Source: Symmachiella macrocystis
GTDB lineage: Bacteria; Planctomycetota; Planctomycetia; Planctomycetales; Planctomycetaceae
Assembly: GCF_007860075.1 (NCBI RefSeq)
Contig: NZ_SJPP01000003.1
Location: forward strand, 868,001-932,000
DNA: 64,000 nucleotides
Direction of reading: 5' to 3'
The notes beneath the pieces were generated by a model that saw only the letters and a list, made by a program, of their open reading frames with translations, was not told the DNA's origin and made no database searches. This document shows positions 1-64,000 of this stretch, in pieces. Numbering within the stretch: position 1 is the first letter of the stretch; every line of letters begins with the position of its first letter. The position numbers were made by a program, and so were the translations under genes.

Positions 1-99
1 CACTCCCAGGCCTACGCTCGCGACCTGTTCGCCGTCGCACAGCGGGCAGATCGTGTCACTCAGCTGGATCGCCTTTCCGCAATGTTGGCAAGGTCGCAT
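1..99 (-). CDS. N-terminal part of a zinc-ribbon protein (runs off the window)
   Basis: An open frame starts with ATG at 99 and continues through base 1, so only the first 33 residues are seen. They read MRPCQHCGKAIQLS and continue with TICPLCDGEQVAS, giving two CxxC knuckles (residues 4-7 and 19-22) about 11 residues apart. That is a classic N-terminal zinc ribbon. In planctomycetes such ribbons often precede membrane or regulatory domains, but the rest of this protein is outside the window and its function cannot be named. It lies on the same strand as the sulfotransferase downstream, separated by over 400 bases of repeat-containing DNA, so co-transcription is uncertain. Confidence 0.6.
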   Translation of the reverse strand, partial: MRPCQHCGKAIQLSDTICPLCDGEQVASVGLGV

Positions 100-420
100 G
101 AAATCACCGGTCGTGTTGTCGGGCGCGTGACTGACTAAGCAACTGTTCGTGTACACATCCGTGTAGCGGGAGTGCGAGGTTTCCGCCGAGCCGCGAATTG
201 CCAAATGTCGTACATCAGAAGTGAATCATACCCGCAGATTCATGCAGATTAAACACAGACCAACAGAAGTATCACGTCGACAATCACGTCGGTGCGAATG
301 AGCACACGCAAAGAGTTGCACGTGAAAGGAAGCTATCGTGGAACGTCGACGACTCACGCAGCTAGGTTGAATTCTGTGGCGACGGGCTGATTAAGAAAAC
401 GCGTTTTTATACGTATTCTC

Positions 421-455
421 TTTTTCTTCTTTGCGGCTCTGCGCCTTTGCGCGAG
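421..455. repeat. Dispersed GCAAAGGCGCAGAG-type repeat
   Basis: On the minus strand this reads CGCAAAGGCGCAGAGCCGC followed by an A/G-rich tract. It is a near-periodic string of GCAAAG/GCAGAG units. I know similar strings as dispersed intergenic repeats in bacteria with expanded genomes. It sits in the 433-base stretch between the zinc-ribbon gene and the sulfotransferase, where I see no credible gene. Confidence 0.45.
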
Positions 456-491
456 TCCTTTTTGAAGCGTATCATCTCTCGTCCTACCCGA

Positions 492-517
492 GAAAGGTGC
501 GTCGCGATGCATCCTAC
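492..517. repeat. Decayed copy of the GGTGCGTCGCGACGCACC palindrome family
   Basis: The sequence GGTGCGTCGCGATGCATCC flanked by GAAA and TAC matches the perfect palindromes at 23129-23146 and 28015-28032 in inverted orientation, with two changes in one arm. The shared flank (GTAGG on one side, CTTTC on the other) shows it is the same element and not a chance palindrome. Confidence 0.6.
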
Positions 518-532
518 GAGCGGCGGTTCGAC

Positions 533-1519
533 TCACCCGCGTAGCGCACGCAAACGATCACTGATCAGCTTGCGCGCCTTGTACACGTTGTCTTTCCAGT
601 AGTCGGGATACCGGTACTGCAGAGCTTTATTTTCGCAGCGCCAGTACATTTTGGCCAGTGCCGACGGGTGATAGTCGGTCGGTTCGAATTCGGTTTCATA
701 CCCGTACCGCTGCAGTTGCGGCTGCGCGAATTGCTCGAACTGGCGGCGCTGGGCGGGGGTCATCTTTTTGCGCCATTTGTCGAAATTGCCCGCATCGAGT
801 TGTTCGTTCAGCAGCGGCTCCAACTCTTTGAGCAAAGCCTCGCGCGGTTCGATCTCTAAGAACTCGATGACCGCATCGAAAGTCGGAACCGGATTGGAGA
901 GCAACTGTTCGTAGGTGATCTCCAGTTTTTGTTCAGACGGCAACGTTTGCAGAAATTCGTCGATCGCATCGACCGCTTCGATCCATTCTTGAGCCGCCGT
1001 ATAGATATTCTGCGCGCCCCAAAAACGTCCCATCACCGACAGCGCCACATCACGACCATCGCGGGCGAGATGAATGTACTTGGCATCGGGACAGATCTCA
1101 CCAATGACCGGCAAGTCGGTCGCATATCCGGGAGTCTTATCCCCCCAGCGAAGAGCCATGTGGTTGTACTGAGCGAGCTGCAAAAAGATCGCATCCAACA
1201 CCCCGCGATACGTCCGCTCCTTGACGGCGGAAAACGCCGCCTGTGGATCGAACGTAAAACCGAATTTCTTGTGGCAACGTTGAAACCAGCGTTCGCCGCT
1301 GATGTCCGTGATCAGCTTGCGAAGATTCGCGTCGTCGCTTAAGTCGCCGTAACGGTTCAACCTACGGTAATAGTCGACGACGAACTGACTTTCCGTCCCG
1401 AAGCTAACACGGAGGTGATTCCGCAGTAGCCTCGAAAAGATCGACGTCCCGGAACTCCCGTGGCCCACCAGGATCACCGGACACAGATTGCCATGTTGGA
1501 CTACAACTTTGTCGCTCAT
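533..1519 (-). CDS. Sulfotransferase family protein
   Basis: Predicted 328-residue PAPS-dependent sulfotransferase. Near the N terminus VILVGHGSSGTSIFSRLL carries the P-loop-like 5'-phosphosulfate-binding motif. The middle segment YIHLARDGRDVALS matches the 3'-phosphate-binding motif with its Arg and Ser. Family members transfer sulfate from PAPS to sugars, lipids or proteins; the acceptor cannot be told here. The C-terminal third is charged (KWRKKMTPAQRRQFEQFA), as is common in the family. I chose ATG 1519 (MSDKVVV) because the frame upstream of it crosses a tRNA-T-arm-like remnant and a terminator-like hairpin. No signal peptide is seen, so it is probably cytoplasmic. It appears to be a single gene. 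Confidence 0.82.
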   Translation of the reverse strand: MSDKVVVQHGNLCPVILVGHGSSGTSIFSRLLRNHLRVSFGTESQFVVDYYRRLNRYGDLSDDANLRKLITDISGERWFQRCHKKFGFTFDPQAAFSAVKERTYRGVLDAIFLQLAQYNHMALRWGDKTPGYATDLPVIGEICPDAKYIHLARDGRDVALSVMGRFWGAQNIYTAAQEWIEAVDAIDEFLQTLPSEQKLEITYEQLLSNPVPTFDAVIEFLEIEPREALLKELEPLLNEQLDAGNFDKWRKKMTPAQRRQFEQFAQPQLQRYGYETEFEPTDYHPSALAKMYWRCENKALQYRYPDYWKDNVYKARKLISDRLRALRG

Positions 1520-1551
1520 CGTATCAGTGTCAACATCGTTCACGGTCGCCA

Positions 1552-1596
1552 AAGGGTTCGATCCTCTAGAGCGTGTTTGCAAAACACGTATTTTTT
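1552..1596 (+). terminator. T-arm-like sequence followed by a rho-independent terminator-like hairpin
   Basis: At 1552-1568 AAGGG-TTCGATC-CTCTA resembles a tRNA T-arm with the invariant TTCRA loop and the G53-C61 pair. Four bases later a 7-bp perfect stem (CGTGTTT/AAACACG, 1572-1588) is followed by TATTTTTT. The terminator points along the plus strand, yet no plus-strand gene lies upstream. A decayed tRNA gene 3' end plus its terminator would explain this. No matching acceptor or anticodon arm is found upstream. Confidence 0.4.
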
Positions 1597-1616
1597 GAAT
1601 TATCAATCAGCGGCAT

Positions 1617-1722
1617 GGGAGGGCGAAGCTCCTGCTGAGCCGTTTTCCCTTATACTTACAGCGACGCGTAGGGAACGGAAGCGTCTTGATCCATCGCGGC
1701 TCGGCGGGAGCCTCGCCCTCCC
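1617..1722. repeat. 106-bp inverted-repeat element (REP/MITE-like)
   Basis: Two 26-base arms (1617-1642 and 1697-1722) are inverted repeats with about 23 of 26 positions matching. They begin and end GGGAGGGCGA / TCGCCCTCCC and enclose about 54 bases. Reading frames through the arms give GEAPAEP or GSLALP peptides. I recognise these as spurious small-ORF products of a dispersed planctomycete repeat. No coding function is implied. Confidence 0.7.
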
Positions 1723-1833
1723 TTAATGAAATCACACTCTGAGAATAGCAGGAGACTCTCGCCCGGTATCGGCGATTATTCAGCGGCACCCACAATTTGT
1801 TTTGAGATGGTCCCATCAATCGGAACGCAACGA

Positions 1834-2901
1834 TTATTCACAAATCGTAACCCAACAATCACACGCGTCCAAATACCATTTCTCGCTGGGTTGGGTCCGC
1901 GGCGGAGAATTATTGCCGTAATCGACGACCCAGATATTGCGAAAGCGAACCGGGTTGCTGTGATCCTGAATTTTGATCGGCAACGGTTCCGGTCCTTCCG
2001 GTTTCCCGGCTCCGGTCTTGGCGAGGATCTCGACATCGTTATGCACCGGCACGCCGTTGAGTCGGACGGTGATCCGCGCGTTTTGAATCTTTTTACCGTG
2101 GGCGTCAAACTTGGGAGCGGCGAAATCAATGTCATACGTCTGCCAAGTCAGCGGAGGCAGGCACATGCTCAAATCAGCCGGACGCTGTTTATACAGCGCG
2201 CCGCAATTGTTGTAGACCGGATCGAGTCCAAACGAGTCGAGAATCTGAACTTCGTAACGACTTTGGAGGTAAAGACCGCTATTGGCCCGTGCTTGATCCC
2301 GCGCGGCTGGCATATAGGGTAAGCGAAACTCCGCATGCAGTTTGAAATTCTTATAGCGGTCCTTCAGTTGCGTCCCTTCGATCAGCAAGCCGTCATCCGT
2401 CATCCGGCCCCCCTCGAAACGGTCAGTATTTGTGCCGTCAAACAGGACCGTGGCGTTATACGGAGCGGGCGCACCCATCGTGGGGCTGCTGCGGTATGTC
2501 TTGGTCAGTTGCCCTTGCTCGAAGGAGGGATAGCGGTCGTCGCTGATCACCGCCTGACTGCCGTTGACGGCGATCCGCGTGGGATAAGACGAGAAGACGA
2601 CCTGATTGCCTTCCAGACCGCCGGTGTATTTGGGATGTTCGCGACGGTCCCAGCCAGCGCCAGGCAACCCGCCGGAAAACAACGTAGCGGAGAACTGTCC
2701 GTCGCTCAGAGCAACGACCTGCAGCCCCACCGACTCCCATTGCGAAGGCCCCGTGGTGATGGTTCCGGTGTACTCCCCTTGAAAGGCGAAGTCCGCATCC
2801 ACTTGGCTGAGGTCCGTCATCGTCGGGAATTTATCAGCCGCCATCGAAGTCGCCGGAAAAACGATCAAAAACGCCGAGACCCATAGGACAGATCGCACCA
2901 C
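1834..2901 (-). CDS. Secreted DUF1080 protein (3-keto-disaccharide hydrolase-like)
   Basis: A 355-residue protein with a signal peptide (residues 1-22, ending SMAAD). The C-terminal half is a DUF1080 concanavalin-like domain: NATVLFDGTNTDRFEGG starts it, DGLLIEG and FKLHAEFRLPY follow, NSGLYLQSRYEVQILDSFG is the family signature, and the domain closes with IRFRNIWVVDYG-like sequence. DUF1080 proteins are abundant in planctomycetes; some act on 3-keto-glycosides, and substrates are mostly unknown. The N-terminal 150 residues (TITTGPSQWESVGLQVVAL) form an extra beta-rich region seen in some family members. Start is GTG 2901 with AGGAG about 8 bases upstream; a second in-frame GTG follows immediately. 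Likely periplasmic. Confidence 0.85.
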   Translation of the reverse strand: MVRSVLWVSAFLIVFPATSMAADKFPTMTDLSQVDADFAFQGEYTGTITTGPSQWESVGLQVVALSDGQFSATLFSGGLPGAGWDRREHPKYTGGLEGNQVVFSSYPTRIAVNGSQAVISDDRYPSFEQGQLTKTYRSSPTMGAPAPYNATVLFDGTNTDRFEGGRMTDDGLLIEGTQLKDRYKNFKLHAEFRLPYMPAARDQARANSGLYLQSRYEVQILDSFGLDPVYNNCGALYKQRPADLSMCLPPLTWQTYDIDFAAPKFDAHGKKIQNARITVRLNGVPVHNDVEILAKTGAGKPEGPEPLPIKIQDHSNPVRFRNIWVVDYGNNSPPRTQPSEKWYLDACDCWVTICE

Positions 2902-3080
2902 AGCAGACTCCTCACTTCATAGCTCAGATAACAGTCAAAGTTTCGCCAATCAACGCGGTTTTACATTGTGGCCAACCCACGGACCCGACGCAAGCGGAGC
3001 GGTGGCCCAATTGCTTGATTTGTGGAATCGAGCAACCCCTAAGTAGTTCGTATGCGGATTTCTGCGGCCGGTTGTGGCGA

Positions 3081-3962
3081 TTAAGGCGCATTTCCCGAAG
3101 GAACCGGCTGTGGGAGCTTCTTCAACTCCTCGCGCAAGAACGCCGGGCGATCCGTGGTGATCGAATCGACCCCCAGCTCGCGAAATCGCGCAGCGACGGC
3201 CGGATCGTTCACAGTCCAGGTGTGAAACTCCATGTCGGCGTCGCGGAGCATTTTCACAAACTCGGCATCAATGACCTCTTCATTGGCATGCGTGTCCAAT
3301 CCGTCAGCGCCAATCCGCTTGAGCGTTGCCAGGACCTTCGCGGGAGACGGCTTGAACCCTCGACCCGGCTTCTTTTCCTTAAAACCGGCCAGCCAATACG
3401 CCTTGATGCCGGGTATCTGCTGTTTTGTGGCGGCCACCACTCTGTCGTCGAACGCGATCACGATGGTTTGTTCGGGCTTGAGTGGCGAAGCGTCCAGCGC
3501 GGCTTTGAGCTGCGGGACGATCTCCGGACCACATTTGACCTCGATCAAAATCGCCTTGCCCTCCGGCACGATGGACAGGACTTCTTCGATCGTGGGAATC
3601 TGCTCACCGGCAAAACGCTCGTCCTTCCAGCGGCCGACATCCAGTTGGCGCAATTCTGCCAGCGTGGACTTCGCGACATCGAGTTCAACACCCGCGGTCT
3701 TTTTGGTCGTGCCGTCGTGAATGCAGACGATGTGACCGTCGGAGGTGAGGTAAAAATCCCCCTCGATGAAGTCAGCTCCTTGTTCCCATGCCAACCGAAA
3801 TGCAGCCAGCGTGTTTTCCGGCGCATCGTGTGAAGCGCCGCGATGCGCAACGATCAGCGGCCGTGACTGCACACGGTCTGCTGAGTAGGACGGAGGTGCT
3901 AGGATCGTGGAGACCACGGCAAGAACCGTTACTGAAGCGATGTAGCGAAACCGAGGTATCAT
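3081..3962 (-). CDS. Secreted glycerophosphodiester phosphodiesterase
   Basis: A 293-residue GDPD-family TIM-barrel enzyme with a signal peptide (residues 1-28). It hydrolyses glycerophosphodiesters to glycerol-3-phosphate and an alcohol. The signature is complete: VAHRGASHDAPENT (about 38-51) with the catalytic HR, EGDFYLTSDG with metal-binding Glu67 and Asp69, and IHDGTTKKTAG with His82. Later segments ILIEVKCG and GADGLDTHAN match the barrel strands, and MEFHTWTVND is the usual C-terminal tryptophan strand. Start ATG 3962 follows an AGGAA sequence. It is monocistronic in appearance, followed by the oppositely spaced VWA gene on the same strand. Role: phospholipid head-group scavenging in the periplasm. 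Confidence 0.92.
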   Translation of the reverse strand: MIPRFRYIASVTVLAVVSTILAPPSYSADRVQSRPLIVAHRGASHDAPENTLAAFRLAWEQGADFIEGDFYLTSDGHIVCIHDGTTKKTAGVELDVAKSTLAELRQLDVGRWKDERFAGEQIPTIEEVLSIVPEGKAILIEVKCGPEIVPQLKAALDASPLKPEQTIVIAFDDRVVAATKQQIPGIKAYWLAGFKEKKPGRGFKPSPAKVLATLKRIGADGLDTHANEEVIDAEFVKMLRDADMEFHTWTVNDPAVAARFRELGVDSITTDRPAFLREELKKLPQPVPSGNAP

Positions 3963-4058
3963 GGGCGTAACCGTTCCTAAGTCAGGAGTGGCAAGTAAGT
4001 TTAGCTTGCGATTGTTAATAAATAGTAAAACTTGTCAGAATTTTGGCGTGATTTTGCC

Positions 4059-6884
4059 TCAATCATTGTGGCGGCGTTTGGCTCGGTTTTTGGCTTGGCG
4101 GAAAATATCATCCGAGGCCGGACTCGAGACCGGTTTTTGAGCCGCCGGGGAGGGCGCAGTCGTTTGCGGCGCTGTTTGTTGTCTTTGTGGAGCCGCAGAT
4201 TTTCGCTTGGGCTTCGCCGCCCGTGCCGGCAACTTCGGCAACCAGGACCGCCAGCCCCCTGCTCCCCCGGCGGTGGCTTCCTCCGCCCAGGCCAGCTTGG
4301 ACCACAACGATAACCGCCGACCGGCAATCTCCACAAGCAACAGGATAATTCCGATCGCCAATAACCAAATCGCCAGCGGATGCATGCCAGCCGTGCGGGG
4401 GGGGTTGTTGAAGATCTCTAGCGCATCAATCCGCTCAGTCCCGCCGGTCATCTCCGCCACGTTGCTCAAAATCCGCTCGCCGCTTTCCGACAAGGAGCGC
4501 GGTGCATGTTCGGGCGAATAAGGCAAAGTCACGACCGGGCCTCGCACAAAATTCTTTGGTCCCAACTTTACGATCGTATGATATGTCCCCGTGCGCGTGA
4601 GCATGAACCGCGCTTCGAGCGTGTGTGCCCCCCGCCAAACAAAGGGGATCTCTAGCGGCTCTTCACGGTCATTGCCAGGCAGCACAGCGTTGAGTGTGGG
4701 CGATTCGAACGTGCGGGTATCCACGCGTTCCGGATCGAGTTCGAGCGTCACCACCGCTTCTTGACCCTGACGATCAACGGTCAAATAGACATCGTCCGGA
4801 TCCGCCCCACCCAACAGCCACCGCGCGTGGGTAATCAAGAAATCGTTGTATTCACCCCATGTACCGAACTGCCCGGAGAATTCGCCATCGACTTCGATCG
4901 TAATCGCCGCCGATCGTCCGATGCCGCGATACCAAAACGCCGACCAGGGAGCCACATATTCATCTTGTGAAACCACCGCCGCTGTCGCCTCGGGTCGCAG
5001 ATAGCACAAGTTGTATCCCTCAACCGTGGGGAACGCGCCAGCGGTCAGATCCCCCATCAACCGGGCATCGGACAACATCCGCGCGGGAATCCCGGCCGGC
5101 TGCGTCTCCGGGTCCTTTTCGATAAAACTGCTCCGCGCCACCGACATGGTGTCCTCGGTGAAGAGACGCGGCAATTCTTCGGGATCGGTCGTGAACATGA
5201 TGTTCCCGCTGCCCCGCTTGGCGATGTCCTCCAGCAGTTTCGCGTCGGGATCGCTCTTGTTTCCCAAACCAATCACACTAACAGTGATTCCGGCGGATTC
5301 GAATTTCTTCAACAGGTTTTTGTAAGCGCCCGGTTGCTCGCTGTCTTGTGCGTCGGAAAACAAAATGATGTGCTTGGTGACCTGTTCGGCCTTCATCAAT
5401 TCGTCCCCGGCGGCCACGAGCGCGTCGTAGACAAAAATCCCACCCCCCATACTTTCGATCTTGCGAATCCGGGCCTGGATGGCTTCGGTATTTTCCACAT
5501 CAGTCAGCGGTTGAATCACGTGCGGCGAACTGTCAACGGCGATCACGGCAACACTATCGCCGGCTGAGAGCAGCTTCACGCATTCGGCGGTCCCCAGGTT
5601 CGCCAAATCCATTTTGGTTTTGCCCCCCTTGACCGGCACCGACATACTGCCGCTGCGATCCAAGGCGATCGCAATCGCAACCCGCGTTTTGCGATGCTCG
5701 TCGCGGAGTTCCATCGAGACCGGCAAGGTTTCATCCAAGGGGCTATTGAAGTAGCCGCCCACACCGAAGCTCCGCTGTCCCCCCGTGACAAGCAATCCGC
5801 CCCCCAAGTCCTCAACGAACTGCGCCAAGTGCTCCATTTTGAGCCGCCCAAACTGCGAAGCGGGCACGTTTTCTAATACGACAGCACGGTATTGGTCGAG
5901 CGAGTCGAGCGTCAACGGATGCGTTTCCGCCGCCATGACATCGACATCAATCTTACCGCTTTGAAAAGCGCGAACCAAATTGTCCGGCATACCGTCAGCA
6001 TTGAGCACCAAAAGCTTATGCCCGGCATCAACCCGCACCACGCCGGTCCCCAGATTGTTTTGCGGGAGCGGATCGCCTGCGGTAATGATTTTGACGTCGT
6101 AACGAAACAGCCCGCCTCCATCCAAAAGATCGCGAAACAATAGCTGCGTCATCCCCGACGGAAATTCGCGCTGTTGTGACGATATCAATTGGCCATCGCG
6201 ATACAGTTCCACCGTTCCAGCGGAATCCCGGTCGGCGAAGACCCATGCGGAAAACTGAAACGGTTCACGCGGCGCGACCACTTCGGGAAGAGAGATACTG
6301 TCGACTGCCACATCACCGTCGCGCATCACGGAAAATTCACGGTAATCGACCGGAATGCCCAACTCGCGTGCGCGGCGGGCCGCGGAGGCCGGGGAAGGTC
6401 CGTTTGCCTCACCATCAGAAAAAACCAAAATTCGCGCCGGACGCCGCTGCTGAGCTTGCGGGTCGATCATCTCCAAGGCCGCATCGATCCCCGCATTCAA
6501 ATCCGAGCCGTCAATGAGGACCTGTTGCGAAAACGAAGCGTCGACCGCATTCTCGGTGAGGATCTGTTCGACAGCCGCACGATTCCCCACCGTCACGATC
6601 CCTAAACGGTCGTTGACGCCTCTTCCGTCGTCGAGGTTCCCAATCAATTCGCGAATATTCGCATCCGCGCCAGGCGGCATCGAACGGGAGCGGTCAATCA
6701 CGACCACCACATCCAGCCCCTTGCCCCCCAAATTGAACTCCGGCCCAGCCAATGCCGTGAGCAACAGCACAAGCAATGCGACGCGAAACACCCCGGTCAG
6801 CCCCGGCGCACGGGCCCACCGCCAATAGACGAATCCCACCGGAATGGCCAGCAGGAACAGTTCCGGGAACAGAAAATGGATCAT
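4059..6884 (-). CDS. Large membrane protein with two von Willebrand A domains
   Basis: About 941 residues. The N terminus has two membrane segments (FLFPELFLLAIPVGFVYW and VALLVLLLTALAG), then a VWA domain starting VVVVIDRSRSMPPGAD. A middle region with VVLENVPASQF and GGGLLVTGGQRSFG resembles the class I glutamine-amidotransferase-like fold used in this family. A second VWA domain starts IAIALDRSGSMSVPVKGG with a perfect DxSxS MIDAS. A final membrane helix (AIWLLAIGIILLLVEIAG) and a Pro/Ala-rich tail follow. Such proteins are thought to be Batman-like or chloride-channel-like adhesion or assembly factors; no enzyme activity is established. I start at ATG 6884 because the 30 codons upstream are made of a heptanucleotide repeat; no clear ribosome site is visible. 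Confidence 0.8.
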   Translation of the reverse strand: MIHFLFPELFLLAIPVGFVYWRWARAPGLTGVFRVALLVLLLTALAGPEFNLGGKGLDVVVVIDRSRSMPPGADANIRELIGNLDDGRGVNDRLGIVTVGNRAAVEQILTENAVDASFSQQVLIDGSDLNAGIDAALEMIDPQAQQRRPARILVFSDGEANGPSPASAARRARELGIPVDYREFSVMRDGDVAVDSISLPEVVAPREPFQFSAWVFADRDSAGTVELYRDGQLISSQQREFPSGMTQLLFRDLLDGGGLFRYDVKIITAGDPLPQNNLGTGVVRVDAGHKLLVLNADGMPDNLVRAFQSGKIDVDVMAAETHPLTLDSLDQYRAVVLENVPASQFGRLKMEHLAQFVEDLGGGLLVTGGQRSFGVGGYFNSPLDETLPVSMELRDEHRKTRVAIAIALDRSGSMSVPVKGGKTKMDLANLGTAECVKLLSAGDSVAVIAVDSSPHVIQPLTDVENTEAIQARIRKIESMGGGIFVYDALVAAGDELMKAEQVTKHIILFSDAQDSEQPGAYKNLLKKFESAGITVSVIGLGNKSDPDAKLLEDIAKRGSGNIMFTTDPEELPRLFTEDTMSVARSSFIEKDPETQPAGIPARMLSDARLMGDLTAGAFPTVEGYNLCYLRPEATAAVVSQDEYVAPWSAFWYRGIGRSAAITIEVDGEFSGQFGTWGEYNDFLITHARWLLGGADPDDVYLTVDRQGQEAVVTLELDPERVDTRTFESPTLNAVLPGNDREEPLEIPFVWRGAHTLEARFMLTRTGTYHTIVKLGPKNFVRGPVVTLPYSPEHAPRSLSESGERILSNVAEMTGGTERIDALEIFNNPPRTAGMHPLAIWLLAIGIILLLVEIAGRRLSLWSKLAWAEEATAGGAGGWRSWLPKLPARAAKPKRKSAAPQRQQTAPQTTAPSPAAQKPVSSPASDDIFRQAKNRAKRRHND

Positions 6885-7003
6885 CGGCAAAATCACCAGG
6901 CTTGAGGCTTCAGCAGTGAGGAGCAAGTCAACCAGGCCCAGTACATCCCTCAGGCCTGTCACCTCCAGCCTCACGCCTAGACCTACAGCCTATCAACCTA
7001 ACA
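6885..7003. repeat. Seven-base-periodic repeat region
   Basis: From 6951 to 6999 the plus strand shows CCT recurring almost every seven bases (CAGGCCT, GTCACCT, CCAGCCT, CACGCCT and so on). The preceding part (6893-6925) shows the complementary AGG at the same period, so the two halves could fold back on each other. A second such array lies at 18393-18578. It separates the VWA gene from the secreted gene upstream and contains no gene. Confidence 0.5.
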
Positions 7004-7047
7004 GGCGGCAATTCAACGCCGGAACACTGCAAACGCCGAGTGTCCTA

Positions 7048-7866
7048 TCAGAATCGCACCTCAACCACTCCGTCGTCGACGCCAAACACGCGGACTCCTT
7101 TGACCGCTGTTGCATCAAAATTGGGCCAGCGATTGGTCGCCTTGACCATAGCCACGGCGGCTGGTGGGTTGCCGGCTGGGGGCGTGGCGAATAGGTCGTA
7201 TTCCCAGATTCCGTCGGCCGGTGGTTGCACATAGACCCGCCGCGTCAACTTAGCCTCCGTCCAGCCGGCGGTATTGACCTGTCCGGTGACCGTCACGACC
7301 AGCGTCGGGGGATTTGACTTCAGGAGGGCATGCTCGATTTTCAAAATGCGGGGAACGCGTACGTTCGGCAGCGCTGGTTCGGCCATAGCCTCCAACGAAA
7401 TCACACGGCGATCCTCCCCCGGCCGATCGATGACCAGGCGATAATCCCCAGTCTTTTTCGAAGGCGATACCAGGTAATACCGCGATTTGGCTGGCTGTAA
7501 CGCGCCGAGGATTTCATAGACCTTGCGTCGCTTTCCGGTCGGGTCGGGCATGTCGACATATGCAAACCTGACAGCCACCGGTGGAAAGTAAGTCCCCGTG
7601 TTTTTTTGAAAATCCCCAAAACGATCCGGAGCGGAATACTGATTGCCATCGAAGACCATTTCGCCCCCCTGATCCAGTGAACCGGACAAAGTGATCTTCT
7701 GCACATTTCCCACAGCTGACGTCAACGGCACCGACTGCAACGACACCGTCCGCCCACGTGAGCTTTGCGCGAAAACCGTCTGTGTGATGCCGAGACAACT
7801 GATTAACCCCAACATAATAAACGACAGGGTACGGAAGTGGATCGAGGAGCTGATGAACATCCCCAT
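7048..7866 (-). CDS. Secreted conserved hypothetical protein
   Basis: About 272 residues with a signal peptide (FIMLGLISCLGITQTVFAQ). I do not recognise the family. The mature part is beta-rich and without cysteines. It contains GEMVFDGNQYSAPDRFGDF and VAVRFAYVDMPDPTGKRRKV, and ends GVRVFGVDDGVVEVRF. The C-terminal TNRWPNFDATAVKGVRVFG resembles a lectin-like or jelly-roll strand pair, which is only an impression. Start ATG 7866 is preceded by GGAG with six bases between, better than the in-frame TTG upstream. It precedes the VWA gene on the same strand across a 160-base repeat-bearing gap. Confidence 0.65.
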   Translation of the reverse strand: MGMFISSSIHFRTLSFIMLGLISCLGITQTVFAQSSRGRTVSLQSVPLTSAVGNVQKITLSGSLDQGGEMVFDGNQYSAPDRFGDFQKNTGTYFPPVAVRFAYVDMPDPTGKRRKVYEILGALQPAKSRYYLVSPSKKTGDYRLVIDRPGEDRRVISLEAMAEPALPNVRVPRILKIEHALLKSNPPTLVVTVTGQVNTAGWTEAKLTRRVYVQPPADGIWEYDLFATPPAGNPPAAVAMVKATNRWPNFDATAVKGVRVFGVDDGVVEVRF

Positions 7867-8122
7867 GCGTTTCTCCAAAGCGTCTGCAAGGCAGTGTACT
7901 GGTGTATGCCAACTTGCAGAATTCTACTCCGATCGAGTGACATATATATGGCACACCAATAAAGGGGAGGGAGCGAATTGTGAAATTTTTTCCGCAATGG
8001 CCACGCGACGACTGTCAAATTCAATCCATCGCTTCCATCCACGCGGTTGACGGCCTCTGCACCAAAGTGAGACGATGTTCTCACTATTTTCGTGGTTAGT
8101 TTCGTGTTGGCCTGGAGCACTC

Positions 8123-9739
8123 ATGATGAACAAGACGTCGGCCGATTCACCAGTTCTGGTGGTCGGAGGTCGTACAACGGGATTGATGATGGCGGCCGAA
8201 TTGGCACGGCATGATGTGGCGGTGCGCATCATCGACAAATCACCGGGCATCGACCCACATTGTCGCGCCACGGTGCTTCATTCGCGTTCATTAGAGATCC
8301 TGCATAGCCTGGGCATCGTGGATGATATCGTCGCGTGCGCACAACCATTGCACGGAGTCAGTCTGTACGTGAATGGAGAGCCGCGAGGCCGATCCGAGGA
8401 AATGCCGGTCGATTCCCCCTTTCCGTTGAGTCTCGGTCTCCCACAATCCACAACCGAGTCCATTCTCGAAAAACACCTCAACGACCTTGGCGTATTTGTT
8501 GAGCGTAATACGCAACTGACGTCGCTCGAACAATCCGCCGACAAGGTTCGTGCGCGTTTGCTGCATTACGACGGCCGTGCAGAGGTCGTCGAAACGCCGT
8601 GGGTGATCGGCTGCGACGGGGCACATAGCACGGTGCGGCACCAGACCGAGGAGACATTTCCTGGCGATGCGGATCCATACCCCTACTTGCTTGCCGACGT
8701 GGTCATGGACGGTCCCCTAGAACCGGGGGATGTCTATATCTTTCTGCATGACGACGGCGAATTGTTTCTATTCATTCTCAACGAGGGACGCCGTATGGTT
8801 GTCGCCAACGTTGCCAAGGAGACCGACATCAGCCGGGATCCCACGTGCGAGCAGGTGCAAGAGTTGGTCACACAGCGCAGCCAACATGACTTTCACCTGT
8901 CGGACCCGCGCTGGCTCACGCACTTTCACATCAATTACCGACTCGCTCCGCATTACCGGCATGGGCGAACTTTTCTGGCAGGGGATGCGGCGCACGTGCA
9001 CAGTTTGCTGGGGGGACTGGGAATGAACACCGGCATCCAAGACGCACACAATCTCGCCTGGAAACTCGCTTTGGTCATGCGCGGCGTCGCTCCAGCCACT
9101 TGGCTGGACACCTATGAGACCGAACGGCGACAGGTCGCCGAAGATGTGATTGCCACGACCAAACTCGCCACACAGAACGCGGAATTATTTGCCGAACTTT
9201 CCTCCACGGACCGTGAAAAACTAGTTCCTCACATGTTCGTGCCGGAAGGCGAGAAAATGCGGGTCCGGAACCATGAAGAACAAATCGACCTCGACTATCG
9301 CTCCAGCTCCATTTGCTTCGAGCCGGAGGAGGGGTTTGCAAACGGCCCGCATCCCGGCGCGCGGGCTTTAGATTCGCCCATTCATCTCGACGGCCAGCTC
9401 TGTCAGTTCTACGACTTACTGCGCAGCTCCAAGCACGGTTTATTCCTCTTCGCCCCTGCCTCCTCACAAGGTACTGTTTCGACCGAACTCACCACCGCAG
9501 CAGAAGCGGCTGCGCGTGACCACGGGGATTGGATTGCTGTCCACCTCGTTGACGATTGGAATGGGGAGTCCACAGTTCCATCGAACGTTACTCCTATTGA
9601 AGATCCTCAACAAACGCTCCGTCAACGCTATGGAATTGGAGAATCAACCGGCCTGTATCTCATCCGCCCCGACGGCTACGTCGCCTATCGCAGTCGGCAG
9701 TTAGACAGCCTAGACGAATACCTCGCCCGCATTCTTTAA
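8123..9739 (+). CDS. FAD-dependent monooxygenase (PHBH/phenol hydroxylase type)
   Basis: About 538 residues of the class A flavoprotein hydroxylase family. The N-terminal Rossmann strand reads VLVVGGRTTGLMMAAEL, where the middle glycine of GxGxxG is replaced by Arg. The VIGCDGAHSTVR DG motif lies near residue 165 and FLAGDAAHVHSLLGGLGMN (GD motif, flavin ribityl) near 285. The C-terminal 150 residues match the thioredoxin-like domain of the phenol-hydroxylase branch (YLIRPDGYVAYRS at the end). The enzymes hydroxylate aromatic or polyketide substrates with NAD(P)H and oxygen; the substrate is unknown here. ATG 8123 has GGAG five bases upstream; an upstream in-frame ATG at 8075 lacks one. Confidence 0.85.
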   Translation: MMNKTSADSPVLVVGGRTTGLMMAAELARHDVAVRIIDKSPGIDPHCRATVLHSRSLEILHSLGIVDDIVACAQPLHGVSLYVNGEPRGRSEEMPVDSPFPLSLGLPQSTTESILEKHLNDLGVFVERNTQLTSLEQSADKVRARLLHYDGRAEVVETPWVIGCDGAHSTVRHQTEETFPGDADPYPYLLADVVMDGPLEPGDVYIFLHDDGELFLFILNEGRRMVVANVAKETDISRDPTCEQVQELVTQRSQHDFHLSDPRWLTHFHINYRLAPHYRHGRTFLAGDAAHVHSLLGGLGMNTGIQDAHNLAWKLALVMRGVAPATWLDTYETERRQVAEDVIATTKLATQNAELFAELSSTDREKLVPHMFVPEGEKMRVRNHEEQIDLDYRSSSICFEPEEGFANGPHPGARALDSPIHLDGQLCQFYDLLRSSKHGLFLFAPASSQGTVSTELTTAAEAAARDHGDWIAVHLVDDWNGESTVPSNVTPIEDPQQTLRQRYGIGESTGLYLIRPDGYVAYRSRQLDSLDEYLARIL

Positions 9740-9838
9740 TCTGAAGAATACGCTTTGCAGTCCGCAATGACCGTAACTGCCTAACACGTTACGATACGCA
9801 CAGCAGCCCCTAACTCTACTTACAACTTGCGAAACCAT

Positions 9839-10375
9839 ATGACCGAAGACCCTGTGCCGCCCGATACATCATCGCCAACGACAGTCAAAGCAAAGACCGC
9901 CTGGAACGATGAGAAGTCCTTCCTGCTCTCGGTGATTCAACCTGGATTGGCGGGGTTGATGGATGGGTCGGTCTCGTCGCTGGCTCCGTTGTTTGCCGCT
10001 GCGCTGGCGACACAAAGTAGCCGCACTGCTTTTCTGGTCGGGTTGGCGACCGCTGTGGGGGCGGGGATTAGCATGGCTTTTTCCGAGGCGCTTTCGGACG
10101 ATGGGAAACTCAGCGGTCGCGGGAATCCCTTCTTACGCGGTGCCGTTTGCGGGGGTATGACCTTTCTGGGGGCAATCGGTCACACGCTGCCGTTTTTAAT
10201 CCCCACCTTCACCGTCGCTGCCTACACGGCCGGCGCGGTTGTGGTTGTGGAATTACTGGTCATCGCCTGGATTCGCCATCGCTATATGAAAACCCCACTT
10301 GGGGCCGCAATCGTGACAGTGATCGTCGGTGGACTGATCGTCTTTTTAGCCGGCGTTATCATCGGCAGTTCTTAA
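9839..10375 (+). CDS. VIT1/CCC1-like integral membrane protein
   Basis: About 178 residues with five hydrophobic segments after a 35-residue polar N terminus. The first segment, LAGLMDGSVSSLAPLFAAAL, and the second, VGAGISMAFSEALSDDG, resemble the VIT1/CCC1 iron-manganese transporter family, whose first two helices carry GxxDGxxS and M-(A)-x-E motifs. The glutamate in MAFSEAL would be the metal-site residue. The remaining helices (FLGAIGHTLPFLIPTF, VVVVELLVIAWI and GGLIVFLAGVIIGSS) fit the family topology. Substrate is inferred, not shown. ATG 9839 is chosen over an in-frame TTG at 9827; no clear ribosome site is visible. It lies 100 bases after the monooxygenase. Confidence 0.6.
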   Translation: MTEDPVPPDTSSPTTVKAKTAWNDEKSFLLSVIQPGLAGLMDGSVSSLAPLFAAALATQSSRTAFLVGLATAVGAGISMAFSEALSDDGKLSGRGNPFLRGAVCGGMTFLGAIGHTLPFLIPTFTVAAYTAGAVVVVELLVIAWIRHRYMKTPLGAAIVTVIVGGLIVFLAGVIIGSS

Positions 10376-10470
10376 TCCACCATAGCGCGCCGATTGTGAA
10401 TGTCTGTATCGTACACCTATAATGCGCCGCAGCGTGACATCGAAACAGAATCGAAACCAAGGAGTCGGTT

Positions 10471-11556
10471 GTGATGTGTGATCGTCGTGGCTTTGTCATA
10501 TTGCTGGCCCTGTTTTGTTGTTCCTACGGGCAACGAATCGCTGTTGCTCAGCAGACAGCAACGCCCAAAACCGTTGTCGCTTCCCAAGAGAAACCGCTGG
10601 CCGGATATCCCGTCGCCGCTGCCCGCCGCCGTGCGATTGCCACGGCCCCGTTCCATCGCCCGCTCGATGAAGACACGATCAAAAAGTGGATGGATATCAG
10701 TTCGCAATGCACGATTGCTGAATTTGAATTATTTCTGGCACCCCTTTCGCCACAGGAAGCGAAGCTGCTGGCGAAAATCGAAAACATGCCGCCTCCGATT
10801 GTCAATCGTTTGTATTTTGAGCATCTGCGCAGCGTGCTAAAAAACGGCGGACTATATTCGCTAACGCTTGAGGAAAAAACGCTGGACGAGCCATTTCAGC
10901 ACACGACGCCGGCGATGGAAAACGAATTGTTCGGCGCTTTTGAATGTGTCTTCGCCAGCGTCGGGCCGCCCAACGGTTCGCCCCGTTACGGCGATGTGAT
11001 CATCCGTATGAAGGATACCGTCCGCGAAACCGGTTGGGCGACGCCGTTTAGCGGGATGCATTTCATCTATTCCATCCGCCATCAGCCCGCACGAAAAATG
11101 CAGGATCTCTTAGCCAGCGGCAAACCGCTCCCAACAGCGCGGACCAACCCGCTGAGTCTGGGATTCGATGATCGACTGAGTTATTCGCACTATATTGTCA
11201 CGGAACAATATTGGCACAAGGCACTCGCTTATCAGGCGATTTTGGTACTACGCAACTTAGACAATTCAAAGTCGGGCGATCTCGCGCGACAACGCTTCGA
11301 GGCGATGCTGGTCGAACAGAATGCTGAGAAATTCTGGGCGCTCTTCATTCCGGCCCGTGAGAAAGGGTTATCGGCGGAAGCGGAAGCAGCACGGGTCCCA
11401 TTTGGATATCTGGAAGCCAAGTTTCCCAGCAAGTTATCGATGGATTTCGTCACCTCCATCGAAGTCTCGCCCGAGCAACTCGCCGAAGTCCGCACGTGGC
11501 CCGAAGCAAAGCCGTATCTATCACGGATCCGTGTGAAGCCCAAGGGAGTGGACTAA
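10471..11556 (+). CDS. Secreted hypothetical protein
   Basis: A 361-residue protein whose family I do not recognise. The N terminus (FVILLALFCCSYGQRIAVAQQ) is a signal peptide. A helical charged region (TIKKWMDISSQCTIAEFELFL) follows, then a mixed region with YGDVIIRMKDTVRETGWATPFSG and HFIYSIRHQPARKMQDL, reminiscent of small toxin-fold or DUF3626-like segments; this is only an impression. AAGGAG lies six bases before GTG 10471 and nine before ATG 10474, so either may start translation. Its stop codon overlaps that of the convergent ligase gene by four bases. Confidence 0.6.
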   Translation: MMCDRRGFVILLALFCCSYGQRIAVAQQTATPKTVVASQEKPLAGYPVAAARRRAIATAPFHRPLDEDTIKKWMDISSQCTIAEFELFLAPLSPQEAKLLAKIENMPPPIVNRLYFEHLRSVLKNGGLYSLTLEEKTLDEPFQHTTPAMENELFGAFECVFASVGPPNGSPRYGDVIIRMKDTVRETGWATPFSGMHFIYSIRHQPARKMQDLLASGKPLPTARTNPLSLGFDDRLSYSHYIVTEQYWHKALAYQAILVLRNLDNSKSGDLARQRFEAMLVEQNAEKFWALFIPAREKGLSAEAEAARVPFGYLEAKFPSKLSMDFVTSIEVSPEQLAEVRTWPEAKPYLSRIRVKPKGVD

Positions 11557-12932
11557 CTCAGCGGAACGAACCGTCGCAATTTGTTGGTTTCAGCATGCCG
11601 GGGCAGGTCGGGAACAACTTCGATGGACACCTCCGCATTGTTCAACCCTCCCTCGGCGAGTGCACGCACCAACGCCGTCTTCAGAGCGTCGGCAGGAATT
11701 TCGCCGTGTGTCATCGCCAGGACGCGCGCCCCGGCTGGAGTTTGCTGGACTTGGTATTCGCTGATATGCGGCTCTTGCCCGAGAATGCTCCGAAAAATCA
11801 TAGGATGTATTTTGGTGTTCTCGCGATAGACAAACCAATTGTCTGCCCGGCCTTTGACTTCGGTGATCCGCCGGTATCCTGGAGCGTCCGGATTGGGGCC
11901 ACCGTCAAGGACAACCGTATCGGTCAGTTCATAACGGATCATGGGCATCACCTGTCCGTACAATTTGGTCACCAGCAACCGGTCAGCCTGCGCAGCGTCG
12001 GACACCGGTTGATCGTGCTCGTCCACCGGTTCAAAGATCAAAAAGTCTTCGGCGATCGTCATGCCCGAATAAGAATTCCCCTCAGTGCCGGCCACACCGA
12101 TTTCGACCGAGCCCCACTGGTTGTGAATATTTATGCCCCAGACCTGAAGCGCCATGTCGCGAGCCTGTTGCGGCAGCGGCTCAGAGTTGGTGGAAATACG
12201 TTGCAAATTGATCTGCAGCCGTCCATCAAGAGCTTCGGCGCACAATTCCTCAACGATCGAGGAATACCCAATCAGCCGGTCGGGTTGAAACGCATTCAGC
12301 CGCTCGACCATCGTGCGCATCGCGGTATTGGCGGAAAGCACAAGCACATCACGCTCAGGGTCAACCATGCTGGGAAACAATAACCGGCTGGCGTGCACAT
12401 AGGACCCAGCACAGACAACTGCCGTCCGTTTCGGACCTGCCGGGGGATGGGCCACATCTTGCTGGGCTTCCATCCGCGTTGTGATGTTGGTGGTCACGAC
12501 AAATGTTTCCCAATCCCACAGAAACAACCCGCGTTTGCCGGACGAACCGCCAGTGGCAGCGGCGTAATATTCATCCATGTAATACGCATTTGTCTCTTCG
12601 CCCGAGAGCAGACGCTTTAAGTGCGCATTCACATCATCCTGTTTCAACCGCCGGTCCGTAACAACATCGTCCCAGTGCGTCATCACATCCGCCTTGGTCA
12701 TGGGTGGAATCTTTGCCAAGTCGCTGACCTCCAACGTACTCGCTTCCAAATGGCCCAAGCGCCCCGCGTGAAATGGCGATTCCTGCTGCGCTGCGGCCAC
12801 AATCTTTCGCAGCCGCAACGTTTGTTCTTCTAAGACCCGGTCGCGACTCCAAGACAGCCGTTCGATCGCCTCGGCGGTAAACCCCCGCACGTCGGCAAGG
12901 TGTTTTTCTCGCAATGCTTTAAAATTGGCCAT
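11553..12932 (-). CDS. Phenylacetate-CoA ligase/F390-synthetase-like adenylate-forming enzyme
   Basis: About 459 residues of the PaaK-like branch of the adenylating superfamily. The glycine-rich AMP-binding loop is AAATGGSSGKRGLFLWDW. QWGSVEIGVAGTEG carries the A5-type acidic residue, LLVTKLYGQVMPMIRYELTD is the A7-A8 region with YxL(S/T)D, and RADNWFVYRENTKIHPM resembles the hinge following it. Such enzymes activate aryl or acyl acids to CoA thioesters via an adenylate. The acid is unknown. ATG 12932 (MANFKALREKH) is preferred to ATG 12950. It ends convergently on the preceding gene, and a second adenylating enzyme begins divergently 340 bases away. Confidence 0.8.
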   Translation of the reverse strand: MANFKALREKHLADVRGFTAEAIERLSWSRDRVLEEQTLRLRKIVAAAQQESPFHAGRLGHLEASTLEVSDLAKIPPMTKADVMTHWDDVVTDRRLKQDDVNAHLKRLLSGEETNAYYMDEYYAAATGGSSGKRGLFLWDWETFVVTTNITTRMEAQQDVAHPPAGPKRTAVVCAGSYVHASRLLFPSMVDPERDVLVLSANTAMRTMVERLNAFQPDRLIGYSSIVEELCAEALDGRLQINLQRISTNSEPLPQQARDMALQVWGINIHNQWGSVEIGVAGTEGNSYSGMTIAEDFLIFEPVDEHDQPVSDAAQADRLLVTKLYGQVMPMIRYELTDTVVLDGGPNPDAPGYRRITEVKGRADNWFVYRENTKIHPMIFRSILGQEPHISEYQVQQTPAGARVLAMTHGEIPADALKTALVRALAEGGLNNAEVSIEVVPDLPRHAETNKLRRFVPLS

Positions 12933-13275
12933 TCTCAGACGTGCTCCCATTCAAAACTTATCAAGGGCATTGCCCACTGCTTGCAGGCAATCGTATCGCC
13001 TCATCCCAAGGGATGCGACATCAGCCTATTTGAATATTCGTGAATAAACCGCTGCCACCACGTCGGACTTTGTTCTCCCGCATGATCTCGGTACCAACGG
13101 CGGATTCCGCACTCGCATCGAGTCGCTCCCTCTGTATAATTCGACTTCGCTACCATCGTCGGTGAGATGGCCGATTTGCGTCCTCCCCAACCGCACTCCC
13201 TATCCTGTCGGCATATTCGGCCGCAAGGATTTTTGAACGTTAAATTTCAACGTTGATAGTACAAAGGACCGACTT
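12933..13275. other. Divergent intergenic region
   Basis: These 343 bases separate two divergently transcribed adenylating enzymes. No gene or strong repeat is evident. It includes a short AT-rich patch around 13025-13045 (GAATATTC palindrome) and AAGGA just before the downstream start. Confidence 0.5.
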
Positions 13276-14826
13276 ATGCCGATCACCGGCCCTCCGCTAG
13301 AAAAACCCGTGCTGCTCGCGGACATTTTGAAAATCGGTCTGGAGTCTAATCCCGATGCGGCGGCGATTGTTTCATCCGATAGAAGTTGGACGTGGCGGGA
13401 ACTCGATGCGGCAAGTCGACGGTTGGCTGCCAATCTACTGGCCCTTGGCCTCAAACCGGGAGACCGAGCAGCTTCGCTCATGCCCAATCGGACCGATCTG
13501 GTGATCTATTATCTGGCTTGTTTAAAAGCAGGGCTGGTGGCCACGCCGCTGAACTATCGTTACCAGGCCCCAGAGATTGACCACGCGCTCGAAGTGACCG
13601 GTGCCTCGATCTTGCTGGCGCATGCAGAACGTGATGCCGATCTGGAACTCAGTCAATTGGCCGGACAATTGCCGTTGGGGCGCATCACCTACAATGCCGT
13701 CGACGACCGCCGGAGTTTCGAAGAACTGCTGCAAACAGAACCCACAGCGATGGACCTCCCTAGCCCGGCAGCTGATGAACCGGCGTTCATCTTCTTTACC
13801 TCAGGGAGCACCGGCAAACCCAAAGGGGTCACGCACACGCGCGAGACCTTCGGTTGGATGCTCGCCAGCGCCATTACTGGTTTTGAATTCGTCCCCGAGG
13901 ATATTTTCCTACCCGCTTCGTCCATCTCGCATATCGGCGCTTCGCTGTTTTCGCTAGCCGGCTTGGCCGCCGGAATCCGCATCGATGTTGCGCATGCGAT
14001 CATTGGGGAAGAGGTTTTAGTACTCTTGGCGAGCACCCGGCCGACAATGCTCTGCATGCTGCCGGCGGCGCTGTTTGCCTTGGTTCGCGACCACGGCGCG
14101 GACCACGAACATTTTCATTCGCTCCGCCTCTGTGTTGCCGGCGGCGACAAAGTCTCTGCCGAGTTGGAACGAGAATTCGTTGAGTTGGCCGGTATCGAAA
14201 TCGACGAAACCTACGGGATGTCGGAGATCGGTTTGGCCACGATCAATCCGGTGTCGGGAAAAAATAAAGTCGGCTCCATTGGACGGCTCGCCCCCGGGTT
14301 TGCCGCATCGATACGGGACGAACAAGGCCGCGAGGTGCCGGTGGGAACCGATGGGCGGCTATGGATCCAATCACGCTCCAACACAATCGGCTACTGGAAC
14401 CGCCCCGATGCCACAGCAGAAACCATTGTTGACGGTTGGCTCGATACGGGCGACGTGGTCCGCGTTGACGAAGAGGACTACCTGTGGTTTGACGGCCGGC
14501 AGAAGCAGATCATTATTCACGACGGTTCCAACATCTGCCCGCAGGAAGTCGAAGACTCATTGGTTGAACATCCGGCAGTAGAAAGCGCCGGAGTCGTCGG
14601 CATACATGACACCGTGCATGGAGAAAACGTCCGTGCCTATATCACTCTCACGGCCGGAACCGAGCGTCCGACGGTGGCTGAGTTGATCCACTTTTCACGA
14701 GCGCGCGTCGGCTACAAAGCGCCGGAGGAAATCGTGGTGCTCGACGAAATGCCGTTGAACGCGACGGGAAAAATCGACCGCGCCTCGCTGAAACGCATGG
14801 CCGAGTCCCGCAGTTTGCAGTCGTGA
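13276..14826 (+). CDS. AMP-dependent acyl-CoA synthetase/ligase
   Basis: A 516-residue ANL-superfamily enzyme with all core motifs: FFTSGSTGKPKGVTHT (A3, about 175-190), DETYGMSEIG (A5, near 315), WLDTGDVVRVDEEDYLWFDG (A7-A8) and NATGKIDRASLKRM (A10, with the catalytic lysine). It activates a carboxylic acid to the acyl-adenylate and then the CoA thioester in the cytoplasm, most likely a medium- or long-chain fatty acid or related acid. AAGGA lies eight bases before ATG 13276. It has no signal peptide. The divergent PaaK-like gene suggests a shared control region. Confidence 0.88.
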   Translation: MPITGPPLEKPVLLADILKIGLESNPDAAAIVSSDRSWTWRELDAASRRLAANLLALGLKPGDRAASLMPNRTDLVIYYLACLKAGLVATPLNYRYQAPEIDHALEVTGASILLAHAERDADLELSQLAGQLPLGRITYNAVDDRRSFEELLQTEPTAMDLPSPAADEPAFIFFTSGSTGKPKGVTHTRETFGWMLASAITGFEFVPEDIFLPASSISHIGASLFSLAGLAAGIRIDVAHAIIGEEVLVLLASTRPTMLCMLPAALFALVRDHGADHEHFHSLRLCVAGGDKVSAELEREFVELAGIEIDETYGMSEIGLATINPVSGKNKVGSIGRLAPGFAASIRDEQGREVPVGTDGRLWIQSRSNTIGYWNRPDATAETIVDGWLDTGDVVRVDEEDYLWFDGRQKQIIIHDGSNICPQEVEDSLVEHPAVESAGVVGIHDTVHGENVRAYITLTAGTERPTVAELIHFSRARVGYKAPEEIVVLDEMPLNATGKIDRASLKRMAESRSLQS

Positions 14827-15090
14827 TGTCGGCGCAGCTGTGGCTGTCTAATGACAATCGGTTAGTCCGCCGGAAAGCATCACGCCACCACTGTTCGCTG
14901 AGAAGCTCTATTTAGTTTAGTTAAATTTTGCCGATTCGAGGGATTTTTCTTGATGTCTGTTCTGTGACACTTCACGATAGAGCGCATGCTGAAGAGTTTG
15001 CTCTGTGGAAACTCTGCCAATTTCCAGCTCATTCGCAATCGTTTCGGTGCGCTGTTTGAGGCGAAATCACTATTCTAAGAAGGTCGAACC

Positions 15091-15711
15091 ATGTCGAAGT
15101 TGATTTTGGGGGTTGTTGTCGTCATTGGTTTGGCTGTTTCCTCCCCACTTCAGGCCGGACAAACCTTTGATCTGCGTGACGCGAGCATTGAAGACATCGA
15201 CGAGTCCGCCTCGTTCGATTTATTCGGAGCCAACGGGCTCGTGGTGACCGTCAGCGCTAATATTGGCGAATTGAATCGCACCAGCTCTGCATTCGGGATC
15301 AATGCGCCGTTAACCGGCGACGATACCGACACAATCGATGCCATCAATGGAATCGAAGCGGTCATTCTTACGTTTAACCGCCACGTCCTCTTTGATGCGA
15401 TCACACTCTCGCTTTACACACCCGAACCATCTGCTGCGATTGAAGATATTGCAGGGTTGACGATCGGAGCGTTTCCAACGGTCTATCCCGTCGCCATCAA
15501 TCCCGCGGTGGATCCCTATAGTTTCACCTCCGATAACTTCGTAGCCATCGGTCAGAGTGTGGAACTGCAATGGGTCCAGGGGAATGGTTTCAGCTTTGAC
15601 AACTTCACGGTGTCCGTCATTCCTGAGCCGAGCACATTTGCCTTGCTCGGTATCGGCGGTGTGGCGCTGGTGGGTTACGGATGGCGGCGCAAACGACGGC
15701 AAGTCGCGTGA
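15091..15711 (+). CDS. PEP-CTERM sorted exported protein
   Basis: A 206-residue protein with an N-terminal signal peptide (LILGVVVVIGLAVSSPLQAG). The C-terminal sorting signal starts VIPEPSTFALLGIGG at about residue 176 and ends with a hydrophobic helix and the basic cluster WRRKRRQVA. PEP-CTERM proteins are cleaved and anchored or released by exosortase. The body (QTFDLRDASIEDIDESASFD and following) is a beta-rich extracellular domain with no catalytic motif. AAGG lies about eight bases before the ATG. No exosortase is in this window. Confidence 0.85.
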   Translation: MSKLILGVVVVIGLAVSSPLQAGQTFDLRDASIEDIDESASFDLFGANGLVVTVSANIGELNRTSSAFGINAPLTGDDTDTIDAINGIEAVILTFNRHVLFDAITLSLYTPEPSAAIEDIAGLTIGAFPTVYPVAINPAVDPYSFTSDNFVAIGQSVELQWVQGNGFSFDNFTVSVIPEPSTFALLGIGGVALVGYGWRRKRRQVA

Positions 15712-15760
15712 TTACGGATCGCGCCGTGTTGCAGCTTCGCCGTGTTAATCTTTCAGCGTG

Positions 15761-16975
15761 TTATTCTTTTTCAGTAATTTTCCACAGATGTTCATCGCTG
15801 CGGACATACAGCGCGCCTTTGGCAGCTGCCGGCGTGCAGAGGATCGTGTCGACGAATTCCGCCGAGTGCACGAGTTCTCCTTTTTTGCCCGTTAAATCAA
15901 CGACTTGCGCCAGCCCTTTTTCGCTGAACAAATACATCTTGCCGTCGGCAATCACCGGTGTTCCGCTAAAGGGCCCTTTGAGCCGCAGTTGCCATAGCAT
16001 GTCGCCGTTGGTCGCATCGCCGGCACGGAGGACCCCGGCGCGATTTGTTGTATAAACGCGGCCGTCATACACGATGGGACTTGGCGTCGAAGGCCCCAAT
16101 CGCTGCTCCTGCCAGACGACTTCCGGAGCATCGCTGTCGGGAATATACCGTAGCGCGGTTAAGCCTTGGGACGGCACGTACAACATATCCCCCACCACGG
16201 TTGCCGAAGGAATCGTTGCACACTCGGCTGCGTGCTTCCAAACTTCTTGGCCGGTTTGCGGATCGTAGCCGATCAAGTTTTCAGCCGATTGCAACACGAC
16301 GAATTTCTCATCCGGCGTGCGTCCGGACAAGACGGTCGGCGAGGTCCAGTTGTTTCCCACCGGCCGGTCGATTTTCCATGTTTGCTCTCCCGTTTCGACA
16401 TCCATCGCCGTGGCAAACGATTCACTCGCGTTTTCGACTTGCACAACCACTTGATTGCCAACCACGACCGGGGACGAAGCCATGCCCAGGCTGTTACTCG
16501 CATTAGGAAAGTCGTGCGTCAAACCACGAAACCATTGCAGATTGCCGTCAAGGTCCAAACAGATCAGATCGTTGGAAGAGAAAAACGCAAAGATCCGCTC
16601 GCCATCGCTGGCGGGTTGCGGCGTGGCGTTGCACATCTTGGGATGCGACATCGTGCGCCCCGTCGCCAAAAACTGCCGATGCCAAATCGTGGCGCCGGTC
16701 TGCGCATTGATGCACAGCACATGCAACCGGTCTTGGCGAAAGCCGGAACTGGCAGTCAGATAGACCCGATCGCCGATGACAATCGGTCCTGACAGTCCCC
16801 GACCCGGCAGATCGACCGTCCAGGCGATGTTGGTGCCGTCGCTGATGTCGAATTTTACGGGCAGTTTCTCGGCCGAGATTCCGTTGGCGTCGCTGCCGCG
16901 AAATTGCGTCCAGTCGGCTCCCATTTGCGTGATGGACAACAGGGCCAGACTGACGAATACAAGATGCTGTTTCAT
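15761..16975 (-). CDS. Secreted PQQ-like beta-propeller protein
   Basis: About 404 residues: a signal peptide (MKQHLVFVSLALLSITQMGA) followed by WTQFRGSDANGISAEKLP, the common opening of planctomycete outer-membrane-assembly/PQQ-like proteins. It continues with repeated propeller blades such as VYLTASSGFRQDRLHVLCIN, DLDGNLQWFRGL, DVETGEQTWKID, DPQTGQEVWKHA and DATNGDMLWQLR. Each blade carries the tryptophan docking motif. No quinoprotein catalytic calcium site is evident, so it is probably a scaffold or binding protein. Its ATG overlaps the stop of the upstream gene as ATGA, with GGAG upstream, so it is translationally coupled to it. Confidence 0.85.
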   Translation of the reverse strand: MKQHLVFVSLALLSITQMGADWTQFRGSDANGISAEKLPVKFDISDGTNIAWTVDLPGRGLSGPIVIGDRVYLTASSGFRQDRLHVLCINAQTGATIWHRQFLATGRTMSHPKMCNATPQPASDGERIFAFFSSNDLICLDLDGNLQWFRGLTHDFPNASNSLGMASSPVVVGNQVVVQVENASESFATAMDVETGEQTWKIDRPVGNNWTSPTVLSGRTPDEKFVVLQSAENLIGYDPQTGQEVWKHAAECATIPSATVVGDMLYVPSQGLTALRYIPDSDAPEVVWQEQRLGPSTPSPIVYDGRVYTTNRAGVLRAGDATNGDMLWQLRLKGPFSGTPVIADGKMYLFSEKGLAQVVDLTGKKGELVHSAEFVDTILCTPAAAKGALYVRSDEHLWKITEKE

Positions 16976-18156
16976 GAGTTGTCTCCACTTTCGGTCTTGT
17001 CTTTGGCTTCGTCTGGGACGACGCGCGGGGGACGGTTGGCGGAGAGGATCGCCGTGCCGACCGGGTCGCAAACCCGCAACTGAAATTCCCATTTTTGTGC
17101 CCACGATTCCTTCTGCTCGTTTTGACAGACCTTGATCAAAATGTCATTGCGGCCTTTGCGCAGTTTGGCGGGAAACTGGTATTGGTCCAATCGTGTTCCA
17201 TGATGGTATTCTTCGCGACCGAAAACCAATTCGCCATTGACCCACACCTTCCAAGCGTTGGGCGTGCCGAGTCGTAATTCGACCGACCGGTCTTCGTCGC
17301 TCACAAAATCGGTATAGGCATAGGTCACCGCTCCCTTATGCGCGGATTGCGCTTTGGTGAGATCGACAATGCCGTAATCATCGGCGGTGGCATAATCGAT
17401 CCAGCTGACCTCGGTCGAGTCCTTGCCCTGGTATTTGCCGTCGGGATCGATTTTCGTTTCCGGAGGATAGGAAACATCAAAGCCTGCTTCGTCGGAATTG
17501 TCGAACGGTCCGATCAGTTTCCAGGAAAGCAATAATCCAAAGTGTTCGGGCAAGTCGACCTCCTGCCCCAGTTCTCGGAGTTTGTCGACGATGCTTTTGA
17601 TCTGATCATCATCCCGCGCACCAGTCAGAGCCATTTCATAGATCGGCTGCGACTCTGATTTTTTGCCGTCCTCAAAGAGCGTGTCCGCCTGTGTCAGCAA
17701 CCGGGCGACGGCGTCGCGGCGGAATTCGACACTGGGGTCGTTGAGCATACCGGGAATAATGCGGCTGGTTGCCGTGTCGTCGACTTTGACTAACCACTCA
17801 TAAGCCACGCGCCGCGCCCGCGGATCGTGACGGGTATCCAGCACGAACGCCTCCAATTGTTTTTTCGGCAGCGTCTTGGTCGTCTTCAACCGTTGATCGG
17901 CGAGCGATTCGAAAGCACCGCGGAGCCAATTGACCGCCAGCGGATTGGCCCCCGAAAAGGCCTCCAAGACGGTCGTCAGCGAGACGTCATCATTTTTCAG
18001 CAGTTCTCGAATCGCCTGTTGCGCTTGGCGATTCCCCTGAGCCTGTTGATCAACGGATTTAATATCGTTCAGCAACGTATCTACGTCAGCAGCAAACGTT
18101 GCGGAGGAAAATCCCCCCAACAGACAAACAACGAGTAGACAGCAATGGATTTTCAT
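16972..18156 (-). CDS. Secreted helical-repeat plus jelly-roll protein
   Basis: About 394 residues with a signal peptide (CLLVVCLLGGFSSATFAADV). The first 200 residues look helical and HEAT-like (QAQQAIRELLKNDDVSL, PARRVAYEWLVKVDD-like). The last 170 contain LLLSWKLIGPFDNSDEAGFD, VELRLGTPNAWKVWVNGELV and GRNDILIKVCQNEQKESW. These are typical of the PA14/galactose-binding jelly roll found in planctomycete secreted proteins. The exact function is unknown. It is coupled to the downstream PQQ-like protein through a 4-base ATGA overlap, so the two are probably partners. ATG 18156 precedes the signal peptide; a longer frame upstream is unlikely. Confidence 0.65.
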   Translation of the reverse strand: MKIHCCLLVVCLLGGFSSATFAADVDTLLNDIKSVDQQAQGNRQAQQAIRELLKNDDVSLTTVLEAFSGANPLAVNWLRGAFESLADQRLKTTKTLPKKQLEAFVLDTRHDPRARRVAYEWLVKVDDTATSRIIPGMLNDPSVEFRRDAVARLLTQADTLFEDGKKSESQPIYEMALTGARDDDQIKSIVDKLRELGQEVDLPEHFGLLLSWKLIGPFDNSDEAGFDVSYPPETKIDPDGKYQGKDSTEVSWIDYATADDYGIVDLTKAQSAHKGAVTYAYTDFVSDEDRSVELRLGTPNAWKVWVNGELVFGREEYHHGTRLDQYQFPAKLRKGRNDILIKVCQNEQKESWAQKWEFQLRVCDPVGTAILSANRPPRVVPDEAKDKTESGDNS

Positions 18157-18207
18157 ATGCGAGAGGCCTTGATGGAAGTGGCTTGCAGCGTAAGTCCATA
18201 CAAACAA

Positions 18208-18290
18208 TTTCAAAACCAAGTTGTACTTGTTCAAGAAACTTTCAGATCAGTGTCCGTGAAACGAGTCAGAGGGTTTTAAAACAACCTGTA
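18208..18290. repeat. Dispersed TTTCAAAACC-ended element, copy A
   Basis: Bounded by TTTCAAAACC (18208-18217) and GGGTTTTAAAACAACC (18271-18286). The internal GATCAGTGTCCGTGAAAC matches the reverse complement of copies at 46701-46785 and 62701-62780, and the whole resembles 31269-31344. It lies directly upstream of the 18156 start. Confidence 0.65.
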
Positions 18291-18392
18291 GGACAATCGC
18301 GAGATTTCAACCGTTGGCCCGACCGGCAGAAATCCCTGCAGCAATCCTACAAACTCCCGCCCAAAGTCTAAAGCCTTCTTTGCAAGAGGACA

Positions 18393-18578
18393 TCAGGCTG
18401 AGTAAACCGGCTTGAGCAACAATAGAGATTTCGCGACAGGTGGTGAGGCCTGAGGGAACAGGCTTGAGGGTGGTAGAAGGAACATCAACCGCGACAGGCA
18501 AACAAACTGAGCCCCCCAATCCCAACCTATCTCGCCCCCATAAATTCTGGCCACCGGCCACTAACCACCGGCCACTAA
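18393..18578. repeat. Seven-base-periodic array with a 14-bp tandem duplication
   Basis: At 18446-18473 AGG recurs every seven bases (AGGCCTG, AGGGAAC, AGGCTTG, AGGGTGG). At 18551-18578 the 14-mer CCACCGGCCACTAA occurs twice in exact tandem. The period of 7 and its double match the array at 6885-7003. Confidence 0.55.
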
Positions 18579-18587
18579 TTTTCCTGC

Positions 18588-19649
18588 CTACTGCCCTCCC
18601 GCAGCCGGAAATTCAACCATCACCTTCAGCGCCCCATCGGTGCGATTCAAAAACACCTCATAGGCTTCTTGGATTTTCTCCAGTGGGTAGCGGTGTGTGA
18701 TAATTGGCGAGACGTCGATGCGGCCTTCGGCGATCCACCGCATGGCGAGCGGAAAATCGCGTTCGAAACCGGGTTCGACGCTCGTTACGAGCTTCAGGTT
18801 ATTGCGCCACATTTTGAGCATGTTGACGTTGTGGATCTGTTCGGGAGGGACACCAAAGAACAGAATCGTGCCGAACTTGCGCGTGAGGTCAATGCACAGA
18901 TTCAGCGTCTGATCTTTGTGTCCGACCGCCTCGATCACCAGGTCGGGCAATTTGCCGCCCAGGATTTTTTGCACTGCGGAGACGGGGTCTTCGGTCGCAT
19001 TACAAATCGTAGCGGTCGCTCCCATCTTGGGACTGGTATCCAGACGCGATTGAAGTTTGTCGATGCCGATAATTTCCCGCGCACCCAGATTACGCAAGGT
19101 GGCATTGAACAACTGGCCGATGGGGCCTTGTCCGACCACGACCACATCGAGATCCATCACGCTGGGCAGCTTGGACAGCGCATACATCACCGTCCCCAGC
19201 GGTTGGGCCATCAAGGCGTTTTCGACATGCGGACGGTCGTCGACGTGGATCGTGCGGTTTTCGCTGTTACAAAAGCGTTCGAAAAAGCCGACCTGATAGA
19301 CCGGCACGGTGAGCACCTGTTCCCCTTTGTGGAATTTCTCGCCATTGGTATCGGCAACCCGGCCGATCATCTCGTGCAGCGAATGTCCCACTTGCTGCGG
19401 AAACTCGGTCGGTTCGCCGTTGAAGTCGCCATCGAAAAAAGGCAGGTCCGATCCGCACAGACAGGTGTAGTGCGGCTCGAAAATAATCTGCGGATCCCCG
19501 TCAGGCCCGGGCCCGTTCAGCTCTGGTTCGGGAACATCAATAAGTTCGATCTGTCGATGAGCAACAATATGGCCGGCTAACACGGTAGGAACGTCCTCGG
19601 TTGGGAATGGGGCAAATCTAGAATCTGCTGTGGCTTGCGGCTGGTCCAC
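18588..19649 (-). CDS. Medium-chain zinc-type dehydrogenase
   Basis: About 353 residues of the MDR (alcohol/threonine dehydrogenase) superfamily. The catalytic-domain strand EPHYTCLCGSDLPFFDGD holds the zinc-ligand Cys; VGHSLHEMIGRV replaces the usual GHE. VVVVGQGPIGQLFNATLRN is the NAD(P)-binding Rossmann GxGxxG, and LVIEAVGHKDQTLN and TILFFGVPPEQIHN follow. The structural four-cysteine zinc lobe is absent. The enzyme would oxidise or reduce an alcohol or sugar with NAD(P). Start is probably GTG 19649, but another GTG about 22 codons in, preceded by GAGGA, is an alternative. Confidence 0.78.
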   Translation of the reverse strand: MDQPQATADSRFAPFPTEDVPTVLAGHIVAHRQIELIDVPEPELNGPGPDGDPQIIFEPHYTCLCGSDLPFFDGDFNGEPTEFPQQVGHSLHEMIGRVADTNGEKFHKGEQVLTVPVYQVGFFERFCNSENRTIHVDDRPHVENALMAQPLGTVMYALSKLPSVMDLDVVVVGQGPIGQLFNATLRNLGAREIIGIDKLQSRLDTSPKMGATATICNATEDPVSAVQKILGGKLPDLVIEAVGHKDQTLNLCIDLTRKFGTILFFGVPPEQIHNVNMLKMWRNNLKLVTSVEPGFERDFPLAMRWIAEGRIDVSPIITHRYPLEKIQEAYEVFLNRTDGALKVMVEFPAAGGQ

Positions 19650-19982
19650 TTGTACGGAATGTGCTTTGCGTCGAGCGCAACATGAAACCGACGAAGCACG
19701 ACCACCGACGGCTGAATAGCATATTCCACCACCCGGGTTTTCGCAACAATCTACGACGAAAGGAGTTGAATCAGCAAAACGTCAATAGCACGCACGAACA
19801 TCGAAATCCGTACGAACCACACGATTGCACTAGAAGATGCAATACGTTTCGGAGGGGAAACACTTTTGAGGCAGCTTTTCCCAGAAAGGCCGCTTTGCTG
19901 GGTACATGACCTATGTTTTAGCGACCAAAAACCGGCTCTGAACCACTCCAGCTCTCATCCCCCCTACTGAAAGGGTCTGACC
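19650..19982. other. Intergenic region
   Basis: These 333 bases separate divergent genes. I see no convincing gene, RNA or repeat. An AAGGG sequence lies just upstream of the HDOD start. Confidence 0.4.
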
Positions 19983-20894
19983 ATGGTCGACTGGACTGAA
20001 ATGCGAAAATCACTCATTGGTGACCCCGAAAAGTCGTCGATCCCCTCGCGCGTAAAGGTGCCGATCCTGCCGCTGGCAGTGATGAAGTTCAATCGTCGAG
20101 CGGAAGACCCGCAGGTAACGGCTGTTGAGTTGGGAAAAATCATCGAAACCGACTCGGGTTTAACCGCGGCGCTGCTGCGGCACATCAACTCGGCCGCGGT
20201 GGGCCTCAGCCAAAAAGCGACCTCAGCGCAGCAAGCCGTGGGCCTACTGGGGTTTCGTGAAACCTCGTTGTATTTAGTCGCGAAAGCCATGGAACGCTCG
20301 ATGCAGGGCCGCGAGTCGAAGCTGATCAATCTTCGCAACTTCTGGGCAGGCAATCTCGAACGGGCCATTTTTGCGCGAGAAGTCGCGCGGTTGTTAGGTG
20401 CCGATCAAGACTTGGCTTTTTCAGCGGGCATGTTGCAAGATTTCTTATTGCCCGCGCTGACCAATGACATGTTCACCAGCTACTACGGGTTTACGGAAGC
20501 ACAACTGGAGCGGCCGCGCGAATTGGTCACATTTGAGGAAAAATCATTCGGCTGGAATCATGCATTGGCCGCCGGCCAAATCATGTATGGCTGGGATTTC
20601 CCCGACGACTTAATCTGTTGCGTCGTATTGCATCATCGCGGGCTGAAATTGTTCAACGATCCGCAGCTCCGCACGACGGCAGCGGCAGCTGTAGCCGCAT
20701 CATCTCTGATGCCTGACCCGCTCAAACAAATCCCCAGCGGGCTGGATCAACTGGTAAAACTCGGCAAAAAATGGAAGGCTTTTGATCTGGTCAAGATAGC
20801 TAATCTCGTCGACCAGAAATTCGCCGAACTGTCCCCCGTGGACAACAGCCAGTTCTCGTTTCGCCGCTACTGCCAAAAAGCACTGGCTGTGTGA
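19983..20894 (+). CDS. HDOD-domain protein
   Basis: A 303-residue protein. The N-terminal half matches the HDOD domain, a non-catalytic relative of HD phosphohydrolases: LPLAVMKFNRRAEDPQVTAV, IIETDSGLTAALLRHINSAA, AQQAVGLLGFRETSLYLVA and the distal FSAGMLQDFLLPAL. The motif HHRGLKLFND near the end replaces the metal-binding HD pair. HDOD proteins are linked to signalling and to cell-cycle or stress control, often with cyclic-di-GMP pathways. It is cytoplasmic with no extra domain. AAGGG lies eight bases before ATG 19983. Confidence 0.82.
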   Translation: MVDWTEMRKSLIGDPEKSSIPSRVKVPILPLAVMKFNRRAEDPQVTAVELGKIIETDSGLTAALLRHINSAAVGLSQKATSAQQAVGLLGFRETSLYLVAKAMERSMQGRESKLINLRNFWAGNLERAIFAREVARLLGADQDLAFSAGMLQDFLLPALTNDMFTSYYGFTEAQLERPRELVTFEEKSFGWNHALAAGQIMYGWDFPDDLICCVVLHHRGLKLFNDPQLRTTAAAAVAASSLMPDPLKQIPSGLDQLVKLGKKWKAFDLVKIANLVDQKFAELSPVDNSQFSFRRYCQKALAV

Positions 20895-20903
20895 ATGCGT
20901 CCT

Positions 20904-21425
20904 TCACTCCGCAACGCGAGTCGTCCACCAAACATTTCCCAACTTGGTGACATGAAATTTGTCTGCCTTGCCGCGTCCCATTTGCATGGCCCAACGCTGC
21001 ACTGCATCGATCACGCCGGGGTGGTCCGACTTGCCGTAATCGCACCCGCAAAATAGTCCGCCCAGTTTGACCTTATAAAACCAATCCCGCATGCTGCGGA
21101 AATAGCTGTTTTTTAAATGATCGGCATCAATAATCACAAAATCCAACCCGGCTGTGGGCGCTAATTCCAGCGCCTTGGGATGACTGGTGGGGCAACTGAA
21201 TATTTGTCGCCGCGATGAAAACCGGGAAGTATTATGAATCGCCGGTCGGCAAGCTTTTTGATCGTTCCATTTGTCGATCATCAACAGCTCTAACCGGCCG
21301 AAACTCCCCAACAATGCTTCCGAGGTTTTGCCATCGCAAACGCCAATCTGGGCCCCCTTTTGAGGCTGGCCAAAATGGTCGCGAATTAATTCGATGAGCG
21401 CCCCGCGCTGGGCTACTTTACTCAT
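20904..21425 (-). CDS. Class I SAM-dependent methyltransferase-like protein
   Basis: About 173 residues. GAQIGVCDGKTSEALLGSFG is motif I of the Rossmann fold with the Gly-rich turn, LELLMIDKWND supplies the acidic residue of motif II, and LDFVIIDADHLKNSYFRSM is the motif IV region. KLGGLFCGCDYGKSDHPGVI matches motif V-VI. These features fit Methyltransf_24-type small methyltransferases. The substrate is unknown. ATG 21425 has AAGGAA upstream, so the longer in-frame start at 21458 is unlikely. It is convergent with the HDOD gene, ten bases apart. Confidence 0.7.
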   Translation of the reverse strand: MSKVAQRGALIELIRDHFGQPQKGAQIGVCDGKTSEALLGSFGRLELLMIDKWNDQKACRPAIHNTSRFSSRRQIFSCPTSHPKALELAPTAGLDFVIIDADHLKNSYFRSMRDWFYKVKLGGLFCGCDYGKSDHPGVIDAVQRWAMQMGRGKADKFHVTKLGNVWWTTRVAE

Positions 21426-21866
21426 GCCAGAATTCCTTACCCTGCAACAGTTGGCCATTCTACGTCATTACGAAAAATAGAGCGTGTCCGCCAACGTAAA
21501 AACACCCTCGCCTTGAGAACGACTTCGAGGATATGAGCAGCAAGAACCCGTTTTCAATAGGCCTTGCGAGCGATTTCAGCTAATCGAGGTCAATCCCCTA
21601 ATGAACGCACAAAATAAGTGGGAAACGACGCAGAAATGCCAGGCAGTGTAATGGATTACCCTTGGAAAATATGCGCTGTCTTTGCTGTGGTTTCTCAACA
21701 AAATTGAGCAAGCGGAATCTCGCAATAACTTGTCGATGCTTCGACAGCCGTCACGGGCTAAGTTCTCCAAAGAAGCGTTGTCATACAACTGCTCTAAGTG
21801 CGGCCAGCTCAAGGGCGTGCTAGTATGGGTGGCATCCTCCCACTTACCCCCAACTGGAGCAACACC
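21426..21866. other. Intergenic region
   Basis: About 440 bases between the divergent methyltransferase and VCBS genes. I found no reliable gene, RNA or repeat in it. Confidence 0.4.
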
Positions 21867-23111
21867 ATGCGACACCCCGCTGCCATTCTTTTCCTCCTGG
21901 TTTGCAGTGCCTTGCCGAACGGTTTTGATTGTTGTCGAGCCGACGAGCCCGTGCCATCGATTCAGTTTTCCGAACATCTGATCGCCGACAAATACGCCTA
22001 CGCTTACGGCATTGCCGCGGCGGACTTTGATCGTGACGGCGACCTCGATTTGACCAGCGCCGATTATACGCCGCACAACATGCTGTACCTGTTCGAGAAC
22101 GACGGTCAAGCTGCGTTCAAACGGCACATTATCCAAAAGGACGATCCTGAACGGCTCGAACGGCATCTGGTCGGCGATGTTGACGGCGACGGTGATCTGG
22201 ATGTGGTGATTGTCAAAAACCTCCGCGGCGATTTGCTGTGGTTCGAGAACAATGGCAAGCCGACCGACGGGACATTGTGGTCGCGGCATGTGATCACCAC
22301 CGATTTGCCGGGAGCCTATGACGTTGCCTTGGCCGATTTCGACCGCGATGGCGATCTAGACGTAGCGGCGTCGAGTTGGGTGCTGGGAAATCAATTCGCC
22401 TGGTTCGAAAACGACGGCTCGCCCGGGGAGGGAGCCTGGAAAAAACGGGTCATCGAACAGGACATCCTCGAAACCCGCACAATGCGTGCCGCCGATTTCG
22501 ACAACGACGGTGATATGGACTTGCTCGGCACCGCGCGACAAGCCCCCGCGGTGCTCTGGTATGAAAACACGAAAACGGACGGCGAGGTACATTGGACCAA
22601 ACACGTGATCGACGACCAATCCCCCTGCCCCGCTCACGGCAATCCGGCAGATATGGATGGCGATGGCGACATGGACGTGGTGATGGCGTTGGGGTTTTAT
22701 TACCGCCCGGAAAGCGATGATGGCAAAGCTTCGACAAAACGGGAAGACAACAAAATCCTCTGGTACGAGAACAATCTAGCAGAGCCTGGACCGTGGAAGC
22801 AGCACGTGATTGGCGCCGAATTCGACGATGCCTTTGAAGCCATCGCCGGTGATTTAGATGGCGATGGCGACATCGACGTTGCCGCCACATCCTGGCGCAA
22901 TCCCGGCAGCATTGCTTGGTTTGAGAATCTTGGCGACTCGAAGAAAACCTGGAAGCGGCACATGCTCAAAGAGAATTGGCGGAGTGCGAATCAGGTGATC
23001 ATCGCCGACATCAACGGCGATGGCCGTCTAGACATCGCTGCCTGCGCCGAACACGGCAGTTACGAATTCCGCTGGTGGCGCAACGAAGGCCGAAAACTAA
23101 AAGCAGACTGA
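21867..23111 (+). CDS. Secreted VCBS/FG-GAP repeat protein
   Basis: About 414 residues with a signal peptide (PAAILFLLVCSALPNGFDCC). The rest is a seven-bladed propeller of about 55-residue repeats. Each repeat has a DxDxDGDxD calcium-binding loop: FDRDGDLDLTSADY, DVDGDGDLDVVIVK, DFDRDGDLDVAASS, DFDNDGDMDLLG, DMDGDGDMDVVMA, DLDGDGDIDVAATS and DINGDGRLDIAAC. Each is followed by a WFEN or WYEN strand. Such propellers bind ligands or partners outside the cell; enzymatic function is not expected. ATG 21867 has GGAG with seven bases spacing. The palindrome at 23125 lies just after the stop. Confidence 0.88.
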   Translation: MRHPAAILFLLVCSALPNGFDCCRADEPVPSIQFSEHLIADKYAYAYGIAAADFDRDGDLDLTSADYTPHNMLYLFENDGQAAFKRHIIQKDDPERLERHLVGDVDGDGDLDVVIVKNLRGDLLWFENNGKPTDGTLWSRHVITTDLPGAYDVALADFDRDGDLDVAASSWVLGNQFAWFENDGSPGEGAWKKRVIEQDILETRTMRAADFDNDGDMDLLGTARQAPAVLWYENTKTDGEVHWTKHVIDDQSPCPAHGNPADMDGDGDMDVVMALGFYYRPESDDGKASTKREDNKILWYENNLAEPGPWKQHVIGAEFDDAFEAIAGDLDGDGDIDVAATSWRNPGSIAWFENLGDSKKTWKRHMLKENWRSANQVIIADINGDGRLDIAACAEHGSYEFRWWRNEGRKLKAD

Positions 23112-23124
23112 TAAACCGCTAAAT

Positions 23125-23150
23125 GTAGGGTGCGTCGCGACGCACCTTTC
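23125..23150. repeat. Perfect palindrome of the GGTGCGTCGCGACGCACC family
   Basis: GGTGCGTCGCGACGCACC (23129-23146) is an exact 18-bp palindrome flanked by GTAG and TTTC. The same 26 bases occur at 28011-28036. It lies 14 bases after a stop codon, so it may act as a transcript-end structure, though no T-run follows. Confidence 0.75.
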
Positions 23151-23252
23151 GATGCAGGAAGTCGGACGATCCCAATGAAAAAGACACCGCAAACGTTTCG
23201 ACAACAGTCTTCATCGCGGAAGTCTTATCCCACTCCCACATGAACCGGGGCA

Positions 23253-26246
23253 CTAACGTTGTCGCGCATCGTTGCGGCGGGAATCGTAACGTTGGGTCGG
23301 ACGCTCACGTCCCTGCGGCTTGGCCATGCCTTGCACTCTTCTCCGGTTGACTGGAACTGTGAGAATGTGCCGGGGATCGTAATGTTTTTCGCCGCGGAAA
23401 CCTCCGATTGACCGCGAGGGCGTCACGGCAATCACCTGCAGTTGATCAATCAACACATCCCCCATACCGGTCAAACTCAACGTCAGCGTCATCGGACCGC
23501 TGCTGTTCGCTTCGCGAAACAACTCAAAGCGTTGCCAGCCCTCAGTCGATTTCCAACGCAGTCCTTGTGCCGGGCCGGCCAGACTATCGTAGAACAGCAG
23601 CCCATCGGCGCTCCCCGTGATGTCTCTCCGGATACGTATTTGGCCACGGATGTGAATCAATTGTCCGCTTTGCACCGTGAGCGGTGGCGTGGTCACGGTG
23701 ACGGGTGGTTCAGGAACCAGCAGTGGAATTCTTTCCGCATCCAACGGCAGCGCAGCCAGACGCAGGCTATATTGTCCGCCCCCCGGCGAGGAGTGCGGCG
23801 CGAGTTCTGCATTTGCATGAATGCCGGAGGACTCCCGCTGTTTGTGTTGCCACCCCTCGGCGATCATCGTATCGAGATCCTCAAAGTCTCCCGACCGCAA
23901 CAAGTTGTCACCCGCGGAAATCTTACTGCCAAAGCGGGCCATCATGTCCCAATGATCGGGCAATGTTTGATAGCACAAGGTGTGCGGACTGGAGACCGGG
24001 CTGGAGAGATTGCGTACGGCATCGTTCCAATGTCCCCGCTGCAGAATCCTCAGCGCTTGCATCGCCTCGCCGCTCAAGATCCTCGCTCCATTAAAGTCCT
24101 TTCGTCGCAACGCTTCCCGGGCGTTTCGCAAACTGGATTCGCATTTACGAATGTTGCCCAATCCGTCTCCCTGCGGATATCCCAGTTCAACAAGCTCACG
24201 GTCAATCGCGCGGACCCGTTCCAATTTGGTTTCTGCCAACCGGAGTGAGACCGCGGCGCTTTCCGGCGCCATCGCATAGACTTTGCGATCCAGTTCCATT
24301 TTCAATCGTGGATTGGACGTCAGCAGGACCATGGCGGTCTGATCGAACTTCTGCAATGTGATTTCTAATCCGCCGGCGACGCGGCGACTCCGCCCGTCCA
24401 GGCTGTGCACTCCGGTGGTCGTAATTTCAAAGGCGACCGCAGTAGCCGGGACACCGGGAACGGTCATTCGCACATCTTCGCCCCCCAACCGTCCGGGAAC
24501 GAATTGTGCCCCTTCCTCGAGCCAAGTGGGTAAAATCAACAGATTCCCATCGACTGTTTCCAGCACAGCCGCTTCGAGTTCTTTTCTGAGTCTCGGTTGT
24601 TGCCGCAAATCATCCGTCCGCGCGCGCAACAATTCATCTTTCCGCCGCCGCGCTCCTGCACTGCCGCCGAACAGGTTGCTTTGGCGAAGCTGCTGTTTGC
24701 GTTGTGAAATCTTGACAGGAACTGTTGATCGCAATGTCGCTGTCGCTAGCCACGGTTCGATCAGATCCAATTCCATATTCAACAACTGAATGATCAACTT
24801 GCGTTCCAATCCTCCGGGACGCTCTTCGTTCAAATCGCTCGACTTCATGAAACCGATTCCGCGATTGCCCGCCTGCAGCGCCGCATAAAGCTGTAGGCGA
24901 ATTTGCTCCGGCTCGACAACCACCGGATGCCACCCCGCAGCCACGCGCCACCCATCGAGTTCGGGCGAAGGTTCCGTTTCGATCCAAGTCCAGCAAAACG
25001 AACCGGGACGGGCCGCATGTCGTTTCGCCATCAAGGCTTCACGATACTCACGAAAGTTCAAACTGGTATGCAACACATTCCGCGAAACACCGAGCATCTT
25101 GAACAGTCGCGAGTAGGACAACTCCAACCCCGCCACATCCCCCATGAACGGACGGTTATATTTTCGGTCCGCGCCGCGCAGTGTTTCGATCCAATTGGTG
25201 ATCAAGGATTTGTCGTCAGCAGGAATTCCCGTTCCCAGATACCACGCCAAAATGCCTTCGGTGTCTTTTGAAAACGGGGCCAAGTTGGCCGTCCGTGCAT
25301 CATACATCGTGCCATCCGGTCCGATCGCTTGCGGCGGAATGGCGATCATCCACAGCCCCTGCGCCCGCAGTTTTTTCAGCACCGCTACATTCGCGAAATC
25401 CGGTATCCACGCGGTATTGAAGCGCAATCGCGCTAACTCGGCCGGATCCTCGTTATGATAAGGGAGGATGCGCAAAAAGGTCGGCTTGTCTTCTATTGTC
25501 AGTTGATCCAGATGAAATTTGGCGGGGGTTGATGTTGCGGACGCGTCCTCGCGGTGGTCAACTGGAATAATAGTCTGGGGTCGCACGCGCGGTCCCAAGT
25601 GCATGTCATCTAACAAAAACTTGACCGGCCCGGCCAACGACTTGGCTGTCAAAAACGCACGGTCGACATACATACCTTCGGTGTCGATTTCGGTCTTTTC
25701 GTAATAGTTTCGCGCCCAACCGATTGTCTTGAGCACCGCACGTTTGGTCGTACGGCAAGAAAGCTGCTGCCAGCGGCCTTCTTCGTCGGTATAAGTATCG
25801 CCCTCAAGTGGAATCATGAGCGGCGCTTTACCGGTTGTGGTGTCAATCTCGTTGGGTAACACCAATCGTAGCGATAATTGGCAGCCGGGCTGTTGGCAGC
25901 GGACCCATAACGAAAGATGCGTTTCACCTAATAGAACCTGTGTCGCCGGCAATGAGTGCCGCAACTCCACCAAAGTCCCTTCGTCAGTCGCTTCGAAATT
26001 CAGAAATTCCGCACCTTGCCCCTTGTGGGCTTGATCCACACGGCGGTGGTCAATCAGTCGACATTGCCCTTTGTCGAACTGCAAAAACCAGGAGGTCTTG
26101 CCGGGGGAAACGTCTTCGAAATCTTCAACGAATTCTGCAGCAGCGCAGACGCCCCCCAACCACAACAGCAGGCCCAACAGGAACCCGCCGAAATGTAGCC
26201 AAAACCTGAGACTTTTGTGCGGTTGAGAACGACTCTTCTCATCCAT
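23253..26246 (-). CDS. Large secreted protein with carbohydrate-active-like domains
   Basis: A 997-residue protein with a signal anchor (FWLHFGGFLLGLLLWLGGVC, about 15-37). Residues 40-230 look like a jelly-roll binding domain (AEFVEDFEDVSPGKTSWFLQ, LSLWVRCQQPGCQLSLRLVL). The central part (LRFNTAWIPDFANVAVLKKL, LWMIAIPPQAIGPDGTMYD, GILAWYLGTGIPADDKSLI and GWRVAAGWHPVVVEPEQIRL) has the rhythm of a TIM-barrel glycosidase-like fold. A C-terminal second jelly roll contains SGQLIHIRGQIRIRRDITG. The last 35 residues are strongly basic. I know related long planctomycete hypotheticals but not their activity. A weak ribosome site precedes ATG 26246. Confidence 0.7.
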   Translation of the reverse strand: MDEKSRSQPHKSLRFWLHFGGFLLGLLLWLGGVCAAAEFVEDFEDVSPGKTSWFLQFDKGQCRLIDHRRVDQAHKGQGAEFLNFEATDEGTLVELRHSLPATQVLLGETHLSLWVRCQQPGCQLSLRLVLPNEIDTTTGKAPLMIPLEGDTYTDEEGRWQQLSCRTTKRAVLKTIGWARNYYEKTEIDTEGMYVDRAFLTAKSLAGPVKFLLDDMHLGPRVRPQTIIPVDHREDASATSTPAKFHLDQLTIEDKPTFLRILPYHNEDPAELARLRFNTAWIPDFANVAVLKKLRAQGLWMIAIPPQAIGPDGTMYDARTANLAPFSKDTEGILAWYLGTGIPADDKSLITNWIETLRGADRKYNRPFMGDVAGLELSYSRLFKMLGVSRNVLHTSLNFREYREALMAKRHAARPGSFCWTWIETEPSPELDGWRVAAGWHPVVVEPEQIRLQLYAALQAGNRGIGFMKSSDLNEERPGGLERKLIIQLLNMELDLIEPWLATATLRSTVPVKISQRKQQLRQSNLFGGSAGARRRKDELLRARTDDLRQQPRLRKELEAAVLETVDGNLLILPTWLEEGAQFVPGRLGGEDVRMTVPGVPATAVAFEITTTGVHSLDGRSRRVAGGLEITLQKFDQTAMVLLTSNPRLKMELDRKVYAMAPESAAVSLRLAETKLERVRAIDRELVELGYPQGDGLGNIRKCESSLRNAREALRRKDFNGARILSGEAMQALRILQRGHWNDAVRNLSSPVSSPHTLCYQTLPDHWDMMARFGSKISAGDNLLRSGDFEDLDTMIAEGWQHKQRESSGIHANAELAPHSSPGGGQYSLRLAALPLDAERIPLLVPEPPVTVTTPPLTVQSGQLIHIRGQIRIRRDITGSADGLLFYDSLAGPAQGLRWKSTEGWQRFELFREANSSGPMTLTLSLTGMGDVLIDQLQVIAVTPSRSIGGFRGEKHYDPRHILTVPVNRRRVQGMAKPQGRERPTQRYDSRRNDARQR

Positions 26247-26367
26247 GAGAAGTGGTGTCTATTAGAAGGGGTGATGTCGAGGAAATCAGAAAAGTGAGAG
26301 AACAGCCCATGGCCCGCGAATCAGCCCGATTTTGATTGTGTGCCGCTTCGAGGTGCTGATGCACCAG

Positions 26368-26391
26368 ACATGTTGCCATTTCGCAACATGT
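26368..26391. promoter_or_regulatory. Inverted repeat in a divergent intergenic region
   Basis: ACATGTTGC and GCAACATGT form 9-bp perfect arms with a 6-base spacer. They lie between the divergent 997-residue gene and the small coiled-coil gene at 26613. The shape suits an operator for a dimeric regulator, but it could equally be an RNA hairpin. The rest of 26247-26612 holds nothing else I can name. Confidence 0.35.
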
Positions 26392-26612
26392 GCCCAAAGA
26401 GGCAATCGGACGTAACTGCCAGATATTATAGCAACTTGCGATTTAGGCCAACCCGAAGGCGTTGTCGTAAAACCACACAACCCTATCCATGTCGAAAAAC
26501 CTCATTTGACGCAAACACTTACACTAATGCCACTTGCGTAAAACCATCTTGAAACACTGCCTCTCGGCGCGGAAAATGCGTAAAATAGCAAAAACAGGAG
26601 AACAACTATAAG

Positions 26613-26894
26613 ATGACTGGACACCCAAGATTGAACGATAAAGACACCGAGGAACTTCCTCGCGAACTACTGGAGCTGGGACGGCAAATCGCCAACCTGC
26701 CTAGCGAATACCAAGCCGATATGGGGCGGGTCTACGATCAGGTCGTCGACTCCGCACGCCGTCGCCGCCGTATCCTATCGCTGGTTCAAGAAGCCCTTTC
26801 GCAACTGCGTTTGGACATCAAATACCTGATGTTCGACCTGCAGGTCACTCGCGACGAGCGTGATGCGCTGCGTCAGGATTCTTCCGAAGACTAG
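26613..26894 (+). CDS. Small coiled-coil hypothetical protein
   Basis: A 93-residue charged protein (RELLELGRQIANLPSEYQAD, SARRRRRILSLVQEALSQLR, YLMFDLQVTRDERDALRQD). It is predicted almost wholly helical with heptad hydrophobic spacing and no membrane segment or cysteine. I recognise its type as a small conserved planctomycete protein without known function. AGGAG lies about twelve bases before the ATG. A stem-loop (26925-26941) follows its stop. Confidence 0.6.
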   Translation: MTGHPRLNDKDTEELPRELLELGRQIANLPSEYQADMGRVYDQVVDSARRRRRILSLVQEALSQLRLDIKYLMFDLQVTRDERDALRQDSSED

Positions 26895-26915
26895 TACATC
26901 GTCAAATTCTATAAC

Positions 26916-26941
26916 GTTGGGTGCCACTGGCTTTGCCAGTG
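26916..26941 (+). terminator. Stem-loop after the coiled-coil gene
   Basis: CACTGGC TTT GCCAGTG (26925-26941) is a 7-bp perfect hairpin 30 bases after the stop. GTTGGGTGC precedes it, a form I associate with a dispersed planctomycete repeat. There is no T-run, so termination is only possible. Confidence 0.35.
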
Positions 26942-27011
26942 TTCCGCAAGGATCGCCCTACCCCAATACATGAATCGTGACGCACCTGTCATGCCAGCGT
27001 CTGGCTGACGG

Positions 27012-27983
27012 TTAGTCGTCGTCAACCATTATCGGCGACGATTTCACGCTTGGGGCCTCCACGGGTCGCAGTCGCCAGAACTGCGCCAATATCGTGCCGG
27101 TGAGCATACACCCAAACGTATACAAAGCCGGTGGAATCATTGTGCTCGGTTCATCCGGATAGAGTTGGCTCGCCAAAACGGTTCCCAACCCGGCATTCTG
27201 CATGCCGACTTCCAGCGTCAGCGCCCGCCGCATCGGCTCACTGAACCGCAAGGCCTTGCCGCCGAGGAACCCCGCGGCATAACCGGCCACGTTGATCAGC
27301 AGCAGCGCGCCCCCCAATGTCGAAGCGTGCTCGGTGATGGCATCCCGCTTATTTGCGAACACAGCAGCGACGATCCACAGGATCGTTAAATTGGCAATCA
27401 CCGGTCCCAGCCATTGCATCACCGACTGAAATTTGGGCAACCGCCGACTGAGCAAATGCCCGATCACGACCGGCCCCACCACTTGATACAGTAACTTGAT
27501 CGAGACATCGACCGGGGAAACAGTGAGTGACTTGCCCAGAAACAACCAAAACGCTGCTGGCACAAATAGCGGAGACAACAGCGTCGCACTCGTGGTCAAG
27601 CTGACCGAATAGCTAACATTGCCTCCCGCGGCCAGGGTGAGCACGTTGGATGCCATTGCCCCCGGCACGCACCCCACAATGATCACGCCCACCATCAACT
27701 CCGGACCAAACCCAAACAACCGGCCGACTCCATAGGCGAATAGCGGCATGGTGGTGTATTGCAGCAGCGTCCCCTGTAAAACGGTCGGCCAATGCGCCGC
27801 AACATTCCGCACCTCGTCACTGGGCAACAGAGCCCCGATGGCAAACATCGTGACGATGATCAGGTAGGACAAATACGGCGTGCTTTCCACGAATGGATCA
27901 AACGACGTCGGCCCCCACTGCGGCCAAAAATAGGCCACTAAACAAAGCAGGCTCAACCAGGCCAAGAGATAACGTTGCAGCAT
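27012..27983 (-). CDS. Bile acid:sodium symporter (BASS) family transporter
   Basis: About 323 residues with nine or ten membrane helices. The family signatures are visible: ALLPSDEVRNVAAHWPTVLQ, GVIIVGCVPGAMASNVLTLA (the crossover helix with GCxPGxxxS), GGNVSYSVSLTTSATLLSPL, and LTLEVGMQNAGLGTVLASQL near the end (GMQNxGL). BASS proteins import organic anions such as pyruvate, bile acids or pantoate with sodium; the substrate here is unknown. I start at ATG 27983 (MLQRYLLAWLSLL), since the longer frame begins upstream of the palindrome repeat at 28011. It sits downstream of gatA on the same strand, over 170 bases away. Confidence 0.85.
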   Translation of the reverse strand: MLQRYLLAWLSLLCLVAYFWPQWGPTSFDPFVESTPYLSYLIIVTMFAIGALLPSDEVRNVAAHWPTVLQGTLLQYTTMPLFAYGVGRLFGFGPELMVGVIIVGCVPGAMASNVLTLAAGGNVSYSVSLTTSATLLSPLFVPAAFWLFLGKSLTVSPVDVSIKLLYQVVGPVVIGHLLSRRLPKFQSVMQWLGPVIANLTILWIVAAVFANKRDAITEHASTLGGALLLINVAGYAAGFLGGKALRFSEPMRRALTLEVGMQNAGLGTVLASQLYPDEPSTMIPPALYTFGCMLTGTILAQFWRLRPVEAPSVKSSPIMVDDD

Positions 27984-28010
27984 ATGACGTCCAATACGAT
28001 CAACAACAAT

Positions 28011-28036
28011 GTAGGGTGCGTCGCGACGCACCTTTC
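28011..28036. repeat. Second perfect copy of the GGTGCGTCGCGACGCACC palindrome
   Basis: Identical over 26 bases to 23125-23150 (palindromic core 28015-28032). It lies between gatA and the BASS gene, 28 bases upstream of the transporter start. Confidence 0.75.
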
Positions 28037-28163
28037 TAGGCAGGACGTTTGACTGAAAAGCAGAAAACAAATCTCACGCAACGGCCAGTCATGCTGCATG
28101 TTGTAATCACGACTGCTTCAACAACGCTTCAGCATGGTGATGATGCAACCCGCATCCGCTGCG

Positions 28164-29639
28164 CTACGATGATTGCCCGGCCAGCGGAGCGCGTTGTGTG
28201 TGCCAGTTGGTTTCGCGTTCAAACATGCGTGCGGCGCGCAATACGCGATCTTCTTCCAGCGGTGGAGCTAAGACTTGCAGCCCGATCGGCAGTCCGTCTG
28301 AACTCATGCCTGCAGGAATCGAAATGCCCGGCAAACCGGCCAGATTGGCGCTCAGTGTATAAATGTCCGACAAATACATTCCCAACGGATCATCGTCGTG
28401 CGCACCTAACTTAAATGCGGGGGTCGGCGACACAGGTGAGACAATCACATCGACGTCCTGAAACGCCGTATCAAAGTCCTCACGGATCAACCGCCGCACT
28501 TTGAGCGCCTTGAGATAATACGCATCGTAGTAGCCTGCCGAGAGTGCATAGGTCCCTAACATCACCCTCCGTTTGACTTCATGCCCAAAGCCCTCGCCAC
28601 GGCTGGCGGAAAACATGTCGATCATGTTTTCAAACGACTCGGCCCGATGCCCGTAGTGCACGCCGTCATACCGCGCCAAATTGCTCGATGCTTCCGACGG
28701 AGCAATCAGGTAGTAGACCGAGACAGCATACTTCGAGTGCGGCAAACTGATCTCGCGCAGCTCTGCTCCCTGCGATTCGTAGACCCCTAACGCGTTATTG
28801 ATTGCTGTTTCGACTTCAGGATCAAGACCGTCGACAAAGTGTTCTTTAGCGACGCCGATCTTCAACCCGGCCAACGGTTCCTCGACTGTTTTGCTATACG
28901 GGTGAACCGGTGTGTCGATGCAGGTCGAGTCGCGATTGTCATACCCGGACATCGCTTCGAGCAACAACGCTGCTCCGGCGGTATCGTTAGCGAACGGGCC
29001 GATTTGATCCAGCGAACTAGCAAAGGCCACCAATCCGTAGCGAGAAATCCGGCCGTAGGTCGGTTTCATGCCAACCACGCCGCAGAATCCTGCCGGTTGA
29101 CGAATCGATCCGCCGGTGTCGGTCCCAACCGCCAGCGGCGCCATCTGAGCTGCCACTGCCGCCGCCGAACCTCCACTTGATCCTCCCGGCGCTCGCTCAA
29201 GATTCCAGGGATTGCGAGTCGCACCGAAAGACGAATGCTCGGTCGACGATCCCATGGCAAATTCATCCATGTTCGTCTTGCCGATCAGCACCGCACCGGC
29301 GTTACGCAACAACGTCACCGCATGCGCATCGTAAGGAGGAACATAGTTCGCCAACATCTTGCTGCAACAAGTTGTCGGCACACCCCGCGTGCACATGATG
29401 TCTTTGACCGCCACAGGCAATCCTGCTAGCAGCCCCAGTTTCTCCCCAGCTTGCCGCTGACGATCGACCTCCCGCGCCGCTTCGAGTGCTGCGTCACGGT
29501 CGACATGCACAAACGACTTCACGTCTTCGTCGTGCGCGGCGATCACGTCCAAATAGGCGGTCGTCACTTCTTCGCTGCTGGTATCCCCCCGCTCCATCCG
29601 TGCAAGAAGTTCCGCGGCGGTCGCACCGACAATCGACAT
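28164..29639 (-). CDS. gatA: Aspartyl/glutamyl-tRNA amidotransferase subunit A
   Basis: About 491 residues of the amidase-signature family, of normal GatA length. The glycine/serine-rich signature APGGSSGGSAAAVA and AVGTDTGGSIRQPAG hold the cis-Ser and the nucleophilic Ser; AVKDI supplies the catalytic Lys. GMKPTYGRISRYGLVAFASS is diagnostic for GatA. It hydrolyses glutamine to supply ammonia for converting Glu-tRNA(Gln) or Asp-tRNA(Asn) in the GatCAB complex. gatC lies immediately upstream on the same strand; gatB is not in the window. ATG 29639 is preferred to an earlier in-frame start because the protein then begins MSIVGATAAEL. Confidence 0.95.
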   Translation of the reverse strand: MSIVGATAAELLARMERGDTSSEEVTTAYLDVIAAHDEDVKSFVHVDRDAALEAAREVDRQRQAGEKLGLLAGLPVAVKDIMCTRGVPTTCCSKMLANYVPPYDAHAVTLLRNAGAVLIGKTNMDEFAMGSSTEHSSFGATRNPWNLERAPGGSSGGSAAAVAAQMAPLAVGTDTGGSIRQPAGFCGVVGMKPTYGRISRYGLVAFASSLDQIGPFANDTAGAALLLEAMSGYDNRDSTCIDTPVHPYSKTVEEPLAGLKIGVAKEHFVDGLDPEVETAINNALGVYESQGAELREISLPHSKYAVSVYYLIAPSEASSNLARYDGVHYGHRAESFENMIDMFSASRGEGFGHEVKRRVMLGTYALSAGYYDAYYLKALKVRRLIREDFDTAFQDVDVIVSPVSPTPAFKLGAHDDDPLGMYLSDIYTLSANLAGLPGISIPAGMSSDGLPIGLQVLAPPLEEDRVLRAARMFERETNWHTQRAPLAGQSS

Positions 29640-29730
29640 GGCTGTAGGTCTCGAATGGGGAGTGATGATTTGACCCGCGAAGATTTTTGCAGTTCTCTGG
29701 CGCAAGCCCACCGCAAAAATCCGACCGCGG

Positions 29731-30030
29731 CTAAGACCCTTCCAGAATCTGCGGAACGTGGAAGTAACGACCGTCCGACTTTGGGGCGTTGGCCAACGCT
29801 TCGTCCCGCGGCAGGGATTCGCGGATTTCGTCTGTGCGAAAAACGTTCTTCAATTCGATCGCATGAACCATCGGCTCGACATCTTCGGTGTCCAGCTCGT
29901 TCAATTGATCCATGTGCCCCAGGATTTGCGCCAACTCGGAGGTGAGGCTATCCAGTTCCGCGTCGCTCAATTTCAGCCGCGCTAGAACAGCCACCCGCTG
30001 GATTTCATCACGTGTCAATTCAGTCGTCAT
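29731..30030 (-). CDS. gatC: Aspartyl/glutamyl-tRNA amidotransferase subunit C
   Basis: A 99-residue protein of typical GatC length. It has ELTRDEIQRVAVLARLKLSD at the N terminus, TSELAQILGHMDQLNELDT in the middle and the hallmark end DGRYFHVPQILEGS. GatC wraps GatA and stabilises the GatCAB complex. It is placed 91 bases upstream of gatA and 78 bases downstream of rpmB on the same strand, so the three may form one transcript. Confidence 0.95.
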   Translation of the reverse strand: MTTELTRDEIQRVAVLARLKLSDAELDSLTSELAQILGHMDQLNELDTEDVEPMVHAIELKNVFRTDEIRESLPRDEALANAPKSDGRYFHVPQILEGS

Positions 30031-30108
30031 GATCGTGCCAGAGCGTTCTCAGGAGACGCGCAGCGACAAGCTGGCAGGGTCTCCACCAGCATATCACGCC
30101 GCTCAGGT

Positions 30109-30369
30109 TTATTTTTCAGGAAGTGTAAACAACTTCCGCACGACTGCTTTTTGCACACGTCCGCCACGGATGCACTGCACGCAGACCCGCTTAGAGACAG
30201 TCCCGCCACCCTCTTGCACGCGAATTTTCTGCAGATTTGGCTTGAACAACCGCCGCGAAATACCCGTCGTTTGGCGTCCGTTTCCGCCCAGATACTTAGC
30301 CTTACCCCGTTGCGTCACCGAATTGCCCTTTTGGGCGGTCTTGCCGCAAACTTCACAACTCGCACTCAT
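30109..30369 (-). CDS. rpmB: Ribosomal protein bL28
   Basis: An 86-residue large-subunit protein. It shows CEVCGKTAQKGNSVTQRGK, NGRQTTGISRRLFKPNLQKI and RVCVQCIRGGRVQK. Two CxxC pairs (near 5-8 and 66-69) mark the zinc-binding C+ form of bL28. Length fits the family when extended versions are included. It heads the gatC-gatA strand. Confidence 0.95.
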   Translation of the reverse strand: MSASCEVCGKTAQKGNSVTQRGKAKYLGGNGRQTTGISRRLFKPNLQKIRVQEGGGTVSKRVCVQCIRGGRVQKAVVRKLFTLPEK

Positions 30370-30681
30370 GACGATAATCCTTACGTTTGTTTACATTTAT
30401 GTCGTACCGGGCACGGGACAAGTATAATCAGCCTCACCTTGATTGCAAGCGGTCGCTGACACACTTTTGAGGGCTATTTTCGACACTTAGCCCTCTCTCA
30501 ATCGCCCCTCTGCACGAATCCGACATTCATCCCGCCACGGGGCGGCTGGCCGGGTACCGCCCACTCCTCATCTCCGGCAATTCGGCCAAGATCGGGAATT
30601 CTCCAACGCCTTGGCCTGATATTGCCTCTTCGCCCTACCACTCATCCACCGATCGAGGGCCAAATTTTTCCAAAATTGGTC

Positions 30682-30710
30682 TTGTCTCAATTCGTCGCAG
30701 GGTATATATA
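30682..30710 (+). promoter_or_regulatory. Putative sigma-70 promoter for the csrA leader
   Basis: TTGTCT (30682-30687), a 17-base spacer and TATATA (30705-30710) fit a housekeeping promoter about 350 bases upstream of csrA. Transcription from here would give a leader of roughly 340 bases. The stretch 30430-30680 has no gene I can support. Confidence 0.4.
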
Positions 30711-30928
30711 CACTCGTCCAGTGACGCAAGTGTGATCCACTCGGAAAGAACTGGTTTTAGGATAAGCTTTTCTTTGCGGATTGCAAGATTTGCGTTGCGA
30801 ATTGCAAGACCTCCCAGAACGTTGGTTGAGTGGCCCAGAGCGGGAATAAAATTCTTCAGAATTTCATATTCCGTAAACTACCACTTAACATACGGTTGTA
30901 GTATCTCAAAAATATGGGAGGACGAGGG

Positions 30929-31066
30929 ATGAACTCCTCTGGCACACAGTTCGCTGATGCAAAGGATTGCCTGAAGCATTCGGCCGATTGGGGCCATTGC
31001 ATTCAATTAGTTGTCCCGCGTTTGACCAAACGCGATCCACCAAAAATAGGAGGGGAGCGATGCTAG
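30929..31066 (+). CDS. Small upstream ORF overlapping csrA
   Basis: A 45-codon frame from ATG 30929 (MNSSGTQFADAKDCLKH) to TAG 31064-31066, overlapping the csrA start by seven bases. GGAGGA lies six bases before the ATG, an unusually good ribosome site; an in-frame ATG also occurs at 30914. The end reads PPKIGGERC. It has no recognisable domain. The overlap suggests translational coupling to csrA or an attenuating leader peptide, not a functional enzyme. Confidence 0.45.
   Translation: MNSSGTQFADAKDCLKHSADWGHCIQLVVPRLTKRDPPKIGGERC
31017..31034 (+). promoter_or_regulatory. Leader hairpin upstream of the csrA ribosome site
   Basis: CGCGTTT and AAACGCG pair around a GACC loop, ending 14 bases before AGGAGG. 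CsrA recognises GGA motifs near ribosome sites, and AGGAGG plus the GGA repeats at 30917-30922 would be natural targets for autoregulation. Confidence 0.4.
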
Positions 31067-31263
31067 TACTTGCCAGAAAACGGAACGAATCGATACAGAT
31101 TGGAGATGACATTGTCGTCAAAGTGATCCAGTGTGGCCGCGGAGTTGTGCGACTGGGGATTGAAGCCCCGGGCCACATTCGTGTCCTTCGCTCGGAACTG
31201 GCTGAGACGTTTCTCGAAGAAGCCTACACCGGGAAATCGGTAGCCGGCGCCTTCACTGCTTAA
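31060..31263 (+). CDS. csrA: Carbon storage regulator (post-transcriptional regulator)
   Basis: A 67-residue protein: MLVLARKRNESIQIGDDIVV, IQCGRGVVRLGIEAPGHIRV, LRSELAETFLEEA. It matches CsrA/RsmA in the N-terminal strand MLVLxRKxxExIxIGD, which includes the RNA-contacting Arg, and in the VRLGIEAP core. CsrA is a dimer that binds GGA motifs in mRNA leaders to repress or activate translation. AGGAGG lies five bases before the ATG. The usual C-terminal acidic tail is short. Confidence 0.95.
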   Translation: MLVLARKRNESIQIGDDIVVKVIQCGRGVVRLGIEAPGHIRVLRSELAETFLEEAYTGKSVAGAFTA

Positions 31264-31268
31264 GACCC

Positions 31269-31344
31269 GTTTCAAAACCCGGTTGCGATGGTTCTAGAAA
31301 CTTGCAAAACCGTGCCAGCAAAGCACGTCAGAGGGTTTTGAAAC
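31269..31344. repeat. Dispersed GTTTCAAAACCC-ended element, copy B
   Basis: Perfect 12-bp inverted ends GTTTCAAAACCC and GGGTTTTGAAAC bound a 76-bp element. The interior, including CGTCAGAGGG, resembles copy A (18208-18290). It begins five bases after csrA's stop, so it may be transcribed as the end of the csrA mRNA. Confidence 0.7.
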
Positions 31345-31359
31345 GACTTGTAAGACTTT

Positions 31360-31446
31360 CCCGTTGCCGCAACATTCCAAACGCTGGAAAACGTCAGCGG
31401 CAACGGGCCGACATTTCAAGTTGCCGTGCCATACGGCGGCGGCAAC
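31360..31446. other. Nested hairpins of GTTGCCG/CGGCAAC units
   Basis: CCCGTTGCCGC (31360-31370) pairs perfectly with GCGGCAACGGG (31397-31407). The loop carries an inner TTCCA/TGGAA stem (31375-31379 and 31385-31389). A second pair GTTGCCG (31420-31426) and CGGCAAC (31440-31446) follows. The region could encode a structured RNA or be a repeat. The remainder of 31447-31653 holds nothing recognised. Confidence 0.45.
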
Positions 31447-31653
31447 GTCCTCGGGGAATCCTGACCCAGACCTACCTCCAAGACGATATTCTTCCCCACG
31501 ACGTTGTCAGCCGCCCATGCTTTTCCACGAGCCGCATGCACCGACCGGCACGCCGGTAAAACGCTACGTCGGCATGTCTATAGAGTAGAGGTGCATCTAA
31601 AAGCAGTCACCGCTACCGGTACGAAATTCCCCTCAGGGATTACGCCACGTCTG

Positions 31654-31863
31654 CTAATAGCAGTTGCCAAACGGCACGCACTCCCGGCAACCACACTCCC
31701 GGCAATACCAGTAGTAGACATTGTCGAAATGGATGTTGTCGTTGACACAGTCATTGAAGTCGTCGACTTCCTGGTAATAGGCGTTGCTCAACGGGCCGCT
31801 GCTACAGCCCGGAACTGCCACCAGTAGTAATGCTGCGAATGCCAGCGCCAAAAAGTGACGCAT
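31654..31863 (-). CDS. Small cysteine-rich lipoprotein
   Basis: A 69-residue protein with a lipoprotein signal (LALAFAALLLVAVPGCSS; Cys20 is the lipid site). The mature part ends in a cysteine-rich tail, YWYCRECGCRECVPFGNCY, which contains two CREC repeats and could bind metal or form disulfides. The family is unknown to me. ATG 31863 has GGGGAG upstream. It is just downstream of the 42-residue membrane protein on the same strand. Confidence 0.65.
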   Translation of the reverse strand: MRHFLALAFAALLLVAVPGCSSGPLSNAYYQEVDDFNDCVNDNIHFDNVYYWYCRECGCRECVPFGNCY

Positions 31864-32012
31864 GCTGCCGTCTCCCCCCAGAGTGCCGAAAATGCAAGTT
31901 CTGCTGGGGATATCGACTATTAGGGACGCGCGGCTTAACGCAGTCTTGCAATGATTTGGCTGCGTCGACTGAATTGCAAATCCTACAACCCACGAACCGG
32001 ATGAACGACCGT

Positions 32013-32141
32013 CTACTTCACGCGGGTGATTGCCCATCCGACCAGAATGAGCGCAATCACAACGTGGCCGTAATCCTGCAAGGTCATTGTCTGCAGGAGA
32101 TCCAGCATTTGAGTCACGTAATGGTCGGCGAAACGTTTCAT
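32013..32141 (-). CDS. Tiny membrane protein (42 residues)
   Basis: The frame from ATG 32141 encodes MKRFADHYVTQMLDLLQTMT followed by LQDYGHVVIALILVGWAITR and ends VK. It has a hydrophilic amphipathic start and one membrane segment (VVIALILVGWAI). Positive residues lie at both ends. No family is recognised. It is followed on the same strand by the cysteine-rich lipoprotein at 31863. Confidence 0.5.
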   Translation of the reverse strand: MKRFADHYVTQMLDLLQTMTLQDYGHVVIALILVGWAITRVK

Positions 32142-32370
32142 GAGTGCTCTCGGGGCGATTCAAGCTCCGGACAGAGAAACAGAGAAAACGAACGGTCTCA
32201 AGGATTTCGTCAAACATAGCCCAGAACCCCTATCGCGGCCAATTCCGCAGTTGGCAAATCAAGCAACGGCGACAATTCAACGGGAGGAGCGACGACGTGT
32301 TCCCATTGAACGGGTTGTACGCGAGATTCTGGCAAAGCACGAAGCGAACGGTGGCACATTGACATTTTGA
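32140..32370 (+). CDS. Possible small protein, low confidence
   Basis: A 76-residue frame with a protein-like end RVPIERVVREILAKHEANGG followed by TLTF. Its start overlaps the divergent 42-residue gene, and no ribosome site is good. Another frame covers nearly the same bases. Codon usage cannot decide it by eye. I list it because the C-terminal amphipathic helix looks real. Confidence 0.3.
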   Translation: MSALGAIQAPDRETEKTNGLKDFVKHSPEPLSRPIPQLANQATATIQREERRRVPIERVVREILAKHEANGGTLTF

Positions 32371-32564
32371 GAGGGAGCCATTAACCTCACCGACGACTGA
32401 TGTCGATGACAACAAATACCTTATGAGATGATCCAGCAGCGGCAACGCCGGCAGTTGAGTGCCGCTTGAAAACACCCCGGTCAACGAACGGAGACTATTC
32501 TGGACCGGTCCTCCAACTTCGTCGACGGCTTGCCGTTTTGAGCTCGCCAAAGTGAGATTTAGTT

Positions 32565-33587
32565 ATGCGTCTTATGATCATTCAGCGTTCGTTTTTTTTG
32601 GTGGCTGGCTTATTGGCATGCACAGCCACGGCCACAGCTCAAAGCCCTGGGTGGGCTGAAGCGATGTTCGAAGAAAAAAACCACGACTTTGGTGTGATCG
32701 CTCGTGGCGCGGAAGCTACCTACCGGTTCAAAATCACCAACAACACCAACCAGCAAGTCCATATTGCCAACACGCGAACGACCTGCGGATGCACAGCTGC
32801 ACGCCCCAGTCGCGACCTGTTGGAAAGCGGCGAAACCGCTTACATCGAAGTCTCGATGAACACACGGAAATTCACACGTAAAAAAGACTCCAACCTGATC
32901 GTCACATTTGATACGCCGTCTTATGCCGAAGTCCGTTTGCCGATCTCAGCCTACATTCGGACAGACGTCGTCCTGACGCCGGGCATGGTGAACTTTGGCG
33001 CCGTCGCCAAAGGAACAGCCACACAAAAGGTAATCGACATTGCCTACGCCGGACGTGACGATTGGAAAATTCTGAAAGTCGAAACCAAAAACCCAAACAT
33101 CACTGCCAAAGCCATTGAAAAAGAACGCAATGCGGGACGCGTGAAATACGATCTGGTGGTCGATCTCAAAGGTGATGCCCCTGTCGGTGATCTCCGCAAT
33201 CAACTTTTCCTGATTACGGACGACACGAACAGCCCGCGCGTGCCGGTGTTGATCGAAGGGCGGGTAGAAGCGGAAATTACAATCACGCCCCGCGCCGTTT
33301 CTTTTGGCGTCTTGACCGCCGGCGGAAACAAGAAAACCGTGAACGTTGTTTTACGCGGACGCAAACCGTTTACTATCGAGAAAATCGAAAGCGAATCGGG
33401 TAACGCCGCCTATCAAGTTCAACTTCCCAAAACGACTAAGCCGGTTCATGTGTTGCCGCTGTCATTCGTTCCTTCGAACAAGCCCGGCAAGTTCGCCGAG
33501 ACGTTCACCGTGACGATCAAAGGCATGCCCGAACCGATCCAATTCACTGCCCGCGGCGAGATCGCCGCGGCGACGGCCGAAAAATAG
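32565..33587 (+). CDS. Secreted DUF1573 protein
   Basis: A 340-residue protein with a signal peptide (FFLVAGLLACTATATAQS). The first mature domain matches DUF1573: FEEKNHDFGVIARGAEATYR, FKITNNTNQQVHIANTRTTC and GCTAARPSRDLLESGETAYI, with the characteristic TTCGCT. Two further Ig-like repeats follow (VNFGAVAKGTATQKVIDIAY, VSFGVLTAGGNKKTVNVVLR). DUF1573 proteins are predicted immunoglobulin-like secreted proteins common in planctomycetes and Bacteroidetes, without known enzymatic role. It ends at 33587 facing the sigma-factor gene. Confidence 0.85.
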   Translation: MRLMIIQRSFFLVAGLLACTATATAQSPGWAEAMFEEKNHDFGVIARGAEATYRFKITNNTNQQVHIANTRTTCGCTAARPSRDLLESGETAYIEVSMNTRKFTRKKDSNLIVTFDTPSYAEVRLPISAYIRTDVVLTPGMVNFGAVAKGTATQKVIDIAYAGRDDWKILKVETKNPNITAKAIEKERNAGRVKYDLVVDLKGDAPVGDLRNQLFLITDDTNSPRVPVLIEGRVEAEITITPRAVSFGVLTAGGNKKTVNVVLRGRKPFTIEKIESESGNAAYQVQLPKTTKPVHVLPLSFVPSNKPGKFAETFTVTIKGMPEPIQFTARGEIAAATAEK

Positions 33588-33687
33588 GCCGCTACTGAAA
33601 CTACTTTTTCGCTGCCTTGATTCCCGCAAAGGACGCCAGAGAAGGATTCTCCGGGTGGTCCGTCCCTTACGGTTCTCAATAAGATAC

Positions 33688-33721
33688 CAATGCCCCGCCG
33701 AAACGTTTCGGCGGGGCATTG
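33688..33721. terminator. Perfect 34-bp palindrome between convergent genes
   Basis: CAATGCCCCGCCGAAAC followed by its exact reverse complement forms a 17-bp perfect hairpin. It lies between the DUF1573 gene (stop 33587) and the sigma-factor gene (stop 33773). Its position suits a bidirectional terminator; there is no clear T-run on either side. Confidence 0.7.
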
Positions 33722-33772
33722 GGCGTTTACGGGCCTCGGTGAATTGCGGTGAGCGAGCTTTCTATGCTGTCG

Positions 33773-34549
33773 TTATTCCCCCCGCCGTCGCCGCAAAGCT
33801 GAGCGGCAGTAGGGGTCGAGTTCCAATTCGACCAACTCGTTCTCCAACTCATCCAGACGCGGATCGTGCAGTGATTTCGAGACCTCATCAAGCAGCATTT
33901 CGGCGAATTTGTCGCGAGCACGCTGCAGCGTCTTTCGCATGCCCGCCGCAGTGAATACGGGTCGTTCTCCCTGCATTCGCACGTTGAGTTGTTCAGCGGC
34001 GGCGGTTGAAGTGAGCTGAGGATGCTCGGTCTGGAATTTTAACACCACGTAGTAACGGCGTCCCTTGCGGCGATCCCCCTCTTCGAGTTGTAGCCACGTC
34101 CGCGACAACAATTCGTTCCGCCAGGTCCGGGTGAATTCTGCTTCGAGCGCAGCTGCGGGATTTTTGAATTCGCTCGGTTCAGTTTGAATGCTGCCCGGTT
34201 TTTTGCTGAGCTTGCGGCGGTACTCGATCACAAGATTGATCAGTGCCGATTTTAGATACGCCCGAAAGCGCCCCCGCGATTGGTCCGCATTACGAAACGA
34301 TCCCTTGGAAATCCGCAGCGCGAATTCTTGAAACAATTCATCCGCGGCATCGGGATCGCGGACCGCGCCGAGCAAATAGCGATAGACGGCACGCGAATAC
34401 TGATCGAAAAACGTTTGAATCGCCCGCTTGTGTCCGATTTCGGCGCCGCGACTGGCGTCCAAAATCATCTTCCAATCGGTTTCGATCTGACTCAATCGAG
34501 CGTCGAATTCGTCCGGTTTCATGCGTAGCAACCGATCGTGTTGGCCCAT
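33773..34549 (-). CDS. ECF-type RNA polymerase sigma factor
   Basis: About 258 residues. Region 2 reads AIQTFFDQYSRAVYRYLLGA, VRDPDAADELFQEFALRISK and GSFRNADQSRGRFRAYLKSA, and LINLVIEYRRK ends it. The DADELFQEF-type core-binding motif and FRAYLK are typical of the planctomycete ECF groups. Region 4 is weaker: SRTWLQLEEGDRRKGRRYY, LTSTAAAEQLNVRM and GMRKTLQRARDKFAEML make a helix-turn-helix. A charged C-terminal extension follows. No anti-sigma gene lies beside it. ATG 34549 is preferred to the longer frame starting at 34681. Confidence 0.82.
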   Translation of the reverse strand: MGQHDRLLRMKPDEFDARLSQIETDWKMILDASRGAEIGHKRAIQTFFDQYSRAVYRYLLGAVRDPDAADELFQEFALRISKGSFRNADQSRGRFRAYLKSALINLVIEYRRKLSKKPGSIQTEPSEFKNPAAALEAEFTRTWRNELLSRTWLQLEEGDRRKGRRYYVVLKFQTEHPQLTSTAAAEQLNVRMQGERPVFTAAGMRKTLQRARDKFAEMLLDEVSKSLHDPRLDELENELVELELDPYCRSALRRRRGE

Positions 34550-34693
34550 AGTCTTCGCAGAGAACGCATCAGCGGTTATTGTAAGAGCCGCGGTGAATGC
34601 GAACAAGCACAGTTGCGGTTCCTGGAAGGAATGCCCGTGGAGTTGACCACCGTCTCCCCCTTTTTTGTTTCTCCTGTCCAATGAGGTTTTGCC

Positions 34694-35551
34694 ATGAGGT
34701 TATTGAATCGATGCATGGGCGGAGTGTTGCTGGTCGCGGCGCTGAGCCATGCAGCCTTGGCTGCTGACGAACCCGCACCGCTTTCGTTATCGTGGCAAAA
34801 GAACATGCTCACCATTTCGGGCGCGCATTTGCCGGGAGGTCCGCTCAAAATCCATTACATCGAGGCGTATTGCCGACCCGGTTCGACCGATCGAGATTGG
34901 CGAGAAACCACCATCCAACATGAAACCCAGCAAATCGACGCCGCCAAAGACGGCAGCCGTTTGCAACTGCAATGCAGGTTGGCCGATGGCGTGATTGTGC
35001 AGCACGACATCCGCGCACTGGCGGATAACATTGATTTTCAGATCACAGCGACCAATCCCACCCAAAAACCGTCGCTGGCATATTGGGCGCAACCTTGCCT
35101 GCGCGTCGATCGATTTACCGGCCGCAATCAGAAGACCTATCTCGACAAAGGCTTTGTCTTCTACAACGGACAACTGACTCGCATGCCCACGTCCGATTGG
35201 GCGACCAAGGCCCGCTACGTGCCTGGACAAGTTTGGGCGCCTCGGCATGTGGATCGCAACGACGTCAATCCCCGCCCGCTGAACGACACCGTCCCCAGCA
35301 ACGGCCTGATCGGTTGCTTTTCCGCCGACGAGTCAATGATTCTGGCTACCGCCTTTGAACCCTACCAAGAACTCTTCCAGGGAGTGATCGTCTGTTTGCA
35401 TTCCGACTTCCGCATCGGCGGCTTAAAGCCGGGAGAAACAAAACAGATCCGCGGCAAGATTTACATCCTCAAGAATGACATCGGAGAATTGTTGCGAAGA
35501 TACCGCAAGGACTTCCCCGAACACCACAAACCAAGCGGCAACAAACAATAA
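34694..35551 (+). CDS. Secreted hypothetical protein
   Basis: A 285-residue protein with a signal peptide (GGVLLVAALSHAALAAD). The mature part (PLSLSWQKNMLTISGAHLPG, VIVQHDIRALADNIDFQITA, TNPTQKPSLAYWAQPCLRVD, GVIVCLHSDFRIGGLKPGET) is beta-rich. I recognise related planctomycete hypotheticals but no function. It contains four or five cysteines in the mature part. GAGG lies seven bases before the ATG. It is divergent from the sigma-factor gene, with start-to-start spacing about 145 bases, so a shared regulatory region is likely. Confidence 0.65.
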   Translation: MRLLNRCMGGVLLVAALSHAALAADEPAPLSLSWQKNMLTISGAHLPGGPLKIHYIEAYCRPGSTDRDWRETTIQHETQQIDAAKDGSRLQLQCRLADGVIVQHDIRALADNIDFQITATNPTQKPSLAYWAQPCLRVDRFTGRNQKTYLDKGFVFYNGQLTRMPTSDWATKARYVPGQVWAPRHVDRNDVNPRPLNDTVPSNGLIGCFSADESMILATAFEPYQELFQGVIVCLHSDFRIGGLKPGETKQIRGKIYILKNDIGELLRRYRKDFPEHHKPSGNKQ

Positions 35552-35600
35552 TTCCTGACCATGATTGGCCCACCGGTGGAATAGGATGTCGTTCCGCTGG

Positions 35601-37361
35601 CTATTCGATAATCCGATAGACGGAAAAAGCATCCACGGGAATCTCGGGATCGATATTGTAAGGCACGGTCCCCCAAACACTGCTATAGAATCCGGCGTTT
35701 GCTTGACCACACATGGAATGCACACCGAAACGCGGCTGCGAAGAATCCATCTCCTCGATCAGCGCAATGTTGAACATCCTGGGATTCAGCCTCGCGTTGT
35801 TGAGCGGATAAATCATGATTCCCGTTTTATTCAAGTGGTAGCCTCGCAGCTCGTCGAAGGTTAAATCGGCATCAAAATCCAACGGCTGAGCGCCTTCCTT
35901 TTCCATGTAATATTGAAACCCCCAATGCCCGGCAAAAGTGACTTGCTCTCCATTTTGAATCAGCTCCCGCACGGTGGTCTGAGCGAATTGCCGTCCCACA
36001 CTGGCAAAGTCGTAGTCCGCAATGGCTACGATCAATGAAACCAACAAAGTTGGTCCCACGGCGACTTTGGTCCAGAAAAGCCAGACTTGGCTTTTCTTCA
36101 GCGACTCGCCCCAGCGAACGACCAGCACACACAACGGGAAGATTGCTAGCAGTACGACGCGGACATTGACGGACCAATTGATAAAACTGCAAAAGAATAA
36201 CGTGCCGAAAAACCACAGCCCCAAGAGCAGCGAATCCCCATCCCGTCGGGCGATGCAACTTGCGATCGCGATCACCACAGCAATGGATCCGGCAAATGCC
36301 ATCGCGTCGGTGATTTCCACATAGCTAAAGTCGATCTGCCTTCCATCCGGAAAGGAAATCGCAAACCATCCAGCGATGATGGTGAAGAGCAGCATTGCGA
36401 CCAGCCCCATTTTCAGCCACCCGGAAAGAAATCGACAAGCTGGCAACAAGAACAACGGCCAGACTAAGGAACCACCTAAAAACGATAACGCAACGCGCAC
36501 GCCGTCCACCATTTCGTTTCCCGCATCCTCGGACAATGCAAATTGCTCGGACATGGAATGTTGCTCGGACGTTGAAAAACGAGCGGCTGCTAATGGGTGA
36601 AAGAGACCGTACTCGGGTTGGGACATCGCATAAAATCCCCAGGCCGAAACCACCAGGACCGGCACGCAGAAAACCCCCGCCCAGCCGACAACCCACGACG
36701 GAGAAATGGCCGTTTTCTTTTCTCTGCGCGCCATCCAAATCGTCGCCGCCAACCAGACCGTGAGGAGAGGAATCAGGGCGATCCCAAAATACTTGGTCAT
36801 CGCTGCAGCCGCGGAACAAACAGCAGCCAGCCACAGGAACCTGGGGCGATTGGTATTCCGGGCGAGAATCGCAAAGTAAACGGCCAGTAGCCAAAAAAAG
36901 AGCAACGAAATGTCGGCCATCAACGTTGTTGCACTGACAAAAAAACCGGGGCACAGCACGGCCAACAATGTCGCTAGCACAGGATGGGTGCACAATTGCC
37001 GCGCGATTTGAAACATCAAATAAGTACACCCGGCAGCGACTAAGGCCCAGACCACATGCAGCGGAATTTCGTTTTCCCCCACAAACAACAGGGCGCCGGC
37101 CATCAAGTAACTATGCAGCGGCGGGTGCAAGCTGATCTTCCAAAGCGATTCGTCTTTGCCGTCCCAATTCAGGGTGCTGCTGTAGGGGTGGAGTGGATCG
37201 CGTAGAAAATCCGCCCCCACGCGCACATAAAACGTATCGTCGATGTGAATGGCCTTGCCGGCGAATAGCAACAGCAAAACGAACAGCAAAGCGGCGAGGC
37301 CTAGGCCATAAACCCAAGGATTCGCTGGTAATCTCTGTGGTCGCGTATCTGGCTGGTTCAT
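35601..37361 (-). CDS. ArnT-like glycosyltransferase family 39 membrane protein
   Basis: A 586-residue integral membrane protein with about eleven helices. The first periplasmic loop contains HIDDTFYVRVGADFLRDPLH with the acidic DD, and SLHPPLHSYLMAGALLFVG, both typical of PMT/ArnT-type GT39 enzymes that use polyprenyl-phosphate sugars. A long C-terminal soluble part (FQYYMEKEGAQPLDFDADLT) follows. It would transfer a sugar to lipid or protein on the outer face of the inner membrane. The donor and acceptor are unknown. It is divergent from the methyltransferase at 37634. Confidence 0.82.
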   Translation of the reverse strand: MNQPDTRPQRLPANPWVYGLGLAALLFVLLLLFAGKAIHIDDTFYVRVGADFLRDPLHPYSSTLNWDGKDESLWKISLHPPLHSYLMAGALLFVGENEIPLHVVWALVAAGCTYLMFQIARQLCTHPVLATLLAVLCPGFFVSATTLMADISLLFFWLLAVYFAILARNTNRPRFLWLAAVCSAAAAMTKYFGIALIPLLTVWLAATIWMARREKKTAISPSWVVGWAGVFCVPVLVVSAWGFYAMSQPEYGLFHPLAAARFSTSEQHSMSEQFALSEDAGNEMVDGVRVALSFLGGSLVWPLFLLPACRFLSGWLKMGLVAMLLFTIIAGWFAISFPDGRQIDFSYVEITDAMAFAGSIAVVIAIASCIARRDGDSLLLGLWFFGTLFFCSFINWSVNVRVVLLAIFPLCVLVVRWGESLKKSQVWLFWTKVAVGPTLLVSLIVAIADYDFASVGRQFAQTTVRELIQNGEQVTFAGHWGFQYYMEKEGAQPLDFDADLTFDELRGYHLNKTGIMIYPLNNARLNPRMFNIALIEEMDSSQPRFGVHSMCGQANAGFYSSVWGTVPYNIDPEIPVDAFSVYRIIE

Positions 37362-37633
37362 GCGAAAACCATTATTTTGATATGGTGATTACCGACCATG
37401 CGCAACTCAACATCCCCGGCACGACCTTTTTGTTTTTTCAACAGTTCCTGCGCGGTGCGTGCGGAGTCGAAGTATTGCAGAATCAACCATTCCGAACAAG
37501 TATTGCCAACAGTGGCTAAACACCATTTTGCCCGCTACGAGTTCTTGTTAGATTGAATTGACATCCATCACACAACAGACTTGGCGATCGCCCTTTTCAA
37601 TCAACAAATCCCCCATCCGCATAATCGTTCATA

Positions 37634-38665
37634 ATGCAGCCAAGTCTCTATTCTCTGAAGGTCACGCAAGTCGATCCTCAGGCAGCAGGCGTCGTCGAGA
37701 CTCCTGCTTGCCCTGTTTGCGATAATACGTCTGCGATTCCGACCTTCTCAATTGAGGGTTTCACGCAATCGGTCGTCAATTGCAATCACTGCGGACTGGG
37801 GAGCCAATCCCCCCTACCCGGCGAAGACGAGATTCGTGCATTCTATCCACACGAATACTATGGCGATTCGGGTGAGAAATTCCGCACGATTGTGGAAACG
37901 ATGATCCGGCTGGTCGCAGCCCGCCAAGCCAGGGCGATTGCCAGCGGACTTCCCCCAGGCGCTCGAATTCTTGATGTGGGATGCGGGCGGGGCGTGCTGC
38001 TTCGCGAGATGGCCAACCGAGGACACGAAGCACATGGCGTCGAAAACAACAGCGAGGCGACCAAAGGCATCGACCCTCGCATCCACGTGCGCATTGAAAA
38101 CCAGTTAGCAGATGTCGAATATCCGTCAGACTATTTCGATCGCGTGATCATTTGGCACGTACTTGAGCATCTGCCAAACCCCAAAGAGACGTTGCAGGAA
38201 GCACATCGTATTCTAAAGCCAGGGGGAGACATCATCGTTGCAGTGCCGAATTACTCCAGCATCCAGGCACGCTGGGCCGGGCCGGCTTGGTTCCATCTCG
38301 ATCTTCCACGCCATCTGTACCATTTTCCCATCTCAGCATTAAAAACGCTTTTAGAAAATTGCGGTTTCACCTGTCGAGCCGAACATCATTTCTCCCTCCG
38401 GCAAAATCCATTTGGCTGGCTGCAAAGTATACTCAACCAGTACGATACGCTGCCCAAAAACTCGTTGTATGAACTGCTGCATCGTCGGGGGGAAGGGACG
38501 GGAGAATTACTCGGTTTCTGGGGTCGATTCCGTTTGAAAACGATGTTCCTTTTGGGCATGCCATTCGCAACCATCATGGCCGTCATCGCAGCTCTCTGCC
38601 GCAGAGGAGCCACGGTTCATGTGGTGGCAACGGCTTTGCCACTGGTCGAGGAAACACAAAACTAA
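37634..38665 (+). CDS. Class I SAM methyltransferase with N-terminal zinc-binding ribbon
   Basis: A 343-residue protein. The N terminus has ETPACPVCDNTSAIPTF and SVVNCNHCGLGSQSPLPG, two CxxC pairs (about 26-29 and 49-52) of a zinc-binding ribbon. The core has ARILDVGCGRGVLLREMANR (motif I), FDRVIIWHVLEHLPNPKETL and ILKPGGDIIVAVPNYSS, matching Methyltransf_23/11. Such proteins are frequent in cell-surface sugar clusters, where they methylate sugars. The substrate is unknown. The GT39 gene is the nearest, divergent, neighbour, and the two could share a surface-glycan role. Confidence 0.85.
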   Translation: MQPSLYSLKVTQVDPQAAGVVETPACPVCDNTSAIPTFSIEGFTQSVVNCNHCGLGSQSPLPGEDEIRAFYPHEYYGDSGEKFRTIVETMIRLVAARQARAIASGLPPGARILDVGCGRGVLLREMANRGHEAHGVENNSEATKGIDPRIHVRIENQLADVEYPSDYFDRVIIWHVLEHLPNPKETLQEAHRILKPGGDIIVAVPNYSSIQARWAGPAWFHLDLPRHLYHFPISALKTLLENCGFTCRAEHHFSLRQNPFGWLQSILNQYDTLPKNSLYELLHRRGEGTGELLGFWGRFRLKTMFLLGMPFATIMAVIAALCRRGATVHVVATALPLVEETQN

Positions 38666-39014
38666 CTCAAAGTTTCCGAGTCGGGTTTGGATGAGCTGGA
38701 AATTCGCACAGGTCGGGGCGACGCCGCTGCCAAGAATTCTGGTTCTCCCGGCAAAGTCCCAATCCGGCCCCAACAAAGGCTTGCTAACTGAATACGGACC
38801 CCCACAAATTTCTTCTACCCGTTGCCTCACAACGTGAAGAATCGTGAGGGAACAGGCCCTATCACCGGTCCTGTTTACTGCAGTGCTGGAAAGCGGTAGA
38901 ATTCGCCACGACCTCAAACGAACCGACCCAACTGAATTGGTGTCGCAAGAGGCGTAACGGCCACCAAAAAAAAGCGATGGAGAGAACTCAAAACCCCCTG
39001 AACCAACAGCACAC
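38666..39014. other. Intergenic region upstream of tRNA-Arg
   Basis: About 350 bases. A purine-rich run lies at about 38964-38985. I see no convincing gene. A minus-strand open frame of 152 codons covering 38914-39372 is explained by the tRNA and is not real. Confidence 0.45.
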
Positions 39015-39088
<74 letters not shown>

Positions 39089-39093
39089 CTTTG

Positions 39094-39118
39094 TAAGCCG
39101 CTGCTAGGCAGTGGCTTA
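39094..39118 (+). terminator. Hairpin after tRNA-Arg
   Basis: TAAGCCGCTGC and GCAGTGGCTTA form an 11-bp stem with one G-T pair and a TAG loop, starting 6 bases after the tRNA. It likely serves in 3' processing or termination, though the T-run is weak. Confidence 0.5.
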
Positions 39119-39426
39119 TGGCGTTCTTTGGGGGCGGGGTTTTGTGTTGGTTTTGGCCTTACTCCCCTGATGCTGCCGGTATGGATTGCGTGCGGGGCAT
39201 TGGCGATTGGCCTCAAGCGGGAGGGACGGCGGTTTGGTCTCAGCGTGACTTGCTCGTTGGATCTTGGGTGATTGGGGGATGCGGGATTATTTTGATCTTG
39301 CAGTTTGGGGAGCCGCACCAGGCAATTTTGGGCGCTAGGGACTCGTTTTTTTAGCAGATTTTTAGGCAGCATCTGTTCTGTTGATCACTGAGATTTCACC
39401 TGGAAAGGAACTCGCTGAAGAATGAC
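39119..39426. other. G-rich intergenic region
   Basis: About 310 bases with strong G skew on the plus strand and no gene I can support. A T-run lies near 39348-39356. Confidence 0.4.
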
Positions 39427-39477
39427 TTGACGCTGCTGGAAATGCAGGCTACAAAACATGCATAAGCGGTGCATATT
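39427..39477 (+). promoter_or_regulatory. Sigma-70 promoter overlapped by an NsrR-type operator
   Basis: TTGACG (39427-39432), a 17-base spacer and TACAAA (39450-39455) form a promoter. Three bases later ATGCAT-AAGCG-GTGCAT (39458-39474) has the architecture of the NsrR box (ATGCAT, five bases, ATGCAT), with one arm mismatch. The box covers the expected start of transcription, as for a repressor. The translation start of the regulator is ATG 39506, about 45 bases downstream. Confidence 0.65.
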
Positions 39478-39505
39478 TAGCCTGTTTCTCAAATTTGAGT
39501 TCCTT

Positions 39506-39934
39506 ATGCGACTGACCACCCATACTGATTTCGCCTTAAGAACGCTGATGTATCTTGCGTCGACCCGAAAACGGACGACGGCGGCGGAGGTGGCGCAGCT
39601 CTATAAAATCTCCACCCATCATATGTCCAAAGTGGTGAACCAACTCGCGCGGTTGGGATATGTGCGCAGTATCCGTGGAATCGGCGGGGGTATCGAACTC
39701 GCTCAGCAACCCGAAGACGTCCGTCTGGGCGATGTGGTTGAAACCTTTGAGGGAAACATGCACCTCCTGGATTGCGTCGCCACCGAAGACGTGTGCGCGA
39801 TTCAATCGTTTTGCAAACTGAAAGGCGTGCTGGCCGAAGCGGAGCGGCTTCAGTTGGAGTATTTGAACAGCCTCACATTGGCGGACGTCATTCCCACAAA
39901 ACGGCAATTCAATCGCATTGAATCCACCGGATAA
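39506..39934 (+). CDS. nsrR: Rrf2-family, NsrR-like transcriptional regulator
   Basis: A 142-residue protein. MRLTTHTDFALRTLMYLAST is the Rrf2 N-terminal helix; Asp8 matches the NsrR cluster ligand. A winged helix-turn-helix follows (AEVAQLYKISTHHMSKVVNQ, RGIGGGIELAQ). The cysteine set is Cys90, Cys97 and Cys103 in LLDCVATEDVCAIQSFCKL, close to the C-x4-C-x5-C of the enterobacterial NsrR [4Fe-4S] nitric-oxide sensor. It should repress its own promoter, and the box at 39458-39474 supports that. The ATG is preceded only by a weak ribosome site. It is followed at 82 bases by the first haem protein gene. Confidence 0.8.
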   Translation: MRLTTHTDFALRTLMYLASTRKRTTAAEVAQLYKISTHHMSKVVNQLARLGYVRSIRGIGGGIELAQQPEDVRLGDVVETFEGNMHLLDCVATEDVCAIQSFCKLKGVLAEAERLQLEYLNSLTLADVIPTKRQFNRIESTG

Positions 39935-40015
39935 ATCACCATCCGTTTATTCCTTCCCTCGCCCCCCCTACCCCAACCTCCCCCCAACATTCATTTTTTA
40001 TCCCAGGAAGTTGAA

Positions 40016-40645
40016 ATGAAACACCTTCCAGAATTGGCCGTTATTGCCATGTTTGTCTCGGTGGCAATTATAATGGCAACGACGGGACACCCGCGCGCCG
40101 CGGTGGCAGAAGAAACGGCCGCCGCTAAGCAAACGGCTGCGGCCGACAAAACCCGCGAGCCAAGACCGGCTACGAAGACGGGGGTGACACTCGAGATTGC
40201 CCGCGATCGTGCGGAAATCATGCACGATGTCTATGCGGCCACATTGGAAGTGCTGCACGAACGCTATTTTCACGGAGCACGGGCCGCGGTTCCCGCCCGC
40301 GCCATGCAGGATGTTTTCTCGACGATCCAGCGCAAATCGAGGGTCGAAGCACGCTGGATATCGGTGAACATGGAGCCGATGAGCATCGACCATGAACCCA
40401 AAAGTGACTTTGAAAAGCGGGCGGCCCAAGCAATTTCCGCCGGCAAGGGGCACTTGGATGTTGTGGAAGAGGGTTTTTATCGCCGCGCGGGCGCCATCCC
40501 GCTCGACGATGGATGCATTGGGTGCCATGCGGGCTTTGCCAAGAAACCAACCGATGATCCGAAATTTGCCGGATTGGTTATCAGCGTCCCGCTCAGCCAA
40601 CAAAAACCGGCACAAGTCAAAACGCCCAAAGACTCGCCGCGTTAA
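40016..40645 (+). CDS. Tll0287/DUF3365-type monohaem protein 1
   Basis: A 209-residue protein with a signal peptide (LPELAVIAMFVSVAIIMATT, cleaved near RAAVAEE). The mature part shows TLEIARDRAEIMHDVYAATL, SRVEARWISVNMEPMSIDHE, and a haem c motif Cys167-Cys170-His171 in LDDGCIGCHAGF, ending FAGLVISVPL. The motif and the central fold match the Tll0287-like haem sensor domain (DUF3365). These are periplasmic haem proteins proposed to bind gas ligands or take part in electron transfer. AGGAAG lies six bases before ATG. It follows the NsrR gene and is the first of three paralogues. Confidence 0.8.
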   Translation: MKHLPELAVIAMFVSVAIIMATTGHPRAAVAEETAAAKQTAAADKTREPRPATKTGVTLEIARDRAEIMHDVYAATLEVLHERYFHGARAAVPARAMQDVFSTIQRKSRVEARWISVNMEPMSIDHEPKSDFEKRAAQAISAGKGHLDVVEEGFYRRAGAIPLDDGCIGCHAGFAKKPTDDPKFAGLVISVPLSQQKPAQVKTPKDSPR

Positions 40646-40759
40646 AAAATAACGGACCGAGCTTTTCCGAGAAATGCGGACGAGCCCACTGCTCATAATT
40701 ACCATTGTTAGTCACTCGTAATTTTTTCCACCTTTAGAATTTGATGATCGGAAAATAAG

Positions 40760-41305
40760 ATGCAAAAGACGTACGCCATCCTATTTGGTGGGGCTATGGT
40801 GATGGCCGTAGCCGGTATCGCTTTGACCGGAAACCGTAGTTCGGTGAATGGTGCGGAACAAAAAGGGCCGGACAAAGCAGCCGTTGAGCGGTCGAAAAAG
40901 ACAGTGCAGATGTTGGACAACATCTACAAACAAACGATCGTGCTCATCACCGACAAATACGTTCACGACGAAGACGACTTCGCCGCGGGAAGTGCGGCTG
41001 TGTTGTTGTTTAAAAACATCTCGGATTCAGGGTCCCACAAGGTGCGGCTGATCGACGTCACGGGCGAACCCTACGAAGAAAAGAATGTCGCGAACGACGA
41101 TTTCGAGCGTGAAGGCGTTAAACGGCTCAAAGCCGGCGCTAAGATTCATGAACAAGTGGTCACCGTCGACGGCAAACATCAATTGCGGACACTGACACCA
41201 GTACCGGTGGTGATGGAGAGGTGTGTGATGTGCCATGGGCATTATGCGGACGTGAAAAAAGGCGCCCCGATTGGCGCGATTAGTTACACCCTGCCGATCG
41301 AGTAA
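40760..41305 (+). CDS. Tll0287/DUF3365-type monohaem protein 2
   Basis: A 181-residue protein with a signal peptide (ILFGGAMVMAVAGIALTG). The mature part has TVQMLDNIYKQTIVLITDKY, DSGSHKVRLIDVTGEPYEEK and the haem motif Cys155-Cys158-His159 in VVMERCVMCHGHY, ending PIGAISYTLPI. It is shorter and more divergent than its neighbour; the region before the haem has RLKAGAKIHEQVVTVDGKHQ, as in DUF3365 redox sensors. ATG has GGAAAATAAG upstream. It sits between the other two family members, all on the same strand. Confidence 0.75.
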   Translation: MQKTYAILFGGAMVMAVAGIALTGNRSSVNGAEQKGPDKAAVERSKKTVQMLDNIYKQTIVLITDKYVHDEDDFAAGSAAVLLFKNISDSGSHKVRLIDVTGEPYEEKNVANDDFEREGVKRLKAGAKIHEQVVTVDGKHQLRTLTPVPVVMERCVMCHGHYADVKKGAPIGAISYTLPIE

Positions 41306-41397
41306 CACACGATGAGGCCTCTGCAGCTATTATTGATTTCCTCGCCGCATCGTTACAATGGGCGATGCAGCGATGGCCGATCACAAGGATACTTAAA

Positions 41398-41970
41398 GTG
41401 AAACAGCATGCTGGCATAATACTCTCGATGATAGCGGTCGTGCTGTGCGCCGTGGTACTTTCGCCGGGTCGATTTGGAACGCCGGCAGGTCACATCAACG
41501 CGGCGGATAAAGCGGGCGAGAACAAACAAGCGGAGGACAATTTACCGACGACCGTACTCGAAGCTCGCGGTCGCGCGCGGTTGTTGCATGAAACGATTCA
41601 TGGGGCATTGCAGGTGGTCCATCGCGATTTTTTCTTAGAAGATGAGAGTGTGATGATCCCCTCCCAGTCGCTAGAAGACGTCTTCTTAGAACTGGCTCGC
41701 GGTCATCATGTCACTCTAAAATGGCTGGTGGTCAACGGAGGCGTGATGAACGTCGACCACAAACCGGCTGACGCATTCGAGAGAAACGCAGTTGTCGCCC
41801 TAGCTGATGGCAACCAGGAGTTCGAAGCCACTGAGGGAAATTCGTTTCGATATGCTGGCGCAATTCGCTTAGCCTCGCGGTGCCTGAAATGTCACGTTCC
41901 CAATCGAACGGATACCAAAGACCGCACGGCCGGACTGGTGATCAGTATGCCGTTGAAAAAACCAGAATGA
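41398..41970 (+). CDS. Tll0287/DUF3365-type monohaem protein 3
   Basis: About 190 residues from GTG 41398, with AAGGA eight bases upstream (an earlier in-frame ATG is at 41365). An N-terminal hydrophobic segment (GIILSMIAVVLCAVVLS) targets it to the periplasm. The mature part contains ARGRARLLHETIHGALQVVH, KWLVVNGGVMNVDHKPADAF and the haem motif Cys162-Cys165-His166 in ASRCLKCHVPN, ending TAGLVISMPLKKPE. It is closest to protein 1 (VNGGVMNVDHKP against VNMEPMSIDHEP). The hairpin at 42002-42019 follows its stop. Confidence 0.75.
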   Translation: MKQHAGIILSMIAVVLCAVVLSPGRFGTPAGHINAADKAGENKQAEDNLPTTVLEARGRARLLHETIHGALQVVHRDFFLEDESVMIPSQSLEDVFLELARGHHVTLKWLVVNGGVMNVDHKPADAFERNAVVALADGNQEFEATEGNSFRYAGAIRLASRCLKCHVPNRTDTKDRTAGLVISMPLKKPE

Positions 41971-42001
41971 AAAGTTGGTAATGTAAACTCTCGTCGATAC
42001 T

Positions 42002-42019
42002 CCGGCGCGGTTGCGCCGG
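42002..42019. repeat. GC-rich hairpin between the haem genes
   Basis: CCGGCGC-GGTT-GCGCCGG is a 7-bp perfect stem 32 bases after the third haem protein's stop. It could end that transcript or stabilise its RNA; no T-run follows. Confidence 0.4.
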
Positions 42020-42074
42020 CAGTAAGACTTCGGCGCGAATGACAAAACGTGGTTAATGTGAATCCAAAAACATC

Positions 42075-43421
42075 ATGAAATCCCGCCTCAGAATCATTAC
42101 GAACTTCCCAGCCACCGTGCCTCGACACCTCGGACAAGCAGTCGTCGTGTGGGGCATCGCAACCGTGTTGTTACTGGGCCACAACGCGACTGCGTTGGCG
42201 CAGCTGGAATTTGAAAAGGCGCCGATTAACTATGGCGACGCTCCCACCGAGAACCCCATCTCCAAACTGCAATCCCAACTCGATGCGGGACAGGTCAAAC
42301 TCGAATTTGATGAACAGCGGGGCTATTTGCCGGCGGTTTTGAAGTTGTTAGACATTTCGCCTGCGTCGCAAGTGTTGGTGAAATCTAAAACCAGCTTTCA
42401 GTTACGACGCATCTCGCCGAGACACCCCCGCGCGCTGTACTTCAACGACGAATCGTATATCGGCTGGGTGCAAGGCGGGGATGTCCTGGAAGTGATGACG
42501 ACCGACCCGCAACTGGGAGCCCTGTTTTACACACTCGCCCAGGACCTGGATGATCCTCCGCAATTCATACGCGATCAAGGCCAATGCATTATCTGCCATG
42601 CGTCGTCACGCACACAGGGAGTGCCGGGCGGACTGGTTCGCTCAGCCTTTGTTGATCCGGGCGGACAGCCACATTTTGGTTCCGGAACGTTCAACATTGA
42701 TCACCGCAGTCCGTTTGATAAACGTTGGGGTGGTTGGTACGTCACCGGCACGCATGGGACGATGCGGCATATGGGAAATGTCGTCTCGGAGAATAAACGA
42801 AAACCGGAACAGTTGGATCGAGAAGCGGGGGCAAACGTCACGGATCTTTCCGAACGGTTTAATGTGTTACCCTATCTGACTCAACATAGCGATATTGTCG
42901 CATTGATGGTTTTAGAACACCAAACCCAAATGCAGAACTTTCTCACCCTCGCGAATTTTGAAAGCCGTTATACGGCGCATTCCGACAGCATTATGAATGC
43001 CGCTTTGGATCGGCCGCCGGAGTACGAGAGTGGTGCCACCAAACGCCGAACTGAGGCGGCGGGCGACAAGTTGCTGCGGTATCTGTTGTTTGCTGACGAA
43101 TTCCAACTCACTGCGCCCGTGAAAGGAACATCGGAATTTGCGAAGGAGTTTTCCCAGCAGGGTCCGCGGGATAGTCGTGGACGTTCGTTGCGGGATTTTG
43201 ATTTGCAAACCCGGATGTTTAAGTACCCCTGCAGCTATTTGATTTACTCAGCTTCGATCGACCGCCTCCCCGCCCGTGTGAAAAAATACGTCCTCCGACG
43301 GCTTAAGGAAGTGCTCACCGCTCAAGACACAAATGACGAATTCTCAAACCTCTCGGCCGAAGATCGCAAAGCAATTCTCGAAATTTTGACTGAGACCAAA
43401 CCCGATTTGTGGCAGCCCTGA
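42075..43421 (+). CDS. Secreted c-type cytochrome with CxxCH motif
   Basis: A 448-residue protein with a long signal region (LGQAVVVWGIATVLLLGHNA, cleaved near ALAQL). A single CxxCH occurs at Cys171-Cys174-His175 in DQGQCIICHASSRTQGVPGG. A conserved-looking stretch follows (HFGSGTFNIDHRSPFDKRWG, GWYVTGTHGTMRHMGNVV), rich in His, Met and Trp that could supply the distal ligand. The remaining sequence, mostly helical, includes ALMVLEHQTQMQNFLTLANF. I recognise it as a planctomycete cytochrome-like hypothetical but know no function. It lies in the same direction as the three haem proteins, 100 bases after them. Confidence 0.7.
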   Translation: MKSRLRIITNFPATVPRHLGQAVVVWGIATVLLLGHNATALAQLEFEKAPINYGDAPTENPISKLQSQLDAGQVKLEFDEQRGYLPAVLKLLDISPASQVLVKSKTSFQLRRISPRHPRALYFNDESYIGWVQGGDVLEVMTTDPQLGALFYTLAQDLDDPPQFIRDQGQCIICHASSRTQGVPGGLVRSAFVDPGGQPHFGSGTFNIDHRSPFDKRWGGWYVTGTHGTMRHMGNVVSENKRKPEQLDREAGANVTDLSERFNVLPYLTQHSDIVALMVLEHQTQMQNFLTLANFESRYTAHSDSIMNAALDRPPEYESGATKRRTEAAGDKLLRYLLFADEFQLTAPVKGTSEFAKEFSQQGPRDSRGRSLRDFDLQTRMFKYPCSYLIYSASIDRLPARVKKYVLRRLKEVLTAQDTNDEFSNLSAEDRKAILEILTETKPDLWQP

Positions 43422-43468
43422 CCCGCCTCAAAGATCATGCGATTCCACCCATCACTGCACGTCCCGAT

Positions 43469-43687
43469 TCAGGACGATGATGCACCGGCTCCCTCATCAC
43501 GGTCCGCCGTGAAGGCTTGGCGCAGTTGCTGTAAAACCAATTGGGGGTCCTGCCCTGCTTGTTGGCAGGCATAGTCCAACGAGATTCCGGCGCAGGAAGA
43601 GTCAATTCCCAGTTGCTGAAAGACTACCAACGACTGCGGGTACTCGATCACCCAATCGGGGACGCTGGTCTCCAGGTCACATTGCAT
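43469..43687 (-). CDS. ScdA/RIC N-terminal domain (DUF542) small protein
   Basis: A 72-residue protein: MQCDLETSVPDWVIEYPQSL, VVFQQLGIDSSCAGISLDYA and CQQAGQDPQLVLQQLRQAF. This fits the DUF542 domain at the N terminus of the Repair of Iron Centers (RIC/YtfE/ScdA) proteins, which respond to nitric-oxide and oxidative damage of Fe-S clusters. The usual GIDYCCGG is altered to GIDSSCAG. The C-terminal di-iron hemerythrin part is absent, so it is an isolated domain. It converges on the cytochrome gene, 47 bases away, and supports a nitrosative-stress reading of this locus. Confidence 0.7.
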   Translation of the reverse strand: MQCDLETSVPDWVIEYPQSLVVFQQLGIDSSCAGISLDYACQQAGQDPQLVLQQLRQAFTADRDEGAGASSS

Positions 43688-43851
43688 CGATAATCACGCC
43701 TCTCGCTGATAAGAATGACCCTGCTCGAAGGTATCGCTCGCTTGCACTGGCCCCACAAGCGATGAATTTTAGCATACGCATCGCCATCAGCCCAATGCCC
43801 AAACTCAACTCGGAAGGCGTGACCGTCTCGTATTAACACTTTGGTCAGCGG

Positions 43852-44715
43852 CTAATTGGAAGAACTGCGTTCTTCGCTTGCGCTTTTGGGGCCGGTGATC
43901 GCGTATCTGACGATGTAGGTCTTCGCGGCGATTTCCAAATCGGCAGTGGGAGTGTGCTTCTGTTGGAGTCCGCCTCGGAACTCAGTCGGAGCAGTCTCCG
44001 CCGTGCGATACTCGAACCAAACATTGGGGGCGTCTCCGGTGAGTTGAAAACGGATCGCCTGACCGGGTGTCCGTTCAACGGCCGCCACGCGCAAAGTGGT
44101 ATTCGGAATGTGGGCATCGCCGAGCATCAGGAGGGTACGAGGTTTGCCATAGGGGTATGCGAGAAACGCGCCGAAGCCGGTGATCTCTCCCCCCTGGTCG
44201 GGCCACGCATGGTTGAGTTGCTGCGCAAACTCGCTGACAGACTCAGCATGTTGCGCCAGCTCGGCCGATTGCCCGCGGAGCCGGATCACGTCCCAATTCG
44301 TTCCCAGCAATCCCCATCCCATTGCCAGCAACAATCCGAAGGCTGGCAGAGCAAGACGTTCGCGGCCGCGCCCCCAAAAGACAGCGGCGACGGCGAGAAT
44401 CAACGTGAGACTCGCCAGCAGGTAACCGAACAGTGCGGCCCCTTGCGACGCGGCTGAGTCTGCCTTGCCCACGACGATCGGCACATACTCCCCCCACGGT
44501 TGTGACCACCAACGAAGCCTGCTCAAAAGTGGTGATGTGTCGGCTGGAGCATCTCGGTCAAAGTAGAACAAGCCAATCAGCGTCATCAACGCAATCGCGT
44601 TCAGCATGATCAACGACCAGACGATACGCCGGCAGGTCGATCTGGATTCCCCATCGCTAGCCAAATCTTCACTAATAGCGATGTCGCCAACCGGACCGCT
44701 GCCGGCTGCTGTCAT
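43852..44715 (-). CDS. Membrane protein of unknown function
   Basis: About 287 residues. The N-terminal half has about three membrane helices (IVWSLIMLNAIALMTLIGLF, LFGYLLASLTLILAVAAVFW, LALPAFGLLLAMGWGLLG). The C-terminal half is soluble: RLRGQSAELAQHAESVSEFA, EITGFGAFLAYPYGKPRTLL and DAPNVWFEYRTAETAPTEFR. I know no family for it. Its start ATG 44715 overlaps the stop of the upstream toroid gene as ATGA, so the two are translationally coupled and likely act together. Confidence 0.55.
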   Translation of the reverse strand: MTAAGSGPVGDIAISEDLASDGESRSTCRRIVWSLIMLNAIALMTLIGLFYFDRDAPADTSPLLSRLRWWSQPWGEYVPIVVGKADSAASQGAALFGYLLASLTLILAVAAVFWGRGRERLALPAFGLLLAMGWGLLGTNWDVIRLRGQSAELAQHAESVSEFAQQLNHAWPDQGGEITGFGAFLAYPYGKPRTLLMLGDAHIPNTTLRVAAVERTPGQAIRFQLTGDAPNVWFEYRTAETAPTEFRGGLQQKHTPTADLEIAAKTYIVRYAITGPKSASEERSSSN

Positions 44716-45833
44716 TTTGATTCCCCCTTCGCATGCGCGAGCGAAAGCAATGCAAATGCCGTGCACAGCCGCGGATCGTTCTCAAACCACTGCTGGTTCT
44801 CGTTCACCCAAGACCCATCCGGATGCTGCGATTGGGCAAGTTGCTGCACAAGGTCGGCTCGCCAAGTCTGCTCGCCATCGGGCGTGGTAATGACATCCAA
44901 TCCCGAGGCTTCGAGAGCGGAACCCAGTGTGTTGTAGTAGTAGAAAAGTCCGGCGAGTCCTTGGCCCGGATTCTTACTGACCGAGTAGTGTTGCGAAATC
45001 CATTTGAGGGCGGCCTTTGCCCGCGGGTCATCCTTGGTCAAGCCGGAGTAAACCAGGCTTTTAAACCCGGCATAAGTCATCGAACCGTAGCTCCGCAGCC
45101 CGCCGTTGGGTGTGTACCGTTCCGATGTCGAGGGATCGACCTTCTCAGTCGGGATCACATAGTAGAAGCCCCCGTCGTTGACTTTGTCGGCAAACTGCGT
45201 GTCGTTCCCCTCTCCTTCAAGGTTTTGACAACGGGAGACAAAGAGCAGCGCTCGCTGCAGGGCCACATCATTGGACGGTGTGTCGACTGCGTGCAGAGCC
45301 TCGATTAAGAATGCGGTGTTGGACAGATCCGGCCGTTCCTTGCCGCTGTAACCGACGCCACCGAAATGCGGGTCGGCCTTGTCGATGCCATCGCCGGCGC
45401 CGATCTGCAGACCACGAACAAATCGCTCCGCGTTCTTCAGAGCCGTGTCGTACCGCCCGTCACCGGCAACACGGTTCGCCTCGGCAAGCGCCATGATCGC
45501 CACACACGTCTCGTAGTTGCGTAACCGGTCGCTGGTATAGATACCGCCGTCGGTCTGAATTTTACTTTCGAGGTATTCCAGCCCCCGCGCAATGAGCGGG
45601 TCGTTCAGTTTCAGTCCGTTACGCAGACCAGCGGTAATGGCGAGCGATGTGACTCCCGAGCCAACTCGCGGCGAGATCGCCCCATTGGCATCCTGCCCTT
45701 TATCACGGAGAAAAGTCAGCCCCTTCTTGACGATGCCGGCTCGCTGCTCCTCGACGGAGCTTGGAGACGAAGGCGTTTCCGCCTCAGGCGGCGCGGCCAA
45801 TAGTGCGGTCGTCAAAAAGATGTTCATGATCAT
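44712..45833 (-). CDS. Prenyltransferase/squalene-cyclase-like toroid protein
   Basis: About 373 residues. An N-terminal hydrophobic segment (IFLTTALLAAPPEAETP) suggests export. The body is alpha/alpha toroid repeats: GLTFLRDKGQDANGAISPRV, KIQTDGGIYTSDRLRNYETC, GLKSLVY-like turns, QHPDGSWVNENQQWFENDPR and the closing TAFALLSLAHAK. The repeated DGSW and YxTxxAI patterns occur in squalene-cyclase and prenyltransferase beta-subunit folds. The catalytic DxDD of cyclases is absent. AGAGAG lies upstream of ATG 45833. It is coupled to a membrane protein gene at 44715. Confidence 0.7.
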   Translation of the reverse strand: MIMNIFLTTALLAAPPEAETPSSPSSVEEQRAGIVKKGLTFLRDKGQDANGAISPRVGSGVTSLAITAGLRNGLKLNDPLIARGLEYLESKIQTDGGIYTSDRLRNYETCVAIMALAEANRVAGDGRYDTALKNAERFVRGLQIGAGDGIDKADPHFGGVGYSGKERPDLSNTAFLIEALHAVDTPSNDVALQRALLFVSRCQNLEGEGNDTQFADKVNDGGFYYVIPTEKVDPSTSERYTPNGGLRSYGSMTYAGFKSLVYSGLTKDDPRAKAALKWISQHYSVSKNPGQGLAGLFYYYNTLGSALEASGLDVITTPDGEQTWRADLVQQLAQSQHPDGSWVNENQQWFENDPRLCTAFALLSLAHAKGESK

Positions 45834-46333
45834 GGTCGATCTCTCTAGCAAAAGCAGTTGGGTTCGGGGGAGTGGAACAGCACAAACGACCGTAGGGCAT
45901 TTCGTTGCCGCCGTCCGGCTTGAAGCGCCTCATTGTTCAAAAGCGAAAATCGTATGGTTGAAGCAAATCACACACTGCTAAACTGGATGCAAAAAGTGTT
46001 CCAGTTGTGTGGTAACGATTTCATAGTGGGATTCTTCACTCGCTGCGGAGGTGTGGCGATTTTTCCGCCACCGGTGGCCAATTATTCGACGGCGAGTCTC
46101 TGGGTGAAATAATTTTTGTAGACTGGTTGTCACCAAATCCCGATCCGAGTGCGGACCTAGTCATCCAGCTAGATGCGTGGGGAGCCCCATCCGCTTTGGA
46201 ACGAATGCCAGCTCAGTTGTCGGTATTGCTTTTTCACCAATTCGGATGGTTTCGATTGACGATCCCTTAAAAGCCACTACCGTGTTGAGATTGAATCTCG
46301 ACTCCAAAACAAAGCTCAGATGGGAGAACCGCC
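45834..46333. other. Intergenic region
   Basis: About 500 bases. A minus-strand frame of 72 codons at 46161-46379 shows no family features, and I would not call it. I see no RNA gene or strong repeat. Confidence 0.4.
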
Positions 46334-46516
46334 GTGAGCAAACAGCCAAGTGATCAGCCCATTCCGCAGTCAGTTCCACTCAATGTTTCCCCGTCTCCAC
46401 TGCATGGAACGGCCCGTTTTGCCCGACAATTGAGGATCGTTCTCTTCTGTTGTGTCTCGCTAGGCCCAGAGATAACTTCCAGAAAAGTTCTCGATTTCTT
46501 GGATTTCTGTGACTGA
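46334..46516 (+). pseudogene. Possible 5' remnant of a gene
   Basis: GTG 46334 is preceded by a good GGGAG and starts MSKQPSDQPIPQSVPLNVSP, then SPLHGTARFARQLRIVLFC, a plausible beginning of a membrane protein. The frame then becomes unlike a protein and stops after 60 codons. It may be the surviving start of a truncated gene; a chance frame is equally possible. Confidence 0.25.
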
Positions 46517-46700
46517 AATGCGCTCTATATTTCGCATTACTTCAGGGAGTCGTCAAACCAGAGTTCTGGAAACTCGACAATGAGTGACAACAGCCAAACA
46601 GAAGTATCGATTTTTCTCCCACGAGATCGAAGATGACGCCGACCGCTCCGCGTTCATCCAACAGGCATTCACTGCAAATCGACAACCCTATCTTTACGAT

Positions 46701-46785
46701 AAGTTGCTTCAAAAACCTCTGACGCGTCTCGCTGACACTGATCTGCAAATTTCCAGTACAAGCTCAATCGGGTTTTGAAACTGGT
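46701..46785. repeat. Dispersed TTTTGAAAC-ended element, copy C
   Basis: Left end GCTTCAAAAACC (46706-46717), right end GGGTTTTGAAAC (46770-46781). Internally ACACTGATCTGCAAATTTC is close to the reverse complement of copy A. Confidence 0.65.
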
Positions 46786-46800
46786 TCGACCAATAATCGG

Positions 46801-46842
46801 CCGGTGAGGCCGTTGTCGGGAAACACCTCCTCACCAGCTAGG
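46801..46842. repeat. Left copy of a flanking direct repeat
   Basis: CCGGTGAGGCCGTTGTCGGG followed by AAACACCTCC and TCACC matches the copy at 47525-47571. The two copies bracket the frameshifted gene at 46940-47516. Confidence 0.55.
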
Positions 46843-46939
46843 AACCTCGCCGTCGTGCGCTCAAATTGCGCGCACCCGGCGGTGGTCTGCTTTGCATGGT
46901 TACTGGAGTTTCGCAATTCCGAAAGCAGCGGCGCACGAG

Positions 46940-47516
46940 ATGAAAGTGATACGTATTGGGACCACAGTTCTGCTGACCGTAGCGGTTGTTCTCGCAATGA
47001 CAAACGGAACCCTATGGGCCAATAAGCACAACAAAAAGAAGTCTCATGTCATTTCTAAGCCCTTCAAAATCAACGGGGGTGGGGAAGCGGCCTACTTTCC
47101 ATTTCCCGGGCTGCCCCCTACAACCTACTACGCCGACGGCACCGCCACACAACTCGGAAAATACCACGCCGAGGGCGCATTCCAATTCGATACGGTCGAC
47201 TTTGAGACGCTGACCGGAACCTTTTCCAGCGGCGAGACGCCCACCGTGTTTACCGGCGCGAACGGCGACCAGCTGGTCTGCGATTTCGCGGGCACCTTCT
47301 CAGTGATTCCCCAAGGACGGCACATTTGTCGGCGTGTTCGTTGCCACATTCACACCAGTGTGCGACCAGAACACCGGGCAATTTAAAAGGATAGTCGGCG
47401 GCAGCTTCGAGATGATCGCCACGACCGATTCCTTTGAATCGTTTGAGGACATTGACATCCCGTACACATGGGAAGGTGACGGAGCATTCCTGTGGAAGAA
47501 GAAAAAGAAGAGATAA
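46940..47516 (+). pseudogene. Secreted protein gene with an internal frameshift
   Basis: ATG 46940 opens MKVIRIGTTVLLTVAVVLAM (signal peptide, then NGTLWA) and continues SHVISKPFKINGGGEAAYFP, TGTFSSGETPTVFTGANGDQ and CDFAGTFSVIPQG. Near 47313 the frame shifts: the next codons read nonsense, but the following frame continues GTFVGVFVATFTPVCDQN, FKRIVGGSFEMIATTDSFES and TWEGDGAFLWKKKKKR to the stop at 47516. One missing base restores a single protein of about 192 residues. It is either a real frameshift or a sequence error. The family is unknown. Confidence 0.6.
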
Positions 47517-47524
47517 AACCGGCA

Positions 47525-47571
47525 ATCGGATGAGACCGTTTTCGCGAAACACCTCCGCACCTAACGGGTAG
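47525..47571. repeat. Right copy of the flanking direct repeat
   Basis: ATCGGATGAGACCGTTTTCG, then CGAAACACCTCCGCACC, repeats 46801-46842 in the same orientation and starts nine bases after the frameshifted gene's stop. Confidence 0.55.
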
Positions 47572-47808
47572 TTCGTATGATGAGGGCGCGCCATGAGAGC
47601 CGATGGGTTGAAAGAATTACATATGTGCATCTGATTGAACGTCGGTAACGATTTGCCAGCGGTGATGGCCAGGCGTTTTTAGCCATTTCTTGAAAACCGA
47701 GAACCTGAGGGAATTTGGATGTTCGTTCTCCGATTCTAATTCGTCTAGTTCTGTAGACCGCCGTAATGATTCCCATTTTTGGCAACACCTTTTTGGGCTG
47801 AGGACGTC

Positions 47809-48033
47809 GTGTCCCTACTCGCTCAACAGTCAATGTCTCCATTCGAGACGGTGTTTCATGTTTTTACCGACGCCACGACCATCCTCATGGCGACGGGAGT
47901 GATTTTGCTGCTCCTGCTTTTGCTTGTGGCATTGCTCGCCAATCCCCTCCGCAGGCGGTGGCACGAGTGGCAATGGAAGCGTGCCCGCAAGAGTCGGCGG
48001 AGACGGGATCACGATATTCCCTGGCGCAACTGA
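47809..48033 (+). CDS. Small single-pass membrane protein
   Basis: About 74 residues from GTG 47809 (GAGGA six bases upstream; ATG 47833 is the alternative). One strong membrane helix (ILMATGVILLLLLLLVALLA) is followed by a very basic tail, NPLRRRWHEWQWKRARKSRR. It looks like a membrane-tethered, nucleic-acid- or lipid-binding peptide. The family is unknown. Another uncertainty is whether a longer frame starting upstream at 47779 is used. Confidence 0.45.
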   Translation: MSLLAQQSMSPFETVFHVFTDATTILMATGVILLLLLLLVALLANPLRRRWHEWQWKRARKSRRRRDHDIPWRN

Positions 48034-48053
48034 TGCGGCAATCCGCATCGTAC

Positions 48054-48116
48054 TGATGTGGATGTGCGTGCTGAACAACGAATTGCGCAATTGCGCAAAA
48101 TGATGTGGATGTGTGC
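48054..48116. repeat. TTGCGCAA tandem palindrome flanked by direct repeats
   Basis: TTGCGCAATTGCGCAA (48083-48098) is a perfect 16-bp palindrome made of two TTGCGCAA units. TGATGTGGATGTG occurs on both sides (48054-48066 and 48101-48113). It lies between the small membrane protein and the second PEP-CTERM gene, which starts 120 bases later. Confidence 0.5.
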
Positions 48117-48236
48117 AATTTGTCACGAACAGGTCAGACTCTAGTTGACGCCTTGAAAGAGACGACACAATAATGCGGTTGCTTCCCTCAATCTGACAAC
48201 GCAACCACCCCAGCACATGGAGCGAGGAAAATCAAT

Positions 48237-48872
48237 ATGAGAACTTCAAAGATGTTACTCGCATCAATCGCGATGGGCTTTTTATTGGCTGGCGCGGGTC
48301 GGAGTGCTCAAGCAGAGTTGATCACGAACGGGACGTTTGACACCGACCTCGCAGGTTGGACGATTATACAACCCGGTATTCCTACCACTTGGGTTTCCGG
48401 AACAGCGCATGTTGGACGACCGGGTACGCCGGGCATTTCGATTTTTGAGCAGTCGTTCGACATCCCCATTGGCACGGAAGCATTGTCCATCAGCTTCGAT
48501 TATGAGTGGCAGGTGATGGCTCCCGTCGAGTTCGAAGACTCCTTTTTGGCCGAGTTCGTCTACCAGTCAACCACGGCCCCGGATCCAAAAACGGTGACGC
48601 TTGTAGACCAGGGTAGCGACGACGGCGTCTTTGGGTCTCCCACCGCGTTCAGCACAATCATCTCGCTCATTGACCTCGACAACATTTCAGACAACGGCAC
48701 AATCCGCTTCACTCTCACGGAAAACAACTCGCCAGTCGGGACGCGTATCGAGCTTGACAATGTAATAGTCAACCCCGTCCCCGAACCCAGTACCTACGCT
48801 GGATTGGTCGGCATCACCTGTGTGTCGTTACTTGCTTACAGTTGGCGAAGCAAACGGCAACAGGTTGCCTGA
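48237..48872 (+). CDS. PEP-CTERM sorted exported protein
   Basis: A 211-residue protein with a signal peptide (LLASIAMGFLLAGAGRSAQAE). The C-terminal sorting signal is NPVPEPSTYAGLVGITCVSL, LAYSWRSKRQQVA. The body begins LITNGTFDTDLAGWTIIQPG, a galactose-binding-like domain opening, and continues GTEALSISFDYEWQVMAPVE; many PEP-CTERM proteins share this layout. GAGGA lies nine bases before ATG. A terminator follows at 48901. Confidence 0.85.
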   Translation: MRTSKMLLASIAMGFLLAGAGRSAQAELITNGTFDTDLAGWTIIQPGIPTTWVSGTAHVGRPGTPGISIFEQSFDIPIGTEALSISFDYEWQVMAPVEFEDSFLAEFVYQSTTAPDPKTVTLVDQGSDDGVFGSPTAFSTIISLIDLDNISDNGTIRFTLTENNSPVGTRIELDNVIVNPVPEPSTYAGLVGITCVSLLAYSWRSKRQQVA

Positions 48873-48900
48873 AATAGGCTACGATACACATCCCAACCGT

Positions 48901-48927
48901 CGACGCCCGCGCGTCGGCGTTTTTTTT
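48901..48927 (+). terminator. Rho-independent terminator
   Basis: CGACGC-CCGC-GCGTCG is a 6-bp GC stem (48901-48916), extendable on the left, followed by GCG and eight Ts (48920-48927). It closes the PEP-CTERM gene ending at 48872. Confidence 0.8.
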
Positions 48928-49172
48928 GTGCGCTATGCTGCCACAAAAGTGGAAGCAGCCCCCGTTCAACGCCTTTGAGCGGCTCGTCATTTCACAACGC
49001 GGCTCGAATTCACTAGGAATCGCTGCGTCGAATGGAAGCTGACGACTTGCCAGCCGAAAATGAACCATTTCTGAACCTGCGGCCAAGGTTCTGACGCCAA
49101 TCTCCTGATTCTGCGGTTCCGGCAGTGTCGTGACGTTGGTCGTGCCTGCCGCTTTCTGATAAAACTACGCCC

Positions 49173-50969
49173 ATGAAACACATTCGAAATTTCTGCATCA
49201 TTGCACATATTGATCACGGCAAGTCAACATTGGCGGACCGGCTGATTCAGACCTGTGGGGGCGTTACGCAACGTGAGCTGCACGAACAGATGCTCGACTC
49301 GATGGAAATTGAGCGTGAACGGGGCATCACCATCAAAAGCAATACGATTACGCTCGATTACCGGGCGCCGGATGGCAAAGACTATCTGTTGAATCTGATC
49401 GATACGCCGGGCCACGTCGATTTTTCGCACGAAGTCCGACGGTCATTAATGGCCTGCGAAGGGGCGTTGATCATTGTCGATGCGTCTCAGGGCGTGGAAG
49501 CGCAAACGGTTGCGAACCTTTATCTGGCGCTGGAACACGACCTGACCCTGCTACCGGTGATCAACAAGATCGACCTTCCTTCAGCGGACGTCGATCGTGC
49601 GCGCGAAGCAATTGATGCGGAATTGGGGCTTGATCCCTTCGAAGCAATCCCCATCTCTGCCAAGAATGGCATCGGCATTGAAGACGTGATGATCGGTATC
49701 GTCGAGAAGCTGCCGGCTCCCCAGGGCGATCCGGATGCTCCGCTCAAGGCACTCGTGTTCGACGCGCAATTCGATAAGTTTCGCGGGGTGATTCTGCAGG
49801 TCCGCGTGCTGGAAGGGACGCTCAAGCCGCGGGATACGATCCTCTTCATGCACGCCGGTCGCAATTTTACGGTCGATGAAGTGGGCTACAACCAGTTTAA
49901 GCTCAACCCCAAATCACAGCTCAGCGCCGGAGAAGTCGGTTATGTCGTCGCTGGTGTCAAAAGCGTTCAGGACATCGAGATTGGTGATACGATTACCCTG
50001 CAGGACCGGCCGACCGCAGAAGCCATTCCCGGCTACCAAAAAGCCAGACAGGTCGTCTTTTCGTCCATCTATCCCATGGACACGGGTGATTACGTGGAGC
50101 TGACCAAAGCTCTGGACAAACTGGTGATCAACGACGCCGCCCTCACCTATGAAAAGGACAGCTCCGCGGCGCTGGGATTCGGGTTTCGTTGCGGGTTTCT
50201 CGGATTACTGCATCTGGATGTGATTCAAGAGCGTTTGCGGCGGGAATTTGACATCGGCCTGATCATCACAGCCCCTTCGGTGAAGTACAACCTGACGTTG
50301 GTGGACGGTTCAACGCTCGAAGTCGACAACCCGAGTAACTGGCCCCACCCGACGACCATCCAGTCCGCCAGCGAACCGTACATCAAAGCGTCGATTCTGA
50401 CTCCCGAGACGTACGTCGGGCCTGTCATGGAACTGTGCAGGGAACACCGCTCGGAAAGCCAGACGATGAACTATCTGTCGGCCAGCCGGATCGAAGTGAC
50501 CAGCGTCATGCCACTCGGCGAAGTCCTGTTTGACTTCTACGGCAAGCTGAAAATGATTACGCGCGGATACGGATCGTTTGACTACGAGCCAATCGAGTAT
50601 CGAACCACCGATGTGGTGAAAGTCGATATTCTGATTAACAAGGAACCGGTCGACACGCTTTCCTACCTCGTTCATCGCGAAAAAGCACGGCCGCGAGCAC
50701 TGCACTACTGCGAACGACTTGCCAAGGAAATCCCCCGCCACCAATTCAAGATTCCAGTCCAAGGGGCCATCGGCGGTGAAATCATTGCGCGAACAACCAT
50801 CGCGCCGTTCCGCAAAGACGTGACCGAGAAGCTGTACGGCGGCGACGTGACGCGGAAGAAGAAGCTGCTCGAAAAGCAGAAGAAGGGCAAGGCAAAAATG
50901 AAGCAGTTCGGCAGCGTGAATATCCCTCAAAAAGCATTCGTCTCCGTCCTTCGCGCCGAGAACGATTAG
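49173..50969 (+). CDS. lepA: Translation elongation factor 4 (back-translocating GTPase)
   Basis: A 598-residue protein of normal LepA length. NFCIIAHIDHGKSTLADRLI is the P-loop and G1, GITIKSNTITLDYR is the switch I region, LIDTPGHVDFSHEVRRSLMA contains DTPG, and INKIDLPSADVDRA is the NKID motif. The C-terminal domain (KARPRALHYCERLAKEIPRH, FGSVNIPQKAFVSVLRAEND) is diagnostic for LepA. It is a cytoplasmic or membrane-associated ribosomal GTPase. There is no clear ribosome site, and an in-frame alternative is not obvious. Confidence 0.97.
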   Translation: MKHIRNFCIIAHIDHGKSTLADRLIQTCGGVTQRELHEQMLDSMEIERERGITIKSNTITLDYRAPDGKDYLLNLIDTPGHVDFSHEVRRSLMACEGALIIVDASQGVEAQTVANLYLALEHDLTLLPVINKIDLPSADVDRAREAIDAELGLDPFEAIPISAKNGIGIEDVMIGIVEKLPAPQGDPDAPLKALVFDAQFDKFRGVILQVRVLEGTLKPRDTILFMHAGRNFTVDEVGYNQFKLNPKSQLSAGEVGYVVAGVKSVQDIEIGDTITLQDRPTAEAIPGYQKARQVVFSSIYPMDTGDYVELTKALDKLVINDAALTYEKDSSAALGFGFRCGFLGLLHLDVIQERLRREFDIGLIITAPSVKYNLTLVDGSTLEVDNPSNWPHPTTIQSASEPYIKASILTPETYVGPVMELCREHRSESQTMNYLSASRIEVTSVMPLGEVLFDFYGKLKMITRGYGSFDYEPIEYRTTDVVKVDILINKEPVDTLSYLVHREKARPRALHYCERLAKEIPRHQFKIPVQGAIGGEIIARTTIAPFRKDVTEKLYGGDVTRKKKLLEKQKKGKAKMKQFGSVNIPQKAFVSVLRAEND

Positions 50970-51441
50970 GGCCTAAGGTGGTTTGTACGAGTACAGCGGC
51001 AGCAACGCGCACAGCCGAGGCACGCCCGCAACCGGGCCGTCTGGTTGAACGGGTCGCCACCGAAACGGATCAACGGTATCTTTTCCCTGTGCTCGCTCAC
51101 GGCGGAACATCTCTGGGTGCACCGGTGAGCGACACGTAGCCGTTTCCTCCAAAAAAAGGGGAACCGACTGCGGCGCACGTTGAGAAGGGGGGAAATTCTT
51201 GACTTCCCGTATTATCTATGGGACACTCGACATCTGCGTTCGACGTGTATTTTTAGGCGAAAATCAACAGCGTTGATCGCGTTTCGGATTGCCGATTGGT
51301 TACAATAAGGCTTGCAGATGATTCGTGTCGGTGCTCGCGATTTCCGCTCGGTGACCGCCTGATCATCGCTTTGATAAAAACGGCACGGATGTTATGCGCT
51401 CACTTCAGGCCGAAACCAAATTCACAAACGCGGAGAAAGTG
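50970..51441. other. Intergenic region
   Basis: About 470 bases between lepA and the lipoprotein gene. TACAAT near 51301 could be a promoter -10 element; no good -35 sits at the right distance. No gene is supported. Confidence 0.35.
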
Positions 51442-53925
51442 ATGACCAAGCGACTCTGGCTGGTGTATTTTGTTTCGCTGTGCGTCTTGCTTCCAGGCTG
51501 TGGGAAAGAGGAGGAGCCGGCGCCACCAGCGCAACAGGCGCCGGTCGCCGTTGCCAAACCCAAGCCAAAACAAAAACCCAAACCGGCCCCCCCCGCAGCC
51601 CCATCCGAGCCGGTCGATGTGACGTCGCTCATCCCCCCCTCGCTCACAGCCGCCATGGGCGCGAAGGTTGACGCCTTGCCGGGGATTTCCGAGAAAATGG
51701 GAGTGGACTTCGCTGCTGAATTTCGACCCGCCACGATGATTTTGGCGTTGTCCGGTTTTCAACTCGCGGATGTCGAAGAGTTTTGGGTGGGCTCCAACCC
51801 CGCAACCAGCGAAGGCGCTCTCTGCGCGAAAATGGTCAAACAGTATGACCGCGCCCAGTTACGGGGCACGCTGCGTATCGGAGAGCCGTTGGGCAAGATC
51901 GACGGAATTGAACTTCATGCGTTACCGTCGCCGGACGGTGTGGAAAGCGCCGTGGCGTTCGTCGATGAAAAAGTCCTCATGCTCGGAAGCCGCAAAACGG
52001 TGGAATCCGCTTTGAAAAAGCCAGTCGACGGACCTGTGACATTGGGACTCGCTGCCGCGAATACCGAATCGCCTGCCTACTGGGTGGCCGGTGGTCCTGA
52101 CGCATATTTGCAACAGTTGGCGTTCCATGGATTTGGCGGTTTCACGTCGAATTCTGACGCCAATGTCCCCCCTGTCGGTTTTGCGCTGGTCTTTCCATCC
52201 AAATCGCACCCGGGAGCCAAGAATGGTGCAGGCGGGCCGGTGCCCAGAAAAGGAGTCAAGGTTCGTCTTCGCAGTCGCGGGGAGCAGGAGGAGGAAGAAG
52301 AGGAAGAGAGACGACGAGGTAAGGGGAAGAATAAAGAGCGAGGCCTTGAAAGAGGTTTGGAGAGAGGCTTGGCCAAGGACAAAGATAAAGGCGACGACCA
52401 GGGCAATAATAACGCGGTGGAGAACAAGGGATTTGCCGGAGGACTCCGACCGCGTAATGCCGCCGTCGCTAAATCCGCAAGCGGTGCGATCGCCGTTACG
52501 CTTGGTTTTGCTTTTCAGGACGACCAACAGGCCGTACGGATGGAACGCCGTGTGCGAAGCGTGATGGACGCCATGCCGGACACATTAAAAACGGCTGCGA
52601 CCTACAACATCGCGTGGACCGATTCTGGAAAAGATGGTAGCCACCGGGGAGCCGACGCCAATGCCAACCCCCTGGGAATATTGGGCAAACAACTTGGCAA
52701 CACCCCGCGCCAGCTTCCTCACGAATTCGGTCCCGCGGAACACCCCACTGCGGTGCCCTCCCCGGCTCTTCCGCAAGTACGCCCCCTTTGGGCTAAAGAT
52801 AAAGACAAAGGGGATGGTAGGAGTGGGCGTAGACGCAAGGGGCCGCAACCAAGGAATAATAATGCCGGACGCGGTGGCGCGAACGGGCCCAACAAACGGG
52901 ATGATCAGGACGGGAGAAGTCGCTTTGGAATTCGTCCGCCGACTAATCGTCAGAATAGTGATCCTGGAATTCAGTTCCAGACTGTCGATGTTGCGTTTGA
53001 ATATGAATTGACACGTGAAAATAATTTTCTCCGCGTGGATGCCACAATGGATCTGCCGCCATCGATGATTTCCGTCGCCGCAGCGGCCCAACAAGCGGCC
53101 GGTGGGTCACTGAGTGGGGGCGGTCTGCATCCCGGAACACTTACAATGGTTTCTGCATCCATGAGTTTTTGGAGCAACCAAGCAGGCGGCAATCGTCGCG
53201 GTGTTCGGATGGTCAAAGATATGCCCATTGTCGGTGGGTACAGCTGGATGACCGAACTGCTCCCCTATATGGGGTATGCAGAACTTTATGGGGGATTGGA
53301 CTTCGAGAAGAGTTGGATCACGCATCCGGAAAATCATCGCATCGCCCGCACGGTGATTCCGGAATTTCTCAACCCAGGCGCCGACACCGCCAAATGGCAA
53401 GGCTATCCCTACAACGGATTGGGCCTGACACATTTTGTCGGGATGTCGGGAGTGGAAGACGGCCCGAATGTTGTGGCTGCGGCGTTGAGTCGAAACGATC
53501 CCCGCGCGGGATTCTTTGGCTATGACGACATCGCAAAACCACGTGAGATCACCGATGGCGCGAGCAAGACCATTATGCTGATAGGTTCGGGCCGGTTGGC
53601 CGGTCCTTGGATTCAGGGAGGGGGCGCCACAATTCGCGGAGCGCGGGAACCTTACTTTGACGAACTGAGCGGATTCCAATCCCCAGGATTGAAAACACCT
53701 GGCAGCGTCGTTCTTTTCGCTGACGGCTCCAGCCGCGAAATCTCGGCCGACATCGACCCGGAAGTATTTCGCGCCATGTGTACGATTCATGGCGCCGAGA
53801 CGGTGGATATTCCCAGCGGACAGCCCTTGCAAACCGGGATTCCCACGCCAACACCGACTCCAGCGCCTGCAGCTGGGAACGGACTGCAAGGTGTGATCGA
53901 TTTCTTTAAATCGGGTGGTCAATAA
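51442..53925 (+). CDS. Lipoprotein with DUF1559-like C-terminal domain and charged inserts
   Basis: About 827 residues. A lipoprotein signal ends VLLPGC (Cys20), then a Pro/Lys linker (KPKPKQKPKPAPPAAPSEP). The C-terminal 200 residues carry DUF1559-like features: GPNVVAAALSRNDPRAGFFG, ITDGASKTIMLIGSGRLAGP and TPGSVVLFADGSSREISADI. Between them are two low-complexity stretches: EEEEEEERRRGKGKNKERGL, and a second with KDKDKGD and RNNNAGR. KDKDKGD occurs in both. DUF1559 proteins are abundant planctomycete pseudopilin-like proteins; this one lacks the usual N-terminal prepilin signal. GGAGAAAG precedes ATG 51442. Confidence 0.7.
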   Translation: MTKRLWLVYFVSLCVLLPGCGKEEEPAPPAQQAPVAVAKPKPKQKPKPAPPAAPSEPVDVTSLIPPSLTAAMGAKVDALPGISEKMGVDFAAEFRPATMILALSGFQLADVEEFWVGSNPATSEGALCAKMVKQYDRAQLRGTLRIGEPLGKIDGIELHALPSPDGVESAVAFVDEKVLMLGSRKTVESALKKPVDGPVTLGLAAANTESPAYWVAGGPDAYLQQLAFHGFGGFTSNSDANVPPVGFALVFPSKSHPGAKNGAGGPVPRKGVKVRLRSRGEQEEEEEEERRRGKGKNKERGLERGLERGLAKDKDKGDDQGNNNAVENKGFAGGLRPRNAAVAKSASGAIAVTLGFAFQDDQQAVRMERRVRSVMDAMPDTLKTAATYNIAWTDSGKDGSHRGADANANPLGILGKQLGNTPRQLPHEFGPAEHPTAVPSPALPQVRPLWAKDKDKGDGRSGRRRKGPQPRNNNAGRGGANGPNKRDDQDGRSRFGIRPPTNRQNSDPGIQFQTVDVAFEYELTRENNFLRVDATMDLPPSMISVAAAAQQAAGGSLSGGGLHPGTLTMVSASMSFWSNQAGGNRRGVRMVKDMPIVGGYSWMTELLPYMGYAELYGGLDFEKSWITHPENHRIARTVIPEFLNPGADTAKWQGYPYNGLGLTHFVGMSGVEDGPNVVAAALSRNDPRAGFFGYDDIAKPREITDGASKTIMLIGSGRLAGPWIQGGGATIRGAREPYFDELSGFQSPGLKTPGSVVLFADGSSREISADIDPEVFRAMCTIHGAETVDIPSGQPLQTGIPTPTPTPAPAAGNGLQGVIDFFKSGGQ

Positions 53926-53978
53926 TCCGTCAGCTCAACCAACTAACACCGGCCTCCACAACAGAAAAGAAAAACGGC

Positions 53979-55469
53979 ATGTTCCGGCGACATCAACTAC
54001 TTTTGATTGCGACCGCATTGTTGTTGCTGTCATGGCCTCAGCCGTCTGTACGAGCCGACTTTCTGGAAGTCCGAGTTCCCGGTTCAAACCTCACCATCGT
54101 CCTGGAAGGCCGAGTGCAAAAGGGCCGCACCGTGCGGTTGTCGCACAAATTCGGCACGCTGTACTTTGACAACAACGACGTTACGGAGGTTTATGAAGTC
54201 CCCTCAAACACCGCTCTCTTTGGACGCATGGCGGCCAAGGCCCGAGCGGACAAGGATGCCGATGCCTTGTTCGCTGCGGCCAAATGGGCGTTGAAACATG
54301 CATTGCTGCATCAATTCTATCAGGGGATCGATCAAACACTGGACATCGACCCCGACCATCCCGCCGCCCTGCGTGCCAAAGCACTGAAGGAACAAATTGA
54401 CGTTCCCTTGCCCGAATCGGATGAGGAAGAAGAGCGCCTGAAGAGCATCTTGAATCGACCGAATTTCAATGTCGAACGCAGCAATCATTTCATCCTGCTG
54501 CATGACACCAATCCTGCCGGGGAAATGCTCAAAATCGCCAACGCGCGCCGCCGTCCCCCCCGCGCTAAAGAACGTCTACGGTTGCTGGAAGACGTTTACG
54601 AAACGTTCCTGTTCATGTTCATCGTCGAAGGGATCGAAATTGACATCCCTCAGGAACGCTTGCAGGTACTATTGTTTAAGGAAAACCAGGATTATCTGGA
54701 CTTTTCCAAGTCGCTGAACCCCGCACTGGCCAGCGCGGTCGGATTCTGGGATCCCACGCGTAACGTCAGCGTATTCTACGACAATGCCACTGACGAGTTG
54801 TACGAAGCGGTGCAGGACTCGATGGAGAAGCTCCAAGAGCAAAAAGAACAGGCAGTGAGAAATCGCAGCCGGGCCGCCAAAACAATCGTCCGCAATACAA
54901 ATACCTTGCAGGTGATGTTTTCCGCTGCTCAGGAGCGTTCTGACATCAAAGTCGTGACCCATGAGGCAACGCATCAACTCGCAGGGAACACGGGTTTGCT
55001 GCCGCGACATGTCCGCATTCCCAATTGGGCGCACGAAGGGTTGGCCACCTATTTCGAAGCGCCCGCCGAAGCGACCTGGAGCGGCGTAGGGGCTGTGAAT
55101 AAAGACCGATTGGACAAGTACCGTGCACTCGCCGAGGATGTGGATCACTCCAACATCGATTTTATCGTTACCGACCAAATCTTTATGCTGGCCGGTTCGC
55201 ACAATGCTCGGCTACACGCCTATGGGCAAGCGTGGGCGCTGACACATTTTCTGATGGAAAAGCACTTTCAAGAATTTGTAAAATACTATGCTCTGCTGGC
55301 GCAGATGCCACCGGACATCACACTCAACCCCGACGTCCTGTTGGAGATTTTTGATCGAGCTTTTGGTGAGGATCGCAAGGCGATGACGTTGGAATGGCGG
55401 ACCTATATGCGCGAGCTGAAAACCGATTTCGAAATCGCCACCGAGAAGGAAAAAGACGACGACGAATAA
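53979..55469 (+). CDS. Secreted DUF1570 metallopeptidase-like protein
   Basis: A 496-residue protein with a signal peptide (LLLIATALLLLSWPQPSVRA). DUF1570 features are clear: VVTHEATHQLAGNTGLLPRH holds a HExxH zinc motif (His328-His332), followed by IPNWAHEGLATYFEAP, where the Glu of HEGLA is the likely third ligand. The first 150 residues (PEHPAALRAKALKEQID-like) look helical and repeat-like. It would act on an unknown protein outside the cytoplasm. The next gene is 145 bases downstream in the same direction. Confidence 0.78.
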   Translation: MFRRHQLLLIATALLLLSWPQPSVRADFLEVRVPGSNLTIVLEGRVQKGRTVRLSHKFGTLYFDNNDVTEVYEVPSNTALFGRMAAKARADKDADALFAAAKWALKHALLHQFYQGIDQTLDIDPDHPAALRAKALKEQIDVPLPESDEEEERLKSILNRPNFNVERSNHFILLHDTNPAGEMLKIANARRRPPRAKERLRLLEDVYETFLFMFIVEGIEIDIPQERLQVLLFKENQDYLDFSKSLNPALASAVGFWDPTRNVSVFYDNATDELYEAVQDSMEKLQEQKEQAVRNRSRAAKTIVRNTNTLQVMFSAAQERSDIKVVTHEATHQLAGNTGLLPRHVRIPNWAHEGLATYFEAPAEATWSGVGAVNKDRLDKYRALAEDVDHSNIDFIVTDQIFMLAGSHNARLHAYGQAWALTHFLMEKHFQEFVKYYALLAQMPPDITLNPDVLLEIFDRAFGEDRKAMTLEWRTYMRELKTDFEIATEKEKDDDE

Positions 55470-55614
55470 CCCGCACCGTCCTAGGCAACCAACCTGGGGA
55501 TCATGCTGTGGTGTCGACAGAGATTGCATTCCCAAAGCGTCTGTCAAACGTCTCCTCGCTGCTGAGCAAAGCCGTCGGCAGGGGTTTCTCTCTGTGAGCG
55601 ACTGGAACCAAGTT

Positions 55615-56235
55615 ATGATTCTCAGCCGCATTGTCCTCTTGGCCATAACATTATTACTGCTCTGCGGGTGCAATCGCCCGGTCCGTTTGACGCCCGGCAC
55701 GTTTGCGATGTGCATTGCCGCCAATGAAGCGGACCACCTGGAGATCATTGCCTTGGCCAAGGAGACACCCGGCGCGATCGTGCTCAAAGACGGCGAAATT
55801 GTCGGCGAGTGGCTTCAAGTAGCGGCTAATAGCCTTGCCAGCCAGCAAATCGATGAAACCGATGATTTCATTGTTCGCGAAGAAAACAGCGTCAGGGAAG
55901 TGTTGGTCGTACATAGCCAGTTTGATCTGACGGAAAGTTATATCCGCACGGCCACGCTTTCGGATGAAGCCATTAGCGACGGCCATCCGCAGGTAAAAAT
56001 CACAATCAGTGCCGCAGGGGCACAACTGGCTCATGAGTTGTTGAGTTCGAATGCCCCGGACTATCTGAACGAACTGTTTCGCAATGTGGCTATGGTTGTG
56101 CGCGGGCAGGTTTTTGAGTTGCCTCGCTTGGAAACTGAAATTGGCTCTCGTTTCGTCATCAGCACAACCGCACCGGAAAATGCCGCATACATCGTCGCCA
56201 TCTTAAACGGAAAGGTTCAGCAACCACCGCAATGA
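55615..56235 (+). CDS. Lipoprotein with SecD P1-head-like domain
   Basis: About 206 residues from ATG 55615. A lipoprotein signal ends LLLLCGC. The mature part has VREVLVVHSQFDLTESYIRT, ATLSDEAISDGHPQVKITIS and AGAQLAHELLSSN, ending RNVAMVVRGQVFELPRLETE and IGSRFVIST. This matches the first periplasmic (P1 head) domain of SecD, seen here without the membrane channel. No SecDF channel is near. It overlaps the next gene by four bases (ATGA), so the two are co-translated. Confidence 0.65.
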   Translation: MILSRIVLLAITLLLLCGCNRPVRLTPGTFAMCIAANEADHLEIIALAKETPGAIVLKDGEIVGEWLQVAANSLASQQIDETDDFIVREENSVREVLVVHSQFDLTESYIRTATLSDEAISDGHPQVKITISAAGAQLAHELLSSNAPDYLNELFRNVAMVVRGQVFELPRLETEIGSRFVISTTAPENAAYIVAILNGKVQQPPQ

Positions 56236-58496
56236 ACACATTGATGAAACGACTCGCCCTCGGGGCACTCTTGCTCTGCTTTATCCCACCCGTATGTGCC
56301 GACGATCCTGATCCAGCGCGTCCTGTACAGTTGGTGGACCCGTTTATTAGTACCGGCGGGAATCGATACGTTTGCGGCAATAATTCTCCCGGGGCTAACG
56401 TTCCCTTTGGCGTAGTCCGGTTGAGCCCCGATACGATCTCAGCGTTTGGGGCGACGGCGACAAATATGTCGGGCTATTTTTATCACGATCCCGCAATTTT
56501 GGGATTCAGCCACACGCGACTGTGCGGCACCGGAGCCGTCGATGGGGGACACTTTCGCGTGATGCCGGGGGTGGTCGCCAAGCCAGAGAAAAACGTGTTG
56601 CGCAATCCGCAACTCAACTTCGATCATGAACAAGAATCAGCGTCGCCGGGGTATTACTCTGTGACGTTCCCGTCTATTGCTGTCAAAGCAGAATTAACAG
56701 CGACGCAGCGAGTGGGATTGCATCGCTACACATTCCCCGCCGGCGCCGTTCCGCGGATTTCCCTGGATGTCGGCAGCGCGTTGGGCCGCGGGCGCAGCGA
56801 AGCGTGTGAATTGCATCTGCTCCCTGCTGCCAATGAGATCACCGGCACTGCTCGGACATTCGGGTCCTTCTCGGGACGTTATGGCGGACTGCAGGTGTAT
56901 TTTGTGGCAAGGTTTCGCCGCGGCTGGGAAAACGTCGAGACTTGGTCCGGCGAGAAACTCACGTCCGACCAGACCAATGTCGTCGGCGATGATATCGGCG
57001 CAGGATTCACCTTTGCCGCAGCGAAAGAGCAACAAACCATCGAATTCGCGGTCGCGCTGTCGCACGTCAGCATCGAAAACGCCCGCGAGAACCTAGACCA
57101 GGAATTGGCACAGCAAAGTTTCGACGACATCCGCACCGCCGCCGCCAACAAGTGGAATACCCTGCTCTCCAAAGTACAAATCGAAGGGGGCAGCCCGGCG
57201 GATCGGGAGATATTTTACACAGCGCTGTATCACGCGATGATCATGCCCACGGTTTTCAACGATGTGAACGGGCAATATCTCGGCTTTGATAAACAAATTC
57301 ACCAAACCGACGGGTTCGAGTACTACACTGACATGTCGCTGTGGGATACGTTCCGCACGACGCACCCGCTGTACACGTTACTCACGCCCGAGCGGCACCG
57401 CGATATGCTAGTTTCACTGGTCAAAATGGCCGAACAGGGAGGCAATCTTCCCCGCTGGCCGTCGGGTGCCGGTTACACGAATTCCATGTTCGGCGCGCCG
57501 GCGGAGGTCGCGATTGTGGAGGCCTACCTCAAAGGCATTCGCGATTTTGATGTGGAAACCGCTTACCGCGTGATGCGCAAAGCTGCACTGGAACCCGCTC
57601 CTAAAGGAGCTGCGTATTCTGGGCGGCGAGGGATCACCGACTATGTCAAATATGGCTATTGCCCCTCGGATAAGATGAGCCAAGCAGTCGCCAAGACTTT
57701 GGAATATGCCAGCACCGACGCCGCCATCGTCCGTTTGGCAGCAGAGTTGGGCCATGAAAAAGATGCCGCTTTATTCGCCAAACGCGGACAAAACTATCGC
57801 AACTTATGGAATCCAGAAACGGAATACTTTCAACCACGCGATGCCCAGGGAGAGTTTTCGACGCCGCTGCGTCCGTTGTTGCTCACCTATGTCGACATCG
57901 GCGGGAAATTTACCGACGACTATGCCGAAGGTAGCGCGCTGCAATGGCGGTGGGCCGTCTCGCATGATGCCGCCGGGTTGGTGTCGCTTTTCTCCAGCAA
58001 AGAAAAGTTCGTCAAGGAACTGGAAGCCTTCTTCGCCGGATCGGTCCCACAAGTCGGCGCGCTGCCCAACGGATATTATTGGCAGGGCAATCAGCCCGAC
58101 ATTCATGCGGTCTACCTTTTTAATGCCGCCGGGCGACCTGATTTGACGCAAAAGTGGGTGCGGTGGATCCTGAAACACAAACACGGGGACGGTCCCAACG
58201 GCCTTGACGGCAACGACGATGGCGGGACGTTGTCAGCCTGGTATGTATTGAGTTCACTCGGTTTTTATCCTGTTGTCGGCACCGACCGTTACGAATTGGG
58301 CAGTCCGCTTTGGAAACGGGCGGTTTTGCAAATCGGCGATCAACCATTGGAGATCATTGCCGAGAATTACGCACCGGAGCGTGTCTACGTTGAACGTGTG
58401 GAACTCAATGGCAAGCCACTGGATCGATGGTGGATCGCGCATCATGAGATCCAAAACGGGGGGACGTTGAAATTTGTGATGAGCGACAAACCTTAA
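56232..58496 (+). CDS. GH92 alpha-mannosidase
   Basis: A 754-residue secreted enzyme (signal peptide LALGALLLCFIPPVCAD). QLVDPFISTGGNRYVCGNNS opens the GH92 N domain; MSGYFYHDPAILGFSHTRLC and GTGAVDGGHFRVMPGVV follow. The catalytic region has DMSLWDTFRTTHPLYTLLTP, GGNLPRWPSGAGYTNSMFGA and SALQWRWAVSHDAAGLVSLF, and NDDGGTLSAWYVLSSLGFYP is near the end. GH92 enzymes are calcium-dependent exo-alpha-mannosidases. Its start overlaps the SecD-like lipoprotein gene. A secreted TIM-barrel-like protein follows 57 bases later. Confidence 0.93.
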   Translation: MNTLMKRLALGALLLCFIPPVCADDPDPARPVQLVDPFISTGGNRYVCGNNSPGANVPFGVVRLSPDTISAFGATATNMSGYFYHDPAILGFSHTRLCGTGAVDGGHFRVMPGVVAKPEKNVLRNPQLNFDHEQESASPGYYSVTFPSIAVKAELTATQRVGLHRYTFPAGAVPRISLDVGSALGRGRSEACELHLLPAANEITGTARTFGSFSGRYGGLQVYFVARFRRGWENVETWSGEKLTSDQTNVVGDDIGAGFTFAAAKEQQTIEFAVALSHVSIENARENLDQELAQQSFDDIRTAAANKWNTLLSKVQIEGGSPADREIFYTALYHAMIMPTVFNDVNGQYLGFDKQIHQTDGFEYYTDMSLWDTFRTTHPLYTLLTPERHRDMLVSLVKMAEQGGNLPRWPSGAGYTNSMFGAPAEVAIVEAYLKGIRDFDVETAYRVMRKAALEPAPKGAAYSGRRGITDYVKYGYCPSDKMSQAVAKTLEYASTDAAIVRLAAELGHEKDAALFAKRGQNYRNLWNPETEYFQPRDAQGEFSTPLRPLLLTYVDIGGKFTDDYAEGSALQWRWAVSHDAAGLVSLFSSKEKFVKELEAFFAGSVPQVGALPNGYYWQGNQPDIHAVYLFNAAGRPDLTQKWVRWILKHKHGDGPNGLDGNDDGGTLSAWYVLSSLGFYPVVGTDRYELGSPLWKRAVLQIGDQPLEIIAENYAPERVYVERVELNGKPLDRWWIAHHEIQNGGTLKFVMSDKP

Positions 58497-58552
58497 GGAC
58501 AGCGCAGCCGCTGTATATCAAGCAAAAATAATTGAGCACCATGGAGAGCATT

Positions 58553-60343
58553 GTGAGTAATCGGATTTTTTCAGCAGGACTGCTGGCAATTTTTCTTGGA
58601 TGTTGCCCCTGCGCTTTGCTATCAGCGGCCGAGAGTGATGAAGCGATCTTTCTCACCGATATGTCCCGCTGCGAACCGGCGGCGGCATTGGCCAGTGAGC
58701 CGGAGCCGGGAAAATGGCGGTTGATCCCCTATGCGACCGCTGAACACAAAGGCATCATGCTGGGCGCCGGGTCGTTTGTTGAGGCCCCTGAAGTGCGGTT
58801 ACCCATCGAAGTCGACGGTTGGTTCGATGTCGTGCTGGGTATCTGGAATCCCAAAGTCATGTACGACGGCCAACCGATCATCAAGGCGCGGCTTGGGAGC
58901 CGGCCAATCTTTCAACAGATTCATCCGGGAAACAGTCCGGGATTGCAAAACGCGACCTTTCTCGAAGAAGTTTCGCTCTGCCGGGCGGATCTATCCGATG
59001 AAACCTCTATCGCTTTTGCCAAGTCCAACGGATTACAGCCGCACAGTGCGTATCTCGCTTATGTGAAACTCGTGCCTTTGAGTCCGGCACAAGTGGAGGC
59101 GGAGAAATCGCGGCGGCAGGATGAGTCGCGAAAGAATCTGGTGGCCACGTTCGATGGTTCGTCCATTTTTCATTTCAGCGATGTTTCGACAACCGACCAT
59201 CTGTTGGAATGGGTCGAAAAGCTGCGTGATTCCGACACCAAGAAAGTCCTGTGGGCCGTGACGTACGGCGATCGCACCGGTTTTCCCACCAAAAATCCCG
59301 ACCTGACTTATCTAGGAAATGACGACCTGTTCTTGGAGTCGCCGTTGACGTTTGGGAACAACTATCAACGCGGCCAACGGCAGATGCAACAGTTCTTTAA
59401 GCAGTGCGCAGCGGAGGGAATCGTCCCGCAACAATTATTGGCCGAGCACGCGCACAAGCTGGGGATGAAATTCGATCTGATGTACCGGATCGGAATTTTG
59501 GGTGGGATTGGAATGATGGAAGCCCACAAAAACAACTTTGTTCAAAAGCATCCCGAAGTGCGACAAGTCACGCGCGATGGTCGACCGCTTCAAAAAGCCA
59601 GCCTCGCGTTTCCGCAGGTCCAACAATTGATCCTGGACCAGATCGACGAAAGCTGCCGGTTGATTGATGCGGACGGCATCAATCTGTGCTTTGTCCGCGG
59701 ACCACATTTCCTGTTGTGGGAGCAACCGGTGCGTGCAGCCTTTGAAAAGAAATACGGCGTCTCGTCCCAAGATGTCGCTGAGGACGATCCGCGCATTGAT
59801 GTGGTGCGTGCGGAAATCATGACGAGTTTCCTCAAACGAGTCCGCGCCAAATTGGAAGAAGTGGGCAAGTCGCAAGGCAAAAACCTGACGTTATCGGTCT
59901 GGGTTTGGCCACACGATCAGGGTGTTTGGCTGGGAGGGCGTCCGCTGGATGAAGGATTGGATGTGGCGGAGTGGATCAAATTGGACTTGTTGGATAGCGT
60001 GATTTGTCAAGAAGGCGTTGATAAAACTTATATCCAACTCGGCAAGCAACACGGGTGCGAGTTTGTATTGTTCACCGGTTACCGCGGCAATAAGGCGATG
60101 TCGCCGACGTCGTTAGTCGATGCGTACCAAAAAGGCGCGACAACTTTTGCGTGTTGGGATATCGATGCCTATCAAAATGGTCCAGAAACGTGGCAGTGGC
60201 TGCAGCAAACCGGGAACCGCGCCGCCTTACAAAAGCTGAAGGATCAACCAGAATTGCTGAAGCGCCCCCGGTTTCCGCTCATAGAGATCAACGGCAACCG
60301 TGTCGATGCGGGGTTGGTTGATGCGGTCTACTCGGGTGGATAG
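58553..60343 (+). CDS. Secreted protein with glycoside-hydrolase-like TIM-barrel features
   Basis: About 596 residues from GTG 58553 (GGAG six bases upstream; ATG 58541 also possible). The signal peptide is FSAGLLAIFLGCCPCALLSA. Residues 40-200 (GAGSFVEAPEVRLPIEVDGW, FDVVLGIWNPKVMYDGQPI) look like a beta domain. A barrel-like half follows: LLEWVEKLRDSDTKKVLWAV, GMKFDLMYRIGILGGIGMME, GINLCFVRGPHFLLWEQPVR and LTLSVWVWPHDQGVWLGGRP. I know similar planctomycete family-10-like hypotheticals, but the catalytic acids cannot be assigned. It follows GH92 and may act on the same polysaccharide. Confidence 0.65.
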   Translation: MSNRIFSAGLLAIFLGCCPCALLSAAESDEAIFLTDMSRCEPAAALASEPEPGKWRLIPYATAEHKGIMLGAGSFVEAPEVRLPIEVDGWFDVVLGIWNPKVMYDGQPIIKARLGSRPIFQQIHPGNSPGLQNATFLEEVSLCRADLSDETSIAFAKSNGLQPHSAYLAYVKLVPLSPAQVEAEKSRRQDESRKNLVATFDGSSIFHFSDVSTTDHLLEWVEKLRDSDTKKVLWAVTYGDRTGFPTKNPDLTYLGNDDLFLESPLTFGNNYQRGQRQMQQFFKQCAAEGIVPQQLLAEHAHKLGMKFDLMYRIGILGGIGMMEAHKNNFVQKHPEVRQVTRDGRPLQKASLAFPQVQQLILDQIDESCRLIDADGINLCFVRGPHFLLWEQPVRAAFEKKYGVSSQDVAEDDPRIDVVRAEIMTSFLKRVRAKLEEVGKSQGKNLTLSVWVWPHDQGVWLGGRPLDEGLDVAEWIKLDLLDSVICQEGVDKTYIQLGKQHGCEFVLFTGYRGNKAMSPTSLVDAYQKGATTFACWDIDAYQNGPETWQWLQQTGNRAALQKLKDQPELLKRPRFPLIEINGNRVDAGLVDAVYSGG

Positions 60344-60470
60344 GTGAACATACCAGTATCGAAAACAATTCAGGCATCATGCCCAAAATGACGAGCCAAG
60401 ACAAGAAATTCGTGGGTTATTTGATTTTGGTACTGGGCATCCGGGGCGGCGGTGTTGTATTTTCTAAGTC

Positions 60471-61178
60471 ATGAACGCAAACAACGCTCCCCAAATCCTG
60501 CTCGTTGAAGATGATGCCGCCTTGGCGGAGATCGTTGCCGATTTTCTCGTCTCTCATGGATTCGAAGTCACCACCGAAGCGCGGGGCGACACGGCGGTCG
60601 GACGTATCATTTCCGAACTGCCCGCTGCCGTAATACTGGATGTGAACCTGCCCGGCCTGGATGGTTTTTCGGTCTGCCGGGAAGTGCGGTCCGCTTATCC
60701 GGGACCGATTATGATTCTCACCGCCCGCGGCAGTGAGATCGACGAGGTGATTGGGCTTGAGGTCGGCGCTGACGATTACATGGCCAAACCGGTCCGTCCC
60801 CGGGCATTGTTGGCGCGGTTGCAATCGTTGTTGCGCCGCGGCATTGCGAGCATCGCGGGGGATGCACCCCCGCATAAAATTCAATTGGGGCAGTTGGTCG
60901 TCGATGAGGCCAATCGCGCCGTTCAGATCGAGGGAACTGCCCTGGACCTGACGACTGCGGAATTCGACTTGTTGTTACTGCTGGCAAAAAATGCCGGCAA
61001 GGTCCTCAGTCGTAATGACATCTACGAACAGATTCATGGTGTCAAATTCGATGGCGTCGATCGTTCAATCGATTTGCGAATTTCGCGACTGCGGAAAAAA
61101 CTGGGGGACGACCCGACGAATCCCGAACGAATCAAATCGGTACGAGGAGTCGGCTATATTCTGCCGTTAAATCAATGA
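60471..61178 (+). CDS. OmpR-type response regulator, RstA-like
   Basis: A 235-residue protein. The receiver domain has LLVEDDAAL with the acidic pair, phospho-acceptor Asp57 in VILDVNLPGLDGF, Thr84 in MILTARG and Lys106 in YMAKPVRP. The C-terminal winged helix is LDLTTAEFDLLLLLAKNAGK, VLSRNDIYEQIHGVKFDGVD, ending DPTNPERIKSVRGVGYILPL. In this pair it resembles RstA. Its stop overlaps the kinase start as ATGA. The RstA-like box at 62552-62581 is the likely target. Confidence 0.92.
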   Translation: MNANNAPQILLVEDDAALAEIVADFLVSHGFEVTTEARGDTAVGRIISELPAAVILDVNLPGLDGFSVCREVRSAYPGPIMILTARGSEIDEVIGLEVGADDYMAKPVRPRALLARLQSLLRRGIASIAGDAPPHKIQLGQLVVDEANRAVQIEGTALDLTTAEFDLLLLLAKNAGKVLSRNDIYEQIHGVKFDGVDRSIDLRISRLRKKLGDDPTNPERIKSVRGVGYILPLNQ

Positions 61179-62467
61179 CTCGATTATTCATCCGGTTTTA
61201 TCTGGGCGTGCTGTTCATTTTGTTTACAGCCTGGTTCGTGCAATTGACCGTCGTGCGTCAGCGGTCCGATGAGCGCAATGAGGGTGTGGTCGAACGTGCG
61301 CTAGGGGGCGGACTGCGGATGGTTCGTGAGCAACTCGATCAAACGCTGCCGGGTGAAATGGATGCTGCATTGCAGGCAATCGGTCAGGAATTCGAGTATC
61401 CGGTCCAAATCCTCGACATCGAATCCGGCGCGTTTTCGAATGACGAACGAACCCGGTTACAACGCTTTGATGAAATCGTGTTTTACTCACACGACGGCGC
61501 CAATGTCGCCACTCCCCTCTCCAATAAGCAACAGGTCGTCTCGCTCGGCCCGCTTCCTAGTTTCGTTGGCCCCAGCCAGACTGATGTTGTTGTGGGACTG
61601 GGAGTCATCCTCTCCTTGGCGGCGTTGGCGATCGCCGTGCTCTTGCGACCGGTCGCGCGCCAGTTGCGTGAAGTCGAACGAACAGCGACCGCCATTGCCG
61701 AAGGCAACCTATCGGCTCGGATCGATCCCCAGCGCGTTCCCAAAGGCAAGCATCTTGCCAGCGCCTTCAACTCAATGGCCGATCGCATGGAAGCATTGCT
61801 CAGAACGCAACGGGAACTCCTGCAAGCGGTCTCCCACGAATTCCGCACCCCCCTGGCACGGATTCGCTTTGCCATCGACCTGATTGGCACCGCCAAGACC
61901 GATGAGGAACGGCGACTGCGTCTGGAGACCGTCGATGCGGCCACCGAAGAGTTGGATCAGCTAGTCGAGGAACTGTTGAGTTATGTCAGAATGGAAACGA
62001 CCGAATCTCCTCTGGAACTACAGTCAAACGCATTACCCGAAGCCGTGGAGACGTTGCTGGAACGACAAGCGACGCTGTTTCCCGACATCGAATTCGATGT
62101 CGACCAGCTCAAGCAAAACAACATCGTCGTCCGGGCTGACACGAGCGGATTACAACGGGTTCTCGGCAATTTGATCGACAACGCCTGCCGTTTTGCGAAT
62201 CACCGAGTCCGCATCCAGGCCACGCGTGAGGAAGGGTGTATCGCCATCGATATCGAGGATGACGGTGGCGGAATTCCCGAATCAGACCGGCCGCACGTCT
62301 TACAACCATTTGTACGGTTAGACAACCAGAATGAACTTAGCGACCATCGCGGCGTGGGGCTGGGACTCGCGCTGGTCAATCGTATCGTCACCAGTCATGA
62401 CGGCCGGATAGAAATCGACAAAAGCGACCTCGGCGGCTGCCGTATCCGCACCACATGGCCCCATTGA
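61175..62467 (+). CDS. Sensor histidine kinase, RstB-like
   Basis: A 430-residue membrane kinase. The first membrane helix (FYLGVLFILFTAWFVQLTV) and the second (DVVVGLGVILSLAALAIAVL) enclose a small periplasmic domain. A HAMP linker follows, then the dimerisation helix AVSHEFRTPLARIRFAIDL with phospho-acceptor His221. NLIDNACRFANHRV is the N box, VEDDGGGIPESDRPHVLQPF the G1-F box and GVGLGLALVNRIV the G2 box. The opening MTRLFIRFYLGVLF and FVRLDNQNELSDHRG are close to RstB. It phosphorylates the partner encoded 4 bases earlier. Confidence 0.92.
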   Translation: MTRLFIRFYLGVLFILFTAWFVQLTVVRQRSDERNEGVVERALGGGLRMVREQLDQTLPGEMDAALQAIGQEFEYPVQILDIESGAFSNDERTRLQRFDEIVFYSHDGANVATPLSNKQQVVSLGPLPSFVGPSQTDVVVGLGVILSLAALAIAVLLRPVARQLREVERTATAIAEGNLSARIDPQRVPKGKHLASAFNSMADRMEALLRTQRELLQAVSHEFRTPLARIRFAIDLIGTAKTDEERRLRLETVDAATEELDQLVEELLSYVRMETTESPLELQSNALPEAVETLLERQATLFPDIEFDVDQLKQNNIVVRADTSGLQRVLGNLIDNACRFANHRVRIQATREEGCIAIDIEDDGGGIPESDRPHVLQPFVRLDNQNELSDHRGVGLGLALVNRIVTSHDGRIEIDKSDLGGCRIRTTWPH

Positions 62468-62509
62468 TCCCCTGTCGTGAGGTCAAAAGGAGACCCGGGC
62501 CACAGCAGC

Positions 62510-62528
62510 ATTGGCAATCATTGCCAAT
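62510..62528. promoter_or_regulatory. Inverted repeat after the kinase gene
   Basis: ATTGGCAA-TCA-TTGCCAAT has 8-bp perfect arms around a 3-base loop. It lies 43 bases after the kinase stop and may end that transcript or be an operator half. Confidence 0.35.
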
Positions 62529-62551
62529 TCACGTGCGGCTCTGCGGTATTC

Positions 62552-62581
62552 GGATACATTTCGATACATTGTCGATACAAA
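62552..62581. promoter_or_regulatory. RstA-box-like direct repeats
   Basis: TACATTTCGATACA (62555-62568) matches the RstA box TACATNTNGTTACA with one mismatch. It sits in a three-fold direct repeat, GGATACATT, CGATACATT and CGATACAAA, at 10- and 11-base spacing. That is typical for tandem OmpR-class regulators. It lies between the kinase gene and the redoxin-cytochrome gene, 217 bases before its start. Confidence 0.6.
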
Positions 62582-62700
62582 AACGCAACTGACAGGCCGG
62601 AAGATCTCCTCTACAGTACGATAGAACGAGACGCAATTCCCGCCTGCCGAGTGGACTTCGGTAGGCGGGAGCGACTCTAGCGTTTTCTGCGACAAATCGA

Positions 62701-62780
62701 TTCAAAACCCTCCGGCGCGTCCCTCGAACATTGATCTGCACGTTTCGAGAACGATCGCCACTAGGTTTTGAAACGGGTTC
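62701..62780. repeat. Dispersed TTTTGAAAC-ended element, copy D
   Basis: TTCAAAACCCTC at the left and AGGTTTTGAAACGGGTTC at the right; the interior ATTGATCTGCACGTTTCGAG matches copy C and the reverse complement of copy A. Confidence 0.65.
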
Positions 62781-62797
62781 TAAGCTGAGGAGCCGAA

Positions 62798-64000
62798 ATG
62801 GGAAATTTGATGTCAATGCGTTTATGGCTGTGCCTTGTTGCAGTCGCGATCTGCGTTCCCGCATTAGGAGCCGAATCAGCACCCGCAAAATTGGTCGAGG
62901 ATTTCAAACTTCGCAGCCATCTGGGTCGTGAATGGTCGCTGAGTGACTTTGCCGACAAAAAAGTAGTCGTCATCACATTCCTGGGAACCGAATGTCCCCT
63001 CGCGAAGTTGTATGGCCCGCGGCTGACCGAACTGCAGCAGCAATTCGCCGACCAAAGCGTCGCCTTTATCGGCATCAACTCCAATACACAGGACAGCAAC
63101 ACAGAGTTAAGCAACTACGCCGAGCGGTATAAAATTCGCTTTCCCTTGTTGAAGGACGTCGGCAATCACGTCGCGGATGCAATGCAAGCGGAGCGGACGC
63201 CCGAGGTGTTCGTGCTCGATGAGGATCGCAAGGTCCGCTATCACGGCCGCATCGACAATCAATACGGCGTGGGCGTATCGCGTGACACCGTCCAGCGGCA
63301 CCATGTGGCGGTCGCTGTCGAAGAATTGCTGGCCGGCAAACCGGTCTCTTTGCCGAAAACGAAACCGGTCGGTTGTTATATCGGTCGGGTTAAAAAATCC
63401 AAACCGACCGGCGAAATCACCTACTCGAATCACATTGCCGCCATCTTCAACAAGCGGTGTGTGGAATGCCATCGTGACGGCGAAATCGCACCGTTCCCAT
63501 TGACCAGCTACGATGACGTCATCGGTTGGGAAGAGACCATTGTTGAGGTCATCGAAGATCAGCGTATGCCGCCGTGGTTCGCAAATCCTGCTCACGGTGA
63601 ATTCCGTAACGATGCCCGCCTGAGCGAAGAGGAAAAGTCGCTGATTTACAAATGGGTCAAAAACGGCATGCCCGCAGGAGATCCTGCCAAGCTGCCTGCT
63701 CCGCCAAAATTCAGCGAGGGATGGCGAATTCCAAAGCCGGATCAAGTCTTTCACATGCGTGAGGAACCATTCACCGTGCCGGCGCAAGGCGTTGTGGATT
63801 ACCAATACTTCGTGGTGGAAACTGGCTGGGACGAGGACAAATACATCTATGCCGCCGAAGCTCGCCCCGACAACACCTCGGTCGTCCATCACATCCTGGT
63901 CTATATCATCCCGCCCGGCGAACGCGCGAAATCCGACGCGCGCGACGTGCTCGTGGGTTATGCCCCGGGGAGTACACCGGTGCAATTACGAGACGGTATC
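62798..64000 (+). CDS. Redoxin/cytochrome c/copper monooxygenase-like fusion (partial, runs off the window)
   Basis: The frame is open from ATG 62798 (AGGAG, five bases upstream) to the window end: 401 residues seen. The signal peptide is LCLVAVAICVPALGAES. A thioredoxin-like redoxin domain follows (about 30-180), with one Cys66 in FLGTECPLAKLYGPRL and FIGINSNTQDSNTEL. A monohaem site is at Cys221-Cys224-His225 in KRCVECHRDGEIAPFPL. Then begins a domain with DNTSVVHHILVYIIPPG, where the HH pair resembles the copper-binding part of dopamine beta-monooxygenase-like enzymes. Such fusions are typical of planctomycetes. Confidence 0.8.
   Translation, partial: MGNLMSMRLWLCLVAVAICVPALGAESAPAKLVEDFKLRSHLGREWSLSDFADKKVVVITFLGTECPLAKLYGPRLTELQQQFADQSVAFIGINSNTQDSNTELSNYAERYKIRFPLLKDVGNHVADAMQAERTPEVFVLDEDRKVRYHGRIDNQYGVGVSRDTVQRHHVAVAVEELLAGKPVSLPKTKPVGCYIGRVKKSKPTGEITYSNHIAAIFNKRCVECHRDGEIAPFPLTSYDDVIGWEETIVEVIEDQRMPPWFANPAHGEFRNDARLSEEEKSLIYKWVKNGMPAGDPAKLPAPPKFSEGWRIPKPDQVFHMREEPFTVPAQGVVDYQYFVVETGWDEDKYIYAAEARPDNTSVVHHILVYIIPPGERAKSDARDVLVGYAPGSTPVQLRDGI

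Follow-up and report, generated by a model that had tools for sequence, protein, structure and literature searches.

In the 64,000-nucleotide stretch of Symmachiella macrocystis DNA analysed here (the window), a gene for an NsrR-like Rrf2 regulator is preceded by a predicted operator and followed, on the same strand, by genes for three Tll0287-like monohaem proteins (T1, T2 and T3) and a larger CxxCH protein (CYT), with a lone ScdA_N domain encoded convergently beyond them (Table 1). An earlier, sequence-only reading had listed an Rrf2 regulator with Asp8 and Cys90/Cys97/Cys103, three successive CxxCH proteins of one family, a 448-residue CxxCH protein and an isolated convergent DUF542 domain. 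This inventory holds: the PF02082 match and the translation bear out the regulator, each small protein carries one CxxCH and exceeds the PF11845 cut-off (24.1 bits), CYT is present, and so is the DUF542 domain, though just under the PF04405 cut-off (32.5 bits).

Table 1. Features of the nsrR-T1-T2-T3-CYT locus and the adjoining ScdA_N gene (window coordinates).
Feature	Position	Strand	Details
Predicted NsrR-type operator	39455..39477	+	AACATGCATAAGCGGTGCATATT; 28 bp before nsrR start codon
NsrR-like Rrf2 repressor, 142 aa	39506..39934	+	PF02082 E 4e-34; D8, C90/C97/C103
T1, Tll0287-like monohaem protein, CIGCH	40016..40645	+	PF11845 26.0 bits
T2, Tll0287-like monohaem protein, CVMCH	40760..41305	+	PF11845 36.7 bits
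T3, Tll0287-like monohaem protein, CLKCH	41365..41970	+	PF11845 34.8 bits, scanned from 41398
CYT, 448 aa, one CxxCH (residues 171-175)	42075..43421	+	family without curated model
Lone ScdA_N/DUF542 domain, 72 aa	43469..43687	-	convergent; PF04405 31.6 bits; one Cys

We infer that the five genes of nsrR-T1-T2-T3-CYT are probably co-transcribed, although several features weigh against it: the intergenic gaps measure 81-114 bp, a weak terminator-like site lies at the end of nsrR (39928-39945), with 11 such sites observed against 5.5 expected, and a promoter scan gave a signal no better than that of shuffled sequence. We place the nsrR start at 39506, as a longer alternative frame would start at 39458, within the operator; T3 has two candidate starts, 41365 (ATG) and 41398 (GTG). 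Hydrophobic N-termini, judged by eye, together with the CxxCH motifs suggest that T1-T3 and CYT are exported.

The residues D8, C90, C97 and C103 were read off the translation of the Rrf2 gene, with the cysteine numbering taken from the earlier reading, and the published account of ScNsrR gives three cysteines and Asp8 as the cluster ligands (PMC5411485). The cysteine triad was found at all 33 related NsrR loci (32 from the NsrR search and one, L033, from the CYT scan), the triad-bearing frame being chosen for this count at loci with several Rrf2 frames. Among the NCBIfam equivalogs NsrR scored best, at 115.8 bits compared with 83 for RirA and 62 for IscR, but this is below the NsrR cut-off of 182 bits, and we therefore use the name NsrR-like for a protein that would probably hold a [4Fe-4S] cluster and sense NO. 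RirA and IscR also employ three cysteines, and this, along with the missed equivalog cut-off, would suit a different Rrf2 sensor that resembles RirA or IscR and follows iron or cluster status, with the haem genes answering iron or haem supply. We regard that explanation as very unlikely, given that the NsrR model scores 33 bits above RirA, that the operator fits the NsrR motif, and that a qNor gene follows the NsrR-T2 pair at locus L197. Regulators of this type were found in 31 of 119 genomes, the present one included. In a third congener (G002) no such NsrR was detected at E ≤ 1e-25; that genome nonetheless carries T2-type and CYT genes.

NsrR regulons described in proteobacteria and some Gram-positive bacteria share the palindromic operator gATGyAT-N5-ATrCATc (PMC1274295), and the site before nsrR fits 11 of the 14 positions of this published consensus. 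It matches AANATGCAN7TGCATNTT without mismatch, and nothing else in the window comes within two mismatches of this pattern; because 26 of 100 shuffles also gave a match at that level, the match within the window alone is weak evidence. Across the 7.57-Mb genome, the extended form AANATGYAYN5RTRCATNTT occurs without mismatch at one place only, the site upstream of nsrR, and this extended site is kept, again as a single copy, in the congener G001. Elsewhere in the genome a single extended site has one mismatch; it falls within a putatively rhomboid-like frame, and we discounted it as a target. The shorter ATGCAN7TGCAT occurs at seven genomic places (chance mean 0.09 per 64 kb), and at up to two mismatches the ATGCA form occurs at 29 places compared with five for a reversed control; weaker targets of the regulator may lie among these looser matches. 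Predicted operators fitting at least 11 of 14 positions precede 15 of the 33 related NsrR genes, compared with 2 of 242 control regions, which are stretches upstream of mechanically picked open frames rather than of proven genes and which omit those of this window and of L083; one antisense frame in the window has the operator upstream. The other 18 NsrR loci had no strong operator match. The published consensus separated loci from controls better than a preceding score based on ATGCA half sites, by which 14 of 33 loci and 4 of 261 controls reached ≥9.0. Possession of its own NsrR-type operator thus supports the earlier assignment of the regulator to the NsrR type.

We also found that the neighbourhood recurs in other genera, with nsrR-T-CYT present, for example, in Blastopirellula marina DSM 3645 (L035); the gene grouping is therefore not a chance one, and the absence of a conserved neighbourhood in relatives, named by the sequence-only reading as grounds for rejecting its proposal, does not apply. 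A Tll0287-like gene stands at 27 of the 33 related NsrR genes (26 of 32 without L033) despite only one to four such domains per genome, a count that is too low and detects one of the three here. One copy is present at 20 of these 27 loci, two at four and three at three. The NO-response interpretation offered earlier stands in part: the NsrR-type operator and the cross-genus neighbourhood favour it, but the tandem trio is not typical. Neither the operator nor the association of CYT with NO genes at other loci figured in the earlier reading, and they strengthen its NO-response interpretation. T2 represents the subtype most often beside NsrR, and T2-type genes occur in 26 of the 31 NsrR genomes compared with 23 of the 88 others, as counted with a model built mostly from NsrR loci.

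All 37 T proteins examined contain CxxCH, and in none of them does a cysteine occur within the 128 residues before it, the stretch by which the axial position was judged instead of by alignment onto Tll0287; in this they differ from the Cys/His-ligated Tll0287-like subgroup. The predicted model of T2 is Cache-like, with matches to TlpB (E 8e-4), GSU0935 (1.3e-3) and Tll0287 (6.3e-3), a match that we consider modest because the TM-scores by query were 0.36-0.48. A PDB sequence search with T2 alone returned nothing, and one with a T profile reached Tll0287 at E 0.04. The T proteins thus resemble the sCache_heme/Tll0287/DUF3365 family (PMC12889525) in their Cache-like fold, single CxxCH and stand-alone form, and differ in having no cysteine outside CxxCH in the domain and up to three tandem copies under NsrR; the main text of PMC12889525 does not mention planctomycetes, NsrR, Rrf2 or an operon. 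In that work, a stand-alone sCache_heme of P. putida, the one such member with a published test, bound NO weakly, also without the axial cysteine; the sCache_heme from P. azotoformans, which lacks this cysteine, is NO-binding. The T haem proteins may bind NO, and since the tested P. putida member does so weakly, a redox role is possible too.

Such a role is central to an alternative in which the locus is a redox or electron-transfer module, low-spin Tll0287-like carriers feeding CYT while the regulator reads redox state. A larger haem protein accompanied by three small ones has the look of a relay, and the published stand-alone sCache_heme shows redox-protein behaviour whether or not the axial cysteine is present (PMC12889525). 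We nevertheless judge this unlikely: the axial cysteine candidate is missing throughout the T proteins, the regulator has an NsrR-type operator and Cys/Asp set, and some CYT homologues adjoin Hmp, RIC, qNor or protoglobin genes.

CYT itself scored below the cut-off of every Pfam and NCBIfam family. Its predicted model has a pLDDT of 92.4 and found no PDB fold by Foldseek at E ≤ 0.001 (best E 0.92), a PDB sequence search with CYT alone gave no match, and a search with a 40-row CYT profile gave a best, unrelated hit at E 0.19. The protein occurs in 96 of the 119 genomes, its own included, and is thus commoner than NsrR. At L041 the CYT gene is followed by hmp, and at L216 by RIC-YwiC-qNor. After removal of seven duplicate loci, NsrR lay within 3 kb of CYT at 10 of 92 places, a second, CPLx...CPLH-like Rrf2 class at 19 and protoglobin at 4, and at 54, among them this genome's second CYT gene (C1:4241508, L121), none of the tested partners did; several contigs stop near CYT or NsrR, and partners may escape these counts. 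Without the four places that had been chosen for their partners (L180, L181 and L185 for NsrR, L216 for RIC), any Rrf2 gene was found at 26 of 88 places, NsrR at 7, the other Rrf2 class at 19, a T gene at 19 and any partner at 34. The loci are related, and the counts are not independent trials.

In a quick CYT tree of 88 of the 92 rows, from which frames shorter than 330 aa were dropped, the NsrR label requires seven changes, at least three of them forced by starred branches, and these changes indicate that the CYT-NsrR link was gained or lost more than once. They also weigh, as does the frequency of T genes beside NsrR, against adjacency by chance or shared descent with no functional coupling, an explanation that we find scarcely credible even with more than half of the CYT places lacking these partners. 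CYT may be catalytic. A further-reaching proposal, which we put forward tentatively and consider fairly unlikely, is that CYT is the founding group of a so far unrecognised class of c-haem enzyme that acts in the periplasm, where it would dispose of NO (or nitrite) or convert it. This class would have an unsolved fold and be most common in planctomycetes, with further occurrences in Acidobacteria and Verrucomicrobia, and planctomycetes would pair it with NO-capturing, Cys-less sCache_heme proteins under NsrR or the second, NO-linked Rrf2 class.

The best explanation for the locus, and in our view a probable one, is an NsrR-controlled operon of exported NO-handling haem proteins. An NsrR-type [4Fe-4S] repressor would bind the palindrome and hold its own operon off; NO would nitrosylate the cluster, the repressor would let go, and nsrR-T1-T2-T3-CYT would be transcribed. 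After export, the four haem-protein products would acquire haem c; most likely the three Tll0287-like members serve in the periplasm as NO-binding or electron-relay proteins and CYT as an NO-handling haem protein, catalytic or scavenging. The separately transcribed ScdA_N protein would probably give RIC-like thiol or Fe-S help in the cytoplasm. Counting against this explanation are the missed NsrR equivalog cut-off, the 18 NsrR loci with no strong operator match, the CYT places that lack the tested partners, the T2-type and CYT genes of G002 with no such NsrR, and the separate position of this genome's hmp-RIC-qNor cluster. We describe the proposed system as a locally acting NsrR regulon whose effectors are periplasmic c-haem proteins. 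It resembles known NsrR regulons in placing an Rrf2 repressor and palindromic operator beside NO-response genes, and a sole-target case has been predicted for the Legionella glbN operon; unlike here, c-haem proteins are not among the targets named in the available portion of that source (PMC1274295). Capture of NO by c-haem in the periplasm, the role proposed here, is shared with group 1 cytochrome c' (PMC12889525), but there is no Pfam match to that group, the T2 model is Cache-like and the CYT fold is unmatched. Similar arrangements across planctomycetes suggest undescribed NO handling outside the cell membrane, and an NsrR-linked c-haem set would extend NsrR regulation to planctomycetes, probably to their periplasm. 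Stand-alone sCache_heme proteins would gain a physiological setting, and the role of the large, unnamed CYT family would become directly testable.

Finally, the familiar NO genes of this genome lie at another place, where the second Rrf2 class faces hmp-RIC-qNor, as it does in G001; unlike the targets of known NsrR regulons, this cluster has no NsrR site beyond chance. The window likewise holds no NsrR site for the ScdA_N gene apart from that before nsrR. The genome has a full-length RIC gene at another position, and the lone domain shares ScdA_N with RIC/YtfE/ScdA proteins but consists of this N-terminal part alone, with no hemerythrin-like di-iron domain and no vicinal cysteine pair. Its motif is DSSCAG, one of the two RIC cysteines being absent, compared with DYCCGG at L035 and L087. 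ScdA_N genes stand at 8 of the 33 NsrR loci, and 8 of the 29 places with ScdA_N frames shorter than 150 aa adjoin such an NsrR gene.

Domain searches and translations bore out the gene set described in the sequence-only reading: an NsrR-like Rrf2 repressor gene, three genes for Tll0287-like (sCache_heme, DUF3365, PF11845) monohaem proteins (T1, T2 and T3) and a gene for a 448-residue protein with one CxxCH motif (CYT) follow one another on the plus strand, with a lone ScdA_N (DUF542) domain on the minus strand. The translated regulator carries D8 and C90/C97/C103, and its top NCBIfam equivalog was NsrR (115.8 bits; RirA 83, IscR 62). Since this score falls below the curated NsrR cut-off of 182 bits, we refer to the regulator as NsrR-like rather than as a formal member. 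T1, T2 and T3 each passed the PF11845 cut-off, and CYT reached the cut-off of no Pfam or NCBIfam family. Hydrophobic N-termini together with the CxxCH motifs suggest that the haem proteins are exported. The ScdA_N domain scores below its Pfam cut-off and reads DSSCAG, with one of the two RIC cysteines gone; in relatives the motif ranges from DYCCGG to DYSCGG, as if the domain were drifting. Taken together, we consider it likely that an NsrR-type repressor places an operon for exported haem proteins under NO-responsive control, with a putative NO chemistry. The earlier interpretation, NsrR-controlled and NO-linked, stands in outline, with its chemistry still hypothetical.

Positions of features at the locus (window coordinates) and at related loci (L numbers)
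Feature	Position	Remark
tRNA-Arg	39015-39089	borders locus on one side
Operator candidate	39455-39477	
nsrR-like gene	39506-39934 (+)	
ScdA_N domain	43469-43687 (-)	
Frame without family assignment	43852-44766	between locus and squalene-cyclase-like gene
Squalene-cyclase-like gene	44712-45851	borders locus on other side
hmp-RIC-qNor cluster with second-class Rrf2	L215:2058-7130 = C4:146057-151129	source genome, contig C4
Protoglobin	L044:6037-6618, L113:9694-10305, L115:5436-6221, L107:5295-6227	near CYT
YwiC-like	L216:1520-2350, L217:2975-3874, L051:2192-2653	
DUF488	L035:9212-9601, L180:1635-2186, L094:10084-10779, three others	at NsrR loci
PAS-domain and DinB-like genes	L083:7035-7493 and 8067-8540	congener G001
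Tll0287-like domain in 649-aa frame	G052:C240:118306-118776	in L179

NsrR-like genes (E<=1e-25) were found in 31 of 119 genomes, including the source genome, and at this threshold the third congener, G002, had none. The 33 NsrR loci compared (32 places from this search plus L033) all encode the Cys triad, and 27 carry a Tll0287-like gene, located downstream on the same strand in 24 cases and divergently, at most 2.4 kb away, in three (L182-L184). The other six (L178, L179, L198, L201-L203) had no such gene; L179, which lacks a stand-alone T gene, holds a Tll0287-like domain within a 649-residue open frame that runs divergently to NsrR. The source genome, G001 and G040 (L181, order T2-T1-T3) each carry three T genes; two are found at four NsrR loci and a single one at 20. 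T2-type genes were detected in 49 of the 119 genomes, comprising 26 of the 31 with NsrR and 23 of the 88 others, as scored with a T2 model drawn mostly from NsrR loci. CYT is present at 10 of the 33 loci, ScdA_N at eight (the eighth, L094, overlapping a long CYT frame), DUF488 at six and a DinB-like gene at four, with Pfam confirming four DUF488 members and one DinB member. The G001 gene string also includes a small PAS-domain gene (Pfam) and a DinB-like gene (clustering), both missing from the window.

Upstream of the regulator gene, AACATGCATAAGCGGTGCATATT matches an NsrR-like palindrome without mismatch, and nowhere else does the window match it with two mismatches allowed. Since 26 of 100 window shuffles also contained at least one such match, the window by itself is weak evidence for an operator. 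Measured against the published consensus gATGyAT-N5-ATrCATc (PMC1274295), at least 11 of 14 positions matched in 15/33 NsrR upstream regions and 2/242 control regions, and at least 12 of 14 in 7/33 and 0/242. The pattern AANATGYAYN5RTRCATNTT has exactly one perfect site in the source genome and one in G001, both at this locus, and the sole one-mismatch site in the source genome falls within a coding frame. Because of this distribution, the operon is probably the main strong target of the regulator, with looser patterns matching further places in the genome. A sole-target NsrR regulon has been predicted for Legionella (PMC1274295).

We also considered the haem proteins themselves. The T2 model (pLDDT 82.6) gave modest matches to Cache-type sensor domains (TlpB, 8e-4; the haem-c domain GSU0935, 1.3e-3; Tll0287, 6.3e-3). 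According to PMC12889525, fused sCache_heme domains behave like NO sensors, and the stand-alone, Cys/His-ligated Pseudomonas putida protein binds NO weakly, as does its C59A variant. None of the 37 T proteins has a Cys in the 128 residues ahead of CxxCH, and the P. azotoformans protein described there, which binds NO, shows the same trait. The parallel is suggestive at most, since the C59A variant stays a weak binder and only 3 of 10 other planctomycete PF11845 domains have Cys in that stretch. The seven Cys-less controls, together with terminator-like sites and possible weaker operator sites, weigh slightly against NO-responsive control and against CYT as a new kind of NO enzyme, and slightly in favour of a redox or electron-transfer module without NO detoxification, which we nevertheless regard as improbable.

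The CYT family occurs in 96 of the 119 genomes and also in named records from Acidobacteria and Verrucomicrobia and one from Pontiellaceae (Kiritimatiellota). The CYT model is confident (pLDDT 92.4, pTM 0.88) and matched nothing in the PDB at E<=0.001 (top hit at 0.92); across 40 aligned sequences, CxxCH and further residues including R217, Y222, N235, D273, H282 and N288 are invariant. Partners within 3 kb of 92 CYT places, four of which were fetched because of a partner (L180, L181 and L185, NsrR; L216, RIC), were NsrR (10), the other Rrf2 class (19), T (22), ScdA_N or RIC (8), protoglobin (4), YwiC (2), Hmp (1) and qNor (1); 38 places had a listed partner or a further Rrf2 and 54 had none. 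After CYT at L041 come a flavohaemoglobin gene (517.7 bits, cut-off 432) and an ScdA_N-like frame that our own profile detected and Pfam did not. At L216, CYT, cut by the contig start, shares four bases with a gene for RIC (247.5 bits against a cut-off of 204.7), which is followed by YwiC and qNor, and at L197 NsrR-T2 precedes qNor. A rapidly built tree of 88 CYT sequences called for seven changes of the NsrR label, three of which well-supported branches make unavoidable (mean of shuffles 9.6; seven or fewer in 2/500), indicating that the link was gained or lost repeatedly. CYT could conceivably be a new class of periplasmic c-haem enzyme that removes or converts NO (or nitrite), a tentative assignment that we consider less likely than not. 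Among the protoglobin genes near CYT, those of L044 and L115 were confirmed by Pfam, and those of L044 and L113 sit between CYT and a second-class Rrf2. YwiC-like genes were seen repeatedly next to RIC, qNor or CYT, with a Pfam match for the L216 member.

Titles and abstract openings of the open-licence literature on Tll0287/DUF3365 or on NsrR in planctomycetes gave no account of this operon, and the two subjects combined returned nothing there. Elsewhere in the source genome, hmp, a full RIC gene and qNor form one cluster (L215) facing another Rrf2, so that the studied locus is an additional, probably periplasmic, NO arm and not the sole defence. The L215 cluster has no NsrR site beyond chance, and the Cys motif of its Rrf2 is CPLx...CPLH-like, unlike the NsrR triad. 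Regulators of this second class, the one counted near CYT at 19 of the 92 places, face hmp-RIC at L215, L217 and L218, with qNor at two of the three, and are candidates for a second NO-responsive Rrf2 type.
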